Part shown: one piece after another, positions 1 through 64,000 of the stretch
How the letters are laid out: every line of letters begins with the position of its first letter
How positions within the stretch are numbered: the first letter of the stretch is position 1
DNA from: Fluviicola sp.
GTDB lineage: Bacteria > Bacteroidota > Bacteroidia > Flavobacteriales_D > Crocinitomicaceae
Direction: 5' to 3'
Assembly (NCBI GenBank): GCA_029866325.1
Contig: JARWZO010000003.1
Location: 124,001 to 188,000, forward strand
DNA length: 64,000 nucleotides
Notes under the pieces: model-generated
Seen by the model: the letters and a program-made list of their open reading frames with translations, nothing else
Database searches by the model: none
Told to the model about the DNA's origin: nothing
Made by a program: the position numbers and the translations under genes

Positions 1-2997
1 GGAAGAGACGGTTCTACCGGTTATCTGGCGGCCAATTCGCGGGTGAATGAATCTGTTGCGCGAGATGTAACAGGGTATATGATGGGGTATTTCTCGGGTG
101 ATTATAAGAGTATCAACACCGGAACTACCTTTGAAGCCTCCATTGGCAGCGGAAACAACCTTACCAATGCCATCAAACAATTGTACAATGGTAACATTGC
201 CTATACAACCACAGCCATTGACGGCTTTGAGACCCAGGCAGGGGTGTATGCTTATGATCAGTTGCAACGATTGAAACAAATGCGTGTCTTCCGTTCAACA
301 ACACTCAATTCGCTCAACGACTGGTCAGGAGCGATAGAAACGCAAGAATACAGCTCAGCTTACACCTACGATAGAAACGGTAACTTGAAAACCTTAAACC
401 GTAAGGGAACAACCGCCGGTGGAATTAACATGGATGATTTTGCCTACAACTACGTGCTGGGATCTAACCGATTGACGCATGTAACTGACGGCGCTGGAGC
501 TACTTCTTATAGTGACGATATTGAGCCCGGACAGACCGGAACAACCAATGTACCGATTACCGGAGTGCATACTTCCGACAATTACCAATACGATAAATTG
601 GGGCAATTGATCACCGATGTACAAGAAGGCCAAACAATGCAGTGGCGAGTTGGCGATAAAAAGCTTAAATTGCAAAAGAATTCAAGTAAACAATTAGAAT
701 TTGTGTACAATCCATTCGGGCAACGGGTCTATAAAGTAGAAAAGAAAGTGGTGGGCGGAACTGTTCAGGGCCAAACCGCTTCCGAACCATGGAAGTATAC
801 GTATTACACCTACGATGCCAACGGACAAGTGATGGCCACTTATAGCGTTATCATGAATACGGCAAACAATGTCAACACTGCGGCTTTAGATGAACAAATG
901 ATTTATGGATCGGGTCGTATAGGTGTGATTCAATCTGAGAGTAACAATTTTGTATTCAATCAAGCTCCGGTGCCGTATGCCGAATATACTTTTACAAATA
1001 GCGACGAACTTTGGGCAAACTGTACACAAGCCGGTTTAGCAGTTAGTGCTACTCAGTTGAATGTTTCATTTTGGGGTACAAGTAATTGCGTTTCGAAAGG
1101 CATTTCAACGGTTTCAGGGCAAACATACACTGTACAGGTGAAATCATCGAAAGGAACTACAACCGGATTAAGAATAAAAGCATTTGGAAGTTCATTGATT
1201 TCAACACAGAATTTGAATGATAATGTGTTTACTACCTATACTTTTCAAGCCAATTCGACTATCACATCATTGATTATAGAACCTATTTCGGCTACGAGTG
1301 GCAGTTATAGTGTTGATGAAGTGAGTATTTCAGAAGCTTCAGGATGGAAGAATAGATTAGGATTAAAGAACTACGAACTCACCAACCATTTGGGCAATGT
1401 AAACGCCGTGATCACTGACCGTAAAATGGTCAGTGATGGTGCGCAGGTATTTGCGCAGCATTACTTTGATTATGCAACCGAAGGTTGGTTGGCTAGTTCA
1501 GGTACATTGAGCCAAAGCAATGGTCAGATAGCGTTAGTGAGCGGTTATAGTGTTTACCGCACCATCAGTGTAGAAGCGGGTAAAACCTACAGTATTGATA
1601 TCACAGCGACTAAAGGCTCCGGTATGGTGCCAAACCTAGAACTGTTCTTGTTTGGTGTTACACCAAGTACGTATGCACTTGCAAATGGCGCTACTACGTC
1701 GGTAACATTTACGGCTACAACAACCAATGCCGCTTTGGGTATTATTATTCGCGCTACAGCAGCCGGTAACTACAATTTCCAGGTACAAGATGTAGTGATC
1801 AAAAGTCATGAGCATTACGACCCTGTGGTGATCATGAAAAGTGATTATTATCCGTTCGGTATGCAAATGCCAACTAAGTATGACCCAATAGATCCAACCA
1901 AAGTAATTGGCGGTCATTGGCAAACAGACAACTACCGCTTCGGCTACAACGGTATGGAAAAGGATATCGAAATGAAAGGCGATGGGAATTCCTACACAAC
2001 CGAGTTTAGGCAATACGATCCGAGGCTAGGAAGGTGGGCTAGTCTGGATCCGTTGATGATGCAGTTCCCTAGTATGTCGCCATACTGTGCTTTTGATAAT
2101 AATCCTATTTTCTATATTGATCCGTATGGGTTGAGTGCGACGAATAAGGATGGAACTGGCGGTGATGGTGGTGACTTAGGAAATGAAGGTTGCGAATCTA
2201 ACGACGGAGCAGTAGTTGGACAGTCAACTGGTGGCGCTAGTGATGTTAGTGATTTAGCAAGATCAAATGGAGGTGACGATCTAGATAAGTCAACTAAAAA
2301 TTCTAATATTTATGAAGATCCAAATAAAGAAGCTAGAAAATGGATCAGAGCACAACGAAAGTTAGGTAATTTGAAAAATTTTAAAACCACTACTGATAAA
2401 TACACTGGAAACGTTACAGTTTCTTACACAAAAACAAAAAAGAAAAGCAATGATAATGAATCTTCGGATGAAGTAGTTGTGTATGCTAAGGCAAAAGTTT
2501 TCAGAAAACAATACCCAAATTATATGCCCAAAAGGTTAAAAGGGGGAAAGTATGGTGGTCGAAAAATTGAAAAAGTAATAAAAGAGTATTATAATGGCTG
2601 GGGCCCCGCTTATGAAGAGCATAGAAAGGCTTATTTTTTCAATAATAGTCAATTACAATTTTTAATGAAAAGATGTGATTTAGGTCCTGATATCATCAAT
2701 AGTATAGGGAATGCTGAATTAGGTACAGCAGTTGTACTTGAAGCTGCAAAGAAAAGTGGAGGTTGGGCATCCATTATTGTAGGTGTTGAAGTTTATTATT
2801 TTGGAAATCTGGCTAGCGCAATGAGCGAAGAATTTCAAAGCATTCTAATAAAGTTTAAGGACTTAAGTGATGAGGAAAAAGCAAGTGGATTAATACTTAT
2901 TAAAAATGAAGGTCACACAAGTTTATTGTGGGGTGATTTTTGTGAATATTATTTTTATACAGGAAATGGTAAATATCTGGGAAAAACTGAATATTAA
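1..2997 (+). CDS. RHS/YD-repeat protein, 5'-truncated by window edge, with variable C-terminal tail
   Basis: The frame is open from base 1, so the N-terminus lies outside the window; the GTG at 43 is only the first internal start codon. YD repeats (YDQLQRLKQ, YDRNGNLKT, YDKLGQLI) would wrap into the RHS beta-cage. The Bacteroidota motif NHLGNVNAVITD lies near nt 1384-1420 and the core motif YDPRLGRWASLDP near 2014-2052, closing with DPYGLSA near 2119-2139. Two segments of about 115 aa (nt about 988-1345 and 1462-1805) lack YD repeats and look like jelly-roll carbohydrate-binding modules flanking the NHLGNV motif. After the core comes a tail of about 285 aa, Gly/Asp-rich then Lys/Tyr-rich, with visibly lower GC. 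I recognise no toxin family in it. In RHS proteins this position holds the exchangeable effector domain. A small membrane protein gene follows 10 nt downstream. Confidence 0.85.
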   Translation, partial: GRDGSTGYLAANSRVNESVARDVTGYMMGYFSGDYKSINTGTTFEASIGSGNNLTNAIKQLYNGNIAYTTTAIDGFETQAGVYAYDQLQRLKQMRVFRSTTLNSLNDWSGAIETQEYSSAYTYDRNGNLKTLNRKGTTAGGINMDDFAYNYVLGSNRLTHVTDGAGATSYSDDIEPGQTGTTNVPITGVHTSDNYQYDKLGQLITDVQEGQTMQWRVGDKKLKLQKNSSKQLEFVYNPFGQRVYKVEKKVVGGTVQGQTASEPWKYTYYTYDANGQVMATYSVIMNTANNVNTAALDEQMIYGSGRIGVIQSESNNFVFNQAPVPYAEYTFTNSDELWANCTQAGLAVSATQLNVSFWGTSNCVSKGISTVSGQTYTVQVKSSKGTTTGLRIKAFGSSLISTQNLNDNVFTTYTFQANSTITSLIIEPISATSGSYSVDEVSISEASGWKNRLGLKNYELTNHLGNVNAVITDRKMVSDGAQVFAQHYFDYATEGWLASSGTLSQSNGQIALVSGYSVYRTISVEAGKTYSIDITATKGSGMVPNLELFLFGVTPSTYALANGATTSVTFTATTTNAALGIIIRATAAGNYNFQVQDVVIKSHEHYDPVVIMKSDYYPFGMQMPTKYDPIDPTKVIGGHWQTDNYRFGYNGMEKDIEMKGDGNSYTTEFRQYDPRLGRWASLDPLMMQFPSMSPYCAFDNNPIFYIDPYGLSATNKDGTGGDGGDLGNEGCESNDGAVVGQSTGGASDVSDLARSNGGDDLDKSTKNSNIYEDPNKEARKWIRAQRKLGNLKNFKTTTDKYTGNVTVSYTKTKKKSNDNESSDEVVVYAKAKVFRKQYPNYMPKRLKGGKYGGRKIEKVIKEYYNGWGPAYEEHRKAYFFNNSQLQFLMKRCDLGPDIINSIGNAELGTAVVLEAAKKSGGWASIIVGVEVYYFGNLASAMSEEFQSILIKFKDLSDEEKASGLILIKNEGHTSLLWGDFCEYYFYTGNGKYLGKTEY

Positions 2998-3007
2998 ATA
3001 AATCAAA

Positions 3008-3262
3008 ATGAATAAAATAAATCAACTGAATGTTTTTTTAGTTGCTATACAAATATGGTTTGTAATAAATTTAACATATTTTAATAGTGATCAAATTAGA
3101 ATTATATCGGGTCATTTTTATCCCTTTGCTATATTATTATTATGCTCTCCTTTCTTAATAGTAAACCTCTTGAAACTGAATTACGAAAAAAAAAAATCAC
3201 TTAATATATTAATTGGAATGTATTGTTTATTAATGGATTTTATTTTTAAATTGTTAGTTTAA
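3008..3262 (+). CDS. Small three-helix membrane protein, possible RHS immunity protein
   Basis: An 84-aa, very AT-rich ORF starting 10 nt after the RHS stop codon, so almost certainly co-transcribed. Three hydrophobic segments (about residues 7-26, 36-53 and 66-83) are separated by short polar loops, and there is no signal peptidase site. I recognise no family. Its place directly behind an RHS variable tail and before a terminator (3457-3485) fits the usual effector-immunity arrangement of polymorphic toxins. That function is inferred from position only. The strong AT bias, shared with the RHS tail, suggests the two arrived together. Confidence 0.55.
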   Translation: MNKINQLNVFLVAIQIWFVINLTYFNSDQIRIISGHFYPFAILLLCSPFLIVNLLKLNYEKKKSLNILIGMYCLLMDFIFKLLV

Positions 3263-3456
3263 CTGGTAGTGTATCAGATTAGCAGGTGCTTTTGAAACTA
3301 ACAATGTGATATTTTCTCTAGATGCTTCACGACCTTGGGGTTGTGATACCCGAGTTGGTCAATGGGTAATGTTCCAAATGTATTGATCTGCAAACTCCAG
3401 CTATTTAACTCATTGAAAAAGAATGAATAACTAATTTCAGAAAAGAAAAGTTAGGT

Positions 3457-3485
3457 AAGGGTAGAATTAGTTTTACCCTTTTTTT
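3457..3485 (+). terminator. Rho-independent terminator after the RHS unit
   Basis: A 7-bp stem AAGGGTA/TACCCTT with a 10-nt loop is followed by a run of Ts. It closes the RHS-membrane protein unit and separates it from the IS1 transposase. Confidence 0.6.
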
Positions 3486-3551
3486 GTGCTTTAAAAACGC
3501 TCTATGGCAGTAAAGTGGTACCAGGTGTGTCAAATGTATTGATAGAAGAAT

Positions 3552-4209
3552 ATGGATTGTAAAAATTGTAATTGTAAAACTGTTCGAAATGGATCTACAG
3601 TCAATGGAACCCAGCGCTATTATTGCAGGGAATGCAAACTTTCACAGCAAGCGACTTATCGTTATCAGGCTTATTTGCCTGAAATGAATACGAAACTGGT
3701 TCAATTAATAAAAGAAGGATGTGGTATTCGTAGTATTAGTCGCATTTTGGTCATTTCGCCGACAACGGTAATCCATCGGGTTTTGCTGATTGCAAGGCGA
3801 CTTTATAGAACAACTCCTATTGCCATGAAACGCACTTATGAAGTGGATGAACTCTTTACATACATTGGCAACAAAAAAAAAACGGGTATGTATTGCTTAC
3901 TCAATTGATCGTCAAACGAATCAAGTAATTGATATTGTTGTAGGAAGAAGGAATAAAACCAACCTAAGTAAGATTATTTCTACACTTGTATTATCATGTC
4001 CGACAAAAATTATTACCGATAAACTCCCCATTTACAAAGAAATAATACCAGATAATCTTCATTCGACCAAGTACAGGGGTATCAACAAAATAGAACGGAT
4101 GAATTTGAATTTGCGCACACATTTAAAACGCTTGAATCGCAAAACAATTTGCTATTCAAAATCATTGGCGGTTTTATTAGCTGTTGTGAAAATCTATTGT
4201 TGGTGTTAA
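3552..4209 (+). CDS. IS1-family transposase, two frames joined at an A10 run
   Basis: Two overlapping frames together encode one IS1 transposase of about 218 aa. The first (3552-3908, InsA-like) begins with a zinc-finger-like CKNC...CREC pair and a helix-turn-helix. The second (InsB-like, open 3838-4209) carries the catalytic DDE-type domain: the first Asp in VDELFTYIG (read in the first frame), the second in ITDKLPIY, and the closing IERMNLNLR...RKTICYSKS block typical of IS1. The frames meet at ten consecutive A residues (3873-3882). Moving from the first to the second frame needs a +1 (or -2) shift, unlike the -1 shift of E. coli IS1. Loss of one A by polymerase slippage would restore one continuous protein. 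It is either expressed by slippage or inactivated by a homopolymer indel; sequence alone cannot decide. Confidence 0.7.
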
Positions 4210-4210
4210 G

Positions 4211-4234
4211 GTGTGAAAGTGTGAAAGTGTGAAA
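4211..4234 (+). repeat. Three tandem copies of GTGTGAAA
   Basis: An exact 8-bp unit repeated three times directly after the IS1 transposase stop codon. No function is evident. Confidence 0.8.
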
Positions 4235-4345
4235 GGTAATGTTTCAGAATTGTTGGTGTCATACATGTTTACAAATGTTTTTCATACTGTAAACACTTAA
4301 GTTTAGTGAATTCAGTATAGTATTCCCAAATTTCCTTGGAGACCT

Positions 4346-4948
4346 TCATCCCTCCTCATCCACACCAAAAAAGTTTAACTTTTGCCCGCTTTTCTCGCGT
4401 TTCAAAAAGTAAGCATAAACCGCAGTATGCAAGACCATTATGGCAAATGCAATTTTGTCGAAAAAAGTAGTGTCGCCGCTGTAGTAGCCAAAACCAAGCA
4501 TCACCCACATAAACAAGAGGTATAATCCGCATCCGGTGAAGAAAAAGTAGACAAATCGTTCATTTTTGCGCCAGAGCAACACCAAACCGATAAAAACAAC
4601 CAGCCAAAAGCCAATGGATAAGGCGTGAAAAGCTTCCAAACGACCAATGAAGGCGTTGGGTTCAAATCCGAGTTCTATCCCACGTTTTTCAATCATTTCG
4701 GTAACGTTGATCTCTTTTTGATCCACGATCATTTCCCTCATGCGGATGGCAATAGAACCGAGAACCGACCAAATCAGAAAGATCAGCCAGATGACCAATG
4801 CCAAAAAGAAGCTGAATTTGGTGTAAGTGTCGGGCGTTTCTTTTCCGAAGATAAAATTGCGCATGCGCATCAATAGCGGCAACGGACTGTTCAAATGCGC
4901 CTCAAATTCTTCCCGAAAATTGACCTTTTTTTGTTCTTCTTCCGACAT
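4346..4948 (-). CDS. Hypothetical membrane protein with four helices
   Basis: 200 aa. A charged N-terminus (MSEEEQKKVNF) is followed by four hydrophobic helices at about residues 47-68, 112-125, 134-153 and 162-178, with a Lys-rich tail. No signal peptide and no recognised family or catalytic motif. It is transcribed divergently from the transglutaminase-like gene, and the 145-bp gap between them holds a 30-bp perfect palindrome. Function unknown. Confidence 0.75.
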   Translation of the reverse strand: MSEEEQKKVNFREEFEAHLNSPLPLLMRMRNFIFGKETPDTYTKFSFFLALVIWLIFLIWSVLGSIAIRMREMIVDQKEINVTEMIEKRGIELGFEPNAFIGRLEAFHALSIGFWLVVFIGLVLLWRKNERFVYFFFTGCGLYLLFMWVMLGFGYYSGDTTFFDKIAFAIMVLHTAVYAYFLKREKSGQKLNFFGVDEEG

Positions 4949-4985
4949 ACAGCGAAATTACAAAAATGGTTGGTGAAAAATGCCG

Positions 4986-5015
4986 TTGGGTGTTCGGGAT
5001 ATCCCGAACACCCAA
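4986..5015. repeat. 30-bp perfect palindrome between divergent genes
   Basis: The half-site TTGGGTGTTCGGGAT is followed immediately by its exact reverse complement, with no spacer. It lies 37 bp upstream of the start of the minus-strand membrane protein and 65 bp upstream of the plus-strand -7 box, so it could be a shared operator, a cruciform or a dispersed palindromic element. There is no T run on either side, which argues against a terminator. Confidence 0.8.
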
Positions 5016-5080
5016 ATTTCCAAATTCGGGAATTTCATTTTGAACTTGAAACACAATTTTTCAACCTTGAAATGGTTTCT

Positions 5081-5088
5081 TAATTTTG
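5081..5088 (+). promoter_or_regulatory. Bacteroidota -7 promoter box
   Basis: TAATTTTG matches TAnnTTTG and ends 5 nt (CCACC) before the ATG at 5094, so the transcript would be essentially leaderless. Confidence 0.5.
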
Positions 5089-5093
5089 CCACC

Positions 5094-5780
5094 ATGACAA
5101 CCAACGAATTAAATGAACAATCCCTTACTTTTCTAGAAGAAACCCCGTTTTTGGACTTCACGCATCCCAAAATACAAGAGTACGTAGCCGAATTTCGTCA
5201 GTTAACCAACCCCCAGGAACAAGCTACACAACTTTACCTGAAAGTACGCGATGGATTTTTGTACGATCCGTATCACCTTGATTTGCGACCGCAAGCACTT
5301 GTTTCAAGCTCCATTATCGGAAAATCGCGGGCTTGGTGTGTGGAAAAAGCCATTCTTTGTTGTTCTGCGCTGAGAGCCTTGGATATTCCGGCACGTTTGG
5401 GATTCGGAATCGTGAAAAACCATGTGGGAGTCGATAAATTGATCAGTTATCTCCGCAAAGACGAAATTGTTTTTCACGGTTTTGTGGAAGTGTTGCTCAA
5501 TAGTGTCTGGACAAAATGTACTCCGGCGTTTGACAGAAGAATTTGCCGTATTAATCAAGTGGAACCATTGGAATGGAACGGAACTTCCGATTCATTGTTT
5601 CAGGCTTTTCGCGGCGATGAACAATACATGGAATACCTGCACTTTTACGGTTCATTTGCAGATGTTCCGATCCAATTGATGCACAGCGAAATGCAAGCGC
5701 ATTATCCTCATTTATTCGAAACACCGATTGAAACGCCTACTTTTTCTTTTCGATTTGATAAAACCCTATTGGTAGATTGA
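5094..5780 (+). CDS. Transglutaminase-like (papain-fold) domain protein
   Basis: 228 aa, cytoplasmic by absence of a signal peptide. The transglutaminase core is recognisable: catalytic Cys in RAWCVEKAILCC (about residues 81-92), His in IVFHGFVEVLL (about 130) and Asp in CTPAFDRR (about 147), in the canonical Cys-His-Asp order. The family contains proteases, amidases and cross-linkers, and the substrate cannot be predicted. The start at 5094 is chosen over upstream in-frame starts because it sits directly behind a TAnnTTTG box and gives the compact family N-terminus. Its last 73 nt overlap, on the opposite strand, the 3' end of the SpoIIE-type phosphatase gene. Confidence 0.8.
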   Translation: MTTNELNEQSLTFLEETPFLDFTHPKIQEYVAEFRQLTNPQEQATQLYLKVRDGFLYDPYHLDLRPQALVSSSIIGKSRAWCVEKAILCCSALRALDIPARLGFGIVKNHVGVDKLISYLRKDEIVFHGFVEVLLNSVWTKCTPAFDRRICRINQVEPLEWNGTSDSLFQAFRGDEQYMEYLHFYGSFADVPIQLMHSEMQAHYPHLFETPIETPTFSFRFDKTLLVD

Positions 5781-7654
5781 ACGCTTACCGCAGCTGATAG
5801 GAATGAGTGACTGGAAATTCCGGGTTCCAGAATAATGAAGGTACAATCGTCGGTTTGTTCGGTATTTCCTTTCCAATTTTCAAATTGCTGAATGAGTTTT
5901 GAATAGATGATTCCGGTTGGCTCGTCAGCATGTCTGAGAAACCATTCGCGCAGAAATTTCCGCCCCATTTTCTTGGACTTAATGCCACCGAATTGATCCA
6001 CCATTCCATCAGAAAACAATAACAAGCGGTCTTTCGGATGCAATTGTATTTCGTATTCTTCGAATGAACTAACTTCAAAATAAGTATATCCAATTGGCAT
6101 TCGTTGACCCACAACTTCTAACAATTCACCCTCGCGAAGAATCCAAAGTGGTAATTGTGCTCCGGCAAACGTGATGGTGTTTCGTTGACGATTCCAGGCA
6201 AACAAGGCCAAATCCATTCCATCGTATCGTTTGTCTTCTTGGGTGTTCAAACGTCTGCTCACGAGTGAGCGTAAAGCGTCGAGCAACAATGCCGGTCTAC
6301 GAATTCCTGAACCGATCAATTCATCCAATGCGTTCATTCCCATAACGCTCAACAAAGCTCCCGGTACTCCATGTCCGGTGCAATCGGCCAATGCAAAGTA
6401 AAGCGTAGATTGTTCATGTTCCTGCACTTCCTTCATCCAGTAAAAATCACCACCAACCATGTTTTTCGGTTTGTAGTAAACCCATGCCTCTAGAAATGAT
6501 CGCAGTAATTTAGCCCGAGATACGAGCAGACTTTGCTGTAAATCTTGCGCATAACGTAAACTCTCCATCATTTCCAAGTGCTGCAGTTCCAATTGGTGAT
6601 TTTTAAATTGCAGCGATTTGGTTCTTCGTTCCACACGATCTTCGAGCAATTGCATGTCTGAACGAATTTTACGCGTTAATTTCAAGAAATGCAGCGTAAT
6701 TTTTCCGAAATCATTGCGTGGAATGCGCAGCAAGGTATCCTGATGAAATTGATAATTGGTGGCAATATAATTTGCCATCGTTTGCTGTAGATTTTTAACC
6801 TGTTTGGTAAATTTTCGGGTGAAAAAAATCGTACAGCCGATTGCAAAAACCACCATCAATCCGTTCAATAATAAAATGGTTTGTTTGGCGGCAGAAGAAG
6901 CATCCAAACTGGCTTTCAATAAACCCGATCGCTGTTTCCTTACGCTGTCTTGCAAGGCTTCAAAATGATCGAGCCAATGGCTGTAAAATCCACTTTTACC
7001 CGGGTGAAGCAATTGGAGATAATCGGTGGACAAACTATCAAAATAAACGGCATAATGGTCTAGCGCATCGGGTAGGTGAGTTTGTTTTTTCCAAGAGCTC
7101 ATTTCTTCTTTGAATCGATCTGAGTAGGCAGGATCAACCCGCATCAGAAAATCTTTTTCATGCCGTCTTAAACTCAGTAAGCGTTCATTGTATTGCGGAT
7201 AGTCTTGTTCCATCTTATGGGCCAGATCTCGCATTTTGCCAATCAATCCCTGATCTTTGAACCCGATGCGACTTACTTTTTGCAATAATTGTTGCTCTAG
7301 TTTTAATAATCCACTAAAAGTAGAAACTTCAATCCCCTCATTAAATGCCCCAAGATCATTTTGACGCAGGGAAGCATTATTGGCCATCGATTCTTTTAAG
7401 GTTTTTGTCCAGAATTGTTTATTAAGTAACAATTGCTGTTCAAGATCGGTAGCAACAGAATCAAAATGAGGATGATGCTGAGCAAACGATCTGAATTGTT
7501 CTTTGTGTTGTTGTAATAGTGCAGCCAGATGGTCCGATTTGGCCACTTCACGCTGCATGGTATAGATGGTTCCGATGTGGTAAAAATTAATCACACCAAT
7601 AAATACCAAGACCACACAAAATCCTCCAAAAACCCCTAAAAACAATCGTTTCAT
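5708..7654 (-). CDS. Membrane-anchored SpoIIE-family (PP2C-type) serine phosphatase
   Basis: 648 aa. An N-terminal membrane helix (about residues 5-25), a helical extracytoplasmic sensor region (about 30-255), a second membrane helix (about 258-278), a coiled linker (about 280-375), then the PP2C/SpoIIE phosphatase domain (about 385-610). The metal-binding motifs are present: MVGGDFYW, FALADCTGHGVPGALL, LLLFSDGMVDQFGG and TDDCTFIIL. It probably dephosphorylates a partner protein such as an anti-sigma antagonist in response to an envelope signal; no partner gene is adjacent. The last roughly 36 residues lie beyond the usual domain end, and the final 24 or so are encoded opposite the 3' end of the transglutaminase-like gene. 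Confidence 0.85.
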   Translation of the reverse strand: MKRLFLGVFGGFCVVLVFIGVINFYHIGTIYTMQREVAKSDHLAALLQQHKEQFRSFAQHHPHFDSVATDLEQQLLLNKQFWTKTLKESMANNASLRQNDLGAFNEGIEVSTFSGLLKLEQQLLQKVSRIGFKDQGLIGKMRDLAHKMEQDYPQYNERLLSLRRHEKDFLMRVDPAYSDRFKEEMSSWKKQTHLPDALDHYAVYFDSLSTDYLQLLHPGKSGFYSHWLDHFEALQDSVRKQRSGLLKASLDASSAAKQTILLLNGLMVVFAIGCTIFFTRKFTKQVKNLQQTMANYIATNYQFHQDTLLRIPRNDFGKITLHFLKLTRKIRSDMQLLEDRVERRTKSLQFKNHQLELQHLEMMESLRYAQDLQQSLLVSRAKLLRSFLEAWVYYKPKNMVGGDFYWMKEVQEHEQSTLYFALADCTGHGVPGALLSVMGMNALDELIGSGIRRPALLLDALRSLVSRRLNTQEDKRYDGMDLALFAWNRQRNTITFAGAQLPLWILREGELLEVVGQRMPIGYTYFEVSSFEEYEIQLHPKDRLLLFSDGMVDQFGGIKSKKMGRKFLREWFLRHADEPTGIIYSKLIQQFENWKGNTEQTDDCTFIILEPGISSHSFLSAAVSVQSTNRVLSNRKEKVGVSIGVSNK

Positions 7655-7779
7655 CTACACCATTAATACTTTGCAAAGGTGTACACCTCTTGTTGTTTCA
7701 GCTTGAACTTGCTGTGAAAACTATGTTAATACACCGCACTTAAAATCGAACTCACGTAATTAGTTGACGTTAAAGAGTG

Positions 7780-7787
7780 TATATTTG
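7780..7787 (+). promoter_or_regulatory. -7 promoter box of the M61 peptidase gene
   Basis: TATATTTG fits TAnnTTTG, 15 nt before the ATG at 7803. A 12-bp palindrome AGGTGTACACCT lies upstream at 7677-7688, between this gene and the divergent phosphatase. Confidence 0.45.
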
Positions 7788-7802
7788 AACAAAATAGTAA
7801 AA

Positions 7803-9584
7803 ATGAAATTATTATTCATTCTGGCGTTCTGCTTACCGACCTTGTCTTTTGCACAATCGATCAAGTATGCGCTAAAAATGCCGAAACCCCAAAATCATTA
7901 CTTTGAAGTTGAAATGGAATTGCGAGACTTTAAAGCAAGTGAATTAACCGTAAAAATGCCTGTTTGGGCGCCGGGTTCTTATTTGGTTCGCGAGTTTTCG
8001 CGTCACGTCAATTATGTGAAAGCAGTTGATGAAAACAACAAAGAACTAAAGGTGACCAAAACCGCAAAAAACGAGTGGAAGATTGCGAAAGGGAAGTCAA
8101 AGAAGGTTAAAGTAAATTACGACGTCTATGCCTTTGAATTATCGGTGCGTACCAGTTTCTTGGATTTGTCGCATGGTTTTGTTTCGGGCAGCAGTGTTTT
8201 CTTTTACGTAGACGGATTTAAGCAACTCTCGGGAACATTGGATGTACATCCGTACAGCTCGTTTAAAACCATCACAACTCCGTTGACAAAGTCGGCTGAA
8301 AGTGTTCAGGGAGACGGGGCGGTTGAGCGCTTTACCTTCACCAATTACGATGAGTTGGTTGATTCACCAATAGAAATCGGAAACCACGAATTGTTTTACT
8401 TTCAATCCGGAGGAACGCACCATCAGGTTGCTTTATACGGACTTGCCAATTACGACATGGAGCAGTTGAAGGTGGATATGGAAAAAATTACAGCAGCCGC
8501 TACCGATGTTTTCGGTCAGAATCCGTGCAAAGAATACACCTTTATCATTCACAACGTCATCAATGGTCAGGGCGGATTAGAGCATGCCAACGCCTGTGTT
8601 TTGAGCGTCAATCGCTGGACGTATTCACCTGCCGAGTACAATGGTTTTTTATCACTTGTGGCGCATGAGTATTTCCACTTGTGGAATGTAAAACGTATTC
8701 GACCAATTGAGTTGGGGCCGTTTAATTACGACGAAGAAAATTATACCACACTTTTATGGGTGATGGAAGGTTTCACCTCTTATTACGATGAGTTGTTAAT
8801 GGTGAGGGCAGGTTATTATTCCAAAGAAGATTACCTGCGCAAATTGCAAGGTACGATCAATTATGTGGAAGGTTCTACAGGTGCACGCGTGCAATCGGTC
8901 GCACATGCCAGTTTCGATGCGTGGATTAAAGCGTATCGTCCGAATGAAAACAGTGGAAATACCACCATGACCTATTATTCACGCGGAGCGATGTTGGCAT
9001 CATTACTCGACGCCATGATCATCGATAAGTTTGATGCACAAAAATGCCTCGATCACTTTATGCGTTATTTATACGATGAGTTTTATGTGAAGAAAAAGCG
9101 CGGATTTACTGAGCTTGAGTTTCAAGAAGCACTTGAGACGTTTATGGGACAAGATATGGATCAGTTTTTCAACGACCATGTTTACGGAACAAAAATTCCC
9201 GATTTCAAATCCGTTTTCAGTAAAGTTGCGGTGAATGTAGTTTATACCGGGAAACCTGCCGCTTCATTCGGCGCTTCAGTAGCACAAGAAGGTGGAAAGA
9301 CCATTGTGAAATCGATTCGTTCGGGTTCTGCAGCAGAAGAAGCCGGCATCAGCGTTGGCGATGAACTCATTGCCTGCAACGGTATTCGTGTGGACCAAAA
9401 CACGTTTGATAATTTTATTTCAAGTTTGGTTGCCGGTGAATACATTGAATTGATCGTGGCTAGAGAAGAAATCGTTTTGAATTTACAAACCAAAATGACG
9501 ACTTACGAACGCCCGGGTTTCCGTTTCGAGACCATGACGCCTTCTAATGAGAAATTCTATTACTGGTTGCGATCGTTGCATTAA
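7803..9584 (+). CDS. M61-family metallopeptidase (glycyl aminopeptidase-like) with PDZ domain
   Basis: 593 aa. A Sec signal peptide (MKLLFILAFCLPTLSFAQS) is followed by an N-terminal beta domain, a gluzincin catalytic domain with HEYFHLWNVKRIRP (HExxH zinc site, about residue 290) and the third ligand Glu in VMEGFTSYYDE (about 320). A C-terminal PDZ domain (about 480-560) contains the usual SGSAAEEAGISVGDEL loop. It is likely periplasmic or surface exposed and trims peptides. The start at 7803 is preferred over an upstream in-frame TTG because it begins the signal peptide and follows a -7 box. The gene is monocistronic, closed by a strong hairpin terminator. Confidence 0.9.
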   Translation: MKLLFILAFCLPTLSFAQSIKYALKMPKPQNHYFEVEMELRDFKASELTVKMPVWAPGSYLVREFSRHVNYVKAVDENNKELKVTKTAKNEWKIAKGKSKKVKVNYDVYAFELSVRTSFLDLSHGFVSGSSVFFYVDGFKQLSGTLDVHPYSSFKTITTPLTKSAESVQGDGAVERFTFTNYDELVDSPIEIGNHELFYFQSGGTHHQVALYGLANYDMEQLKVDMEKITAAATDVFGQNPCKEYTFIIHNVINGQGGLEHANACVLSVNRWTYSPAEYNGFLSLVAHEYFHLWNVKRIRPIELGPFNYDEENYTTLLWVMEGFTSYYDELLMVRAGYYSKEDYLRKLQGTINYVEGSTGARVQSVAHASFDAWIKAYRPNENSGNTTMTYYSRGAMLASLLDAMIIDKFDAQKCLDHFMRYLYDEFYVKKKRGFTELEFQEALETFMGQDMDQFFNDHVYGTKIPDFKSVFSKVAVNVVYTGKPAASFGASVAQEGGKTIVKSIRSGSAAEEAGISVGDELIACNGIRVDQNTFDNFISSLVAGEYIELIVAREEIVLNLQTKMTTYERPGFRFETMTPSNEKFYYWLRSLH

Positions 9585-9610
9585 AACACGACCTGAGAAT
9601 AATAAAACTG

Positions 9611-9643
9611 AAAAGGCACGAATTGATTTCCGTGCCTTTTTCA
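9611..9643 (+). terminator. Rho-independent terminator
   Basis: Perfect 10-bp stem AAAAGGCACG/CGTGCCTTTT with a 10-nt loop. Its A and T flanks could let it work in both directions, between the convergent M61 peptidase and GH3 genes. Confidence 0.85.
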
Positions 9644-9652
9644 ATAGAGCTT

Positions 9653-9736
9653 GTATCGGCTAGCCGATACATTTTTGCTTCCCACGAATACACGAATTTG
9701 GCTCGGCTAACGCGCCTTAATCAGTGTATCAGTGGG
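9653..9736. repeat. Palindromic dispersed repeat, copy 1
   Basis: Contains an 18-bp perfect palindrome GTATCGGCTAGCCGATAC (9653-9670), then an imperfect inverted repeat (arms 9681-9698 and 9719-9736, CCCAC..ATACAC..ATT pattern) enclosing GGCTCGGCTAACGCGCC. A diverged relative with the same three elements lies at about 48597-48733. Confidence 0.6.
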
Positions 9737-9755
9737 AGCAGTTTATAGTCTGCAA

Positions 9756-10907
9756 TTATTTAATCGCCCCAACGCACAATTTCATTCGGATAATCCGTTT
9801 GGCTGATGCATCAACTTGCGCTTTAAAGGCGCTGTCTGAGCGGTAATTCTTTAAGATAGCAGAGTGTGCTTTCGCGGCATCCAAGGGCATCAAAACAATA
9901 TCGCAACCCGCTTCAACAGCTTTCACGTTACAACCCGGTATGGCAGTTACTCCGCCCATGTTCATAGCATCGGTTACAATCAATCCTTTAAAGCCCATTT
10001 CATTGCGCAATAAGTCGGTTACAATTACTTTCGAAGCAGTAGAAGGAAGTCCGTTTGTGTTGTATTTCGGGTTGTTTGCAACAGCCAAGTGACCAATCAT
10101 GATCGACAAAACACCATCAGCGATCAGTTTCGGGTAGTTACCGATTTCTTTCAGTTCACCGTCAATTACCTGAAGTGCTTTGTGTGTATCACCCGAAACA
10201 AGACCATGCCCCGGGAAATGTTTAGCTGTGGCAATGATTCCTTGTTTTTGCGTAGCTTGTATGAACGCATTGGACCACGGAATAATGTTGGCAGGAACGG
10301 CTCCGAAACTTCTAAAACCAACCGTTTTGTTGGGCGACATATCTACTACCGGCGAAAAGTTGTAGTTGATACCAATGTCTTTCAAATCAAACGAAATGGT
10401 ATCTGCATAAGCGCTTACTTCTTCAACGGTTTTCATTTCGTTGGCCTTTTTCACAGGCTTCGATCCTTTAATTTTACGGTTTACCAAACTAGGTTCAGCA
10501 TCGGCACTGTACAAGAACCCCGGATTTCCCAAGGCAGTATTCATGGTGTTAAAAGTGGTGATCCATTTTTTAAACTCGGTTTTGGTGCCGTTTAGCATCA
10601 ATACACCACCGATCTGACGTTTATTGATGTGTTTTTTAATAGTCGAAAGTGTTTGTCCGTATTCGCCAACAGCCGGCATAATGAGCTGGGCAACAATTGC
10701 GGTATCATCCAGCGAAGCGAAAATAGAATCAACGTCTTTGTTCAATTGTTCATTTTCAGACAAGTAATCGGTTAGCTCATAGGATCGTTCAATCTTGGGT
10801 AATTGCGGTACTTTGCGTTCAGGAGCAGTTTGTTCCGGCTGTGCGCTTTGTCCGCAAGCCAATAACAACAATGTTGCTGCGGACGTGATGGCGATGAGTT
10901 GTTTCAT
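9756..10907 (-). CDS. Glycoside hydrolase family 3 lipoprotein, NagZ-like beta-N-acetylhexosaminidase
   Basis: 383 aa. A lipoprotein signal ends in LLLLACGQS (Cys about residue 18). The GH3 TIM barrel carries KHFPGHG followed by a GDTH loop, the general acid/base region of NagZ-type enzymes, and GLIVTDAMNMGG with the catalytic Asp nucleophile. No second GH3 sandwich domain, as in NagZ. Likely removes N-acetylglucosamine from peptidoglycan fragments at the periplasmic membrane face; the exact substrate is inferred from motifs. Its start overlaps the stop of the upstream membrane hydrolase gene by 4 nt (ATGA), indicating translational coupling. Confidence 0.85.
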   Translation of the reverse strand: MKQLIAITSAATLLLLACGQSAQPEQTAPERKVPQLPKIERSYELTDYLSENEQLNKDVDSIFASLDDTAIVAQLIMPAVGEYGQTLSTIKKHINKRQIGGVLMLNGTKTEFKKWITTFNTMNTALGNPGFLYSADAEPSLVNRKIKGSKPVKKANEMKTVEEVSAYADTISFDLKDIGINYNFSPVVDMSPNKTVGFRSFGAVPANIIPWSNAFIQATQKQGIIATAKHFPGHGLVSGDTHKALQVIDGELKEIGNYPKLIADGVLSIMIGHLAVANNPKYNTNGLPSTASKVIVTDLLRNEMGFKGLIVTDAMNMGGVTAIPGCNVKAVEAGCDIVLMPLDAAKAHSAILKNYRSDSAFKAQVDASAKRIIRMKLCVGAIK

Positions 10908-11896
10908 TTTCCAAATACTTTATCTATATAATTCCCAAAATTAATGGCTTTAAAGGCATTTCCGCGTGGTAGCCGAAAAGACTTTTGCACAACTTGCTTG
11001 TCAACAATCATTCCATAACCCATTAGTGGTTGTGTGAGTGTGCCTCCTGTAAGCTGTTTCATGGTACCGAAACGCAGATCGTAACACCAGATTGTATCGT
11101 TTGATTGTTCAAGTGCGCAATAACCATTGGTGATGTAACGCAATTGCTCGTTACGGTCTTTGTCTTTCCATTTCATTTCTTTAAATAACGCATGATTCTT
11201 TGGCACTGTCTGAATCTCATCCGGATTAAAATCAGCAAAAATGGATTTGTAACCAACATAATAATTCGTTGAATCTTCGCTTACCAGTTGCCAATAAAAC
11301 GACGTGAGCGGCATGGGAGTCACCATCGTGTTCTTCACCTGATAATTTCCTTCTTGAAAATAGCCTGTAGCTTGACTTAATAGAATCAATTTTACAACAA
11401 CGCCCCACACTAAATAGCCACTCGACCAGATGATTCCGGCCCAATTCCACTTCGAACGCCGAGGGTTTGTGCGTTTGGTAAACAGCGCAATGAGCAACAA
11501 AATCATAAACGGCACAGTGTAAAGTGGATCAATCACAAAAACCGTATTGAAAGTGATTCGCGGATCGAATGGCCACAAAAACTGTGTTCCGTAATTGGTA
11601 AATATGTCCAACATCGGGTGTGTTACAATGGCTAATGTCCAAAGCCAAATCCAGGTTTTTCGGTCGTAGCGCTGTTTGTATAACTTAGTGAATAACCACC
11701 CCAATATAGGCCCCGCAAGTAGGGCAAACAACAACGAATGCGAAAATCCGCGGTGTACGAGAGCTGCATCAAACGGATGGAAAAATGACATAAAGAGAAC
11801 ATCCAAATCGGGAATTGTTCCGCCTACAGCACCCCACAATGCCGCTTTTGCACCCATTTTTCTACCGCCAACTGCTTCGCCTACAGCAGCGCCCAA
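10904..11896 (-). CDS. YdjM/DUF457-type membrane-bound metal-dependent hydrolase, abnormal start codon
   Basis: 330 aa counted from the TTG at 11896. Four or more membrane helices. Conserved His/Asp positions of the family are visible: GTIPDLDVLF, HRGFSHSLL, THPMLDIFTNYG and a C-terminal soluble part. Family members normally begin MDSLTQIVLGAAVGEA. Here the codons for DSLTQIV are intact upstream (11897-11917), but the position of the initiator Met is ATA (11918-11920), directly preceded by an in-frame TAA (11921-11923). So either ATA is used, TTG at 11896 is used with loss of seven conserved residues, or the base is a mutation or sequencing error. It overlaps the GH3 gene start by 4 nt. Confidence 0.75.
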   Translation of the reverse strand: MGAAVGEAVGGRKMGAKAALWGAVGGTIPDLDVLFMSFFHPFDAALVHRGFSHSLLFALLAGPILGWLFTKLYKQRYDRKTWIWLWTLAIVTHPMLDIFTNYGTQFLWPFDPRITFNTVFVIDPLYTVPFMILLLIALFTKRTNPRRSKWNWAGIIWSSGYLVWGVVVKLILLSQATGYFQEGNYQVKNTMVTPMPLTSFYWQLVSEDSTNYYVGYKSIFADFNPDEIQTVPKNHALFKEMKWKDKDRNEQLRYITNGYCALEQSNDTIWCYDLRFGTMKQLTGGTLTQPLMGYGMIVDKQVVQKSFRLPRGNAFKAINFGNYIDKVFGK

Positions 11897-11948
11897 TACA
11901 ATTTGCGTTAGAGAATCTATTTAATTGGTTATTTACCGAAATACCAGT

Positions 11949-13625
11949 TTAGTTTTTTACAATGCGCGTTATAAAGCTATTACCTGAATTGCTAACTAGT
12001 TTTACTAAATAGGTTCCTGCTTCAAAATCTGTTAAATCTACACTTACGGCATTACTTTCAGTAATTACTTGTTGTAATAAAACTTGCCCTGAAAGATTGG
12101 AAACGATCATTGTACCTTTAAAATCCGAAGGTAAGGCCGACAGTTGAACTATTCCAGTTGTAGGATTCGGTGAAATACGAAGCTCACTGAAATCAAGCGT
12201 TCCAATGCCCAAGATTGTTGAACAAAACGTAGTGTCAGGATTGAATTCGATATAACCCAAAGGGTCTAGATTTCGTCCCACAAAACCCGGCCAATCGGAT
12301 GAATATTTTTTAGTTCTGAACGTGAAATTCCCACCGATTGGAATAGTAGATCCTTGAACAGCGGGTACACTGTTGTTGAGTGGTGTTTTGTATTCCCAAA
12401 CAATTTCATTTAAACTATTCACTTCTCTTGTATAGCCTTTCCTTCCCGAACAAATGAGCGTATTGCCGTTTGGTAAACGTTGTGCACTGCTGACTACCGC
12501 ACAATAAATATCTGTTGCAATCGGTGCCGTATAAACGTAGTCGAAGTCTGTCGGTAAATACGTGTTGTTTTGCATCAAATAAGTATGGTTTAACGTATCG
12601 TAAACCGGCTGAAATGTTGCTGCAGCGGAAACTTGTGGCTGGTGATTATTATTGAATACCATTAGTTTTCCTTTATCGGGATGATTGGAAGGTAATTCTA
12701 CATCGGTCCAATGAATATCGTGTTGGAATCCGAGTTTTTTATCAACCACAGTTCCTTGATTGTATGCTGCCGGATTTCCCCAACGGTAAATTAAATCACC
12801 CCCTTTTCCGCAAACACCTCCTGTGTGACCAGCTGCTTCTGTTGTTGTTGTGCTGTGATCGATGATCCAAACTTCATTTAGCGTTGGAGTAGATACGATT
12901 AATTGATCCAATACCGGATTGTAATCAACAGAATTAAAATGAATCCAATCCGCATCATCGTTACCATTGGTATAATTCAGGTTGATCAGTTCAGGATGAT
13001 CTGCCACAACACCGAAATTTGATTTTGTTGGGTCAAAATCTTGAATGATATGGTCCCAAGCGTGCCATTCCCATACAACAGCCCCGCTATCAAGTCCAAT
13101 TGGCTGAATTTCGACCAAATGATCGGGCCATAATTCCGAACTAATCAACATGGAAGTGTCTTTTCCAGCTGCGATACATGTATCGATACTTCTTCTTTCC
13201 CAAGCAATAAGTACCACATTACCATTTGGCAAGACTTTAAAACTATGGTGCATCCGTTTAGTAGAATCTGCGTATTGAAACTGCCACAATAAATTATTGT
13301 CCCAATCTCTATGCTCAATTTTCTGGCCGCCTCCACCGCCAAACATCCATGGGTTTAGGTAATTATAATCTTTTTTTGCCATGAATAACGAGCCGTCAGG
13401 TTCAAGTGTAGCACCATTCGCAGGTCCGGTTGGGTCATCCAGCCACTTGTGTACAACTTCCCCGCAATTATTGATCAAAAAGGCAGTTCCTTGGTTTTGC
13501 GGATAAAGAAGTAAATAACCGTCTTGCGCTTTTTCAGGATCGTAAGAAAGTAAACCAATTGTATTTTGACCAATCAAAAAATTTGCAATCAATAGAACAG
13601 TGAATGAAAGAAGTATTCTTTTCAT
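11949..13625 (-). CDS. Secreted arylsulfotransferase-like beta-propeller protein with T9SS type A sorting domain
   Basis: 558 aa. Signal peptide (MKRILLSFTVLLIANFLIGQ). The body resembles ASST-type (arylsulfotransferase) propellers: repeated WD-like blades, MHHSFKVLPNGNVVLIAWE, and later FQHDIHWTDVELP and LPNGNTLICSGRKGY. The final 80 residues (ISPNPTTGIVQLSALPSD through ITRIVKN) are a standard T9SS type A C-terminal sorting domain, so the protein is probably exported by T9SS and surface-attached or released. Sulfotransferase activity is not certain, since many Bacteroidota members are annotated only by fold. Confidence 0.85.
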   Translation of the reverse strand: MKRILLSFTVLLIANFLIGQNTIGLLSYDPEKAQDGYLLLYPQNQGTAFLINNCGEVVHKWLDDPTGPANGATLEPDGSLFMAKKDYNYLNPWMFGGGGGQKIEHRDWDNNLLWQFQYADSTKRMHHSFKVLPNGNVVLIAWERRSIDTCIAAGKDTSMLISSELWPDHLVEIQPIGLDSGAVVWEWHAWDHIIQDFDPTKSNFGVVADHPELINLNYTNGNDDADWIHFNSVDYNPVLDQLIVSTPTLNEVWIIDHSTTTTEAAGHTGGVCGKGGDLIYRWGNPAAYNQGTVVDKKLGFQHDIHWTDVELPSNHPDKGKLMVFNNNHQPQVSAAATFQPVYDTLNHTYLMQNNTYLPTDFDYVYTAPIATDIYCAVVSSAQRLPNGNTLICSGRKGYTREVNSLNEIVWEYKTPLNNSVPAVQGSTIPIGGNFTFRTKKYSSDWPGFVGRNLDPLGYIEFNPDTTFCSTILGIGTLDFSELRISPNPTTGIVQLSALPSDFKGTMIVSNLSGQVLLQQVITESNAVSVDLTDFEAGTYLVKLVSNSGNSFITRIVKN

Positions 13626-13736
13626 AAGTTGAGTGAATTTTAAAAGTGAAAATTACGGGTTTTTGTTGTGAAAAAAGGGTGATATGTTTTGAAAGCCCTC
13701 AACTTTTTTAGTATCTTAAGATTGAAAATAAAAAAT

Positions 13737-14429
13737 ATGTTGAAAGATTCAAGCGCGATAACAAGCTGGGCAGCCGAAGATCGCCCACGAGAAAAAATGA
13801 TAGCAAAAGGTAAAAATGCCTTGACAGATGCCGAATTACTCGCCATTCTTATTGGCACAGGATCAGGAAAAAACACTGCAGTTGATTTGGGTCGCAGCTT
13901 GTTGCAATTGTGCAACGGTGATCTCTACGAATTGGGAAGACTGCGTTTACCGCAAATGTGTTCCGTAAAAGGAATCGGACCAACAAAAGCTGTAAAACTC
14001 ATGGCTGCATTAGAATTAGGCAGAAGAAGAAAAGAGCAGCAAGCAGCAAAAAAACAACTCGTCATTTCATCAGCGGATGGCTACAACCTGATTAAATCCT
14101 ATTATTCTGATTTGGACCATGAAGAGTTCCATATTATTTTGCTCAATCGCTCCAATGGTTTGCTGGGAGTGAGGCAAATTTCAAAAGGTGGTTTGGCAGG
14201 AACCTATGTAGATCCGAAAATCATTTTTAAGATAGCAATTGATATGGGAGCATCGGGTATCATGTTGGCACACAACCATCCCAGCGGTAATATTAGCCCA
14301 AGTCAAAGCGATCATGAATTAACGCGACGAATCGTGCAATTCGGTAAGCTCATTGAAATGCCGGTGATGGATCACCTCATTATTACCGATAATGGTTACT
14401 TTAGCTTCTCAGATAACGGATTATTGTGA
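13737..14429 (+). CDS. radC: RadC-family JAB1/MPN domain protein
   Basis: 230 aa, the normal length of the family. An N-terminal UPF0758 helical region with a helix-hairpin-helix (MCSVKGIGPTKAVKLMAALE) precedes the JAB/MPN metalloprotease-like domain, with the metal site MLAHNHPSGNISPSQSD. The start at 13737 gives the family N-terminus (MLKDSSAITSWAAEDRPRE). The biochemical role is unresolved despite the historical DNA-repair name. Its TGA overlaps the ATG of the next gene by one base, so it heads a four-gene operon with wecB, a deacetylase-like gene and a GSCFA gene. Confidence 0.93.
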   Translation: MLKDSSAITSWAAEDRPREKMIAKGKNALTDAELLAILIGTGSGKNTAVDLGRSLLQLCNGDLYELGRLRLPQMCSVKGIGPTKAVKLMAALELGRRRKEQQAAKKQLVISSADGYNLIKSYYSDLDHEEFHIILLNRSNGLLGVRQISKGGLAGTYVDPKIIFKIAIDMGASGIMLAHNHPSGNISPSQSDHELTRRIVQFGKLIEMPVMDHLIITDNGYFSFSDNGLL

Positions 14430-15580
14430 TGAAAAAAATAATGACGATCATTGGTGCTCGTCCTCAAATCATTAAAGCTGCTGCTATTAGCCGTGCCTTA
14501 GAGAAGCTTTATTCAAACGAAATAGAAGAGTTGATTGTGCATACCGGTCAACACTACGATGAAAATATGTCAGCAGTTTTTTTTGAAGAATTAGGCATTC
14601 CCAAACCATTTGCTCAGCTGAGGATTGGTAGTAGTTCTCATGGTGATCAAACGGGAGCTATGATGCGCGATTTGGAAAACCTGATGCTCAAACATGCACC
14701 TGATGCCGTGATTGTTTACGGTGATACAAACTCTACATTGGCAGGTTCTTTGGCCGCGTCTAAAATCGGGATTCCGGTTGTTCACATCGAAGCAGGATTG
14801 CGCAGTTTCAATAAAGCAATGCCGGAAGAGATCAATCGTATCATGACGGACCACGTTTCTACCTTGTTATTTTCACCTACAAAACAAGGAATAGCGAATT
14901 TGCAGCGAGAAGGCTTTTCGCTGGACCTACGCGGTATAGCTACGATTGATCATCCAAAGACATATCATTGCGGAGATATCATGCACGATAACAGCTTGCA
15001 TTTCTCTAAACTGGCAGAACAGCAATCGACATTATTGGAACAAATCGGTTGTAAAGGAAAGCCGTTTATATTGGCTACCGTTCATCGCAATACCAATACA
15101 GATGATCCTAAGCGACTTCAAGCAATCTTTAGAGGATTATTGACTGTTGCCCAAACGAATCGCTTAGATATCGTTTTACCATTACATCCGCGAACGCGAA
15201 AATACCTTGAGCAAACAGCCGATCATGCTTTTCTGGAGCAACTTTCAGCCGAACCGGGAATTCACTTAATTGATCCGGTTGGTTTTTTGGATATGATTGC
15301 ACTCGAACAACAAGCTTCATTGGTGGTTACCGATAGTGGTGGAGTGCAAAAAGAAGCTTATTTCTTCCGTAAACCGTGCATTGTTTTGCGTGAAGAAACA
15401 GAGTGGGTAGAGCTGATTGAAACCGGAGCAGCCGTTTTAACCGGAGCAGATGAAGCACGACTTATAGCCGCGGCAAACCGTTTTCTGGAACAACCACCGA
15501 AATCATTTCCTGAAATATTCGGTGATGGAACCGCATCTGAGTTTATTTGTAGAACCATTTCGGAAGAATTGTTCACATGA
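14429..15580 (+). CDS. wecB: UDP-N-acetylglucosamine 2-epimerase (non-hydrolysing)
   Basis: 383 aa. Converts UDP-GlcNAc to UDP-ManNAc for surface polysaccharides. Family hallmarks: IGARPQIIKAA at the N-terminus, HTGQHYDENMS, VHIEAGLRSFNKAMPEEINR and TDSGGVQKEAYFF followed by LREETEWVELIETGA. The start ATG shares one base with the radC stop (TGATG). The next gene begins in an ATGA overlap. Cytoplasmic. Its company (polysaccharide deacetylase-like and GSCFA proteins) suggests a cell-surface glycan pathway. Confidence 0.95.
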   Translation: MKKIMTIIGARPQIIKAAAISRALEKLYSNEIEELIVHTGQHYDENMSAVFFEELGIPKPFAQLRIGSSSHGDQTGAMMRDLENLMLKHAPDAVIVYGDTNSTLAGSLAASKIGIPVVHIEAGLRSFNKAMPEEINRIMTDHVSTLLFSPTKQGIANLQREGFSLDLRGIATIDHPKTYHCGDIMHDNSLHFSKLAEQQSTLLEQIGCKGKPFILATVHRNTNTDDPKRLQAIFRGLLTVAQTNRLDIVLPLHPRTRKYLEQTADHAFLEQLSAEPGIHLIDPVGFLDMIALEQQASLVVTDSGGVQKEAYFFRKPCIVLREETEWVELIETGAAVLTGADEARLIAAANRFLEQPPKSFPEIFGDGTASEFICRTISEELFT

Positions 15581-16887
15581 TAGTTTTTGTAGATCAGGTT
15601 ACCGAGCGTTTGCAATACACCTTTGATTTTGTATTCAAACACCATGGCCTGCACTACGAACTCACCAATGATTTATCGGTTTTCACCTCTTCAGATGAGA
15701 CTAAATTCAGTTATTCGGATTATCCGTTTGAAGCGATACCTGGTTTAAATCCGTCTTCTTTGCTTTTTGATGAAGTGATAAACCCTCAATTGGCAATTAC
15801 AAAAAGCACTTGGCAAGGAATAGAATGTTTGTCCATTGATGGAAAAACAGATCCGTTTGCGGCGATCTTTTATGTGATTAGTCGCTACGAAGAATATACA
15901 AATCCCAAGCGCGATAAACATGAACGTTTTCAGGCTTCCGAAAGCTTGTTGTTTCAGTTCGGGTGGTTGCAACAGCAAATTGTAGAACATTGGGTGAAGG
16001 CAATTGTAGCCCATTTTTCATCGGAGAAATTAACCGATTTGGAAGCAGGTAAAACAGTAACTGCAATCCCTTCTTTCGACATCGATAACACGTTTGCTTT
16101 CAAGTGGAAAGATGGCTGGCGAAAATGGCTGTCTGTGTCAAAAGACCTGATAAAAGGAAATAAAGAACGGTCGGCGCAGCGGAAATTGGTGCATTCAGGA
16201 CAACAACCCGATCCTTATGATACCTTTGATCGCATTCAACAATGTGCTGAACGCTTTCATCAAACACGTGTTTTTTGGCTGTTGGGAGATATCGGTGAAT
16301 TTGATCGGAATATCAGTTGGAGAGATCCGCGTCATCAACGGTTGATCCGCACCATTGGAAATGTAGCTCACTTAGGACTTCATCCAAGCTATGCCAGTAA
16401 TGTTTCTGATAAACGATTATTGGAAGAAAAGCAGCGTTTATCTCAGATTTTGGTGAAGGAGGTTACAGAAAGCAGACAACATTTTTTAAAAGTAAAACTG
16501 CCACAAACCTATCGTAGGTTGATCAACGAAGGGTTTAAAAAGGACTATACTATGGGATTTGCCGACCAACCCGGTTTTCGATTGGGAACAGCTCATCCGG
16601 TTTATTTCTTCGATTTGGAGTTGAATCTGGCAACAGAATATAAGTTGGTTCCTTTTGTTTATATGGATGGCACATTCAACGAATACCTGTTTTATTCGGT
16701 AGAAGAAAGCAAGGAAGTCGTTAGAAAACTCTTTGAAGAAGTAACCGCTTACGGCGGTGTGTTTTGCTTTATCTGGCACAATGAAACCATCGGTAATTCG
16801 GGAAAATGGCAAGGTTGGTCTGAATTATTGGATTTTACACTCGATTTATTAGATGGAAACAAACCCGCACTTTCCACGACCGATTGA
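15577..16887 (+). CDS. Polysaccharide deacetylase-like protein with DUF7033-type N-terminus
   Basis: 436 aa. The N-terminal half resembles the DUF7033 region of Bacteroidota deacetylase-family proteins (SRYEEYTNPKRDKHERF). The C-terminal half carries NodB-fold hallmarks: SFDIDNTFAFKW (first acidic motif), FWLLGDIGEFDRN, HLGLHPSY (HxxxH-like metal region) and GFADQPGFRLGTAHP. There is no signal peptide. It probably acts on a sugar precursor or glycan made with the WecB product; substrate unknown. It overlaps wecB by 4 nt and the GSCFA gene by 35 nt. Confidence 0.75.
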   Translation: MIVFVDQVTERLQYTFDFVFKHHGLHYELTNDLSVFTSSDETKFSYSDYPFEAIPGLNPSSLLFDEVINPQLAITKSTWQGIECLSIDGKTDPFAAIFYVISRYEEYTNPKRDKHERFQASESLLFQFGWLQQQIVEHWVKAIVAHFSSEKLTDLEAGKTVTAIPSFDIDNTFAFKWKDGWRKWLSVSKDLIKGNKERSAQRKLVHSGQQPDPYDTFDRIQQCAERFHQTRVFWLLGDIGEFDRNISWRDPRHQRLIRTIGNVAHLGLHPSYASNVSDKRLLEEKQRLSQILVKEVTESRQHFLKVKLPQTYRRLINEGFKKDYTMGFADQPGFRLGTAHPVYFFDLELNLATEYKLVPFVYMDGTFNEYLFYSVEESKEVVRKLFEEVTAYGGVFCFIWHNETIGNSGKWQGWSELLDFTLDLLDGNKPALSTTD

Positions 16888-17788
16888 TCCTTTCGCGATT
16901 AATCACAAGCAGGAATTGATATTACTCGGTTCTTGTTTTTCAACGAATTTGAATCAACGACTGAGAAGAGCCGGATTTACCTCTGTTTCCAATCCGTTCG
17001 GTGTTGTATTTCATCCGATAGCATTGGCTCAGTTTATCAATGAAAGCTTAAATTCAGCTCAAGAACGAATTCTTTGTTCGGAAGATGTTTGGCTTTCATG
17101 GGATGCCGGAAGTGAGGTTTACGCCATGTCAGAAGGTGAATTGCACAATCGTTTATCGATCATTCGCTCGGAGTTTAAACAAGCCATTGAACGTTCAGGA
17201 TGTCTCCTAATTACACTTGGTTCTGCTCATGGATATCGATTGAAAGCGACCTATGAATTAGTAGCGAACTGTCACAAACAACCGGGTGCGATGTTCGAAA
17301 AAGAACTGACTGAAACAGCGGAAATGTTGGCAGTTTGGCGCAATACTTTGACGCAATTAAAACAATTTTATCCGAAGCTGAAGATCATTTTTACTGTAAG
17401 CCCTGTGCGTTATTCACGCGACGGTTGGGTAGAAAACAATCGATCTAAAGCGCGTTTGTTCGAGTTGGTGCAACAATTACAAGATGAATTTAACCTAGGT
17501 TATTTCCCTTCTTACGAACTCATCAATGATGTGCTGCGCGATTATCGTTATTTTGAACCGGATGGTGTACACCCAAATCAATTGGCGGTTGACGAAGTTT
17601 GGAAATTGTTTCGATCGTGGTATTTCAACGTTGAAACAATGGCATTAACTGACGAAATGGAAGCGTTACGTAAGATGGAGGAACACCGCTTGTTATTTCC
17701 TGAATCAGAGAATGCCAGGAAATTTCAACTTTCATTCAAAGAAAAAAGGGAAAGTTTCCTTTCCCTTCATCCATTTATTAGTTGGTGA
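16853..17788 (+). CDS. GSCFA-domain protein (SGNH-hydrolase-like)
   Basis: 311 aa. The signature GSCFSTNL lies near residue 26, with later blocks LLITLGSAHGYR, IIFTVSPVRYSRDGW and YFEPDGVHPNQLAVDEVW, the last matching the Asp-x-x-His block of SGNH/GDSL esterases. Likely an O-acyl-modifying enzyme for a glycan; activity not shown. It starts 35 nt inside the preceding deacetylase-like gene, so it is translationally coupled, and ends the radC-wecB operon. Confidence 0.85.
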   Translation: METNPHFPRPIDPFAINHKQELILLGSCFSTNLNQRLRRAGFTSVSNPFGVVFHPIALAQFINESLNSAQERILCSEDVWLSWDAGSEVYAMSEGELHNRLSIIRSEFKQAIERSGCLLITLGSAHGYRLKATYELVANCHKQPGAMFEKELTETAEMLAVWRNTLTQLKQFYPKLKIIFTVSPVRYSRDGWVENNRSKARLFELVQQLQDEFNLGYFPSYELINDVLRDYRYFEPDGVHPNQLAVDEVWKLFRSWYFNVETMALTDEMEALRKMEEHRLLFPESENARKFQLSFKEKRESFLSLHPFISW

Positions 17789-17796
17789 GAGTAATA

Positions 17797-19017
17797 TTAT
17801 TTCCCTCTGCTGGTAATCAACCCTTTGTATTCGCTTGGTTCACCTAAAAGCGGTTTTTTCATCACCACTTTCCATAACCATGTTGATCCAGTCGGAACCA
17901 ATTGACCTGTACGTGAGTCAATACCGTTCCAACCTTGAGAAGCATCGGAAGTTTTATAAAGTACCGTCATGTTGTTCGGATCCATGATCACCATTTCGAA
18001 TGGCGTGTCGCGCATGGTCAGAGCTAACGGAATAAATTGATTGGTACGTGAATCGCCACTGGAAGGATAAAATCCGGTAGGCGCCATCAGGTTGTATATT
18101 TCGTTTAATGTTACCGTTTTTGTTTCGCTAACAGCACAGCCGTTGGCATCTGTTGAATTTGCAGTCACATTTACCTCACGCTCGGTATAAGGATGAACGA
18201 CAAGGTGATTTTTTTCGCTTGTTTTTGCTACCACATTTGATTCCCAAGAAACTGGTTGTTCCGTTCCGCTAACATCAAATTTCAATGTTGGAATTCCGTT
18301 TTCATACAACAACGAAGCATCTACATCAATGTACAATTGTGCCGAAGCTTCATTCACTGTAATCAATTCCGTTGAACGTCCTGTTTCTACTTGAATAGCA
18401 CCTGATTTAGACGATTTGATCTCTGCCGATTGTTTTGGCTGAATGAGTTTTGTACGTCCGTTCGGATAAGTAACCGTTACAACTACATCGTTCGGATTTT
18501 CGATAACAAATGTTTCATTCAAACAAATTTCAGAAGGAAGCGTCAATTTCACAAAGCGTGGGCGTAATTCAGGTTCTGCACCGATTGTTTCAGGCTCAGA
18601 AATTAACTCAATCAGCGGAAAATTTTCAATCGAAGGAATAGCTTCCACTTGTAGAGGTGTCGGATCGATTTCCGGCTCTAAATAATCTCCGCCAACATGC
18701 GTAGCTGAAGTTGAACCGTTTTGGTTTTGTCCATTTTTCACATAAGCTGATTGACTAGTTTCTTGTTGAGTAGAAGCAACTTGTTCCGTTTTAGGAGCTA
18801 CTCGATTGTCTGTCGATTCAGTAGAAGTTAAAGCAAAATAAGTAGCAGAACTTACCAACACCGTTCCGATAGAAGCGGCAAACCACCATTTACGGTAGAA
18901 TGGGGTGGAAGGAGTTCCGTCTAAACGCTTAGAGAATTGTTCCCACGCGCCACCGTCATACGGAAGCTCGTAGTTCTCTAATTGTTGCTTAATAATGCGT
19001 TCAATGTTTTCTTTCAT
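17797..19017 (-). CDS. Single-pass anti-sigma factor candidate with CHU_C-like periplasmic C-terminus
   Basis: 406 aa. Short cytoplasmic segment (residues 1-42, acidic/amphipathic, containing YELPYDGGAWEQF), one membrane helix (about 45-66), then a Ser/Thr/Gln-rich stretch and periplasmic beta domains. The last 95 residues (APTGFYPSSGDSRTNQF, FEMVIMDPNNM, GWNGIDSRTGQLVPTGSTW) align block for block with the gliding-motility/T9SS type B C-terminal domain seen at 63319-63600 (APNSFTPDDDEFNQTW, FELLIFDRWGE, KWDGTYNGKILPAGTY). It overlaps the ECF sigma gene by 4 nt, so it is the likely membrane anti-sigma factor. The fusion to a T9SS-type domain is unusual and suggests it senses envelope or secretion status. 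Confidence 0.7.
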   Translation of the reverse strand: MKENIERIIKQQLENYELPYDGGAWEQFSKRLDGTPSTPFYRKWWFAASIGTVLVSSATYFALTSTESTDNRVAPKTEQVASTQQETSQSAYVKNGQNQNGSTSATHVGGDYLEPEIDPTPLQVEAIPSIENFPLIELISEPETIGAEPELRPRFVKLTLPSEICLNETFVIENPNDVVVTVTYPNGRTKLIQPKQSAEIKSSKSGAIQVETGRSTELITVNEASAQLYIDVDASLLYENGIPTLKFDVSGTEQPVSWESNVVAKTSEKNHLVVHPYTEREVNVTANSTDANGCAVSETKTVTLNEIYNLMAPTGFYPSSGDSRTNQFIPLALTMRDTPFEMVIMDPNNMTVLYKTSDASQGWNGIDSRTGQLVPTGSTWLWKVVMKKPLLGEPSEYKGLITSRGK

Positions 19018-19580
19018 GACGCGATATGTATAAATTTTTGTTTCAAATAATTCTGCAGGTTCATTTTAGCCTTTGCAAGGTTCGACTTGGATGTTCCTTC
19101 ACTAATTCCCAATGCTTCAGCAATTTCCTTGTGCGTATAATCCTCTAAAACATAGAGGTTAAACACCATTTTGTATGCCGGAGAAAGGTTTTGAATGGCT
19201 TCCATTGCTACTTCTGCTTTTAGCGAAGTGATGTCCCAATCTTCCCCTTCATCTTCATCGGGAATGTACTTGAAGTCATTCACGTTATCGGATAGGTGTG
19301 TATCCTTTCGGACTTTTCGAATCGCATCGATGGCGCAATTTGCCATGATCCGTCTCACCCAACCTTCAAACGAGCCCTTACTGTCGTACCCCTTAATATT
19401 ATCAAAGACCTTTATAAACCCCTCTTGCAAAACTTCTTGTGCGGAATCTCTATCTGAAATATAACGCAGGCAAACGGCCAACATTTTCCCGTAGAAATGG
19501 CGAAACAACTGCTCTTGTGCCCGCCTGTCGGACTTTTTGCACAGCTCAATTAGTTCTTCCACACTCCAATTTTGTTTCAC
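19014..19580 (-). CDS. ECF-type RNA polymerase sigma factor (RpoE-like)
   Basis: 188 aa. Region 2 (RHFYGKMLAVCLRYISDRD, then EVLQEGFIKVFDNI and FEGWVRRIMANCAIDAIRK) and region 4 (NLSPAYKMVFNLYVLEDY, then HKEIAEALGISEGTSKSNL) are complete. An acidic linker (IPDEDEGEDWD) separates them. Initiation appears to be at GTG (19578-19580), as no in-frame ATG precedes it. The gene is followed with a 4-nt overlap by a membrane protein that is the probable anti-sigma factor. Confidence 0.92.
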   Translation of the reverse strand: MKQNWSVEELIELCKKSDRRAQEQLFRHFYGKMLAVCLRYISDRDSAQEVLQEGFIKVFDNIKGYDSKGSFEGWVRRIMANCAIDAIRKVRKDTHLSDNVNDFKYIPDEDEGEDWDITSLKAEVAMEAIQNLSPAYKMVFNLYVLEDYTHKEIAEALGISEGTSKSNLAKAKMNLQNYLKQKFIHIAS

Positions 19581-19742
19581 AGTCGTATACTTGATAAACG
19601 GTTACCTCTTTCAATGGTTGCCTACTTTGAAAAATCTATTCACAAATAACGCGAATTATGAACAGTTTAGCGCCTAGCTCCGAAGATTTATTGTTATTTT
19701 CGCGACGCAAATTAGAATGGAATTTCAATTAAATAAAAGACA

Positions 19743-20681
19743 ATGAAAGTAACTGTAGTTGGAGCCGGAAATGTAGGTGCAACATGCGCTGATGTTTTAG
19801 CCCATAGAGAAATTGCCAATGAAATAGTATTGTTGGATATCAAAGAAGGGTTCGCAGAAGGAAAAGCCTTAGACATTTGGCAGACTTCTCCGATCAACTT
19901 GTACGATTCACGTACGGTAGGTTCTACGAATGATTATTCAAAGACAGCTGATTCGGATGTAGTGGTTATTACTTCCGGACTTCCACGTAAACCGGGAATG
20001 TCGCGCGATGATTTGATCGCTACCAATGCCGGTATCGTAAAAACAGTTACCGAAAATGTCATCAAATATTCTCCTAATGCAGTAATCATTGTTGTTTCCA
20101 ATCCGTTGGATGTAATGACTTATTGTGCTTTCTTGAATGCGAAAACAGATCCTAAGAAAGTATTTGGTATGGCAGGTATCTTGGATACGGCTCGTTACCG
20201 TGCTTTCCTTGCCGAAGAATTGAACGTTTCTCCGAAAGATATCCAGGCAGTATTGATGGGTGGACACGGAGATACAATGGTTCCGCTTCCTCGTTACACA
20301 ACTGTAGGTGGTATTCCGGTTACTGAAATGATTGGCGAAGAGAAATTAAACGAAATCATCGAGCGCACGAAATTCGGTGGTGGTGAAATCGTGAAATTAC
20401 TTGGAACTTCTGCATGGTACGCTCCGGGAGCTGCTGCAGCTCAAATGGTGGAAGCAATAGTGCGCGACCAACGTCGTGTGTTTCCTGTTTGTGCTTGGTT
20501 GCAAGGTGAATACGGAATGAACGATATTTACTTAGGAGTTCCTGTAATTCTTGGTAAAAACGGAATCGAAAAAATCATTGAATTGGATTTGAATGCTGAC
20601 GAGCGCAAATTGTTGGAAGAATCAGCTGTTGCCGTAAAAGGGGTAATGGATGTATTGGATAACATGACTGCGAACGCGTAA
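19743..20681 (+). CDS. mdh: Malate dehydrogenase
   Basis: 312 aa, LDH-like type found in Bacteroidota. NAD-binding GAGNVGATCADVLA at the N-terminus, Asp for NAD selectivity (LLDIKEG), substrate-binding arginines in SGLPRKPGMSRDDL, the Asp/Arg pair in LDTARYRAFLAEEL, and catalytic His in GGHGDTMVPL. Oxidises malate to oxaloacetate in the TCA cycle. Monocistronic, with a clear terminator. Confidence 0.97.
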   Translation: MKVTVVGAGNVGATCADVLAHREIANEIVLLDIKEGFAEGKALDIWQTSPINLYDSRTVGSTNDYSKTADSDVVVITSGLPRKPGMSRDDLIATNAGIVKTVTENVIKYSPNAVIIVVSNPLDVMTYCAFLNAKTDPKKVFGMAGILDTARYRAFLAEELNVSPKDIQAVLMGGHGDTMVPLPRYTTVGGIPVTEMIGEEKLNEIIERTKFGGGEIVKLLGTSAWYAPGAAAAQMVEAIVRDQRRVFPVCAWLQGEYGMNDIYLGVPVILGKNGIEKIIELDLNADERKLLEESAVAVKGVMDVLDNMTANA

Positions 20682-20704
20682 GCAAATCATTATAATATTT
20701 ATGG

Positions 20705-20737
20705 AATCCATCAGTCTTTTGGCTGGTGGATTTTTTT
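20705..20737 (+). terminator. Rho-independent terminator of mdh
   Basis: Ten-bp stem (TCCATCAGTC with GGCTGGTGGA, two G-U pairs), TTTT loop and a T7 tail. Confidence 0.85.
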
Positions 20738-20761
20738 GTTTCATTAAAGTTCATGAATATA

Positions 20762-20789
20762 TCATCTTCACTGAATTCAGTGAAGATGA
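20762..20789. repeat. 28-bp perfect palindrome
   Basis: Half-site TCATCTTCACTGAA joined directly to its exact reverse complement, centred on GAATTC. It lies 73 bp before the small Trp/Tyr-rich gene, after the mdh terminator. No T tract follows on either strand, so a regulator site or cruciform is more likely than a terminator. Confidence 0.8.
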
Positions 20790-20861
20790 ATCATTGTAAG
20801 TAGGTACATGTAGGTTGATAAATAATTGTTGATTTGTTTAAACCAAGTTATTTACAGTAGT

Positions 20862-21194
20862 ATGAAAATTTTGATTCAAAAGATGTTGATTGTAATAGCA
20901 TTTTTTCTTTGTGCGGACAAAGTGTTATACGCACAACGTGGATGGTCCGCAGGAAATTATTACTATAATCAAGGAGGAAGCGATAGAACTTGTGGTCCTA
21001 TAAGGTCAGTTTGGAAAACAGATGGTCAATTCTCTTGGTATGAAGGATGGCAAACCTGTCGTGATAGAAAATGGTATCAAGAATATCATTCAGGATATAT
21101 TTATCTCTGGGGAAGTAATGGATGGTATACAGAATGGCAAGAAGGGTATTTTTGGACTTTTTATTGGTATGATTTCGAGTACAGAGCTTGGTAA
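20862..21194 (+). CDS. Small secreted Trp/Tyr-rich protein
   Basis: 110 aa. After a signal peptide (MKILIQKMLIVIAFFLCADKVLYAQ) the mature part of about 86 residues contains 11 Trp and 13 Tyr, spaced regularly in WY, YW and GW pairs (FSWYEGWQTC, KWYQEYHSGYIYLWG, NGWYTEWQ), plus two Cys. I recognise no family. Such spacing suggests short beta strands with exposed aromatic rows, as in carbohydrate- or surface-binding modules; that is speculation. The start at 20862 is chosen because it begins the signal peptide. Confidence 0.65.
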   Translation: MKILIQKMLIVIAFFLCADKVLYAQRGWSAGNYYYNQGGSDRTCGPIRSVWKTDGQFSWYEGWQTCRDRKWYQEYHSGYIYLWGSNGWYTEWQEGYFWTFYWYDFEYRAW

Positions 21195-21229
21195 TTCAAT
21201 TACTCATTGGTCTCAATATAAATTGCCTC

Positions 21230-24200
21230 TTAATTCGATTTCACCAACCTCAATTGTTCCACCACATTATCATTATCCAAAATCCGAATCACATAAACCG
21301 CAGAAGGGTAATTGTGTAGATCAATTACCGTTTCATTGCCATTTTGATTGAGTGATTTGGTTTCTAAAACACGTCCTGTAAGATCGATCAGTTGATAGTA
21401 TTGATTGGCATGATCACCTTCTTTTGCTAATAAATAGGCAGTTTGTTTGGCCGGATTCGGATAAAGAGAGTACAACGGAACTTCATCAGATTCCATTACT
21501 TCGGTTACGTCCTGAACAAAGTAGGCATCAAACTGAATAGAAGTCACATCAAGTGTGTCAAGAAAAATAGCGTTTAGCTGATTTGCAATCAAACCGTTGT
21601 TGCCCCAATTCGAGAAGATGTAGTTGTCATTAGCAATTGCTTCAATCTTGATCGGAACACCGTTGAAATAAACTCCAGACCATGGGTAATCAGTCGGTTC
21701 AATAGTGCTGATGTGGATTTTTCCGGCACCTGCAGGATGTACGTCCAATACTAAATCAACTTGATTGGGTAGGTTAAAGTTGTATTCGATGTGATCACGA
21801 ACATTGTCGGTGCGCAATTGAAACTGGTCTTGCATGATGAGGTGACGGTTGTTGAAATCACTCATCTGTTGGAAAATATTCCCAGGATCGCCCCAGCGAG
21901 CGTATTCGTTCTGCATTTCCACCACTGTTTGATCGAAGAAACTATTTTCTACATCTGTCAATCTTTCCGGTAGGTAGGAAGTGTTCATCAAATCCGCAAA
22001 ACGGTTGATGAAATAGTCGTGGAACCGATTGTTCTGAATGCTTTGCAACCACACATTGACAAACGGATTACCGCTACCTTGATTCATTAAATAGCTGATG
22101 TGATCGTAATAACTGTCATTCCAACCCAAAGGTGGCAAGCCCGACTCTAAATCAATCGTACAGAAACGGTAACGGAAATCAGAGGCATCGGAACGGTAAA
22201 TTTTAATGTTGTTTTGCGGCCAATCCACATTCGCCATCCACGATTCACTGATGATGTAATCGCTGTAATAAGTTAAGTCAAAATAACGATCAGCATCATC
22301 CCAATAGGTCGGAGAAGCCGGATTCAATGCGTCAAACGCATCGTAATTGGCATAAAACGTATCCACAGGAGCTCCTTTTACCGAACGTAAAACACTTCCA
22401 TACCAATAACTTAGGGATAAGATATCTGTTGAATCTTGATCGGCGTTTTCTAATTCATCAAAGTATTCGGGATTGAATTTTTCGCGCAGTTCATACAACC
22501 CGAAATAACCGCCGTTGATGTAAACAGACACAGGTCGCCAAGCAGAATAATAGGTGTTTGTTTCGGCGCACATGGCTTCGGTTTGAAAGGCATCTTTGTA
22601 GGGATAATCCAGGTAAGTATTACTACCATTTCTCAGGTAAAAATCACTGTATTTCGTGCGTTCTGATCTGTTGGGAATGAGAGGGTAATTTACAGCACCT
22701 TCTCCCAGTGTACCGTTTGACAATTCTACACGCATGGAATGCTGCGGATGAGAACGGCTGCCTCCTGCACCGCCATCGATTTGAATGCCGGTGTTTTGAG
22801 AAAAAACCAACTGATTGTCTTCCGTGAAATAATCGATATATGCGTCTCTTTGCCAATCCTGAGCCCAATTATCAAAGATTCCGTCAGGACCATAAAGGTT
22901 GGCGTTGTCGGTAACCAATGAAATGATTGGAGTGACGTGATCAATTCCTAAAAGAAAAGATGCTACTGTAATGCTACTTGGTAAAAAACCGTTGGAAAAC
23001 GCACGCGCTCTGAGCACAGAGGAAGTAAAAATAGTAACCGGTGTTCCGGTATAAAGAGTTGAAGCCGTTGTTGGTTCGCTTCCGTCTAGTGTATAATAAA
23101 CGTTGCTTCCCAATCCGTTCGGATTGTTGATGGTTACATTCAGCGAAGTGGCGAAAATGCCCGATTGTTCTGTGAAAGTTGGAGCTACAAGGTAATACGA
23201 ATAAGGAATAGAAGCGTTGTTGGTTGCTCCCGGAGTTGGTGTATCAAACAGGAATGGAGTAGCTGAAGCATCAGGTAATAAACCACGGCTGTTGTTCAGA
23301 TTTTGGCAATTGACATACAAACTACTAATTTCCGTTTGGGCAGGATTGTAAAGATGAACGACTTCTCCCGATTGCGAAATCGAGAAATTGGTGTGCTGGA
23401 AATTATTGATATTGACGCTTTCAAACGAGCTTGAAACGGCATCATACGGCACCATCATCATATCGAATTCGATGTAGGTGTAGACCATACCGGGATCGGT
23501 TGAAACAACGTCAAATGCCAAACTGCTGATATCACCGGCCACGACTCCTGCTGCTGTCAATTCCGAAGCTCTGATGAGCATTTGGTGTTTTGCCCCCCAA
23601 TACCAGTTTCCATAAGGAGCCGGATAGTCTGTTCCCGAGTTTTGTATGACCCCTGTACCGATTGTTTGACCGTTAATGCGCAGGTTCGGACGCTGATTCA
23701 CGGCATTTCCCATCGTGTATCCGCAGGCAGCGTCACTACCATCCTGAAACGCAAAAACGGTTGAAGCAAAGGAGGTAGCGGTTTGATTAAAAATGGAATT
23801 CAAGGTATAACCATCATCTTTGTAAGAACAGGTATTGATGAGAATATTCGATACTCCATCCCAGTAAAATGGGGTAGCGAAGGTATGTGTATTCCAGCCC
23901 GGAGTTGGCGTATAGCCTGTTGCGGTCAAGACGTTTGTGAATCCACTAATCGGTTTGCGGTTTTTCCCACTGCAAAAAACGATTTTGTATTCTCCTGGAA
24001 GCATTGAAATACTTGGGAAAACCCATTTCAACGGATTTGCTGCATTATCCGAAAGTGAATAGTTCAATAACGGAAGTGTATCTGCAGTAGGATTGTAAAG
24101 CTCAATCCAATCCGGATAATCACCGTCTTCGTCTGCAACAGTTGTGTAATTGCGGTTACTGCCTTCGTTTAGGTAAAACTGTGCATTTGCGTTGATGGAA

Positions 24201-24241
24201 AGAAAAGCTAAAAAAGCTAATAAGTAGAGACGTGTAGTCAT
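21230..24241 (-). CDS. CotH-kinase-family secreted protein with lamin-tail and T9SS domains
   Basis: 1003 aa. Signal peptide (TRLYLLAFLAFLSINANAQ), an N-terminal lamin-tail domain (FYLNEGSNRN through YPDWIELYNPTADT), a chitobiase-type C-terminal module (YYTLDGSEPTTAS), then a CotH domain (residues about 470-800) with SDFYLRNGSN, VSVYINGGYFGLYELREKF, WPQNNIKIYR and FCTIDLESGL. A T9SS type A sorting domain (LYPNPAKQTAYLLA to the end) completes it. CotH proteins are atypical secreted kinases in spores; in Bacteroidota the role is unknown. Start taken at 24241 (MTTRLYLL) rather than 24 nt upstream, since it begins the signal sequence. Confidence 0.87.
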   Translation of the reverse strand: MTTRLYLLAFLAFLSINANAQFYLNEGSNRNYTTVADEDGDYPDWIELYNPTADTLPLLNYSLSDNAANPLKWVFPSISMLPGEYKIVFCSGKNRKPISGFTNVLTATGYTPTPGWNTHTFATPFYWDGVSNILINTCSYKDDGYTLNSIFNQTATSFASTVFAFQDGSDAACGYTMGNAVNQRPNLRINGQTIGTGVIQNSGTDYPAPYGNWYWGAKHQMLIRASELTAAGVVAGDISSLAFDVVSTDPGMVYTYIEFDMMMVPYDAVSSSFESVNINNFQHTNFSISQSGEVVHLYNPAQTEISSLYVNCQNLNNSRGLLPDASATPFLFDTPTPGATNNASIPYSYYLVAPTFTEQSGIFATSLNVTINNPNGLGSNVYYTLDGSEPTTASTLYTGTPVTIFTSSVLRARAFSNGFLPSSITVASFLLGIDHVTPIISLVTDNANLYGPDGIFDNWAQDWQRDAYIDYFTEDNQLVFSQNTGIQIDGGAGGSRSHPQHSMRVELSNGTLGEGAVNYPLIPNRSERTKYSDFYLRNGSNTYLDYPYKDAFQTEAMCAETNTYYSAWRPVSVYINGGYFGLYELREKFNPEYFDELENADQDSTDILSLSYWYGSVLRSVKGAPVDTFYANYDAFDALNPASPTYWDDADRYFDLTYYSDYIISESWMANVDWPQNNIKIYRSDASDFRYRFCTIDLESGLPPLGWNDSYYDHISYLMNQGSGNPFVNVWLQSIQNNRFHDYFINRFADLMNTSYLPERLTDVENSFFDQTVVEMQNEYARWGDPGNIFQQMSDFNNRHLIMQDQFQLRTDNVRDHIEYNFNLPNQVDLVLDVHPAGAGKIHISTIEPTDYPWSGVYFNGVPIKIEAIANDNYIFSNWGNNGLIANQLNAIFLDTLDVTSIQFDAYFVQDVTEVMESDEVPLYSLYPNPAKQTAYLLAKEGDHANQYYQLIDLTGRVLETKSLNQNGNETVIDLHNYPSAVYVIRILDNDNVVEQLRLVKSN

Positions 24242-24306
24242 AGTTTGAGCATTGAAGATACACAATACTACAAAAAACCACTCAAACTAAAACGATAAGC
24301 TACTAT

Positions 24307-25695
24307 TTACGGTTGATATTCATAAACCCCTATATCAGGATTTATGTCTCGGTCAAAATCCACTAGATCTTTCGTTAGACTAAACAACGGATCACCGGCA
24401 TCTCGCAATGGAGAAGCACTCCAAAACCTAAAATCGTCGCCCCCGGTATCTCTAAATGCAGGACTGAAGTTAAACAAACAACTGTTAAACATCGGGTTGT
24501 TACTTGAAGGTAGGCGAATCGCGCAATTTCGGTAAACGAAGTTGATGTTCACGCCGCCCTGATCAATGGTATCCATGACCAGTTCTTCATCACCACCACC
24601 GTAAATTACACAATTGTTGAATTCTCCTGAAATGTCGGTTATTGTAGTAGTGCCGTTTGTGGTATAATAATTCCGCATTCCAATAGCCGGATAGGAACCG
24701 TCGCCACCGCCGTAACCAAGCAAGTTACAATGTGTAAATTTCATATCGGCTCCCTGTAATACAATCATGGCATGAATGGCATTACTGTGAATAAGCACAT
24801 TTTCTGCCACAATTTTCGGATCGTCAAACAGCAACATTCCATAACTGGCGCTGTTCCAAATTTCTGTGTTTTTGAGCGTGAGTGTTGTATTGGACGAACC
24901 ACCTAGCTTCGATTCCACATGAATGCCTGTGATGCCGTTTTTAATTTCAGCATGATCGATCAGACAATTATCGGCACTATCGAGGTAAATTCCGTAATAC
25001 TGACCCGGTACATTGTCATAATCCTGTTCCAAACGATCGCCTTGAAACGTGACTTTTTCAGCAGCAGTTCCGTTTACAATTAATGTACTTTGGTTCACAT
25101 ACAATGCGCTTAGTTTGTGAAGAAAAACATCGGTTCCGGCCGGAATGGTCAATGTAGAACCATTCAAAACCCTTGAAACACCATAAATTACATGTGGTTT
25201 GTCGTTGGGCCACGTTCCCGTCGGATTGATATCATTGTAATGAAAATAAGCATCTTGTCCCCAAACGGCTAGTTTCACATATTGGTCTTTTCCGTTGGTT
25301 CTAAAACGAATGGAATCTTCCACAATCATCGGGAGAATTCCGCCGTTTACATTCAGCGTTACTTCCACAAAACAATAAAGGCTGTCGTTTTTTTCGATTT
25401 CGATGTTGGTAAAAGATGTTCCTTGTAGTCCGTCGAAGTTCATTCTGAAAGGAGAAGATGCTCCACCTACCAATTCAATTTCGTCGATTGTGAGTGTTTT
25501 ATTGTCGCGATTATAAACTTTAAAGTTCTGGGTAGTAGAGCCTATAGTTGTGAAAACAGTGTCGAACACTACTGTGTCAGCAGAAAATTCAAGATTGCCT
25601 TTTGAAGCAAAATTCTTCTTTTTGCATGATTGTGTAGTGAGACTCAAGGTCAACAGCAAAAGAGTCGCAATTATGGAAATGGTATATTTCATCAT
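24307..25695 (-). CDS. Lipoprotein with right-handed parallel beta-helix
   Basis: 462 aa. Lipoprotein signal with lipobox TTQSC (Cys about residue 24) followed by KKK. An N-terminal Ig-like domain (VVFDTVFTTIGSTTQNF, typical of choice-of-anchor or ASPM-like modules) precedes a parallel beta-helix with turns such as ADNCLIDHAEIKNGITGIHV and TLTLKNTEIWNSASYGMLLF. It ends with the short motif DINPDIGVYEYQP common in Bacteroidota right-handed helix proteins. Likely an outer-membrane-anchored surface protein; a polysaccharide lyase role is possible but no catalytic residues can be assigned. Confidence 0.8.
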   Translation of the reverse strand: MMKYTISIIATLLLLTLSLTTQSCKKKNFASKGNLEFSADTVVFDTVFTTIGSTTQNFKVYNRDNKTLTIDEIELVGGASSPFRMNFDGLQGTSFTNIEIEKNDSLYCFVEVTLNVNGGILPMIVEDSIRFRTNGKDQYVKLAVWGQDAYFHYNDINPTGTWPNDKPHVIYGVSRVLNGSTLTIPAGTDVFLHKLSALYVNQSTLIVNGTAAEKVTFQGDRLEQDYDNVPGQYYGIYLDSADNCLIDHAEIKNGITGIHVESKLGGSSNTTLTLKNTEIWNSASYGMLLFDDPKIVAENVLIHSNAIHAMIVLQGADMKFTHCNLLGYGGGDGSYPAIGMRNYYTTNGTTTITDISGEFNNCVIYGGGDEELVMDTIDQGGVNINFVYRNCAIRLPSSNNPMFNSCLFNFSPAFRDTGGDDFRFWSASPLRDAGDPLFSLTKDLVDFDRDINPDIGVYEYQP

Positions 25696-25732
25696 GACAA
25701 AAATAACGAAAGAGTGATTGGTTTATTTTTTT

Positions 25733-25894
25733 GAGGCTGTTTAAAATTGTTTGATGATATAAATTGGCTAGGCATTTTGAGAAGGCATGAGGCAGATTTT
25801 GGAGCCATAGCTTGCGTCTCTGGTGTTAAAATAGAACGAAATGACTTCCAAAATGATGGGTAAGAATGAAATTGGAACAAATTTAAACAGACTC
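25733..25894. repeat. MITE-like element of 162 bp
   Basis: Imperfect terminal inverted repeats of 21 bp (17 identical): left begins GAGGCTGTTTAAAATTG, right is the complement of GAGTCTGTTTAAATTTG. No transposase is inside. A 62-aa minus-strand reading frame crosses it but has no recognisable features. The right arm abuts the rpmE2 promoter. Confidence 0.5.
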
Positions 25895-25898
25895 TTTG

Positions 25899-25927
25899 TT
25901 GCTAATTAAAAAGTTTGCTTATCTTTG
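25899..25927 (+). promoter_or_regulatory. Promoter of rpmE2
   Basis: TTG at 25899-25901 and TATCTTTG at 25920-25927, separated by 18 nt, match the Bacteroidota -33/-7 pattern. The leader to the ATG is about 42 nt. Confidence 0.65.
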
Positions 25928-25969
25928 CAAACCGATTTTTGAAGTAAGAATATAAAGATAAAACGCAAT

Positions 25970-26224
25970 ATGAAAGCAGGTATTCACCCGGAAGATTATA
26001 AATTAGTAGTGTTTAAAGATATGACAAACGAGTATTCGTTCTTGTGTCATTCTTCAGCAAACTCTTCTGAAATGGTAAAATGGGAAGACGGAAACGAGTA
26101 TCCATTGATTAAATTGGATATTTCTCACAAATCTCACCCTTTCTATACAGGTGTAAACACATTGGTGGATACAGCTGGTCGTATCGACAAATTCAACACG
26201 CGTTACGCGAAGTACAAAAAGTAA
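25970..26224 (+). CDS. rpmE2: 50S ribosomal protein L31 type B
   Basis: 84 aa. Starts MKAGIHPEDYKLVVFKDM and contains SHPFYTGVNTLVDTAGRIDKF, diagnostic of the long type B form. The four zinc-binding Cys of the type A (C+) form are absent (one Cys only), as expected for the C- paralogue. Monocistronic between its own promoter and terminator. Confidence 0.97.
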   Translation: MKAGIHPEDYKLVVFKDMTNEYSFLCHSSANSSEMVKWEDGNEYPLIKLDISHKSHPFYTGVNTLVDTAGRIDKFNTRYAKYKK

Positions 26225-26244
26225 TTACAATATTGATTATACTG

Positions 26245-26285
26245 AATCCCGTTATCCGCCTCAGTCGGACGACGGGATTTTTTTT
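26245..26285 (+). terminator. Rho-independent terminator of rpmE2
   Basis: Stem AATCCCGT/ACGGGATT, with an inner CCG/CGG pairing, followed by a run of Ts. Confidence 0.85.
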
Positions 26286-26350
26286 GCCACTTCACTGTAT
26301 TTTTTCTGATAACTTTTTCTAATTTGGAATTAGGAAGACACTCAGAACGA

Positions 26351-26358
26351 TATCTTTG
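26351..26358 (+). promoter_or_regulatory. -7 promoter box, leaderless arrangement
   Basis: TATCTTTG ends 5 nt (TCACC) before the ATG at 26364, the same layout as at 5081. Confidence 0.5.
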
Positions 26359-26363
26359 TCACC

Positions 26364-28478
26364 ATGATGTTCATTAAACAACGACTCATACTTATTTTTG
26401 GCTTGTTTTTGTTGCCGAATGCAGTGAATGCCGGAACAATAGACAAAGCTTTTAAGGCATTGCAGCAATACAATTATTTTGATGCAAAAGCCTTGTTTGA
26501 AAAGGCGCTGAAGAAAGAACCATCAGCAGCCAATTACGGTTTGGCTGTTATTTATTCACGAACCGACAACCCGTTCCATAACCTCGATTCGGCTTTCTCT
26601 AAAATTCAAATCAGTGAAGCTACCTATGCGTCTATTAAAGAAAAGACAAAAGTAAAATACAAGATCTATCAGTTTGATTATTTGGCTATTGTCTCTTTGC
26701 GATCTTCCATTTCTACCGTTTTCTTTCAACAGGCGCTTACCCAACTTTCCGAAACAGGGATGGATAATTACCAGCGCAAGCATCCATGGGCGCAGGAGCG
26801 ATTTTCAGCTATTCACCTGCGCGATTCCATTGGTTTTAAAACCGCAGCAGATAAATCGACCTCGGCGGCCTACAATACATTCCTAAAGACTTATCCCGAA
26901 TCGGAGTATGCATCTCGCGCGCAAAAAGAATTTTATCGTTTGCAATATTTAGAGCAAACCTCTTCCGGTACGATTTCAACTTACATGTCGTTTGAAAAAT
27001 CGTTTCCGGGTAATCCTTACACGGCGGATGCGCAAGATCAGATTTACCGTTTGGCAACTGTTCAAAATACTATAGAAACTTTCTCAGCATTTATCAAGAC
27101 TTATCCGGCAAACAGGAATGTAGATCAAGCTTGGCGACGTTTGTACCAATTGTACATGTATGATTATTCACCGAGCAGAGTAGAAGCATTTCAGAAAGAA
27201 TACCCGAATTATCCGTTTAAGCAGGAATTGGTGCGCGACAAAGAACTGGCCGGTTCGGTGTTGATTCCGTATAAACAAGAGTCGCTCTTTGGATGGATGT
27301 CACTCAATGGAACTATTGTGATTCCCGCTGCTTATGAATCTGTTGGTTTTTTCAAAGACGGTTTGGCATGGGTTGAAAAGAACGGAAAATACGGTTATGT
27401 CAACAAAGCCAATGAGTTGGTGATCGATTTTAAGTACACCGGAGCTAATGATTTTGAGAAAGGACGAGCAATAGTAGAGCAGGATGATAAATTCGGAATC
27501 ATCGACAGAACAGGAGCCTTGATTTTCCTCACTGAATTCAATGACCTTGGGCAGTTTTCAGAAGAGTTGATCTATGCTCAAAAAGATTCGCTTTACGGTT
27601 ACTTTGATCAATATGGTTTTCAACGAATTCAGCCTGAATACACAGAAGCTTATTCTTTTTTGGGTGGAAAAGCTCGGGTGAAAGTAGGCGAATTGGATGC
27701 GTTTATCAATCCTTACGGTGCTTATATTGTTCCGCCTTTGTACGAAGAAGTTGAATCATTCAACGACTCGATCTTTACATTTGTGTCTGGTGAATTTATG
27801 GGACTCATGGATCGCAAAGGTAAAATTGTTGCTCCACCAACATACGAAGCTATTGGAAGTGCGTCCAATGAACGCGGCTTGTTTATCACCGACGAAATGG
27901 TGGGGTATTTCTCAGGAAAAGGAACCGAAATTATTCCCCCGATTTATGATTTGTTCCCGAATATCATGCAGCAAGGAGCCTTTGTTGGCAATTATGCAAA
28001 AGTGTTGAAAGTAGATAAATTCGGGTTAATAGATCGATCAGGCAAAGTGATACTTCCTTTTCAGTACAGCGATATGGGGAATGTAGGAACATTAGTAGCA
28101 GTACAAAAAGCCGGTAAATGGGGCTACGTTGATTTGACGAACAAATTACTCATTCCAATGACTTATGAATATGCCGAAACGTTTGTGGACGGATTGGGAA
28201 TTGTAGAGTTATTGACACTTCAAGGAGCAATCAATGCGAAAGGACAGGTGATCATTCCGCTGGAACACACGGAGGTAAAACGATTGGATAAAGGTCATTA
28301 TTTGGTTTCCCGCGGTGCTAAATACGGCATTTATTCAGACAAAGGCGAATTGCTTGTTCCAATGGAATATGGCCAGATTCGCAAAGTTCAGGACGATTTT
28401 CTCCTTCTTTCAAAAGGCGCTGAAATGCATTATTTGTATTTGCCTGAAAATCGGTTGATTCAACCTAAGATTCAATAA
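26364..28478 (+). CDS. Secreted WG-repeat protein with N-terminal TPR-like region
   Basis: 704 aa. Signal peptide (to about residue 24, NAVNAGT). Residues 25-300 contain TPR-like helical repeats (FKALQQYNYFDAKALFEKAL, and repeated F..TYP units). The rest consists of about ten WG repeats of roughly 35 aa, for example GKYGYVNKANELVIDFKYTG, DKFGIIDRTGALIF, DKFGLIDRSGKVILPFQY and GKWGYVDLTNKLLIPMTY. WG repeats form beta-propeller-like binding surfaces of unknown ligand. The next gene starts 10 nt downstream, so it is probably in the same operon. Confidence 0.85.
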   Translation: MMFIKQRLILIFGLFLLPNAVNAGTIDKAFKALQQYNYFDAKALFEKALKKEPSAANYGLAVIYSRTDNPFHNLDSAFSKIQISEATYASIKEKTKVKYKIYQFDYLAIVSLRSSISTVFFQQALTQLSETGMDNYQRKHPWAQERFSAIHLRDSIGFKTAADKSTSAAYNTFLKTYPESEYASRAQKEFYRLQYLEQTSSGTISTYMSFEKSFPGNPYTADAQDQIYRLATVQNTIETFSAFIKTYPANRNVDQAWRRLYQLYMYDYSPSRVEAFQKEYPNYPFKQELVRDKELAGSVLIPYKQESLFGWMSLNGTIVIPAAYESVGFFKDGLAWVEKNGKYGYVNKANELVIDFKYTGANDFEKGRAIVEQDDKFGIIDRTGALIFLTEFNDLGQFSEELIYAQKDSLYGYFDQYGFQRIQPEYTEAYSFLGGKARVKVGELDAFINPYGAYIVPPLYEEVESFNDSIFTFVSGEFMGLMDRKGKIVAPPTYEAIGSASNERGLFITDEMVGYFSGKGTEIIPPIYDLFPNIMQQGAFVGNYAKVLKVDKFGLIDRSGKVILPFQYSDMGNVGTLVAVQKAGKWGYVDLTNKLLIPMTYEYAETFVDGLGIVELLTLQGAINAKGQVIIPLEHTEVKRLDKGHYLVSRGAKYGIYSDKGELLVPMEYGQIRKVQDDFLLLSKGAEMHYLYLPENRLIQPKIQ

Positions 28479-28488
28479 AACCGTCGCT

Positions 28489-29394
28489 ATGAGTTCTTTT
28501 CGTGATCTGTTGCGTTCGATAACACCTCAATTCCTGCTGAATCGCTACCGTGAACAGAAGAAAGAAGCCGCGCGAAGTTCGATTGCCGCTCAGCGCGAAG
28601 CAGGCGAGGGTTGGTCGAAGGAAACACTTCAACAGCAATTAAACAAAATCGGAATCGTTGAAGGCGACACTTTATTAGTGCATTCAAGTTTATCGAAAAT
28701 CGGTTTTGTGGAAGGTGGACCTCAAGCGGTGATTGATGCGCTTTTAGCTGCTGTGGGCAATTCCGGACATGTATTGATGCCCAATTCACCTAATGCAGGT
28801 TATCAGCTCGAGTACATTCGTCAGCTGGATGTGTTTGATGTTGCAAATGCACCGTCGTCTCTCGGGATTATCACGGAATTATTTCGGAAACACCCAAAAG
28901 CACATCGTTCGGTTTCACCAACTGAGCCGGTTTCATGTATTGGCCCGAATGCGGTCGATTTTGTCACCGAACATTTTGGTGAAGAAACGCCTTATACTTC
29001 AAAAAGTCCATTCTACAAAGTAGCGGCTGCCGATGGTAAGATTTTGTATATCGGAGTTACACTTGCCAATGCTGGAACTAGTTTACATGTACTCGAAGAC
29101 GCTGTTGAAGCATTCAAATTTCCTGTTTATTATCCCGAATTGTTTTCCGTTAAAGTAAAGTTGGAAACCGGAGAAGAAAAAACGGTTCAGACCAAGGTTC
29201 ACAACCCGGAATGGTCGGCCAAACGTCGCTGTGACGAACTGATTCCGTTGTTTGAAAAGATGGGGGCGTTTCAGAAAGTAACGATTGGAAATGCGCCGAC
29301 ATTATTGGTGGATGCGCGTAAAATGCTCGATGTGATGCTCAATGAATACGAGCAACGCGGAGTCACGATGTACACGCCCAACGGATCCGACTAA
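28489..29394 (+). CDS. AAC(3)/YokD-family N-acetyltransferase
   Basis: 301 aa. Antibiotic_NAT fold: GIVEGDTLLVHSSLSKIGFV near residue 60, GHVLMPNSPNAGY, AHRSVSPTEPVSCIGPNA, TPYTSKSPFYKVAAADGKIL and TSLHVLEDAV. The family includes aminoglycoside 3-N-acetyltransferases and FrbF-like or sugar-acylating enzymes. The chromosomal setting behind a WG-repeat protein gives no support for drug resistance, so a housekeeping acyl-CoA transfer role is as likely. An N-terminal extension (about 45 basic/polar residues) precedes the domain. Confidence 0.8.
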   Translation: MSSFRDLLRSITPQFLLNRYREQKKEAARSSIAAQREAGEGWSKETLQQQLNKIGIVEGDTLLVHSSLSKIGFVEGGPQAVIDALLAAVGNSGHVLMPNSPNAGYQLEYIRQLDVFDVANAPSSLGIITELFRKHPKAHRSVSPTEPVSCIGPNAVDFVTEHFGEETPYTSKSPFYKVAAADGKILYIGVTLANAGTSLHVLEDAVEAFKFPVYYPELFSVKVKLETGEEKTVQTKVHNPEWSAKRRCDELIPLFEKMGAFQKVTIGNAPTLLVDARKMLDVMLNEYEQRGVTMYTPNGSD

Positions 29395-29398
29395 TCAT

Positions 29399-29427
29399 TT
29401 TGGTTTCATGTTTTTGAACTATATTTG
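29399..29427 (+). promoter_or_regulatory. Promoter of the first tandem paralogue
   Basis: TTTG at 29399-29402 and TATATTTG at 29420-29427 (17-nt spacing), 13 nt before the ATG at 29441. Confidence 0.5.
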
Positions 29428-29440
29428 GTCAAAAAACACC

Positions 29441-30127
29441 ATGAAATATATCTTCCTACTTACAATCATTGCCTTTACCAAACTTGCGCAAGCGCAACAA
29501 ACCTGCGAAATGCAGTTTCATTTAATTATGGTTGAAACTCCTGAAGATGGTCCTGACACCATTTTTATTGATTTGGCTCAAATGCGCAAAAAAGTAGCCC
29601 TTAATTTCAAAGAAGCAGACTTGGAGGAGCGATTTGTACTGGATTCGACTCTACGTAAAGTGGTTGAATTGACAAATGAAGATGGAGAAAAAACCGCCTT
29701 TTTAAGTGATTTAGAAGAATCAACCGAAGATGAATTATTTGGTTTTACAACAGCATACGACGTTTTAACTACCGAGCTACTTGAATCGGAGGAATACCGC
29801 CTGAAACCTGATAAAAAGACCATTCAGGGCTGGAATTGTCAGCAAATAGAATTTTTGGATGAGGGTGTTGTTTACGGAACAGGTTGGGTGGCCTTGGGGT
29901 TGCACATTGGTATTGAAAAAGAAAGCGGTTTTTTTGCTGTGGCAGAAGGTAGTTTGATTGAGTTTACACTCAAAGATGATGAGTTGGGAAATTCTTTGAC
30001 TTTAAAACTGGTGAAATCGTCTAAAACGATTGCCAATCCCGCTGTTGCGTTCTCCATGGAAGTGCCTGCCGGGTACGAATTGGATACCATGGAAGAGTAT
30101 TATTACGATGATGAGGAAGGAGAGTAA
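29441..30127 (+). CDS. Secreted protein, first of a tandem paralogous pair
   Basis: 228 aa. Signal peptide (MKYIFLLTIIAFTKLAQAQ), then a compact domain with TIFIDLAQMRKKVALNF, RKVVELTNEDGEK, KKTIQGWNCQQIEF and GYELDTME, ending in an acidic tail (YYYDDEEGE). The order (metal- or lipid-free beta protein with a conserved Gly-Trp-x-Cys) loosely resembles DUF4412-type proteins; I am not sure of that. The adjacent downstream gene encodes a clear homologue. Start chosen at the signal peptide Met, just behind a -7 box. Confidence 0.7.
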   Translation: MKYIFLLTIIAFTKLAQAQQTCEMQFHLIMVETPEDGPDTIFIDLAQMRKKVALNFKEADLEERFVLDSTLRKVVELTNEDGEKTAFLSDLEESTEDELFGFTTAYDVLTTELLESEEYRLKPDKKTIQGWNCQQIEFLDEGVVYGTGWVALGLHIGIEKESGFFAVAEGSLIEFTLKDDELGNSLTLKLVKSSKTIANPAVAFSMEVPAGYELDTMEEYYYDDEEGE

Positions 30128-30193
30128 TTACTGATCATTTAACCCGTCTATAGTTATGATTTTAGGTTTGGTCTGCTATTTAATCAGAAAGAA

Positions 30194-30868
30194 ATGAAAT
30201 ATATCTTACTGCTGCCGATTCTTTTTTTTGCAAATCTCGCTTCAGCTCAACAAACCGGCGAATTTGAATTTCAAATGATTCTTCACGATTCCGTCAATGC
30301 TACCTCAGATACAGTATTCATTGATATTGCTCAAACCACTAAAAAATTTGCTGTTAACTACCGTGAGGGTAAACTTGAAGATCGTTTTGTAATAGATTCT
30401 GTTGTTCAAAAAGTTGTTGAATTAACGAATGACTCAGGTGAAAAAATAGCACTTGTTGCTGATTTGAGCAAAGATGAGCATTTTGGCATTACGGAGGCTC
30501 AGTATTTAGCCGGAGAAGATATGATAGAAGAAGAAAACTATCGTCTGACGGCTGAGAAAAAAAACATTCAAGGTTGGGATTGTCAAAAAATAGAATTTTT
30601 GTTTAATGGTGAGGTTTTTGGTTCGGGTTGGGTCGCGTTAGGCCTTTATATAGGTTATGGTACTGAGGACGCAGTTTTTAAAGTCAAAGAAGGAACAGCA
30701 ATTGAGCAACTTATGTCTGATGACAAAGGGTTTTCTCTTATTGTAAAACTGATAAAATCATCTAAAACCATTGCAAATCCTACCAAGGCATTTTCGTTGG
30801 AAATACCAACGGGTTACGAATTGGAGACTAACGAAGATGACTACTACGATGATGAAGAAGAGGAGTGA
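30194..30868 (+). CDS. Secreted protein, second of a tandem paralogous pair
   Basis: 224 aa, homologous over its whole length to the preceding gene: signal peptide (MKYILLLPILFFANLASAQ), TVFIDIAQTTKKFAVNY, QKVVELTNDSGEK, KKNIQGWDCQKIEF, SSKTIANPTKAFSLEIP and an acidic tail (YYDDEEEE). The paralogues differ most in the middle section (residues 85-115). The 66-nt gap shows no terminator, so co-transcription is likely. Function unknown. Confidence 0.7.
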   Translation: MKYILLLPILFFANLASAQQTGEFEFQMILHDSVNATSDTVFIDIAQTTKKFAVNYREGKLEDRFVIDSVVQKVVELTNDSGEKIALVADLSKDEHFGITEAQYLAGEDMIEEENYRLTAEKKNIQGWDCQKIEFLFNGEVFGSGWVALGLYIGYGTEDAVFKVKEGTAIEQLMSDDKGFSLIVKLIKSSKTIANPTKAFSLEIPTGYELETNEDDYYDDEEEE

Positions 30869-30907
30869 TTTCCTTAATATTTAACGCGTTTTAACCTGAT
30901 CAATGAT

Positions 30908-30915
30908 TATTTTTG
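30908..30915 (+). promoter_or_regulatory. -7 promoter box of menB
   Basis: TATTTTTG fits TAnnTTTG, 18 nt before the ATG at 30934. Confidence 0.45.
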
Positions 30916-30933
30916 CACCAAATAATTACAATC

Positions 30934-31755
30934 ATGGCACAACGTACTTGGACATCCATCAAAAGCTACACAGATATAAAATTCGAATTGTTTGATGGGA
31001 TCGCAAAAATCACCATCAACCGACCAAAAGTTTACAACGCTTTTCGTCCGGAAACCAATATGGAAATGTTGGATGCATTGGAAATTTGTCGCGAACGACA
31101 AGACGTTGGTGTGATTGTGTTGACCGGAGAAGGTGACAAAGCATTTTGTTCGGGTGGTGATCAGAATGTAAAAGGTGTTGGCGGTTATATTGGTAACGAT
31201 GGTGTTCCGAGATTGAATGTATTGGACGTTCATAAATCGATTCGTGCCATGCCGAAACCGGTCATTGCAATGGTAAACGGTTATGCAATCGGAGGTGGTC
31301 ACGTATTGCACGTGGTATGTGATTTAACAATTGCTTCTGAGAACGCGCGTTTTGGTCAAACCGGGCCCAAAGTAGGAAGCTTTGATGCAGGCTTCGGTTC
31401 GTCGTTTTTGGCCAGTCATGTAGGTCAGAAAAAAGCACGTGAAATTTGGTTTTTGTGTAATCAATATACGGCTGAGGAAGCAGAAAAAATGGGAATGGTC
31501 AACAAAGTTGTTCCGTTATCAGAATTGGAAGATACAACAGTTGAGTGGTGCCAGACGATTATGAAACGCAGTCCGTTGGCTATTCGTATGATCAAGCGCG
31601 GTTTAAATGCCGAATTGGATGGTCAACGTGGTTTGATGGAATTTGCCGGTGATGCTACCCTGATGTACTACCTCATGGAAGAAGCACAGGAAGGCAAACG
31701 CGCCTTTTTAGAGAAAAGAGAACCGAATTTTCAGCAATTCCCAAAATTCCCTTAA
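30934..31755 (+). CDS. menB: 1,4-dihydroxy-2-naphthoyl-CoA synthase
   Basis: 273 aa. Crotonase-fold enzyme that closes the second ring in menaquinone synthesis. MenB-specific features: [53 protein letters not shown] (oxyanion hole GG), [18 protein letters not shown] and the C-terminal [16 protein letters not shown]. The first Met (30913) gives an atypical extension; [10 protein letters not shown] at 30934 is the family start. It is followed after 3 nt by mscS and then by a hotdog thioesterase. Confidence 0.96.
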
Positions 31756-31758
31756 AAT

Positions 31759-32634
31759 ATGTTGCTCGTTGAACAGGCGGCAAATGCTGCTAAGGAGGCT
31801 AGTGATTTCTTTGGTTTTTCTTGGACGGAAGCCAAACAGTTTATTGTGCGGTCAGGATCCAGTTTATTGATTGCGGTTGTTATTCTTGTTTTAGGCTGGT
31901 GGTTGGCAAGTTGGTCAGGTAAAGCCATTCGTAAAATACTTACCAAGAGTAAAACAGATGCCGGATTGGTGACATTTCTGTCGAGTCTGGCAACAATTTC
32001 ATTGAAAATTCTCGTCATTATAACTTCAGTTACTCAACTCGGAGTACAGATGACCTCATTTGTAGCAATACTGGGTGCTGCCGGTCTTGCTGTGGGTATG
32101 GCTTTTTCAGGAACCTTATCCAATTTTGCCGGTGGAGTAATGATTCTGTTGTTCAAGCCGTTTAAGGTTGGAGACACGATACTTACACAAACCTATCAAG
32201 GAAAGGTGGTTGAAATACAGATTTTCTATACTTACCTGCATACTGCCGACAATAAAGTGGTGATTTTACCCAACGGATCGGTAGCTAATACGAGCATGAT
32301 CAATTTCACCAAGGAAAAAAAGCGACGTGTAGAATGGACTGTTTCTATTGCTCATGGAGAAGATTATGTCAAAGCACACACTGTACTGACTCAATTTCTG
32401 AAAGAAGACAAGCGCGTTTTGAAAGATCCTGAACCGTTTATTGCATTAGAAGCTATTACACCTGAGTCGATTAACATAACTGCGAGAGGTTGGGCAAAAA
32501 CCGATGATTTTTGGAAAGTGTATTTTGACTTAAATAAACGCATTTATGAAGAATTTGAACAAGCAGGACTTCAGCTTGCAAAAGCAGATGATTCAACTGA
32601 AAATGCTAAGAAAACACCTAAAACTGCCAAGTGA
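31759..32634 (+). CDS. Small-conductance mechanosensitive channel, MscS family
   Basis: 291 aa. Three N-terminal membrane helices (about residues 33-52, 72-92, 95-125). The pore helix and beta domain signature is clear: ILGAAGLAVGMAFSGTLSN, then GGVMILLFKPFKVGDTI and VVILPNGSVANTSMINF. The C-terminal vestibule domain is intact and ends in a Lys-rich tail. Opens under membrane tension to release solutes. It sits between menB and a thioesterase with 3-nt spacing and a 4-nt overlap. Confidence 0.93.
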   Translation: MLLVEQAANAAKEASDFFGFSWTEAKQFIVRSGSSLLIAVVILVLGWWLASWSGKAIRKILTKSKTDAGLVTFLSSLATISLKILVIITSVTQLGVQMTSFVAILGAAGLAVGMAFSGTLSNFAGGVMILLFKPFKVGDTILTQTYQGKVVEIQIFYTYLHTADNKVVILPNGSVANTSMINFTKEKKRRVEWTVSIAHGEDYVKAHTVLTQFLKEDKRVLKDPEPFIALEAITPESINITARGWAKTDDFWKVYFDLNKRIYEEFEQAGLQLAKADDSTENAKKTPKTAK

Positions 32635-33065
32635 AAGACTTGAATCAGCATCCGATTATTCTGCAATACATTGAATGGAATGCGTTTGGTCGCCTTTTAG
32701 GGATGGATTTTGAGATTACGGAATCGGGGAAAGTTACTTACCATATTACCATCACCGAAAATCATCTTGCCACCCCAATTGCCTCACACGGAGGCGCAAT
32801 CGCCGGATTACTGGATGCAGCATTGGGAGTAGCCTGTTTATCAAAAGTATGTGAACAAGGAAAAATTGTTTCAACCGTCACTATGAACATTCAATTTATG
32901 GCTCCGGCTTTGTTGAACGATCAACTTACTGTGATAGCCGAAGTAACAAAAGCAGGAAATCGGATATTATTTGCAGAAGCAGTTGTAAGAAATGCTTCCG
33001 GAGAGAAAATTGCTTCAGCCACAGCCACAATGAATGCATATCCGATTGAAAAAGCACGCCGTTGA
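32631..33065 (+). CDS. Hotdog-fold PaaI-type thioesterase, possible DHNA-CoA thioesterase
   Basis: 144 aa. Hotdog domain with ASHGGAIAGLLDAALGVAC, the HGG motif and downstream Asp of PaaI-type acyl-CoA thioesterases, followed by VSTVTMNIQFMAPAL. Initiation is at GTG (32631) inside the mscS stop (GTGA). The family hydrolyses aryl- or acyl-CoA esters. Since menB two genes upstream makes DHNA-CoA and a hotdog enzyme (MenI) is needed for the next step, this is a reasonable MenI candidate; that is an inference from context. Confidence 0.85.
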   Translation: MKDLNQHPIILQYIEWNAFGRLLGMDFEITESGKVTYHITITENHLATPIASHGGAIAGLLDAALGVACLSKVCEQGKIVSTVTMNIQFMAPALLNDQLTVIAEVTKAGNRILFAEAVVRNASGEKIASATATMNAYPIEKARR

Positions 33066-33100
33066 AAATAGTTAGCACTAAAACTGGTCTGCTTTTTGCT

Positions 33101-33108
33101 TACATTTG
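33101..33108 (+). promoter_or_regulatory. -7 promoter box, leaderless arrangement
   Basis: TACATTTG ends 5 nt (ATTTC) before the ATG at 33114. Confidence 0.45.
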
Positions 33109-33113
33109 ATTTC

Positions 33114-34196
33114 ATGAAGAACTATCTTTTACTTGTAGCCTTTTTTCCGTTTGTGGCAGCTGCGCAAGGCATTTTCCCTTACATGGATTTTAATAATTTT
33201 TTCAAGGTTTTTGACAATGGCGTTTTTACCCAAATCGAACATCAGCCTACTACTGACGTGTTTTACGGTGATGAATTGGTGGCGTATAACAATGCACAGC
33301 GCGATTTCAAGGTATATCACAACGGCCAAACACGTTTGTTGACCAATCAGAATGTTTCTTATAAAGCTTCCGACCATTTATTGGTATGGAATATCGGACC
33401 GATTATCAATTATTTCGAAGACGGACAAACCAAAGTGATTACGTCTTTCGGTGGTGATTATGCTGTTGGTGATTCAATTATTGTTTACCAAGATACACGT
33501 TACAATACAGTGAATGTGGTATATCAGGGTAAAGTGATTCAACTATACCAGCTTACGGGTGATTTATATATGCCAGATGTAATCGGCGACAATATTGTTG
33601 CGTTTCGAGACAATGGAGAACTCTATAAAGTGTTTTGGCGCGGCCAAATTTATGAGTTGGGCGTTTATAGCGGTTCGCAGCAGCAACTGCAATTTTTTGC
33701 AGGAACCGATATATTGGCATTCAATGATCCAATTTCAAGAACATTTGCCGTGTTTGAAAACGGAGAGTTTTTGGATGTTGAAGACTTGTATGTTTCAAAA
33801 ATAAAGGCTTGCAGAGGTTTTGTAGTGTACGAAGACGTGCAAGGAAACCTTCATTATTACGGTAATGAAAAAAAAGTTGAATTAGCCACCTTTTTCCAAT
33901 TTTGGGATGCTAAAGATGACGTTTTATTTTGGGGAGAAGCTAATTCCACCTATACGTTGGTCGGCGGCGAACGAAAAATGGTATGTAATTACGCAGCAAA
34001 AGACGTGGTTTTGAAAAACGATGTGATGGCTTTTCGCAATAACCTTGGTGGAGTTTCAGGGTATATCGGCGGGAAACTAAAGGACATTACCAATCTGACA
34101 AAAACGGAATTTACCATTAGCGGACATGCTGTTTGCATTCAGCAATCCAATCGATCGGTCATGGTTTGGTTCAATAATCAGATTTACCAGGATTAG
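33114..34196 (+). CDS. Secreted protein with propeller-like repeats
   Basis: 360 aa. Signal peptide (MKNYLLLVAFFPFVAAAQG). The rest consists of repeated units of the type VFDNGVFTQIEH / VYHNGQTRLLTN / YFEDGQTKVITS / VFENGEFLDVED, each with an aromatic-x-x-Gly turn, alternating with GDxxVAYxD-like strands, suggesting a beta-propeller. No T9SS sorting domain and no catalytic motif seen. Function unknown. Start chosen at the signal peptide Met behind a -7 box. Confidence 0.72.
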   Translation: MKNYLLLVAFFPFVAAAQGIFPYMDFNNFFKVFDNGVFTQIEHQPTTDVFYGDELVAYNNAQRDFKVYHNGQTRLLTNQNVSYKASDHLLVWNIGPIINYFEDGQTKVITSFGGDYAVGDSIIVYQDTRYNTVNVVYQGKVIQLYQLTGDLYMPDVIGDNIVAFRDNGELYKVFWRGQIYELGVYSGSQQQLQFFAGTDILAFNDPISRTFAVFENGEFLDVEDLYVSKIKACRGFVVYEDVQGNLHYYGNEKKVELATFFQFWDAKDDVLFWGEANSTYTLVGGERKMVCNYAAKDVVLKNDVMAFRNNLGGVSGYIGGKLKDITNLTKTEFTISGHAVCIQQSNRSVMVWFNNQIYQD

Positions 34197-34210
34197 TAGG
34201 AAGTTTTTGT

Positions 34211-34404
34211 GAATCTCAGTGTTTTCAATAGGAGAGCGGTTTCTAACGGTTAGGAAACGGATAATTTAGAATCGGATTTCAGTCTTGTTTTTGTCTATGC
34301 TAGAATGAGATTTTGATTCCGTTAAATTCATGTGTCTCACTGTTTTCAAGCTCATAAGTGTTTCTCTCTAAAGGCCTGACTGCCTCAGGCATGTTTAAAA
34401 ACGG
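34211..34404 (+). repeat. GTTTCTAACGGTTAG intergenic repeat, element A
   Basis: Part of the 365-bp gap between genes. It holds one clear unit (GAATCTCAGTGTTTTCAA, then CGGTTTCTAACGG at 34237-34249 and TTAGGAAACGGATAA) and a second unit near 34368-34404 interrupted by extra sequence. It is homologous over most of its length to element B at 37037-37207. Nothing else is recognisable in the gap except a -7 box at 34525-34532. Confidence 0.75.
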
Positions 34405-34524
34405 CTTTCGTTTAATATATTGATTGAAACCAATTAAAATTATCTTCCAAAAACGTTCGAACGATTTATTTCCTTAATCTGTTTTAAACAGGCTCTAAGT
34501 TTCCGACAGATCATTCTAATTTCG

Positions 34525-34532
34525 TAAATTTG
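34525..34532 (+). promoter_or_regulatory. -7 promoter box of the DUF4494-pdxH-M16 unit
   Basis: TAAATTTG fits TAnnTTTG, 29 nt before the ATG at 34562. It would drive three closely spaced genes. Confidence 0.45.
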
Positions 34533-34561
34533 TACCTCTAAAAAAGATAATCCTTAACAAC

Positions 34562-35149
34562 ATGAATAGTTGGTTTACAGTTAAAGTAAAATATACCAAG
34601 CAATTGGAAGATGGTACGTTTAAACGCGTTTCGGAGCCTTATCTTCTGGCCGCAATGACCTTTACAGATGCGGAAGCGCGCATTTACGAAGAACTCGGTG
34701 CATTGATTCGCGGTGAGTTTTTGGTTACCGGAATTACCCGTACTGATATTCACGATATTTTTCACTACGAAGATTCTGAAGTGTGGTTCAAATGTAAAAT
34801 CAACTTTGAAAGTGGAGATGGTGGTGAAGAAGGTCAAAAAGCGAAGAAAGTTTCGCAGAACTTTTTGGTGTCGGCCCATTCGGTAAAAGAAGCTTATGAT
34901 CGTTTGCACGAGAGTTTAGGCGGAATGATGATTGATTTCCAGATTCCGAATATTGCTGTTTCACCGATTGTCGACATTTTTCCGTTTGGTGACGAAGGAG
35001 AAGACCGGGTAGCAGTTGATTTTGAAAAACAAGTGAAGCAAGAAGTTGCTGAGCATGTGTTGGGAACCAAAACCGTTTTCTCAGCTTCAGGATCCGATTT
35101 GGATGATGAAGACAGTGTTATTGACGATAGCTTCGGAGAAGAAGAATAA
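34562..35149 (+). CDS. DUF4494 domain protein
   Basis: 195 aa. Matches the Bacteroidota DUF4494 pattern: WFTVKVKYTKQLEDGTFKRV, then EPYLLAAMTFTDAEARI and TRTDIHDIFHYEDSEVWF, and SQNFLVSAHSVKEAYDRL. It looks like two related alpha/beta halves, with an acidic C-terminal tail (DLDDEDSVIDDSFGEEE). Cytoplasmic. Function unknown. pdxH starts one base after its stop codon. Confidence 0.85.
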   Translation: MNSWFTVKVKYTKQLEDGTFKRVSEPYLLAAMTFTDAEARIYEELGALIRGEFLVTGITRTDIHDIFHYEDSEVWFKCKINFESGDGGEEGQKAKKVSQNFLVSAHSVKEAYDRLHESLGGMMIDFQIPNIAVSPIVDIFPFGDEGEDRVAVDFEKQVKQEVAEHVLGTKTVFSASGSDLDDEDSVIDDSFGEEE

Positions 35150-35150
35150 G

Positions 35151-35795
35151 ATGGATGAATTTCTGCGTCAATTGCGCAATGACCATCGTCAGTTCGATCA
35201 GGGAAAGTTAGAAGACCATCTTGGTCGTGAACCGATGAAATTATTTTCACAGTGGTTGCAAGATGCTGTTGAAAAACCGGTAAGCGAACCAAATGCAATG
35301 TCCATTTCTACCCTTGGGGCAGATGATTTTCCGCAATCGCGTGTTGTTTATTTGAAAGAATTGCTCGAGGAAGGTTTGGTTTTTTATACCAACTACAACA
35401 GTGATAAGGGAAAAGCCTTAATTGCTCATCCGAAAGCGCACGCCTTGTTTTTTTGGCCCGATTTAGAGCGCCAAATCAGTGTCTTTGGAGTAGTCGAAAA
35501 AGTACCCGAACAAATGAGCGACGATTATTTCGCATCCAGACCAAGAGGGAGTCAATTAGGAGCTTGGGCTTCTCATCAGAGTGATCGATTGGAAAGCAGA
35601 GATGAATTAGAGGAACGTATTGAAGAGCTGATCGAACGTTTTCCTGAGAAAGTTCCTCGTCCGCCGCATTGGGGAGGCTTTTTGCTTCGACCTGTGAAAA
35701 TCGAATTTTGGCAAGGTCGGCCATCCCGTTTACATGATCGCATCGTTTTTGAAAAAACAAACGATTCGTGGACACTTTATCGAAAGAATCCTTAG
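35151..35795 (+). CDS. pdxH: Pyridoxamine 5'-phosphate oxidase
   Basis: 214 aa, family length. Oxidises PNP/PMP to pyridoxal 5'-phosphate with FMN. Signatures: MSISTLGADDFPQSRVVYLK, FYTNYNSDKGKAL, ALFFWPDLERQISVFG, SRPRGSQLGAWASHQS and the C-terminal RLHDRIVFEK. The start ATG at 35151 lies 1 nt after the DUF4494 stop. pdxJ, encoding the PNP-forming step, lies 4.8 kb downstream. Confidence 0.96.
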   Translation: MDEFLRQLRNDHRQFDQGKLEDHLGREPMKLFSQWLQDAVEKPVSEPNAMSISTLGADDFPQSRVVYLKELLEEGLVFYTNYNSDKGKALIAHPKAHALFFWPDLERQISVFGVVEKVPEQMSDDYFASRPRGSQLGAWASHQSDRLESRDELEERIEELIERFPEKVPRPPHWGGFLLRPVKIEFWQGRPSRLHDRIVFEKTNDSWTLYRKNP

Positions 35796-35796
35796 A

Positions 35797-37032
35797 ATGA
35801 TTGAACTTCAACCAAAAATAAGCACGCTCTCCAACGGTATCAGATTGGTGTATTTACATGCTGTTTCGCCGGTGGCACATTTAGGAGTTACCGTATTGGC
35901 TGGATCAAGGTATGAACAACCGCATGAAATAGGTTTAGCTCATTTTTTGGAACATTGTATTTTTAAGGGAACAACAAAAAGAAAAACCTTTCACATACTT
36001 TCACGTTTGGATTCTGTTGGGGGAGAAATCAATGCTTATACGACAAAAGAGGAAATCTGTGTGTACGCATCATTCGTTAAAAATCACCTCAACCGTTCGA
36101 TAGAGCTTCTTGCTGATATTGCTATCAATAGTAATTTTCCGGAAAAGGAAATTGAAAAAGAAAAAGAGATTGTATTAGATGAGTTTAACTCTTATCTTGA
36201 TAGTCCGGGGGAAAAGATTTTTGACGATTTTGAAAGCCTGCTTTTCCCGAATCACCCGCTGGGAAATAATATTTTAGGTTCACCAGATACTATTCAATCC
36301 TTTTCGCAAGCGCACTTAAGAAGTTATGTAGACCGTTTTTTCTTCGCTGAAAACTCTGTTATTTCTTTTGTTGGAGATATTCCGTTGGAAATCGTTGTTC
36401 GATCTCTTGAAAAGCATTTCTCACACATGAAATCGGGCAATACAGTAGTTAAACCTCAAGGTTTCTCTGGCTACACTGTATTTCAAAAACGTGTCAAGGA
36501 AGCTAATTATCAGGCTCATGTTGTAATGGGAGGAATGGCTCCTGGTTATAGTGATGAACATCGTCGTGGTATGACATTGTTAATCAACCTACTTGGTGGC
36601 CCGGCTTTGAATTCACGCTTGATTTTAAGTGTTCGTGAAAAATATGGATATAGCTATAATATAGAAGCTTCGTACGCTCCTTATGCCGATTTGGGTTATT
36701 GGTCAATCTATTTTGGAACGGATCAAAAGTATTTGAATAAGACAAGGGCCGTTGTCTACCGTGAACTGAAAAAAATACGTGAAATAGCGCTTACTCCGAA
36801 GCAGTTATTGCAAGCAAAGGAGCAATTAAAAGGTCATATTGCACTCTCATTAGACAGCAATGTGGGTTTAATGCAAGGGCTTGGGAAGAGTTTACTGCAG
36901 TTTAATCAGATTGATACGATTCAGGAGATGTATGAAAGTATTGATAAGCTGAGTATTGATGAGTTACATCATATTGCTGGAATGTATTTTAAAGAAGAAT
37001 TGATTTCGGAATTGATTTTTGAGGTGAAATAA
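35797..37032 (+). CDS. M16-family zinc metallopeptidase
   Basis: 411 aa, the size of bacterial processing-peptidase-like M16B proteins. Inverted zinc motif HFLEHCIFKGT (HxxEH, about residue 49) and the third ligand Glu in EKEKEIVLDEF (about residue 125). The C-terminal half has the conserved Arg-Tyr block REKYGYSYNIEAS. No signal peptide, so probably cytoplasmic. It starts 1 nt after the pdxH stop and ends at repeat element B. Confidence 0.92.
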   Translation: MIELQPKISTLSNGIRLVYLHAVSPVAHLGVTVLAGSRYEQPHEIGLAHFLEHCIFKGTTKRKTFHILSRLDSVGGEINAYTTKEEICVYASFVKNHLNRSIELLADIAINSNFPEKEIEKEKEIVLDEFNSYLDSPGEKIFDDFESLLFPNHPLGNNILGSPDTIQSFSQAHLRSYVDRFFFAENSVISFVGDIPLEIVVRSLEKHFSHMKSGNTVVKPQGFSGYTVFQKRVKEANYQAHVVMGGMAPGYSDEHRRGMTLLINLLGGPALNSRLILSVREKYGYSYNIEASYAPYADLGYWSIYFGTDQKYLNKTRAVVYRELKKIREIALTPKQLLQAKEQLKGHIALSLDSNVGLMQGLGKSLLQFNQIDTIQEMYESIDKLSIDELHHIAGMYFKEELISELIFEVK

Positions 37033-37036
37033 TTCT

Positions 37037-37207
37037 GAATCTCACTGTTTTCAATAGGAAAGCGGTTTCTAACGGTTAGGAAACGGATAATTTGGAATCG
37101 GATTTTAGTGTTGTTCTGTGTTCATGAGAATACGTTTTTTATTCCGCTAAATTTCATGTATCATAGTGTTTTCAAGCCCATAAGTGTTTCTAACGGTTAA
37201 AAACGGC
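37037..37207 (+). repeat. GTTTCTAACGGTTAG intergenic repeat, element B
   Basis: Two direct units about 120 bp apart: CGGTTTCTAACGGTTAGG begins at 37063 and GTGTTTCTAACGGTTAAA at 37184, each preceded by a TGTTTTCAA stretch. The element begins 5 nt after the M16 peptidase stop and is homologous to element A, 2.8 kb upstream, in the same orientation, so the pair brackets the DUF4494-pdxH-M16 unit. Confidence 0.8.
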
Positions 37208-37398
37208 TCTTCCATTATTTTCTTCGAGCCACCCGAATTTTCTCCAAAAAAAGCCTTTTTTCTATTTGTCCAAATCATCTTTTTCACTATCTTAAATCAC
37301 TAGTGTCCGATAAAACCAAGATTTCATTGATTCGTTAGCTGAAAAGCTTGATTTCACTGTGTATACTTTGGCTGATTGACAAGTAAGCCCTCTGTATT

Positions 37399-38607
37399 TT
37401 ACGAATCGTTAAATTGGAGTTGGAGCTGAGGATCGTATTCTTTGAGCCAATCTTTTTGAGGATTTTCGAGAAATTTGATTAGATGAATGTAATTGAATAG
37501 GTGTAATCTACAGAAGCCCGCTAAGTTTGAGAAAGCCCACTTGCGTTTGACTTTCTTGTGAACGATTGTGAGAAGTAGATTCACAATAAGTGCGCACCAG
37601 ATCTGTATTTTAATGGCATTTTCATTATCACCGAGAAAAAATTTGAGGGGAAAATTTTGTTTGAGTTGTTTGAACAGCAATTCAATCTGCCAACGTTTCT
37701 TGTAAATCAAGGCGATGTGCCCTGCATTCATTCCGATCAGATTGGTTATAAATTCAAAGCAACGTTTGTTTTCATCATCCCAATAAGCAATTTTTCGTAG
37801 TTCAATAGTTTTGAGGTATTTTCCATTCTCTTTGATCTCAACACGAATAATTTCATCCTTCATCACGCCATTATCAATGTACGATGGAATATCGTTTTCG
37901 ATCACGGATTCATAGACAGCGTTGGACTTTAACCGAGTAACGAAGAAAATGCCGTTCTGAGTAAACTCATCAAAGGTTTTATAGTCATTGTATCCCTTAT
38001 CAAAGACAGCTATTGCACCTTTCTCCAATTGAATATGTTTCAAAAACTGCTTATCATGCACTGTAGCTGCTGAAAACCAAATCACTTTAGGAACTTTTTG
38101 CTGAAGACTGATTTGTGCATGCACCTTGATTCCTCCTTTACTTTTTCCCGTAGCTGCTTTTCTTCCAACGCAACTTAAAATGTCTTTAAACAAGGATATA
38201 GTGCTTGAATCAATGATTTCCAATCGATTTTCCCACGCATACGACTGTCGGCTGTCCGAGATAACAGAATGATATTCTTGCAGCAAGTAGTAATAGATGT
38301 CTTGAAAAACCAAATGACTTCTTCGTTTGTTGGCATCACTCAATGTGCTTTTGTAAGGTATGTTCTTTAGCTGAAAATGATTCGTTTTACCCTTTAAACC
38401 TAGCATTGATGCGGCAACTTCACGTAATGAAGTACAATGAGCAAATGTTGAAAAAAGCATACTTATCAAATGATCTGATGTATCAAATTTCTTCACGTAT
38501 CGGTCTGATAGATGCTTTTTAGCAACCGTATTGACTTTAGTTAAATCGAGTAAAGAAATCAGCTGTCCGAAAACGGACTGTCCAAAAAAGTAGTTACTTT
38601 TATTCAT
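37399..38607 (-). CDS. IS4-family transposase
   Basis: 402 aa, apparently full length. An N-terminal DUF4372-type region (MNKSNYFFGQSVFGQLISLL) precedes the DDE domain: first Asp in LEIIDSSTISLF, second Asp in IAVFDKGYNDY, and Glu in the Y-x2-R-x3-E block YKKRWQIELLFKQLKQ. Catalyses cut-and-paste movement of the element between 37304 and 38694. Confidence 0.93.
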   Translation of the reverse strand: MNKSNYFFGQSVFGQLISLLDLTKVNTVAKKHLSDRYVKKFDTSDHLISMLFSTFAHCTSLREVAASMLGLKGKTNHFQLKNIPYKSTLSDANKRRSHLVFQDIYYYLLQEYHSVISDSRQSYAWENRLEIIDSSTISLFKDILSCVGRKAATGKSKGGIKVHAQISLQQKVPKVIWFSAATVHDKQFLKHIQLEKGAIAVFDKGYNDYKTFDEFTQNGIFFVTRLKSNAVYESVIENDIPSYIDNGVMKDEIIRVEIKENGKYLKTIELRKIAYWDDENKRCFEFITNLIGMNAGHIALIYKKRWQIELLFKQLKQNFPLKFFLGDNENAIKIQIWCALIVNLLLTIVHKKVKRKWAFSNLAGFCRLHLFNYIHLIKFLENPQKDWLKEYDPQLQLQFNDS

Positions 38608-38638
38608 GTGATTTTGTTCGCAAAACTAAAATTACACG

Positions 38639-38674
38639 AAAGCGGGAAATCCTTTAGAGGAAATCCCGCTTTTT
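38639..38674. terminator. Hairpin terminator inside the IS right end
   Basis: Nine-bp stem AAAGCGGGA/TCCCGCTTT with an inner 4-bp stem TCCT/AGGA and a TTAG loop, followed by Ts on the plus strand. It lies between the transposase start and the IS end and would block transcription entering from outside on either side. Confidence 0.6.
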
Positions 38675-38733
38675 GCAAAAAGTTTTATCGGACACTAGTG
38701 GATTTTTTTATTATTTTAGTTAAAACTATTACT

Positions 38734-39951
38734 ATGAAGAAGTTCTCTTTCACCTTCGTGGGCTTTTTTTTAATTAGCTTCACAGCACTATCCCAACAAC
38801 CTAAATTGTACATCAATTTAGCGAGTCACAATGAAATACAAGGCGAATCCTACGACACAGATTCGTCGGAGTATATTCGAACCCGAGATTCATTAATGAT
38901 TGTACTCAACAAAATCAATTTCATTGGCGGTAAATGGAATTTTCAGACATGTTCTAAATTCGTTTTGGGGGCTCTTCGATGGGAAGATGCAGCAAGCTCC
39001 AGTTTGGATATTTTAGATTTGTTGGAACAAAGCGGCAATGTTCAAATTGACCCGCGCAACAAAAAACAATTCCCCGATTACAATTACAATATTTCAGATG
39101 TTTACCACCTATTGGATAGCTCAGGTGTACAATCGACACACACGGTAGGTGGTTTTATCCATTATCCGTTTGCGAATGAAGATTGGACACAATTTCGCAC
39201 TATCACAATGGGAAGTGTTTATCATTTACCCTGGCAAGCGGACATTATTTGGGGAGGAGGAAGTCCAAACCATTCAAATGATGCGAATGATTATGGTATT
39301 TGGAAGCCGAAAGACGGTGTTGATGATGCCAATTTTTACACCCATGCTCCCGATTCCAATTTATGGTTGGTGGGAAATGGATGCGCTCCCTTAATTTCGG
39401 ATACTACAACAAGTGTGCAATGGATTATAAACCTGATTAACAAGAATGTGGACGATTTGGAAAACGGCTACTGGCCTGCAGATAAGTTTTACTCGTTAAC
39501 CGTAATGATCAACTGCCGCGATCTGGACTTACCGAATCACCTTAAAAAGATTGATACGGTGTTGAATGCTATTGACGCACGTATGCAAAACAGTACCGTT
39601 TTGGAATGGGCAACCATTACAGAGAAGCTGAGCATGTTTCAGGCTTGGTCACAAACAAATGCTATCGCTTACAGCCAATGGAGTTGTGCTGATGCGAGTG
39701 ATCCGAATTTAGGAATCATCGAGGCTACGGAAAATGATTTTCAGTTATTCCCTAATCCTGCAAACAACGAAATCGCTTTTCAAACAGATGAATTATCAAA
39801 AGACGTCATCATTTATTCTCCAATGGGAAAAATCGTAGAACATTTCACACCTCAAACAACTGAAACTATCATTGATTTAAGTAATTTTCCGACCGGAATC
39901 TATTTGGTAAGATCCGGTGATCGAATCGGGAAATTTGAAGTGATAAAATGA
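38734..39951 (+). CDS. Secreted protein of unknown function with T9SS type A sorting domain
   Basis: 405 aa. Signal peptide ([21 protein letters not shown]). The body starts [18 protein letters not shown] and contains [29 protein letters not shown] and [17 protein letters not shown], suggesting a TIM-barrel or deacetylase-like fold, but I cannot assign it. The last 75 residues ([17 protein letters not shown] to KFEVIK) are a T9SS sorting domain. An IS4-family element ends 40 bp upstream, so its native promoter may be displaced. It overlaps pdxJ by 4 nt. Confidence 0.75.
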
Positions 39952-40661
39952 CGAAACTAAGCGTAAACATCAATAAAATTGCAACGATCCGCAACGCTCG
40001 CGGAGGACAAACCCCCAATGTTGTGCAAGTTGCAATGGATTGTGAACGCTTCGGAGCTCAAGGAATTACAGTACATCCACGTCCGGATGAACGACACATT
40101 ACCGGTCAGGATGTGGTTGATTTGGCCAAAGTGGTCACCACGGAATTCAACATCGAAGGTTATCCCGATCAACGTTACATGGATATGATCGAGCGGATTC
40201 GTCCGGCTCAAGCTACCTTAGTTCCCGATCCGCCACACGTGCTTACAAGCAATGCCGGTTGGGATACTAAAGCAAACGAGCAGCAATTGAAAGAACTGAT
40301 TGATCAATTACACGCTTGGGGAGTACGGACGTCGATTTTTGTAGATACAAACCTTCAAAACATTGATTACGCTGCCAAAACAAGCGTAAATCGAGTGGAA
40401 TTTTACACTGGACCGTATGCCGAACAATTTGCTTCCGGAAAAGAAAAAGCCATTGAACCATACATTATTGCTTCCAAACGTGCATTGGAATTGGGATTGG
40501 AATTAAACGCCGGTCACGATTTGAATCAGGAAAACCTGCGTTTTTTCAAACAATCGATTCCGGAATTGGACGAAGTTTCCATTGGTCACGCCTTGATTTC
40601 GGATGCGCTTTACCTCGGATTGGAAAATACCATTCAACGCTATATTTATTTACTACGCTAA
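39948..40661 (+). CDS. pdxJ: Pyridoxine 5'-phosphate synthase
   Basis: 237 aa. Condenses 1-deoxyxylulose 5-phosphate with 3-amino-2-oxopropyl phosphate to form PNP. Signatures: [75 protein letters not shown] and [15 protein letters not shown]. Starts in an ATGA overlap with the upstream T9SS protein gene, so its expression could depend on transcription across the IS insertion. Confidence 0.97.
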
Positions 40662-40671
40662 ACTAACAGTT

Positions 40672-41163
40672 ATGACTACTTCAACTATCACAAAAGGATT
40701 GATAGCATGTTCGCTCCTATTTCTAACACTAGCTTGTTCTTCTGAAACCAAAACGGAAGAAACCACTTCATCGAAAACAGAGGAAACAACCGGAACCAAT
40801 GAAACAGACACTCCTGCTGAAGACGCTCCTACAGAAGAAATTATTGCTCCGAAATCAGTGAAACTATCCGGAAAGTTTCTTAGCGAAGATGAATACGGTG
40901 GTTCACATTATCAGGTAATTCTTACCGTTGACGGAAAAAAAGAAATCATTGATACCGTGATGGCGTGTGATAAAATTCCTGCTTCCAATTTTGCACAATA
41001 CGAAATTCCGAAAACGGCATTGAGCGCTTGTGGTGGCTGGTGGGCCGGTGCGGGCGATTATTTTTATGCTGATTTGAAAGACAATAAAGTGGTTGTGTAC
41101 CAAGGGTGGCAGGATGAACAACAAACAGATGATGGGTATCATTGGAAGGTTGTTAAGAGATAA
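40672..41163 (+). CDS. Lipoprotein with Thr/Glu-rich linker
   Basis: 163 aa. Lipobox LTLACSSE (Cys about residue 22), a low-complexity Thr/Glu linker (about 24-60), then a small beta domain of about 95 aa (VKLSGKFLSEDEYGGSHYQV to the end) with two Cys, ACDKIP and SACGGWW. No family recognised. It begins 10 nt after pdxJ, so it is likely the last gene of that unit. Start at 40672 chosen as the lipoprotein signal Met. Confidence 0.7.
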   Translation: MTTSTITKGLIACSLLFLTLACSSETKTEETTSSKTEETTGTNETDTPAEDAPTEEIIAPKSVKLSGKFLSEDEYGGSHYQVILTVDGKKEIIDTVMACDKIPASNFAQYEIPKTALSACGGWWAGAGDYFYADLKDNKVVVYQGWQDEQQTDDGYHWKVVKR

Positions 41164-41354
41164 AAAATAACCAGCAATGTCGTGCTAAATCGCGCTACTA
41201 CTGGTTTAACACAACAATAAAAGCTATCTAAGCACCTCTCCTACAACACCAAAACTAATAATTGTGTAACCATTCAAGAAAATTGTGTAACACCTGAGTT
41301 GTAAAAGCAAACCACCTTTGCTTCATGCGAAATTGCATGAATAATCTACAACTT

Positions 41355-41972
41355 ATGAAAAACACAATTACACTATTGGTTGCTGTGCTTATTATCGCCT
41401 GCAGTTTACCTTCTTGCGGAGTAACATTGGTGAAACGCCAGCACGGACCGGGATACTACGTCAACAAAAACCCAAAAGTGCCTACTGCCGAATCGGAGAG
41501 AAGTGATAACAAACACATCAAGCCTCCCTCTACCAAGACTGAAAATGTGACTCCTGAAACAGATCCATCTTCCGACGAACAAGTGGCTTTGGTGCGCACG
41601 TCGAGTGAATCAGAAATTCAATTGGCAACAAACGATCCATCCAATGGCACTTCTGGAGAAGTCACTTTGAAAACCGATCAATCTGCAACTGTTGTTACCG
41701 ATCAGGTTCAACCCACAAAACCTTCCCTGTACGAGTGGGCTTCCAACACGCGGCTATCACCGAAAATGAATTTTACATCTGCAGATCAACAATCCAATTC
41801 GGCACGCAACAGTGAAGGTGGCTTAAGTCTTTTTGGATTGGTTATTTTAATCTTGGTTATATTATGGCTTGTAGCGGTACTCAGTGGTGGCTGGGGATTG
41901 GGTGGGCTGATTCACGTTTTGTTAATCGTCGCGCTTATTTTATTGATTCTTTGGTTGTTGCGGATTATTTAA
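41355..41972 (+). CDS. Lipoprotein with C-terminal double-helix (DUF5670/lmo0937-like) segment
   Basis: 205 aa. Lipobox LPSCGVTL (Cys about residue 21) followed by a long hydrophilic, disordered Ser/Thr region (about 35-150). The C-terminus has two hydrophobic helices (LFGLVILILVILWLVAVLSG and LIHVLLIVALILLILWLL), resembling the small lmo0937/DUF5670 proteins, here fused to a lipoprotein. Function unknown. The upstream gap of 191 bp shows no strong promoter. Confidence 0.65.
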   Translation: MKNTITLLVAVLIIACSLPSCGVTLVKRQHGPGYYVNKNPKVPTAESERSDNKHIKPPSTKTENVTPETDPSSDEQVALVRTSSESEIQLATNDPSNGTSGEVTLKTDQSATVVTDQVQPTKPSLYEWASNTRLSPKMNFTSADQQSNSARNSEGGLSLFGLVILILVILWLVAVLSGGWGLGGLIHVLLIVALILLILWLLRII

Positions 41973-41994
41973 GGCATCCATTTCATTTTTTTAA

Positions 41995-42056
41995 CCCACG
42001 TAATATTGCAAATTTACGAGAGATATTACCCACGTAAATTTGCAATATTACGTGGG
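41995..42056. repeat. Perfect 24-bp inverted repeat with 14-nt loop
   Basis: Left arm 41995-42018 begins CCCACGTAATATTGC; right arm 42033-42056 is its exact complement, ending CAATATTACGTGGG. The loop is AGAGATATTACCCA. No T tract follows, and a separate terminator lies 35 bp further on, so termination is not its obvious role. Confidence 0.85.
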
Positions 42057-42090
42057 ACCATTTCAACTTAAAAATCAAGATTTTTCAAAC

Positions 42091-42127
42091 CAAAAACAGG
42101 TGCATGAATTTCGTGCACCTGTTTTTG
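42091..42127. terminator. Bidirectional terminator between convergent genes
   Basis: Perfect 14-bp stem CAAAAACAGGTGCA/TGCACCTGTTTTTG with a 9-nt loop; A and T arms make it work on both strands, for the lipoprotein gene and the RND operon. Confidence 0.9.
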
Positions 42128-42178
42128 TTGGTTGTAATTTGTAATTTATTCTAAGTCTCTTAACAGAAACTTATAGGG

Positions 42179-45100
42179 TTATATCGCCGGGTGTGAAGGA
42201 AGTTCCTCCATATCGTCGATATTGGTTGTTTTTGCTTTTTTACGTCCGAATTTTGCCTGAACCCTGTCAACCACGTAGTACAGCATTGGTACCAAAATAA
42301 TGGTCAGGAACATGGAACTTGTCAATCCACCAATGAGCACCCAAGCCAAACCGTTTTTCCATTCGGAACCGGAACCTACTGCCGTTGCAATCGGAACCAT
42401 TCCCACCACCATCGCAATGGTTGTCATCAGGATCGGACGCATACGTTCACGTACCGATTCCAGCAAGGCATTGTAAGTCGATTTTCCTTCGGCTTTGAGG
42501 TGATTGGTAAAGTCGACAATCAAAATGGCATTCTTGGCTACCAATCCCAGCAACATAATCATACCAAGCATGGTGAAGATTCCGATGTTCATTGACGCAA
42601 GGTTAAGCGCCAAGAAAGCTCCCGGAAGGGCTACCAGAATGGACACAATTACCACCAGTGGATAAATAAAGTTATCGTATAAGGCCACCAAAATGAGGTA
42701 AACCAGAATCAAACCAACCAACATCGCGGAACCAAGCGCTCCCATCGATTCTTTCTGACGTTTGATTTCACCACCCCAGAACAAACGCACACTTTTGTCG
42801 AGTGGTTCTTTTTTAAGGTATTCTTCAATTTCAGCAGCCACGTTTCCGGCAGCGGTTCCATTTACATACGCACGAACGGTGGTATTACTAATTCTGTTTT
42901 TACGTTCCAGCGATCCGTTTCCGTTTTCAATGTATACGTCGGCAAATTCGCTCAATCTGATTTGTTTGCCATCGTTTGTTTGGAAACTCATTGCCTGAAT
43001 ATCTTCGAGGTTTTTACGGTCGAACTTATCAAGCATTACCTTGATCTTGTATTCGTTTCCTTTTTCATCGAATTTGGAGTCATCGTTTCCGGTAAGCGCA
43101 TTTTGCAATTGCAAGCCTACTACGGCGATCTGCAAGCCCAATTGCCCCATTTTCTCGCGATCCAAATCTACACGTACTTCAGGCGTTACATCGTCAGTAG
43201 AAATGGCCGGATCTTTCGCCCCTTTGATCGTGAGGATTTTCGCTTTGATGCGGCGTGCTTCTTTCATCAACACATCTTTGTTTTCTGAGGAAAGGAACAT
43301 TTCGATTGGCGCTTCTTCCGATTCAACCATACCGATGTTGATCGCTTTTACTTCAATTCCCGAATGCTTGTCTTGGATTTTCTTGCGAATTTCCTCCATG
43401 TATTTTTCAGTCGGGTATTTTTTCTGCATGTCAGGCTTCATCTGCACGGTGATCTCGGATTTGTTCTCACTTCCAAACGAAGCAGCTCCCAAACCGGCAC
43501 TTGGTCCACCTACATTTGAAAAGACCATTCCTACAACAGAATCCTGCGCTAATAGAAACTCTTCAATCTGAAGCGTTGTGGCGTTATTGCCTTCAAACGT
43601 GGTACTTTTCTCGTACTTGAGTTTCAGCATAAATTTACCTTGATCACCCTGAGCCACAAATTCTTGACCTACAATTCCCAAGCTCATGGAAGCCATACCA
43701 CCAAAGAACAATACGATGATTCCGAAACCGGCAATGAGTTTATGACGAAGCGACCAGCCAACCAATTTCACATAGCTTTCAGTGAAAACGCTTACTCTGC
43801 GCTCAAACCAAGCCAAGAAAAGATGGAACGGATTCTTTTTATTGGTCAATTTGGTTTCTTTCGCCAAACGGGAAGCTAACCAAGGCGTCAAGGTAAAGCA
43901 AACGAAAAGTGACATGAGGGTGGAAATCACAACAACAACCGAGAATTGCTGCAGGATGTCGGAAATAACCCCTTCAACAAATACAACCGGTGAGAATACC
44001 ACAACGTCGACTAAGGTAATTGCTAGTGCCGTGAACCCAATTTCGTTTCGTCCGTCGAGAGCGGCCTTGCGCCTGCCCTTGCCCATTTCGAGGTGTCGGT
44101 AAATGTTTTCGAGTACCACAATTGAGTCATCCACCAAAATTCCGATTACCAATGACATTGCCAACAAGGTCATCAAGTTGAGCGTGTAACCCAAAAGGTA
44201 CATCGCAATGAACGTCGAAATCAACGAAGCGGGAATGGCTACCAATACGATTACGGCATTTCGCATACTGTGCAAGAACAACAACATCACCAATCCTACC
44301 AAGAAAACGGCTAATTCAAGGTCATGGAATACAGCGTCAACCGACTCTACCGTAGGCTTTGATGTATCTGTTGCTACCGTAAATTTCAAGCCTTCTTTTT
44401 TGTATTTTTCTTCGAGATCTTTGAATTTTAACTTTGCAGCTTTCGACATGTCTACCGCGTTGGCATCCGATTGTTTTACAATACGAAGACCGATTCCGTT
44501 TTGACCGTTAAAGCGACTGATTGTCAACTGATCTTCGGCTTCATCCACCACATCTGCCACATCCGACAAACGCACGGTTGAGTTTCCGTTTACTGCTAAT
44601 GGAAGGTTACTTAAATCTTCGACGGTTTTTAATTTACCTGCCAAACGAACGGTCAATTGTTCACCCTGATTTTTCACTTTCCCGGTCGGAAACTCCACAT
44701 TCGATGCTGAAATTGCCTGATTAACCTGCACGAGTGATAAACCGTAAATTTTGAGTTTTTCCTGGTCTACGTTCACACGGATTTCGCGTTTTTCGCCCCC
44801 AAGAACGTTTACAGAACCTACACCTTTTACTTGTTTGATCAGGGGCAACAATTGCTGATCCATGAGCTCCATAAATTTGCGATCTTCCATCTTGGAAGCA
44901 ACCACACTCACCTGGAGTACCGGAGCAGCGTTCGGTTCAATTTTGGAAAGAGCAGGCGTTTCAGCTCCATCAGGCAATTTCCCGGCAATTTGATTCACCT
45001 TGCGTTGCGCATTTTCCATGGCTTCGTCGATATCGGCAGAGTTTTTAAACTCCAACATCACCAACGATGCATTATCTAGCGAGAATGAGGTCACTTCGGA

Positions 45101-45331
45101 AATATCTTCGAGTCCGCTCAACTGATCTTCCATCGGTTTTGAAATCTGACTTTCAACCGTGGCAGGAGCCGCACCCGGATACACCGTTTGTACAGTGATG
45201 ATGGGCGGAGAAAAATCCGGCAATAGCTCGTAACTGAGCTGATTGTAGCACAATAGTCCTCCACCTATGAGTATGGTGAAGATGACGATTATAAACGACG
45301 GGCGTTTAATCGATAATTCGGTCAATGTCAT
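42179..45331 (-). CDS. RND-family efflux transporter, inner-membrane permease (AcrB-like, HAE1 type)
   Basis: 1050 aa, full length. Twelve membrane helices with two large periplasmic loops. Starts MTLTELSIKRPSFIIVIFTI and contains PDFSPPIITVQTVYPGAAP. The fourth helix carries the proton-relay aspartates in GILVDDSIVVLENIYRH. Extrudes hydrophobic or amphiphilic compounds with an adaptor and an outer-membrane channel, both encoded just upstream. The gene is the last of the operon tetR-tolC-adaptor-permease; 10 nt separate it from the adaptor. Confidence 0.95.
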   Translation of the reverse strand: MTLTELSIKRPSFIIVIFTILIGGGLLCYNQLSYELLPDFSPPIITVQTVYPGAAPATVESQISKPMEDQLSGLEDISEVTSFSLDNASLVMLEFKNSADIDEAMENAQRKVNQIAGKLPDGAETPALSKIEPNAAPVLQVSVVASKMEDRKFMELMDQQLLPLIKQVKGVGSVNVLGGEKREIRVNVDQEKLKIYGLSLVQVNQAISASNVEFPTGKVKNQGEQLTVRLAGKLKTVEDLSNLPLAVNGNSTVRLSDVADVVDEAEDQLTISRFNGQNGIGLRIVKQSDANAVDMSKAAKLKFKDLEEKYKKEGLKFTVATDTSKPTVESVDAVFHDLELAVFLVGLVMLLFLHSMRNAVIVLVAIPASLISTFIAMYLLGYTLNLMTLLAMSLVIGILVDDSIVVLENIYRHLEMGKGRRKAALDGRNEIGFTALAITLVDVVVFSPVVFVEGVISDILQQFSVVVVISTLMSLFVCFTLTPWLASRLAKETKLTNKKNPFHLFLAWFERRVSVFTESYVKLVGWSLRHKLIAGFGIIVLFFGGMASMSLGIVGQEFVAQGDQGKFMLKLKYEKSTTFEGNNATTLQIEEFLLAQDSVVGMVFSNVGGPSAGLGAASFGSENKSEITVQMKPDMQKKYPTEKYMEEIRKKIQDKHSGIEVKAINIGMVESEEAPIEMFLSSENKDVLMKEARRIKAKILTIKGAKDPAISTDDVTPEVRVDLDREKMGQLGLQIAVVGLQLQNALTGNDDSKFDEKGNEYKIKVMLDKFDRKNLEDIQAMSFQTNDGKQIRLSEFADVYIENGNGSLERKNRISNTTVRAYVNGTAAGNVAAEIEEYLKKEPLDKSVRLFWGGEIKRQKESMGALGSAMLVGLILVYLILVALYDNFIYPLVVIVSILVALPGAFLALNLASMNIGIFTMLGMIMLLGLVAKNAILIVDFTNHLKAEGKSTYNALLESVRERMRPILMTTIAMVVGMVPIATAVGSGSEWKNGLAWVLIGGLTSSMFLTIILVPMLYYVVDRVQAKFGRKKAKTTNIDDMEELPSHPAI

Positions 45332-45341
45332 GACTAGCGTA

Positions 45342-46397
45342 TTATTTATTTATTTTGACATTCGATTTGTCTTCCAGATTCACCTGACCTTTCACCACGA
45401 TTTGATCAGTTTTGGAAATTCCACTGATCACTTCAATGTAATCGCCATCAGAAATTCCTGCATTGAAATCGATCAAGATCGCTTTTCCATCGCGCACCAC
45501 ATAAACTTGTGGGTTTTTAGACGATCCGATAAGCGCTTTACGCGGAATTGCAAGTCTGCTTTTGCTGCTGCTATTGGATAAACGAACCGATCCATACATA
45601 CCCGCCATCAATTCCTGTTCGCTGTTTTTTAAGGTGATTTGCACTTTGAAGTTGTGCGATTTATCGGCTACTACACTGATGTTGGTCACTTTTCCGTCAA
45701 ACGAACGGTCACCATAAATATCGGCCTTTACCGAAACAGCTTGGTTCAATTTGAATTTAAGAATGTCGCGCTCCGGAACGCTTACCGTTAGTTTCAAGGA
45801 TGAAATATCCGTGATTTCAACCAATGGTGTTCCAGGCCCGATTACAGATCCTAAATCGACCAATTTCTTGGTGATCACGCCTGAAAACGGTGCTTTGATA
45901 GTAGTGCTGCGTAATTGTTTCTGCAATTGTTTCTTTTGAATTTCAGCAGAACGCAAACCTAATTTGGTTTTTTCGACCTGAACTCCGGCTACCGCGTTAT
46001 CTTTAGCAAGGTTGGAATAGCGGTTATCGTCGTTTCGTTGACCTTCAATGGAAACTTCAGCGTTTTCCAGTTGTAATTGAAGCATTTCGTCGTCGATTTT
46101 TGCAATCACGGTTCCTTGTGAAACACGGTCACCTTCTTCAATCGACAAGCGAATGATTTTTCCGGAAGCATCCGATCCGATGGTGTTTTGACGGTACGGT
46201 TCAAATGTTCCCAAGTACGAAAAACCGCTTTCAAATGTGTGTTTTTCCATCGTTGTCGTTTCAACCAACACCGCGGCATTCGCATCGTGAATATAGATTT
46301 TTGCTGCTGCTTTATCTTTGTTTGACATCAATTTCAGGACTGTTAAACTGATTAGTCCAACAACTACAACTCCAATGATTATTACTCTTCTGTTCAT
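45342..46397 (-). CDS. RND efflux periplasmic adaptor (membrane fusion protein)
   Basis: 351 aa. N-terminal membrane anchor (MNRRVIIIGVVVVGLISLTV), then a lipoyl half (GSDASGKIIRLSIEEGDRVS), a short alpha-hairpin, the second lipoyl half (TIKAPFSGVITKKLVDLGSV) and beta-barrel domains. Bridges the AcrB-like permease and the TolC-like channel encoded on either side. Confidence 0.95.
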   Translation of the reverse strand: MNRRVIIIGVVVVGLISLTVLKLMSNKDKAAAKIYIHDANAAVLVETTTMEKHTFESGFSYLGTFEPYRQNTIGSDASGKIIRLSIEEGDRVSQGTVIAKIDDEMLQLQLENAEVSIEGQRNDDNRYSNLAKDNAVAGVQVEKTKLGLRSAEIQKKQLQKQLRSTTIKAPFSGVITKKLVDLGSVIGPGTPLVEITDISSLKLTVSVPERDILKFKLNQAVSVKADIYGDRSFDGKVTNISVVADKSHNFKVQITLKNSEQELMAGMYGSVRLSNSSSKSRLAIPRKALIGSSKNPQVYVVRDGKAILIDFNAGISDGDYIEVISGISKTDQIVVKGQVNLEDKSNVKINK

Positions 46398-46449
46398 TTT
46401 GAATGATATTTAATGCTATTTGCGATCAACTGAATGTTGTTTCAGTTTG

Positions 46450-47748
46450 TTATTTAATATTTCCGATTGATTTTAAATAGGCCAATTCTGCCTGACGTAA
46501 TTGTACATAAGCCGCTACCACGTTTGTTTGCGCTTGTTGCAAGCCATTGTCGGCTGTGATCAAATCATTGGAACTTACCGTTCCCTCGTTGAATTGTGCT
46601 TCCGTTTGTTTGTAAACACGTTCGGCCAAAATCAACTGTTCTTTCGAAATAGCCAGTGAACCTGTTTGAATTTCGATTTGTTTTTTGGCGTTGTTGGTTA
46701 CCATTTCAAGTTGTTGTTTAGCCAACTCCTGCTGATTAGTGATTTTCTCTGCATTGATAGCATTTACTTTTTGTTTGTTGTGTTTTTCCAAACCGTCAAA
46801 CAAGGTCCAGTTGAGTTGCAAGCCCAAAAATGCCGACTCGATTCCCGTTCTGAAATCATCAGCCGGTTTCATATTGTAGTTATAATTATAAGCTGCATAA
46901 AAAGCCAGATTTGGTAAATAAGCCATGTTTGTTCCCTTGCGCTCTTCGATATTCAACTGTTTCTGTGCTTCCAATAATTTCAATTCAGGATACTCAATTG
47001 TAGATTCATCCACCAAAATCGTTTTTTCCACCAATACATCCGAAGCCAGTGTGATTGGTTGTTTCGGATCTATTCCTATTAGAATCTTGAGTAGATTTTC
47101 CAATTGTTCTTTGGAAGCTTTTAACGTTTCGCGGGTATTCACCAAACTCAATCGGTTGATGCGCAATTTATCCACCTCGGTACCAACAATCAACCCTTCA
47201 CGTTCCATGGCTTCCATGTTCTTGATCAACTTATCCATGCTGGCGATATTTCCAACTACAAAATCGTGTTGTTTTGACAGTGCTTGTAGGTTGAAATATG
47301 TGCCTGCAACTTGTTGTTTGATCTCCTGAACGGCCAGATCGTGTTGCGTTTCAATGATTTGACTGTTGATTTCCAACGCTCTCAAACCGTAATTTACCTG
47401 CGGATTGTACAAAATCTGCGTTAATTGCAAGGTATTGCTCAGGTTAATCGGAACCCCGAATTGAACTGTTGAATACGTTCCAGGCGTACCTCCGAAAAAA
47501 GCGGCGGGAACCACTTGTCCGGGGATAATGGCGTTGTACTTGTAATCGCCGGTGAAGGTTAATTTTGGCAATCGTGCTGACATATATGAATCGATCTGCT
47601 TTTCATTGGAAGCCATATCCAATCGTGCATTCCTGATCGTAAGGTTTGCCGTGTCTGCCATTTTGAGGCAAGTTTCCAGATCGAGCTCTTGTGCCGTGGC
47701 GGAAAACCCACTTAACACGAGTGCGAACCCCAGTAGTTGCTTTTTCAT
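46450..47748 (-). CDS. TolC-family outer-membrane efflux channel
   Basis: 432 aa from MKKQLLGFALVLSGFSATAQ, a signal peptide; an in-frame ATG 33 nt upstream would only add a hydrophilic leader. Two OEP repeats with long coiled helices, ELDLETCLKMADTANLTIRN at the start and TEAQFNEGTVSSNDLITADN in the second repeat. Completes the tripartite pump with the adaptor 52 nt downstream. Confidence 0.93.
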   Translation of the reverse strand: MKKQLLGFALVLSGFSATAQELDLETCLKMADTANLTIRNARLDMASNEKQIDSYMSARLPKLTFTGDYKYNAIIPGQVVPAAFFGGTPGTYSTVQFGVPINLSNTLQLTQILYNPQVNYGLRALEINSQIIETQHDLAVQEIKQQVAGTYFNLQALSKQHDFVVGNIASMDKLIKNMEAMEREGLIVGTEVDKLRINRLSLVNTRETLKASKEQLENLLKILIGIDPKQPITLASDVLVEKTILVDESTIEYPELKLLEAQKQLNIEERKGTNMAYLPNLAFYAAYNYNYNMKPADDFRTGIESAFLGLQLNWTLFDGLEKHNKQKVNAINAEKITNQQELAKQQLEMVTNNAKKQIEIQTGSLAISKEQLILAERVYKQTEAQFNEGTVSSNDLITADNGLQQAQTNVVAAYVQLRQAELAYLKSIGNIK

Positions 47749-47791
47749 ATTGTTCGATGTTTTAAATTGCTGTTTAAACATGTTGAATGCG

Positions 47792-48406
47792 TTACTTATT
47801 GATAAATAGATAATTAATCATCATCTCGGTGACATACTGTTTATGAAGAACCAATTGTTGTTCATAATGTTCATCCGATACATGTAAGGCGTTTTGTACA
47901 AATGGTTTTCCGAGAAATGGAAAATGACAGTTTGACATCAAAATAAGCGCAATACTCAGGAGGTCCATTTTCCGGATTTCACCCGCTTCCTGTGCTTTTT
48001 GAATGTCATTAAAAATCCCTGTTTCGGCTATTTTGTCTTTCATCCAATACATATTTCCTGCACCGCAGCCATCTGCCCTACTCATCTCACCTATAATAAA
48101 ACCAGGCATTTCAGGATGTTTGGTTAAAAAATCATATTCGCGTTCTATGAAAATGCGCATTTTGCTTTCCAGTGATAAATCGGTGCTAAACACATCAACC
48201 ATTGAAAGCATAAAATCTTCGAGCGCAGCCCGAAAAATAAGTTGGAAGAGTTGTCCTTTGGATCTAAAATAATAGTTCACAAGAGCCACATTCATTCCTG
48301 CTTCTTTGGCAATCTCTCTGGTAGAGCAACCATCAAAGCCTTTGGCCATAAACACACGTTTTGCAGCCTCTTTGATTTTTAATTCTGTTGAAAGATCTTG
48401 AGTCAT
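47792..48406 (-). CDS. TetR-family transcriptional regulator of the efflux operon
   Basis: 204 aa. HTH domain at the N-terminus: KIKEAAKRVFMAKGFDGCST, then REIAKEAGMNVALVNYYFRS. The ligand-binding domain is helical, as usual. It is the first gene of the operon ahead of the TolC, adaptor and permease genes, with only 43 nt to tolC. An inverted repeat 34-53 nt upstream of its start is a likely autoregulatory operator. Start chosen at 48406 (MTQDLST), which lies after the upstream in-frame ATG. Confidence 0.93.
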   Translation of the reverse strand: MTQDLSTELKIKEAAKRVFMAKGFDGCSTREIAKEAGMNVALVNYYFRSKGQLFQLIFRAALEDFMLSMVDVFSTDLSLESKMRIFIEREYDFLTKHPEMPGFIIGEMSRADGCGAGNMYWMKDKIAETGIFNDIQKAQEAGEIRKMDLLSIALILMSNCHFPFLGKPFVQNALHVSDEHYEQQLVLHKQYVTEMMINYLFINK

Positions 48407-48439
48407 TTTTAATGAATTGGGTGTAAAATTAAGCACTCA

Positions 48440-48459
48440 TTTTAAACAAGCGTTTAAAA
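48440..48459. promoter_or_regulatory. Candidate TetR operator
   Basis: Perfect 8-bp dyad TTTTAAAC-AAGC-GTTTAAAA upstream of the TetR-led efflux operon. Confidence 0.55.
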
Positions 48460-48596
48460 CAAAGAAATAAATTTGTTAAAATATGCCAATTTTATTCAAA
48501 AAGTGAACTTCAGAACTACTTGAATAACTATAAATAGGAGGTTTCAGAGAATCGTTGTATTTTTATAAAATAAACCAAAGTATAGGTGTCTTTACT

Positions 48597-48733
48597 CCCA
48601 CAGATGCACAGATTAGGCTCGCCTAACGGACTCGCATGAATGTCAGAAAATCAGAATACTAAAATCTGCACCGTCAACCTGAGGCTGAAGAGCAAAGAAT
48701 CTGTGAGGAATATGCGTATCGGCCAGCCGACAC
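48597..48733. repeat. Palindromic dispersed repeat, diverged copy 2
   Basis: Fills most of the 369-bp gap between tetR and arfB. It holds CCCACAGATGCACAGATT (48597-48614), GGCTCGCCTAACGG and GTATCGGCCAGCCGACAC (48716-48733), which correspond in a different order to parts of the repeat at 9653-9736. No coding potential seen in the gap. Confidence 0.5.
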
Positions 48734-48775
48734 TGCATCACTAATGTTATTTTGGGATAAAACACATTTTTAAAC

Positions 48776-49180
48776 ATGAAAGCAATCCTTCCTGATCTTT
48801 CACCGGAAATCACGGTTAAAACAAGCCGAAGTGGTGGTAAAGGCGGTCAACACGTCAATAAAGTTTCTACCAAGGTGGAACTGGCTTTTGATTTGGCGAA
48901 TACTCACTTGTTGTCTGAGGAACAAAAGTCGTTGTTATTGGAGCGTTTAAGCGGAAAATTAACCAAGGAAGGAGTCTTGTTGATTGTTTCTCAGTCGGAG
49001 CGCACGCAACTTGGGAACAAACGCGTTGCCATGGTCAAATTGATCGAACTGTTGGAAAGGAACTTAATTGTCGAGAAAAAACGAAAACCTACAAAAGTTC
49101 CGAAATCGGTCATTGAAAAACGACTGATTGCTAAGAAAAGACGAGGGGAAATCAAAAAATTCCGGAAACCGGAATTTTAA
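48776..49180 (+). CDS. arfB: Alternative ribosome-rescue factor B (peptidyl-tRNA hydrolase)
   Basis: 134 aa. Release-factor-like GGQ motif in TSRSGGKGGQHVNKVSTKVEL, and the basic C-terminal tail (KSVIEKRLIAKKRRGEIKKF) that enters the mRNA channel of stalled ribosomes. Hydrolyses peptidyl-tRNA on ribosomes without a stop codon. Length and tail distinguish it from RF1/RF2 fragments. Confidence 0.93.
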   Translation: MKAILPDLSPEITVKTSRSGGKGGQHVNKVSTKVELAFDLANTHLLSEEQKSLLLERLSGKLTKEGVLLIVSQSERTQLGNKRVAMVKLIELLERNLIVEKKRKPTKVPKSVIEKRLIAKKRRGEIKKFRKPEF

Positions 49181-49200
49181 TTATAAATGGCAGAATTATG

Positions 49201-49240
49201 AATTATCAAGGAGTTTCAAGGTAAATTCTCTTGATAATTT
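49201..49240. terminator. Hairpin between convergent arfB and outer-membrane protein genes
   Basis: AATTATCAAGGAG pairs with CTCTTGATAATT (one bulge). AT-rich, no strong T tract, so termination is uncertain. Confidence 0.4.
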
Positions 49241-49268
49241 AATCATTCATAATTCATAATTGATAATT

Positions 49269-49955
49269 CTACTCAGGTGTATCAATAAACGTATCCGACC
49301 GTTTGTTCTTAAAATAATACGACATTCCGAATCCGACAATGAGTGCTTGAGCAGGTTTATTGAGATCATCTTCGGTGTATCCGCCAAGCGTTTGAAGTCC
49401 TACATGATAAGGTTTAAAATCGTATCCACTGATATTATAACCTACAATCCAGCGATACGCTACAGCCTCATCAGAAGCAAGTACCAATGAAAAAGTCGGT
49501 TCAATAAATGCTGCTGTTACGCGTTGAATTCCAACTTCGCGGGTAAGATCGGTCACAAAAGCAGTTTGCGCCAAGCCTCCTTTGCACCCTATTTCTATCG
49601 CCAAACGTTCGGTTTGCCATTTATGCCATCCGGCTTCGATAAATGCGCCGTAAGTATGCGCTCCGCCATTCATTTTCACCGGAACTTTAAATTCACTAAT
49701 GATGTAATAGCTGTATTTAGGGCCGGCGGCTACATACCAATCGCGGGCAAACTTATATTGCAGTTTAGGCTGTACGTTTACCAAACCATTCAAATACGCG
49801 CGGTAAGCTCCGTTTGCTCTACCCGACGGCAATGCCAACTCCATCGTAACATTGAGTTTGTCATTGCCAATTTGAGCCAATCCGCTATTCGCGAAACCGA
49901 GCACAACAAGCGCAAAGAGCATTCTTCTAATATAGTATGAGCGTTGCATCATCAT
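49269..49955 (-). CDS. Hypothetical outer-membrane beta-barrel protein
   Basis: 228 aa. Signal peptide (RRMLFALVVLGFANSGLAQ) followed by alternating amphipathic strands (VQPKLQYKFARDWYVAAGPKY, then YGAFIEAGWHKWQTERLAIE and ALIVGFGMSYYF), with an aromatic residue in the penultimate strand. Consistent with an 8- to 10-stranded porin-like or OmpW/outer-membrane-beta-brl protein. Function unknown. Exact start among three adjacent ATGs is uncertain. Confidence 0.65.
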   Translation of the reverse strand: MMMQRSYYIRRMLFALVVLGFANSGLAQIGNDKLNVTMELALPSGRANGAYRAYLNGLVNVQPKLQYKFARDWYVAAGPKYSYYIISEFKVPVKMNGGAHTYGAFIEAGWHKWQTERLAIEIGCKGGLAQTAFVTDLTREVGIQRVTAAFIEPTFSLVLASDEAVAYRWIVGYNISGYDFKPYHVGLQTLGGYTEDDLNKPAQALIVGFGMSYYFKNKRSDTFIDTPE

Positions 49956-50005
49956 ATCAAAGCTACTAATTTATAATCTATAACGCTGAATCGTTTTTCA
50001 GATTG

Positions 50006-50013
50006 TACTTTTG
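50006..50013 (+). promoter_or_regulatory. -7 promoter box, leaderless arrangement
   Basis: TACTTTTG ends 4 nt (ACCG) before the ATG at 50018. Confidence 0.45.
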
Positions 50014-50017
50014 ACCG

Positions 50018-50944
50018 ATGATTCGCAGTATTCTTTATATCATTCTTTCCGGAATTGCCTTTTTCTGCGTGAATTTCATCGTAAAACTATTCGGAGAAAC
50101 GGATCATCAGCTGATTAAAGGGCTGCAACATTACCCGACACACGAATTGGTGTTTTTCAGATCACTTATTTCCTTTTCCATCAGTTTTGCGATCATCAAA
50201 TACCGCAGATTACCCGTTTTGGGAAATAACCGAAAATGGCTTTTCCTTCGCGGAACAAGCGGGATGATTGCCCTAACGCTATTCTTTTTTACACTGCATC
50301 ATTTACCTCTTGCAATTGCTTCAACTTTGCAATATCTCTCGCCAATTTTCACGGTACTAATTGCAGGCTATTTGTTCAAAGAATCCATTTCGCGCTGGCA
50401 ATATTATTGCAGTGTACTTGCTTTTTCGGGAGTTGTATTAATCGGCGTCAACGATATCTCGGGCGGAGTACACATTTCATCATCCGATCTGATCTGGATT
50501 GGTTTGGGAATCATTTCTTCTTTTCTTTCAGGCATTGCTTACAACGCCATTGTGAAACTCAGAACCACCGAAGAACCAATCAATATTGTAATTTATTTTC
50601 CGATGCTAGCACTTCCGCTTACTGGAATATGGTGTTTGTTTGATTTCACCGTTCCCCGCGGAATTGAGTGGTTATTACTATTGCTAATCGGCATTTTCAC
50701 ACAAATAGCTCAGGTATTACTTACACGCGCGCTGATGTTCGGCAAGACAACAACCATTGTTCCATTTCAGTATCTGGGAGCCATTTATGCATTGATTACA
50801 GGATGGTTTATTTTTAACGAACAATTAGAGTGGATTTCGCTTCTTGGAATGGTGTTGATCATAGGAGGTGTGATCGTGAATGCATTGATTAGAAAACAAG
50901 TCAATCCCAGTGGTGATAAGGGTGTAAACGTTTCTAACGGTTAG
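50018..50944 (+). CDS. EamA-domain (DMT superfamily) transporter
   Basis: 308 aa. Ten membrane helices in two EamA repeats: FFRSLISFSISFAIIKYR and LAIASTLQYLSPIFTVLIAG in the first, GIISSFLSGIAYNAIVKLR and IVPFQYLGAIYALITGWF in the second. Exports or imports small metabolites; substrate unknown. The last 14 residues (VNPSGDKGVNVSNG) are encoded by a copy of the GTTTCTAACGGTTAG intergenic repeat, whose TAG supplies the stop codon, so the native C-terminus was probably altered by the repeat. Confidence 0.88.
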   Translation: MIRSILYIILSGIAFFCVNFIVKLFGETDHQLIKGLQHYPTHELVFFRSLISFSISFAIIKYRRLPVLGNNRKWLFLRGTSGMIALTLFFFTLHHLPLAIASTLQYLSPIFTVLIAGYLFKESISRWQYYCSVLAFSGVVLIGVNDISGGVHISSSDLIWIGLGIISSFLSGIAYNAIVKLRTTEEPINIVIYFPMLALPLTGIWCLFDFTVPRGIEWLLLLLIGIFTQIAQVLLTRALMFGKTTTIVPFQYLGAIYALITGWFIFNEQLEWISLLGMVLIIGGVIVNALIRKQVNPSGDKGVNVSNG

Positions 50945-51053
50945 GAACGGATAAGAATAAATTCCAAAAAACTGGTAGTATAAGGAGCGTGTTTCCGTAA
51001 AATAATCGTGTGATTTCGTTGGTTTTGGGAGTCGTTTCTAACCGTTAGAAACG
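50901..51053. repeat. GTTTCTAACGGTTAG repeat, inverted pair
   Basis: A plus-strand unit at 50901-50954 (TCAATCCCAGTG, GTGTAAACGTTTCTAACGG, TTAGGAACGGATAA) and a minus-strand unit at 51033-51053, where CGTTTCTAAC and GTTAGAAACG form perfect 10-bp arms around one base. The 301-bp gap to the next gene contains otherwise only the promoter at 51174-51203. Confidence 0.8.
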
Positions 51054-51173
51054 TTTAGACCATTGAAAAATGTGGCTTACCGTGATTTTTCATTCTGAAT
51101 CAACTTATCAAAAATGGAACTTCACCAACCTGAAATTGTGAATTACTCGGTTAATTATTTTTCCCGATTGCAC

Positions 51174-51203
51174 TTGTTACTCGCGTGAATCCTGCTAACT
51201 TTG
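51174..51203 (+). promoter_or_regulatory. Promoter of the alpha-oxoamine synthase gene
   Basis: TTG at 51174-51176, 19-nt spacer, TAACTTTG at 51196-51203: an exact match to the Bacteroidota -33/-7 arrangement. The leader is about 40 nt. Confidence 0.7.
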
Positions 51204-51245
51204 CCGTATTAAATCATCCATTACTTACAGGTTATCTGTATATTA

Positions 51246-52532
51246 ATGGAAAATGAATCTATAATGGCAGATATTTTCGATAAAATTCAGCGCAATCGTG
51301 GTCCGATCGGACAATACTCAAAGGGAGTTCATGGGTATTTTACATTTCCAAAACTTGAAGGTGAACTAGGAAACAAAATGGTGTTTCGTGGAAAAGAATG
51401 CCTGGTTTGGTCTTTGAACAATTATTTAGGTTTGGCAAATCATCCTGAGGTCCGTGAAGCAGATCGTAAAGCGGCTGAAACATACGGATTGGCTTACCCA
51501 ATGGGAGCCAGAATGATGACTGGTCAAACCGGTGAGCATGAAAAACTGGAAAATGAATTGTCTGAATTCATGGGTAAAGAAGACACCATTCTTCTAAACT
51601 TCGGTTACCAGGGAATGGTATCGGCAATCGACTGTTTGGTTGATCGTAGCGATATCATCGTTTATGACAGTGAAGCTCATGCTTGTATCCTTGACGGAAT
51701 GCGCTTGCACACCGGAAAACGTTTTGTTTTCCAACACAACGATATGGAAAGTTTCGACAAACAAATGCGCAATGCAACGCGTTTGGCTGAAACTACAGGA
51801 GGTGGCATTTTGGTCATTACTGAAGGTGTTTTCGGAATGGCCGGAGATCAAGGTAGATTGGCCGATATTGTTGAATTCCGCAAATCAGGTAAATACAACT
51901 TCCGTTTGTTTGTTGATGATGCTCACGGTTTCGGTACACTTGGAGAAACAGGTCAAGGTGCCGGTGAAGCTCAAGGCGTTCAAGGTGAAATCGATATTCT
52001 TTTCGGAACATTCGCAAAATCAATGGCCTCTATCGGCGGATTTATTTGCGGTGATGAATCGATTGTAGAATTCCTACGTTACAATATGCGCTCGCAAATG
52101 TTTGCAAAAGCATTGCCGATCACTATTACAATCGGTGCACGTAAACGTTTGGAATTGCTAAGAACTCGTCCTGAGTTGAAAGAAAAATTGTGGACGATTT
52201 CCAATGCATTGCAATCAGGTTTGAAAAATGCAGGTTTCGATATCGGAGCTACCAATTCACCGGTGACACCTGTATTCATGAAAGGAAATCTTGCGGAAGC
52301 AACCAACCTTACATTCGACCTTCGTGAAAACTACAATATCTTCTGTTCAATCGTTATTTATCCGGTTGTACCGAAAGATGTGATCATGTTACGTTTGATT
52401 CCAACAGCTGCTCATACGCTTGAGGATGTTAGCTATACCATTGAAACATTCAAGAAATTGAAAGACAAATTGGATAGCGGTGCATACAAAGCAGATGAAT
52501 TAGCTTCTGTTGAAGTTGATAAGAAAAAATAA
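51246..52532 (+). CDS. PLP-dependent alpha-oxoamine synthase (serine palmitoyltransferase-like)
   Basis: 428 aa. Class II aminotransferase fold: NNYLGLANHPEV, GARMMTGQTGEHEKLENELS, YDSEAHACILDGMRLHTG, FVDDAHGFGTLGETGQGAGE and the PLP-lysine block FGTFAKSMASIGGFI. The pattern matches KBL/AONS/SPT enzymes that condense an amino acid with an acyl-CoA. Many Bacteroidota use such an enzyme for sphingolipids or sulfonolipids; absence of nearby biotin genes favours a lipid role over BioF. A second Met at 51264 (MADIFDKIQ) is an equally good start. Closed by a strong terminator. Confidence 0.8.
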   Translation: MENESIMADIFDKIQRNRGPIGQYSKGVHGYFTFPKLEGELGNKMVFRGKECLVWSLNNYLGLANHPEVREADRKAAETYGLAYPMGARMMTGQTGEHEKLENELSEFMGKEDTILLNFGYQGMVSAIDCLVDRSDIIVYDSEAHACILDGMRLHTGKRFVFQHNDMESFDKQMRNATRLAETTGGGILVITEGVFGMAGDQGRLADIVEFRKSGKYNFRLFVDDAHGFGTLGETGQGAGEAQGVQGEIDILFGTFAKSMASIGGFICGDESIVEFLRYNMRSQMFAKALPITITIGARKRLELLRTRPELKEKLWTISNALQSGLKNAGFDIGATNSPVTPVFMKGNLAEATNLTFDLRENYNIFCSIVIYPVVPKDVIMLRLIPTAAHTLEDVSYTIETFKKLKDKLDSGAYKADELASVEVDKKK

Positions 52533-52552
52533 AATTCGCACTGTGAATTGTG

Positions 52553-52585
52553 AAAAGAGACTTCTAACGGAGTCTCTTTTTTTTT
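52553..52585 (+). terminator. Rho-independent terminator
   Basis: Ten-bp stem AAAAGAGACT/AGTCTCTTTT, 8-nt loop and a T9 run. Confidence 0.9.
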
Positions 52586-52710
52586 GCAAATGGAGGCGGA
52601 TAATCAGTGGTAGTTAAAGTCTCTGCGAGACAAGACATAAGGCAGATTGGCGTTTTTTTAAATAACACGCTCTGCAGTAGACTTTCCTTCGTCAGTCACT
52701 ACAGATCATG

Positions 52711-52735
52711 AAAAAGGAGGACCTAAATCCTCCTC
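52711..52735 (-). terminator. Rho-independent terminator of the secreted-protein gene
   Basis: On the minus strand, AGGAGGA/TCCTCCT with a 6-nt loop followed by Ts, 25 nt past the stop at 52761. Confidence 0.75.
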
Positions 52736-52760
52736 TTGTTGAAAATCAATTAATAAAGAA

Positions 52761-53537
52761 CTAATCAAAAAGTTTGTATCCGGTCCACGTTCTTGAATAC
52801 GTGTCGAATAAGAATACACGATCATTGCAATAAGAAACACGGAAGAAATCAGGCAGTTCTTCGATAGGATCACATGAACCTGACTTTAAGACTACCTTGC
52901 CTGTTTCTTTACCGCTAGATGCGCTGAACAAATGAACAGTCATTGTTTCGGCTTCAAACAAAGCTATCTCATAATTTTTTACCCCTGTATACATTGGTCC
53001 GTTTGTATTCAGGGTTGTATTCATATCTGTTGGAGAAAGCGTAAGTGTTTTGCTTTTGTTTTTTCCAGGTTTGAAAAAATAAGCCGTAAATCCTTCCACA
53101 AACATGATCGATTTCTTTTTCACAGCATAAGTAGCAACGGTTTGTCCTTCCATTCCGTAGGAGAATGAAGTAGCTACAGATCCTTTGATAGTACCATCAG
53201 TGTTTAACTTAATTTCAAATCCGCCTTGGTTGTCGTAGCTGATTCCTTGTATGCTTTTGGTACTTGGATTATACCACATGCCACGAACGTCGAACCCAAC
53301 CTCCTGTGATGCAATTGAAGTTCCACTTGAACTGTGTACTTCTATAGGATACAAGGAGTTTCCGGCAAATACAGTATAATATAATTGTGTTGAAGGATTG
53401 TAAGTAACGGAAACACCGTTTGTACCATCTTCACCCTGAACAGTTAAGGTGATATCACAATTGGAATTCATCAACGGAGACTGAGCTGTAGTAAACATTG
53501 TAGTTACCAAGCCAAGTATGAGCAGTAATTTATTCAT
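52761..53537 (-). CDS. Secreted protein of unknown function
   Basis: 258 aa. Signal peptide (MNKLLLILGLVTTMFTTAQS). The mature part has repeated strands such as QLYYTVFAGNSLYPIEVHSS, TKSIQGISYDNQGGFEIKLN and CNDRVFLFDTYSRTWTGYKL, which suggests a single beta-propeller; Cys near both ends may form a disulfide closing it. No T9SS domain or catalytic motif. Flanked by terminators on both sides, so monocistronic. Confidence 0.7.
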   Translation of the reverse strand: MNKLLLILGLVTTMFTTAQSPLMNSNCDITLTVQGEDGTNGVSVTYNPSTQLYYTVFAGNSLYPIEVHSSSGTSIASQEVGFDVRGMWYNPSTKSIQGISYDNQGGFEIKLNTDGTIKGSVATSFSYGMEGQTVATYAVKKKSIMFVEGFTAYFFKPGKNKSKTLTLSPTDMNTTLNTNGPMYTGVKNYEIALFEAETMTVHLFSASSGKETGKVVLKSGSCDPIEELPDFFRVSYCNDRVFLFDTYSRTWTGYKLFD

Positions 53538-53650
53538 AGCTATTTTTATTTCTAAAGTAGTAAAGTAATTCAGAATAGATCACAAGCAACTAATAAAATA
53601 CTACAAATGATGTAGTTGAAGATCAATCAACTTAATGGTTAACTAAGTGC

Positions 53651-53703
53651 TAAAAAACGAAATGCTGAAAGCGACTCCTCTACTAGTCACTCTCAGCATT
53701 TCG
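53651..53703 (-). terminator. Terminator hairpin of the two-component operon or an upstream RNA
   Basis: Arms 53658-53668 (CGAAATGCTGA) and 53693-53703 are exactly complementary, with further inner pairing (AG/CT, GAC/GTC). On the minus strand a T6 tract follows. It lies about 290 nt beyond the response-regulator stop codon. Confidence 0.65.
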
Positions 53704-53960
53704 CAAACCGTTTATTTGTTCCATTTAACTAACCTAATGCTTTACTGCTTTCTCTAATGAAGAACGAGATTTTAATCTGCTAAAACTAAACTCTAATACT
53801 CACACACTCTATACGAAACACATCTATCAGAGTAATCCAGCGTTCTTCATTATCGATGAAGCAAAATGTTAACTATCGAAAGGTAGTAGTAAGTTAACTT
53901 CCCTAGTAACAAGCTTAACAAATAATCTGAGGCTAAAGTACAATGCAACTGCATTCTGCG
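53704..53960. other. Structured non-coding stretch, possible small RNA or long 3' UTR
   Basis: Within the 459-bp gap between the secreted-protein gene and the response regulator. An 11-bp inverted repeat (AATGAAGAACG at 53756-53766, complement at 53841-53851) encloses 74 nt. A second hairpin has ACTATC-GAAA-GGTAGT (53872-53887, GNRA tetraloop on the plus strand) nested in GTTAACT/AGTTAAC. There is no ORF of note. It matches no RNA family known to me, and the transcribed strand is uncertain. Confidence 0.35.
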
Positions 53961-53996
53961 CAGGAGTGCCACCCCCTCAAAACAAAAAAAATCGTA

Positions 53997-54674
53997 CTAA
54001 AATTTTAGCTGCTGATCTTTACGGTCGACCACGCTTTTGTTTTCCATTACCCACATTAACAAACTGTTATTGCGTGCATCGAGGTTTAGTTTTTTGCAAA
54101 TTCGCGAACGATAATTCTCAACAGACTTTACCGATACGAAAAGTAAGTTCGCAATTTCTTTGCTTGAATATTTCTGACTCACCAATTTCAAAACTTTTAA
54201 TTCTGTTTGCGTAAGTGTATTTAATAACTCCGCGATATGCAATTGATCACTGTTTTCTGAAAGTTCCTGTCTGTTGGGGTCGCGAATATCTTTTGCCAGA
54301 TAACTTTTTCCTTGTTGAATGGCTAAAACGCATTCCACTAGTTCTTCGGAAGTATTATCTTTCACCAGATAACCTTTTGCTCCGCTGAAGAAAGCAAGCT
54401 TTACCATTTCCACATCTTTGTACATGGATAAAATCACCACATTGATCTGAGGAAACAATTTGGCAATTTCAGCGCAGGTATCCAATCCGTTTTTCTGAGG
54501 CATATCAATATCAAGAAATACCAAATCAGGGGTATTCGATTCTAGGTGAAGTAACACAGAAGCACCGTTATCAAAATCGGTTACATGAACTTTCTCAAAA
54601 GAAGATTCCAACAGAAACTTTAATCCACTTCTGAAAATCGGGTGATCATCTGCTATGACAATTTTCATACTCAT
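53997..54674 (-). CDS. LuxR/NarL-type response regulator
   Basis: 225 aa. Receiver domain with the acidic pair in IVIADDHPIF, phosphoacceptor Asp in DLVFLDIDMPQKNG (about residue 58), Thr/Ser and Lys in VVILSMYKD and GYLVKD. C-terminal LuxR helix-turn-helix: LTQTELKVLKLVSQKYSSKE, then IANLLFVSVKSVENYRSRI. It overlaps the TPR histidine kinase gene by 4 nt, and the two form a NarXL-like pair. Confidence 0.94.
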   Translation of the reverse strand: MSMKIVIADDHPIFRSGLKFLLESSFEKVHVTDFDNGASVLLHLESNTPDLVFLDIDMPQKNGLDTCAEIAKLFPQINVVILSMYKDVEMVKLAFFSGAKGYLVKDNTSEELVECVLAIQQGKSYLAKDIRDPNRQELSENSDQLHIAELLNTLTQTELKVLKLVSQKYSSKEIANLLFVSVKSVENYRSRICKKLNLDARNNSLLMWVMENKSVVDRKDQQLKF

Positions 54675-56644
54675 CGAAATTTGATTACTAGCTGCATACC
54701 TTTTTGTTGATCGGAAATCACGTTTAATTTACCATTAATCTTGTGAACTCGTTCTTTAATGGTCATCATCCCTATTCCATTACTAAACGTAGAACTTGAG
54801 AAACCGATGCCATTGTCTCTGTATTTATAAATATACGAGCCATCTTCTTCTTTGAGTGTTATTTTCAATGAAGCTGCCTTGGCGTGTTTAATTGTATTGT
54901 TGATGCATTCCTGACTGATTCGGTAAAGCTGGGTTTGAACCTCGATACTGAGCTGATCGTTTGAAACAGCAAAATGCACACTGCAAATGATATCGGTGTT
55001 GGCTTGGGTACGTTCCATCAATCCGTTGATGGATCTTTCCAACCCCAATTTTTCGAGCGACGAGGGATGCAATTGATGGCTAATGGTTCTGGTTTGATTG
55101 ATCACCTCGCCCACTTCCTTATCCAAATCGGTGATTTCGTGAATCAAACCGGTATTGTACATATTGATTTTTGATTTCACTACCGAAAGTAGCTGACCGA
55201 TATTATCATGCAAATCGCCTGAAATACGCGAACGTTCCTCATCTATCTGCTCAATCAATCGTTGAGAGAACAACACTTGCTGTTCGCGCGATTTACGCAC
55301 ATAACGAATGTATAAAAACCCTAATACAAGCAGCGAGATGGCAATCAAACCAATCAATATCAATCGCCATTTCGTTGATTCCAATTCTCGGTTTTTATCG
55401 GATAATTTGGTTTTTGTTTTTTCTTGAACAAGTTGCGCTTCAATTCGCTTCCGACCGTATAAGACCTGTAAATCGGCCAATTTATCCTTGTTCGTGATCA
55501 ACTCTACACTATCACTAAGTTCATGAAAACGTGTTTTAAAATCCAGTGCTTTTTTGTACTCACCTGACTTTTCATAAATATCAGATCGCACCTGAAAAGT
55601 ATTGATATAATTGGTGATGGACGGACGTTGTTCATGCAGTGAGAGTACCTTGTCAACATAAGCCCTTGCGTCATTTAATTTATTTTGTTTGGTATAAATA
55701 CCACTTTTCAGTAGGTAAACAATTCCGAGGTATTCCAGATCATCGAATTGACTAAATATCGTAACTGCCGAATCGGCATACAACAAACCTTGTTCATAGT
55801 TTCCATCAAGACTATAACAATTTCCAAGATTTATAAATGCCGCGCCTATTCCGAACGGAAACCCTTGTTTTTCTGTAATGGCAACCGTTTCGTGAAAGTG
55901 CTTTATCGATGCTTTATAATCCTTCAATTCTCGATAAACAAGCCCGAGGTTATTGTGCAGGTTTCCGATAAGTCGGTACTCTTTTTCACCGATTGCCAGA
56001 CGCAGACCGCGCAATAAATCTTTTCTGGAATCTTCGTATTGCTTGTTTTCATACTTCAACAATCCGAGGTTATTGAGCAAAAAAGCGATAAAATATTTTT
56101 TATTGTGTTTTTCTGCAATTTTTAAGCCTTCCAGGTAATACTCAATGGCTTTATCGTCCATCATACGATCTTCGTACAAAATCCCGAGACCATTGTACAC
56201 TTCTATTGAATTTTCGACAAACCGGTGCTTTTTTGCTTGCTTCAGCAGTCGATTAAATTCATCTTCCGCTTTAAAAATATCGGTCTCTGCCTGAATGAAA
56301 GCCAATCGGATTTGGGTTGAATTTTTCAGTTTCAAATCACCGCACTGTTCTGCGATAGAAATGGACTTCTGAAAATACATATTGGCATTTTTGTAATCGT
56401 TCGAATAATAGTAGAACGATCCGTAATACTGATAAATCAATCCTTCTTCACCTTTGGATTTCAGTTCTCGCGCTATCCGAATGGCTTTTGCTCCGTTAGA
56501 AAACACCTTCGCCGAATCGGACATGGTACTTTGCCGAATCGTCTTTTTCAGTTGTTCAAGTTGATGAAAAAGTTTATTGCCTTGTGCAAAAGACGAAAGC
56601 TGAAGCACCGCAAAAAAAAGTAGTATGTAATATTTAGAACGCAC
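54671..56644 (-). CDS. TPR-containing histidine kinase (HisKA_3 type)
   Basis: 657 aa. Signal peptide (MRSKYYILLFFAVLQLSSFA), a periplasmic array of seven or so TPR repeats (about residues 60-390, e.g. EVYNGLGILYEDRMMDDKAI), one membrane helix (about 425-443), then the HisKA_3 box with phosphoacceptor His in RISGDLHDNIGQLLSVVKSK and a HATPase_c domain (YRISQECINNTIKHAKA, DNGIGFSSS, GMMTIKERVHKI). Sensor partner of the LuxR-type regulator encoded immediately downstream. Typical Bacteroidota architecture; ligand unknown. Confidence 0.94.
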   Translation of the reverse strand: MRSKYYILLFFAVLQLSSFAQGNKLFHQLEQLKKTIRQSTMSDSAKVFSNGAKAIRIARELKSKGEEGLIYQYYGSFYYYSNDYKNANMYFQKSISIAEQCGDLKLKNSTQIRLAFIQAETDIFKAEDEFNRLLKQAKKHRFVENSIEVYNGLGILYEDRMMDDKAIEYYLEGLKIAEKHNKKYFIAFLLNNLGLLKYENKQYEDSRKDLLRGLRLAIGEKEYRLIGNLHNNLGLVYRELKDYKASIKHFHETVAITEKQGFPFGIGAAFINLGNCYSLDGNYEQGLLYADSAVTIFSQFDDLEYLGIVYLLKSGIYTKQNKLNDARAYVDKVLSLHEQRPSITNYINTFQVRSDIYEKSGEYKKALDFKTRFHELSDSVELITNKDKLADLQVLYGRKRIEAQLVQEKTKTKLSDKNRELESTKWRLILIGLIAISLLVLGFLYIRYVRKSREQQVLFSQRLIEQIDEERSRISGDLHDNIGQLLSVVKSKINMYNTGLIHEITDLDKEVGEVINQTRTISHQLHPSSLEKLGLERSINGLMERTQANTDIICSVHFAVSNDQLSIEVQTQLYRISQECINNTIKHAKAASLKITLKEEDGSYIYKYRDNGIGFSSSTFSNGIGMMTIKERVHKINGKLNVISDQQKGMQLVIKFR

Positions 56645-56781
56645 GTATTACCCGATTAAACCATTTCTAAATTACTATTTTTAGTTTGTTTTGAATGAAT
56701 TCTTAGTTTAAATGAACATGCAAGACAATTAGATTAGCCCCATCTTCATTGATTTACTTACATTTGCCGTAAGCAAAACCC

Positions 56782-56907
56782 ATGCAACGAAGAAACATCA
56801 TAAGACCGTTTTCCAATTATACTTATAAGGTATGTTCGGTTAAATTACCTACTTGCTTAAAGTTATGCTTTTCCCAATTGTTTTTCCTTTCATCACTCAT
56901 TGTCTGA
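56782..56907 (+). CDS. Short upstream ORF in frame with the kinase gene
   Basis: 41 codons, MQRRNIIRPFSNYTYKVC onward, with a hydrophobic C-terminal half. It follows a -7-like box TACATTTG (56759-56766). It ends in TGA at 56905-56907, one codon (ATA) before the ATG of the kinase gene, in the same frame. It may be a leader peptide, a translationally coupled micro-ORF, or chance. Confidence 0.25.
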   Translation: MQRRNIIRPFSNYTYKVCSVKLPTCLKLCFSQLFFLSSLIV

Positions 56908-56910
56908 ATA

Positions 56911-58143
56911 ATGGCGTCACTATCTACTTTATTTGATCCGCCGGAGCTTCAAACAAGTGATTATGTCTATGAAGCGAAGTACCTACTAGCCTACAGAATG
57001 TCCCTGTTTTTGGCATTTACCATCGGTATATTGGATATTGCCTTGTTTATCTACTTCAATCTGTTAACTGCTTTTGTGGCATTGGTAGCCCTGTTATTTG
57101 TGATTTGGGCAATGTATCAAATTCGGAAAACCGGAAAGTACCTAGTTCCAACCTTAATTTTCAATCTGGTTGGTGCAATAGCCTGTTTGTTTACCTTATT
57201 CGGCGTAAGAGATCAACCGCACATGGTTGACATGATTTGGATGGTGATCAATATTCTGTTCACCTTTATCGTTGTTGGTCAACGCTGGGGACTCATTATT
57301 TCGATTATTCATGCTGTGTCCATTACTATTTATTACCTTTTTATTTCGCAAGGGCAACTGCATTTGATTCGCGATTTGACCGACGAACAAGTGTACACGA
57401 CCAGCATCAATGTGTTCATCGGTTTTTCGATTATTTCTTATTTAAGTTGGCAGAATATACGCACGAACGAATTGGCGAAGAAGCATTTAAATGTTGCTCA
57501 GGATGTGCTACAGGATCAATACAATATCATCCTGAAGCAAAATGAAGAAAAGACTGTGATGTTGAAAGAAATTCATCACCGGGTAAAAAACAACCTACAA
57601 ATCATCACCAGTTTACTTCGTTTACAAGCAAGAGAATTGGAAAATCCGGAAGCAATTGCCAAATTCAAAGATGCTACACATAGAGTTATTGCCATGTCAA
57701 TGATTCATGAGAAAATGTATCAAAGCGACCACCTCTCTACTTTACACATGAAAGAATACCTTCATGATTTATCCAGTGATTTGATTACTTCTTATCAATC
57801 CGGATATCCTGTTAGCATTCAAATAGAATGTGATGTCGATTCGATTGGTTTGCGTTCCATTGTGCCACTTGCGTTGATATTGAATGAGCTGATATCCAAC
57901 TCGTTGAAGTACGCATTTGATGAATATGACAATTGTTTGATCAGCATTTCTTTTTTACGTCATGGTAAGGATCAGTGTAAATTGTGTTATAAGGACAGTG
58001 GAACCTGGAAAGCTCCTGCCAGAAAGGATTCTTTCGGATTGGATTTGATTGACTCACTAACCGATCAATTGGAAGGCTCGATGTCGATAGAAACTTTTCC
58101 TGCAACTCAGTTTACGTTTGTTTTTAGGCCACAAGAAGACTGA
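56911..58143 (+). CDS. Membrane histidine kinase of the HisKA_2 type, orphan
   Basis: 410 aa. About six N-terminal membrane helices (residues 30-190), a short coiled linker, then the HisKA_2 dimerisation box with His in MLKEIHHRVKNNLQIITSLL (phosphoacceptor about residue 224) and RVIAMSMIHEKMYQ, and a HATPase_c domain (LALILNELISNSLKYAF, DSGTW, FGLDLIDSLTDQL). No response regulator is adjacent, so its partner is encoded elsewhere. Followed by a gap with repeat units. Confidence 0.9.
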   Translation: MASLSTLFDPPELQTSDYVYEAKYLLAYRMSLFLAFTIGILDIALFIYFNLLTAFVALVALLFVIWAMYQIRKTGKYLVPTLIFNLVGAIACLFTLFGVRDQPHMVDMIWMVINILFTFIVVGQRWGLIISIIHAVSITIYYLFISQGQLHLIRDLTDEQVYTTSINVFIGFSIISYLSWQNIRTNELAKKHLNVAQDVLQDQYNIILKQNEEKTVMLKEIHHRVKNNLQIITSLLRLQARELENPEAIAKFKDATHRVIAMSMIHEKMYQSDHLSTLHMKEYLHDLSSDLITSYQSGYPVSIQIECDVDSIGLRSIVPLALILNELISNSLKYAFDEYDNCLISISFLRHGKDQCKLCYKDSGTWKAPARKDSFGLDLIDSLTDQLEGSMSIETFPATQFTFVFRPQED

Positions 58144-58167
58144 AAGTCAATAAAATCAATACCAAAG

Positions 58168-58345
58168 CCGTTTCTAACGGTTAGTATCGGATAATTATTC
58201 CTAAAAAAACACCCTATTTCAACACTCAATCCTGATTTGGTCGACCATTCGATTTAGAACAACTGATGTCTAATCATCTCTATTCGTTTAATAAATAGTC
58301 AATCCCAGTGTTAGCAGGGGTGTAAACGTTTCTAACGGATAAAAC
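58168..58345 (+). repeat. GTTTCTAACGGTTAG intergenic repeat, direct pair
   Basis: Units at 58170-58184 (GTTTCTAACGGTTAG then TATCGGATAA) and 58299-58345 (TCAATCCCAGTG, GTGTAAACGTTTCTAACGG, ATAA). The second unit is nearly identical to the one at 50901-50940. It fills the 273-bp gap downstream of the orphan kinase. Confidence 0.75.
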
Positions 58346-58416
58346 ATCTTTTTTTACTCCATTTTCTTGAATTAAATAATGTTTTACGCTAACTTAAATA
58401 AGAAAACGATTTAATT

Positions 58417-58857
58417 ATGTGTACTTCCTTAAGATCTTCTCACAGACAATGCGTCATCTGCAACAAACAACTTATCGGCCGCTCAGACAAACGATTCTGC
58501 GATATAACATGTAAAAATTACTACCACAGCGAGGTCCGAAAATCGACCAAAACAATTACTTCCGAAACAGTAAAAATTCTCAATAAAAATGTCGTTATTC
58601 TATACGGTATTATGGGAGAAGAAAAAGACCAATGTCTGATCGATAAATTGGCATTGGAACGACTCGGCTTCCGCTTCAATTATGTGACCGATGCCGAATC
58701 CAAGTATGGTGTTTTCCATTACAGTATTTTTGATTTTACTTACAGAATTATCAAGAAAAAACGCGTGCTAATTACTGTCGACAAAACCCGGAAGAGTATT
58801 TCTCCGTTCATTTTTAAACGATGGAGTCGTGAAATAACCGAGCAGCAACAATCCTAG
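58417..58857 (+). CDS. Zinc-ribbon protein of unknown function
   Basis: 146 aa. N-terminal Cys cluster CVICNKQLIGRSDKRFC and CDITCKNYYHSEVRKS (CxxC then CxxxC), a probable zinc-binding or RNA/DNA-binding ribbon, followed by an alpha/beta region of about 90 aa (LERLGFRFNYVTDAESKYGV) that I cannot assign. It precedes the DinB-DnaE cassette by 149 nt, but the cassette has its own promoter, so membership is uncertain. Confidence 0.7.
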   Translation: MCTSLRSSHRQCVICNKQLIGRSDKRFCDITCKNYYHSEVRKSTKTITSETVKILNKNVVILYGIMGEEKDQCLIDKLALERLGFRFNYVTDAESKYGVFHYSIFDFTYRIIKKKRVLITVDKTRKSISPFIFKRWSREITEQQQS

Positions 58858-58921
58858 TTCTTAATCGCAACCCTCCATTTCATTACTGATTCTCTCGGAC
58901 ACTCTTCTTTTTATTAACATT

Positions 58922-58963
58922 TTGATTAATTTATAATCATAATATTGATTAATTTATAATCAT
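58922..58963. promoter_or_regulatory. Duplicated dyad operator of the DinB-DnaE cassette
   Basis: The 19-mer TTGATTAATTTATAATCAT occurs twice (58922-58940 and 58945-58963), 23 bp apart. Each contains the perfect dyad TGATTA-ATTTA-TAATCA. The second copy overlaps the expected -33 region (TTG at 58945-58947). This is a classic repressor layout; the regulator is not encoded in the window. Confidence 0.7.
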
Positions 58964-58967
58964 TTTA

Positions 58968-58975
58968 TACCTTTG
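58968..58975 (+). promoter_or_regulatory. -7 promoter box of the DinB-DnaE cassette
   Basis: TACCTTTG, 20 nt after the TTG inside the second operator copy and 31 nt before the ATG at 59007. Confidence 0.6.
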
Positions 58976-59006
58976 GTCGTGTTCGTTGAAAAACACAAAT
59001 TCAATC

Positions 59007-60281
59007 ATGGATACTAAAATGGAATTATTCGATCAAACTGATAACAACAATAAACCGCGAACCATCGTGCACATGGACTTGGATACATTTTTTGTGTCCT
59101 GTGAACGGTTGATTGACAGTCGTTTGAATAATTTACCCATTATCATTGGTGGAACAACCGATCGTGGTGTCGTAGCATCTTGCAGCTATGAAGCCCGCTT
59201 ATTCGGAATCCATTCGGCTATGCCCATTAAAATGGCAAAAGAACGGTGTCCTGAGGTTATCATCATTCGAGGAAATGCCGACAATTACACAAAATTCTCC
59301 AGAAATGTCACCGACATCATTAAAGAAGCATCACCGACCTATGAAAAATCGTCTATCGATGAGTTCTACTTGGATCTTTCGGGTATGGATCAACATTACG
59401 GTTGTTTAAAGTATACCAGCGAACTGCGGCAAAAAATCATGCGTGAAACGGGTTTACCTATTTCTTTCGGGTTATCTTCCAATAAAACGGTTTCGAAAAT
59501 TGCTACAGGCGAAGCTAAACCCAACAACCAGAAATTCATCGATACAGGAATGGAAAAAACCTTTTTGAATCCTTTGTCGGTGAAAAAAATACCAATGGTT
59601 GGGTTGAAAACATATCAACTGCTCTGCTCGCTGGGAGCCAAACGAATTGCAACCATACAGGAAATGCCGATTGAGCTCATGGAAAATATCATGGGTAAAG
59701 CCGGAATAGCTATTTGGAAAAAAGCAAACGGAATCGACTTTTCTCCCGTTAAACAATACAACGAAAACAAATCAATCTCTACCGAACGGACATTTGATAG
59801 TGATACAACCGATGCACTGAAACTAAAATCGATTATTCGGGCAATGGCAGAAAACACAGCATTTCAGTTGCGGAAAAAACAAAAAGTATCAGCATGTGTT
59901 ACCGTCAAAATTCGATATGCCGATTTCCAAACGAAAACCATGCAAAAGCGGATTCCGTACACCGCAGCAGATCATGAAATCATTCAGACAGTAACCGAAT
60001 TGTTCGATAAACTCTTTACCAGACGTTTACTTGTGCGATTGGTAGGTATTCGATTGAGTGACCTCGTAACAGGAAATCATCAGATGCGTTTATTTGATTC
60101 ACCTGAGACAGATCGCTTTGCGTCACTCTATCAGGTAATGGATCAAATCCGTCTACGCTATGGCGAACAAGCCGTAATCAGAGCAGATGGCATGCAGATC
60201 TTCAACGGTAAAAAATATAAAAGTCGTATCGGTGAACCCGTTAACCGGTCGCCCGCAATCGATAACCAATTCTATTTTTAG
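59007..60281 (+). CDS. Y-family DNA polymerase (DinB/Pol IV type)
   Basis: 424 aa. Catalytic residues are intact: VHMDLDTFFVSCERL (first Asp) and KSSIDEFYLDLSGM (Asp-Glu), so it is an active translesion polymerase, unlike the catalytically dead ImuB. Steric-gate Phe-Phe present. HhH and little-finger domains follow. A clamp-binding motif QMRLFD lies near residue 365. It bypasses lesions with low fidelity. The start at 59007 is preferred over an upstream in-frame TTG. It is 7 nt upstream of a dnaE-type gene in the same transcription unit, an arrangement equivalent to mutasome cassettes. Confidence 0.93.
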   Translation: MDTKMELFDQTDNNNKPRTIVHMDLDTFFVSCERLIDSRLNNLPIIIGGTTDRGVVASCSYEARLFGIHSAMPIKMAKERCPEVIIIRGNADNYTKFSRNVTDIIKEASPTYEKSSIDEFYLDLSGMDQHYGCLKYTSELRQKIMRETGLPISFGLSSNKTVSKIATGEAKPNNQKFIDTGMEKTFLNPLSVKKIPMVGLKTYQLLCSLGAKRIATIQEMPIELMENIMGKAGIAIWKKANGIDFSPVKQYNENKSISTERTFDSDTTDALKLKSIIRAMAENTAFQLRKKQKVSACVTVKIRYADFQTKTMQKRIPYTAADHEIIQTVTELFDKLFTRRLLVRLVGIRLSDLVTGNHQMRLFDSPETDRFASLYQVMDQIRLRYGEQAVIRADGMQIFNGKKYKSRIGEPVNRSPAIDNQFYF

Positions 60282-60288
60282 CCGACCT

Positions 60289-63237
60289 ATGTTAAACTTC
60301 CACTCTTGCTATAGTTTAAGGTATGGAACCGTTGCTCCTGAACAACTCGTGAGCTGGATTGAAACATCCGGATATGATCGCGTGGCTTTAACCGATATCA
60401 ATAACACAAGTGCTTTATTGGGATATATCCGCCTGATGCAGCAAAAAAAACAAAATCCCATTGTTGGAATTGATTTTAGAAACGGTATTAACTGCTGTTA
60501 TGTAGGTATTGCAAAAAACAATGACGGACTGATGGAACTCAATCAATTCCTAAGCGAACACCTGCATCAACAAAAAGAATTCCCAGCCCTGGCACCACCG
60601 TTTCAACATTGCTATGTTATTTATCCCTGGGGAAAAAATGAATCACTTCTTAAACCAAATGAACGAATAGGAATCGGAGCACATCAACTCAATCGATTGC
60701 AGATTCAACAACCAAGTGATTGGAGAAATTATGTTGTATTACAACCCATGACTTTTCTGGATAAACGACAATTCAATACACATCGACTATTACGCGCCAT
60801 CGATTGCAATACACTGCTCTCTACCCTATCACCGCAGGAACAAACAAGATCTGATGAATTGCTCTTAAATAAACATGATTTCAACGAGCTGTTTCAGCAA
60901 TTTCCGGAACTGATTCAAAACACGGAAACACTACTCCAAAATTGTGGTATCGAATTTCAGTTTGACAACGAAGTTACTCCACAAAATTTAGCCACTTACA
61001 CAGGCAATAAAGAAAGTGATTATCAAAAAATAGAAGAACTCTGCCATTTAAACCTTCATAAACGCTATCCCAGCGCCGACGAAATAATCTTTAAACGAAT
61101 CAAGAAGGAATTGGATGTTATACGTCAAAAAGATTACCTCTCTTATTTCTTAATTGCATGGGATATTGTATCCTACGCGCATTCAAAAAAATATTTCTAC
61201 GTGGGTCGGGGAAGCGGCGCTAATAGTATCGTTGCCTATTTACTTGGAATTACCGACGTAGACCCGATCGAACTAGACCTATACTTTGAACGATTCATTA
61301 ATCTATACCGGAAGAATCCTCCTGACTTCGATATTGACTTTTCTTGGCGCGACCGTGACGATGTTACCGAATACATCTTCAAACGATTCCCGAATTCGGC
61401 TATGATCTGTACCTACAATACCTTTCAATACAAAGCTACCATCAGGGAACTGGGAAAGATTATGGGACTCCCAAAATCAAGTATCGATCAGCTTAGCGCC
61501 GAAAAACCATCCTATGATCGTTCAGATAAACTCGGAAAACTGATTCTGAAATACAGTAAACTGATCGCCGGTCTTCCCTCTTACCTAAGCGTGCACGCCG
61601 GCGGGATCATCATCAGTGAAAAACCGATTCATTGCTACACGTCCACATTCCTCACCTCGAAGAATTTCCCTACTACTCAATTTTCGATGCTAGAAGCCGA
61701 AGATGTGGGCTTTTACAAATTCGATATTCTTTCGCAACGAGGATTGGGTAAAATCAAAGACTGTTTGGATATTATCCATGCAAATCAACCGGAAAATCCA
61801 CCGCATGATATTCGCGATATCCGGCATTTCAAGCATGACGACAATGTAAATGCGCTTCTCAGAAAAGCACAAGCGCTGGGTTGTTTTTATGTAGAATCGC
61901 CCGGAATGCGAATGCTCATGACGAAACTAAAAACCAATGGATACCTGGAACTGGTAGCGGCCAGCTCAATCATACGACCGGGAGTAGCTCAATCAGGGAT
62001 GATGCGCGAATATATTGTACGACATCGCAATCCAGAGCGCAGAAACGATGCTGCCCCCAAATTACTTGAACTCATGCCCGACACTTATGGCGTGATGGTA
62101 TATCAGGAAGATGTCATCAAAGTAGCGAACCAGTTTGCAGGTCTCAGTTTGGAAGAATCAGACATTCTCCGCAAAGCAATGTCAGGAAAATACCGCTCAC
62201 GAATGGAATTCAAAATCGTTCGAGATCAATTCTTTAGCAATTGCATTGAAAAAGGCTATAAACTCGATTACATTCAATCAGTTTGGCTTCAAATAGAAAG
62301 TTTTGGCGGATTTGCCTTCTCAAAAGGGCATTCGGCTTCCTATGCGGTTGAAAGCTATCAAAGCTTGTATCTGAAAGCCTATTACCCTTTAGAATACATG
62401 GTGGCCACTATCAATAATTTCGGGGGTTTTTACCGTACAGAAATTTATGTACGAGAGGCAAAAAAACTGGGGGCAATCATTGAATCTCCCTGCATCAACA
62501 CTAGCGAATATCATACAACGATAAATGGTAATGAAATCTTCTTAGGATTTCAGCACATCGAAGGTCTTGAGCATAAGATTATCCAAACAATTCTAGTGGA
62601 AAGAGCCGAGAACGGCCCCTTTTTAAGCTTGAACGATCTTACACGACGGGCAATCATTCCTATCGAACAATTAACGCTCATCATCCGGATAAATGCACTG
62701 CGGTCGTTTGGAGTTTCAAAAAAATCTATGCTCTGGGAAGCGCACTTATACCAACACAAAAAACCCGTAAACCATAAAGTTCAAACGTCATTATTTGAAG
62801 GTCCAAAAAAAATGTTCGCCCTGCCCGAGTTTCATGAAAACCCGTTTGAAAATGCGTTTGAGCAACTGGAATTACTCGGTTTCCCGCTCTGTAACCCATT
62901 TGAATTGATTGACCAAAACCTCAAACCGCATCAGAAGGCAGTCAATATACCCGCACACATCGGAAAAGAAATAATTACTTACGGCTATTACGTAACCGCA
63001 AAACGTACTTCAACAAAAAACGGTGAGTCAATGATGTTTGGAACCTTTCTAGATATTGATGGTGAGTATATCGATACTGTACATTTCCCTAACGTTACTG
63101 CTTCCTATCCATTTAGAGGTGCGGGCGTCTATGAACTTACTGGAATCATTACTTCCGAATTTGATTTTCAAACACTTGAAGTGAGTACCATGAAAAAAAT
63201 AAATTACCGCCCCGATGTACGTTACTCAGACGAATAG
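60289..63237 (+). CDS. C-family DNA polymerase III alpha subunit, DnaE2/ImuC-like second copy
   Basis: 982 aa, shorter than replicative DnaE (about 1150-1200). N-terminal PHP domain is degenerate (FHSCYSLRYG and LTDINNTSALL lack metal histidines). Polymerase core complete: YFYVGRGSGANSIVAYLLGI, catalytic aspartates in NPPDFDIDFSWRDRD, MVYQEDVIKVANQFAGLSLE, and AFSKGHSASYAVESYQSLYL. A (HhH)2 region and a C-terminal OB domain (ITYGYYVTAKRTSTKNGESM) follow, but no tau-binding tail. This fits an error-prone mutasome polymerase working with the DinB enzyme just upstream. Start at 60289 gives the PHP N-terminus. Confidence 0.92.
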   Translation: MLNFHSCYSLRYGTVAPEQLVSWIETSGYDRVALTDINNTSALLGYIRLMQQKKQNPIVGIDFRNGINCCYVGIAKNNDGLMELNQFLSEHLHQQKEFPALAPPFQHCYVIYPWGKNESLLKPNERIGIGAHQLNRLQIQQPSDWRNYVVLQPMTFLDKRQFNTHRLLRAIDCNTLLSTLSPQEQTRSDELLLNKHDFNELFQQFPELIQNTETLLQNCGIEFQFDNEVTPQNLATYTGNKESDYQKIEELCHLNLHKRYPSADEIIFKRIKKELDVIRQKDYLSYFLIAWDIVSYAHSKKYFYVGRGSGANSIVAYLLGITDVDPIELDLYFERFINLYRKNPPDFDIDFSWRDRDDVTEYIFKRFPNSAMICTYNTFQYKATIRELGKIMGLPKSSIDQLSAEKPSYDRSDKLGKLILKYSKLIAGLPSYLSVHAGGIIISEKPIHCYTSTFLTSKNFPTTQFSMLEAEDVGFYKFDILSQRGLGKIKDCLDIIHANQPENPPHDIRDIRHFKHDDNVNALLRKAQALGCFYVESPGMRMLMTKLKTNGYLELVAASSIIRPGVAQSGMMREYIVRHRNPERRNDAAPKLLELMPDTYGVMVYQEDVIKVANQFAGLSLEESDILRKAMSGKYRSRMEFKIVRDQFFSNCIEKGYKLDYIQSVWLQIESFGGFAFSKGHSASYAVESYQSLYLKAYYPLEYMVATINNFGGFYRTEIYVREAKKLGAIIESPCINTSEYHTTINGNEIFLGFQHIEGLEHKIIQTILVERAENGPFLSLNDLTRRAIIPIEQLTLIIRINALRSFGVSKKSMLWEAHLYQHKKPVNHKVQTSLFEGPKKMFALPEFHENPFENAFEQLELLGFPLCNPFELIDQNLKPHQKAVNIPAHIGKEIITYGYYVTAKRTSTKNGESMMFGTFLDIDGEYIDTVHFPNVTASYPFRGAGVYELTGIITSEFDFQTLEVSTMKKINYRPDVRYSDE

Positions 63238-63272
63238 CGAATATATTCCCCACCTAAATCACCATCACAAAA

Positions 63273-63301
63273 AAACGGCGCCCTAAAATAGAGCGCCGTT
63301 T
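63273..63301. terminator. Bidirectional terminator
   Basis: Nine-bp GC-rich stem AAACGGCGC/GCGCCGTTT between the convergent dnaE-type and T9SS protein genes. Confidence 0.8.
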
Positions 63302-63318
63302 CAGTTATCAGTAAAATC

Positions 63319-64000
63319 TTATCGATTCATATAGATTGAACCATTAAACGTTTTATTTTCATCCGAGTAAATATCTTTCACTCGTGCTACCCAGGTGTAT
63401 GTTCCTGCTGGAAGGATTTTCCCATTGTAAGTACCATCCCATTTAGAATTAACATCATGTGTTTCCCAAATAAGTTCACCCCAACGGTCAAAGATCAGCA
63501 ACTCGAAATTGTACTCATCTACTCCGCTGATCGAGAAATCCCATGTTTGGTTAAACTCATCATCGTCCGGTGTAAATGAGTTAGGAGCGAAGAACAAGAT
63601 ATCACTGTTCACAGACAAAGTACGCTCAACCGTATCCGTACAACCTTCAGGAGTTTGAACAATCAATTGAATCACATATTTGTCTACAATTCCGTCAGGG
63701 AATTTGAACGTAGGGCTATCGTAAGTGCTTGAAGAAGGAACAGAACCCGGAGAGCTCCATTGCCATGACACTACACCCGCAGAAGACTTATCCTGCATTG
63801 TTACAGTAGTTTCGAAAATCGTAGTCGGGTTTGCAGACATATTGAAGTCAGCAACCGGATTAGCAATTACAGTAACGATATCCTCAAAATGACCCGTATA
63901 CACACAACCATAGATTGATGTTACAGTAACATCTACATCGTAAGGATTCGGATTGTTGTATTGGTGAGTAACACCTGCCGCACCTACAAGGATTTCATCA
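63319..64000 (-). CDS. T9SS type B secreted protein, C-terminal fragment at window edge
   Basis: The reading frame is open to the last base of the window, so the N-terminus lies outside. Visible part: a PKD-like domain (AGVVSWQWSSPGSVPSSS, DKYVIQLIVQTPEGC) and then the CHU_C gliding-motility/T9SS type B sorting domain (APNSFTPDDDEFNQTWDF, FDRWGELIWET, KWDGTYNGKILPAGTYTW) ending KTFNGSIYMNR. The protein is exported through T9SS. Probably a large adhesin-like or structural surface protein. Confidence 0.88.
   Translation of the reverse strand, partial: DEILVGAAGVTHQYNNPNPYDVDVTVTSIYGCVYTGHFEDIVTVIANPVADFNMSANPTTIFETTVTMQDKSSAGVVSWQWSSPGSVPSSSTYDSPTFKFPDGIVDKYVIQLIVQTPEGCTDTVERTLSVNSDILFFAPNSFTPDDDEFNQTWDFSISGVDEYNFELLIFDRWGELIWETHDVNSKWDGTYNGKILPAGTYTWVARVKDIYSDENKTFNGSIYMNR

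Follow-up and report, generated by a model that had tools for sequence, protein, structure and literature searches.

What switches on the two polymerase genes that lie behind a pair of identical dyads in the genome (4.68 Mb) of this freshwater Fluviicola? The genes and dyads are located in a stretch of 64,000 nucleotides, the whole of which is here called the window. An earlier note on this DNA had described two copies of TGATTA-N5-TAATCA at the promoter of a DinB-DnaE cassette, and had suggested that they may be the damage-response operator of the lineage. One of the proteins encoded in the window has a T9SS type B sorting domain, as expected in Bacteroidota.

A polymerase pair behind two identical dyads

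The first gene of the cassette encodes a Y-family polymerase of the Bacteroidetes PolY2 type (Table 1). The source genome contains two Y-family genes and two DnaE genes, and catalytic motifs were examined in the Y-family gene of the cassette. With both MDLDTFF and SIDE present and with an alignment to Pol IV structures, the protein is apparently an active polymerase, as the earlier note had read it. Among 51 PolY orthologs, the first catalytic motif is of this type in 49 and SIDE is found in 40. The C-terminal part of the protein carries the sequence QMRLF, a beta-clamp-type motif, and QxxLF is found in this part of 49/51 orthologs. Shortly after it comes a segment that resembles the N terminus of RecA (RecA-NT motif). 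This segment was the best window in a search with a profile of the 51 orthologs (z 4.2), a result equalled by 5/500 shuffled queries; a test with the single sequence was weaker, as 73/2000 shuffles were as good.

The second ORF, separated from the first by 7 bp, encodes a second DnaE (DnaE2) with the polymerase motifs PDFDIDF and KFDIL and a clamp-type motif, QTSLF, at residue 832. Its PHP domain is reduced: of the 164 positions in the Pfam PHP model only 3-94 are matched, which agrees with the description of a shortened DnaE with a degenerate PHP domain. No ImuA is encoded beside the cassette, and a general search of the genome for RecA-family proteins gave one match at E≤0.001.

Table 1. Positions of the cassette and its upstream elements in the window, and of the repressor gene on contig C11.
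Feature	Position	Strand	Basis or remark
Operator dyad 1, TGATTA-ATTTA-TAATCA	58923..58939	.	exact sequence; orthologous PolY promoters
Operator dyad 2, identical copy of dyad 1	58946..58962	.	exact sequence; orthologous PolY promoters
-33-like element ATTG, overlapped by dyad 2	58944..58947	+	position from sequence; consensus assumed
-7 element TAnnTTTG, TACCTTTG	58968..58975	+	45 bp past dyad 1 start
Y-family DNA polymerase, Bacteroidetes PolY2 type, 424 aa	59007..60281	+	catalytic motifs intact
Beta-clamp-type motif QMRLF, PolY residues 359-363	60081..60095	+	motif match
RecA-NT motif, PolY residues 369-396	60111..60194	+	ortholog profile
Second DnaE (DnaE2), 982 aa	60289..63237	+	polymerase motifs, reduced PHP
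LexA-like repressor, HTH_3 and S24-like, 276 aa	C11:158455-159285		Pfam domains

The pairing of a DinB-type polymerase with a DnaE and without an adjoining ImuA was thus correctly observed, but it is not new to Bacteroidetes. PMC6511836 describes a putative PolY2-DnaE2(-RecA) mutasome in this phylum, including Cellulophaga algicola, and PMC12926913 names the group DnaE2B-PolY-RecA. Reduced PHP domains are stated in PMC3919608 to be mainly confined to DnaE2 of Bacteroidetes. Like this mutasome, the cassette has a reduced-PHP DnaE2 next to an active Y-family polymerase that contains a RecA-NT-like motif; both polymerases are apparently intact, and ImuB is lacking. We found no difference in the protein parts. 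The ImuA-ImuB-DnaE2 cassettes under LexA also combine a Y-family protein with a second DnaE and share what is probably an SOS-type control, but in the Fluviicola cassette an active PolY replaces the dead ImuB, no ImuA adjoins, and both the repressor and the operator appear to be different.

As noted earlier, the two dyads, TGATTAATTTATAATCA, are exact and identical copies. Each site spans 17 bp and the two are separated by a gap of 6 bp, placing their starts 23 bp apart. The -33-like element ATTG shares its last two bases with the start of dyad 2. We take TTTG to be the -33 consensus behind this call, and TAnnTTTG is likewise assumed to be a promoter consensus; the TAnnTTTG box reported before the polymerase gene was found again. 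The earlier placement of the copies over the -33 region holds for dyad 2, which overlaps ATTG, but not for dyad 1, which is further upstream.

We compared the upstream regions of 57 PolY loci, one of which has only 34 bp upstream. Allowing at most one mismatch, the dyad is present at 9/9 PolY promoters of the genus (8 of them exact), at 11/24 in other genera of the family, and at only 2/24 loci of other families. All 9 genus promoters are tandem, with 22-23 bp between dyads and at most two mismatches per dyad. The distance from the start of dyad 1 to TAnnTTTG is 45 bp in eight of the nine (including the source genome) and 46 bp in the ninth, and the geometry that was first described at this locus is therefore conserved. 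The remaining 5/14 genus genomes lack PolY2, and their Y-family matches have only about 35% identity or less.

Of the PolY loci, 55 extend at least 400 bp downstream (a few genes are present twice among them); in 40 of these a dnaE2 match was found on the same strand, and in the other 15 none was seen in the stretch examined. In 8 of the 40 same-strand loci dnaE2 precedes PolY, and the sequence directly before PolY is therefore not the promoter of the operon there. A search of Rfam with six loci in which polY and dnaE2 are further apart found no match at E≤0.1.

Genome-wide sites and candidate regulon

Loose matches to the dyad were rejected as evidence. With two mismatches allowed, the window contains 8 matches compared to 6.1 expected, and the shorter pattern GAYTA-N5-TARTC shows no genome-wide enrichment (15 vs 25). 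Both results are at chance level, and we therefore relied on exact sites, their location, and their tandem spacing. With up to two mismatches the whole genome contains 429 matches vs 228 for the reversed pattern. The exact 17-mer occurs three times, compared to zero for the reversed pattern, and over the 14 genus genomes the numbers are 37 vs 1.

The last of these counts bears on one rival explanation, namely that the dyads have no function and arose by chance or through a recent local duplication. The intergenic DNA is AT-rich and the weak matches occur in the window at about the rate expected by chance, as this explanation would have it, but the excess of exact sites and the conservation in all nine orthologous genus promoters leave it with hardly any probability.

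Twenty-six sites in the source genome have at most one mismatch. For six of these, another dyad (0-3 mismatches) is located at a distance of 22-23 bp, and the partners of the other 20 have five or more mismatches. The six paired sites form four tandem operators, all upstream of genes: polY-dnaE2, a 107-aa ORF of unknown family (C7), a PA0069-type radical SAM gene whose first codons are read in another frame (C9), and a repressor gene described below, where the second dyad has three mismatches (C11). A gene for a YifB/ComM-type ATPase is preceded by a single exact site at 58 bp. Proteins of the YifB/ComM type have been linked to recombination.

The 37 exact sites in the genus were classed by hand. 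Nine are at polY, five at PA0069-type (SplB-like) radical SAM genes, four at YifB/ComM-type ATPase genes (56-58 bp before the ATG), and one at a UDG-linked radical SAM gene, and these four classes together account for 19/37. Six more precede one conserved gene of unknown function and two an ATPase gene. The other 10/37 are within ORFs (four) or in other places near scattered genes (six). SplB-type and UDG-linked genes are assigned to Bacteroidetes SOS networks in PMC8565304. The scan of other repair genes that the earlier note had proposed thus did find the dyad, at radical SAM and yifB genes.

The first gene named for that scan was recA, and here the expectation failed. No dyad with two or fewer mismatches was found at recA in 13/13 genus genomes examined, a count that leaves out the fourteenth (G004), in which recA is in pieces. 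On sequence grounds we excluded recA from the regulon. Instead, a different dyad, CGTAA-N5-TTACG, is present at recA. It occurs at 122 sites vs 96 for the control over the 14 genomes and is also found at unrelated genes, and we therefore claim no regulon for it. The idea that it shares the PolY promoters was dropped, as in the loci looked at it is located beyond the dyads, toward a divergent gene.

A LexA-like repressor with the same dyad at its own promoter

Neither of the two matches found in the source genome with Peptidase_S24 reached the cut-off. One of them, the protein encoded on C11, has an HTH_3 domain (51.7 bits) and an S24-like domain that scores 16.3 bits, below the Pfam cut-off of 23.3. 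We aligned 28 orthologs drawn from 71 LexA-like proteins collected. HTH_3 was found in 28/28, as was Peptidase_S24 at E≤0.1, and Ala117-Gly118, Ser155 and Lys194 are invariant in all 28. Judged by these features, the C11 protein is a predicted non-canonical LexA, with a CI-type HTH, an S24-like domain and an intact Ala-Gly/Ser/Lys set. A canonical LexA was ruled out, given that Pfam returned only HTH_3/XRE-type domains and S24 and no winged-helix LexA domain. We also dropped a viral origin of the repressor after one scan of viral contigs, in which there were only two weak matches, both restricted to the HTH end.

Each of the 14 genus genomes has one LexA-like match, and at least one match was found in 69/79 genomes searched (the source genome included). 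In a tree of 71 LexA-like sequences, 70 of them different, a clade of 51 contains all 14 genus proteins (support 100/97). The remaining 20 sequences form two clades of 10.

The promoter of the repressor gene in the source genome contains TGATTA-N5-TAATCT just before the ATG and a weaker dyad, with three mismatches, 23 bp away. We extended the search to the promoters of 50 orthologous LexA-like genes. With a spacer of 5 and at most one mismatch, the dyad is present in 14/14 genus promoters and in 19/36 others; spacers of 4 and 6 gave 0/50, and any other spacer from 0 to 12 gave at most 3/50. A pair of dyads exactly 23 bp apart is found in 24/50, compared to two or fewer at any distance in 50 shuffles. 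TAnnTTTG begins 6 bp upstream of dyad 2 in 14/14 LexA promoters of the genus, so that the two overlap. The earlier note had named an XRE/S24-type repressor gene among those to be scanned, and in the genus this gene carries the dyad throughout.

Operator sequence was then compared with repressor similarity, at two or fewer mismatches. LexA-like genes with at least 46% identity have TGATTA-N5-TAATCA at 43/51 promoters and TGCTAA-N5-TTAGCA at 0/51. For the 22 promoters of less similar LexA-like genes these numbers are 2 and 7, respectively. Both promoter sets include one gene twice, and a locus with less than 80 bp upstream was left out. A list of the dyads at the LexA-like promoters, made without a count, does not contain GGA-N5-TCC. 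In these promoters, the operator sequence follows the repressor lineage. As the two change together in this manner, the evolution of SOS specificity becomes tractable.

These results bear on the identity of the regulator. The dyads could be bound by a different protein, either another XRE-type or a response-regulator protein, for which the LexA-like gene is merely one target, and the absence of the usual SOS member recA from the targets would fit such a scheme. We consider it unlikely, given that in 14/14 genus genomes the dyad is located where the LexA-like gene starts and that the operator tracks the repressor. Moreover, the dyad-N5-dyad arrangement is the known binding and own-promoter form of this repressor family (PMC8565304).

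A second possibility is that the operator is real but that its repressor answers a signal other than DNA damage. S24-type repressors are known to differ in their dependence on RecA, which lends this idea some weight. We rate it slightly lower still, since the cleavage and catalytic residues are invariant in the aligned orthologs and about half of the exact sites (the 19/37 above) are found at genes for the polymerase, for repair-type radical SAM proteins or for YifB.

The presence of the dyad before the LexA-like gene as well as several repair-linked genes indicates that TGATTA-N5-TAATCA is very probably the DNA-damage (SOS) switch of this lineage. With the dyad found at 9/9 PolY2 promoters, 14/14 repressor promoters and repair-linked genes, rather than being absent from orthologous cassettes and repair promoters, the sequences strongly support the suggestion of a damage-response operator.

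Proposed mechanism and relation to known operators

We propose with considerable confidence that the dyads serve as a tandem operator for the non-canonical LexA, and that damage-triggered cleavage of this repressor opens the polY-dnaE2 promoter for a translesion mutasome. Two repressor dimers would bind side by side, one to each 17-bp site at an offset of 23 bp, and together cover and block the promoter. When DNA is damaged, the repressor would cleave itself at the Ala-Gly bond in response to RecA filaments, the promoter would open, and PolY and DnaE2 would be made. The two polymerases may then act with RecA in translesion synthesis as a mutasome complex.

The geometry of the sites has a well-known precedent. 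The OR region of phage lambda consists of 17-bp dyads with gaps of 6-7 bp, so that neighbouring dimers are 23-24 bp apart, and its repressor has a CI-type DNA-binding domain. The 17-bp sites and 6-bp gap of Fluviicola match this arrangement, which fits the CI-like DNA-binding domain of the predicted repressor. Unlike OR, the operator here is chromosomal, has two sites and is unrelated in sequence, and its cooperativity is something we infer. It may be an example of phage-like paired operators that are retained by an SOS repressor presumed to stem from a phage.

Both the cassette and the regulator family are already known. According to PMC8565304, an S24-family, CI-like non-canonical LexA runs the Bacteroidetes SOS response via GGA-N5-TCC or CTAA-N5-TTAG, and some paralogs have diverged palindromes. 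The Fluviicola protein shares with this family the CI-like HTH, the S24-like domain and Ala-Gly/Ser/Lys, the dyad-N5-dyad at its own promoter, and putative targets that include an error-prone polymerase and SplB-type genes. It differs in the half-sites, which are TGATTA/TAATCA and not those of GGA-N5-TCC, CTAA-N5-TTAG or the TTAC-N5-GTAA of Elizabethkingia, and further in that its sites are often paired at 23 bp and that recA is apparently outside the regulon. By its half-sites, TGATTA-N5-TAATCA fits neither published motif cluster. This operator class, Fluviicola and Crocinitomicaceae do not appear in the main text of PMC8565304, whose supplementary tables (e.g. Table S10) may list the motif, and no other literature on a LexA/SOS operator in Fluviicola or Crocinitomicaceae was found by title or abstract.

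The dyad and the C11 protein are concrete candidates for the operator and the regulator of the SOS response in a group for which we found none described. They would also tie the PolY2-DnaE2-RecA mutasome, so far a computational proposal, to damage control in this group. More tentatively, and with the odds somewhat against it, there may be a third DNA-binding class of non-canonical LexA over most of the family around Fluviicola, with lambda-operator geometry and a translesion/repair regulon from which recA has split off under CGTAA-N5-TTACG.

For the published GGA-N5-TCC motif, a 13-kb locus of Salinimicrobium catena is a good control. It contains four matches, two of which are located within 40 bp before PolY, which is followed by dnaE2.

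Genes preceded by the tandem or single operator

Two genes that follow the TGATTA-N5-TAATCA operator, the putative site of a non-canonical LexA, are listed in the table below. The first, on contig C7 of the genome from which the window derives, encodes a protein that belongs to no family in Pfam, NCBIfam or PADLOC, and among 79 genomes a clear ortholog was found only in G011 (77%), with three more that were weak. We consider this protein a candidate for an SOS-induced small protein. The second is preceded by the exact dyad in six genomes (G008 and the five genomes holding its orthologs) and its product is conserved and has no match in Pfam or NCBIfam; the gene and its orthologs are a candidate new SOS gene. 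The 146-aa ORF 5' of the operators in the window, with its Cys-rich start, likewise has no match in Pfam, NCBIfam or PADLOC. On contig C9 of the window's genome, the N-terminal region of a PA0069-type radical SAM gene (L015, ~1610-1720) is split over two frames, whereas the G011 copy is not; the split reflects either a frameshift or a sequence error.

Coordinates of the ORFs and of the recA promoter dyad (L numbers denote extracted loci)
Feature	Position	Strand	Remark
107-aa protein gene	G000:C7:89314-89634 = L013 1520-1840		start 2-3 bp 3' of tandem operator
Conserved protein, ~370 aa	L166 1667-2767 (G008)		orthologs in G001, G003, G007, G009, G012
146-aa ORF	window 58417-58857	+	directly 5' of operators, same strand
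CGTAA-N5-TTACG dyad, own genome recA	L226 1501-1515		60 bp 5' of ATG

The stretch between polY and dnaE2

The Y-family polymerase and second DnaE genes are 7 bp apart in the window, in contrast to ~350-530 bp in seven other Fluviicola genomes. A strict hairpin pattern of ~59 nt (CCTGGATGTCACG...CGTGACA-CAGG; -24 to -25 kcal/mol) lies in this gap in three of the seven loci (L058, L064, L065), and a resemblance to it was detected by eye in L142 and L144. No further long ORF was present in the five long gaps inspected, and Rfam returned no match for six loci with the longer gap.

Other dyads at recA promoters and beside divergent polY genes

A different dyad, CGTAA-N5-TTACG, is found at recA promoters, where it is exact in 12 of 13 genus genomes examined (L181-L193) and has one base off in G011. 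The same dyad also occurs at unrelated genes. In L117, L118, L121, L122 and L124 (same family) as well as in L114 and L119 (other families), PolY lies divergently from an additional LexA-like gene of lower similarity, and some of these loci carry yet another dyad in the intergenic stretch, such as TTGCTATAAATTATAGCAA in L124. A like arrangement is reported for Elizabethkingia in PMC8565304.
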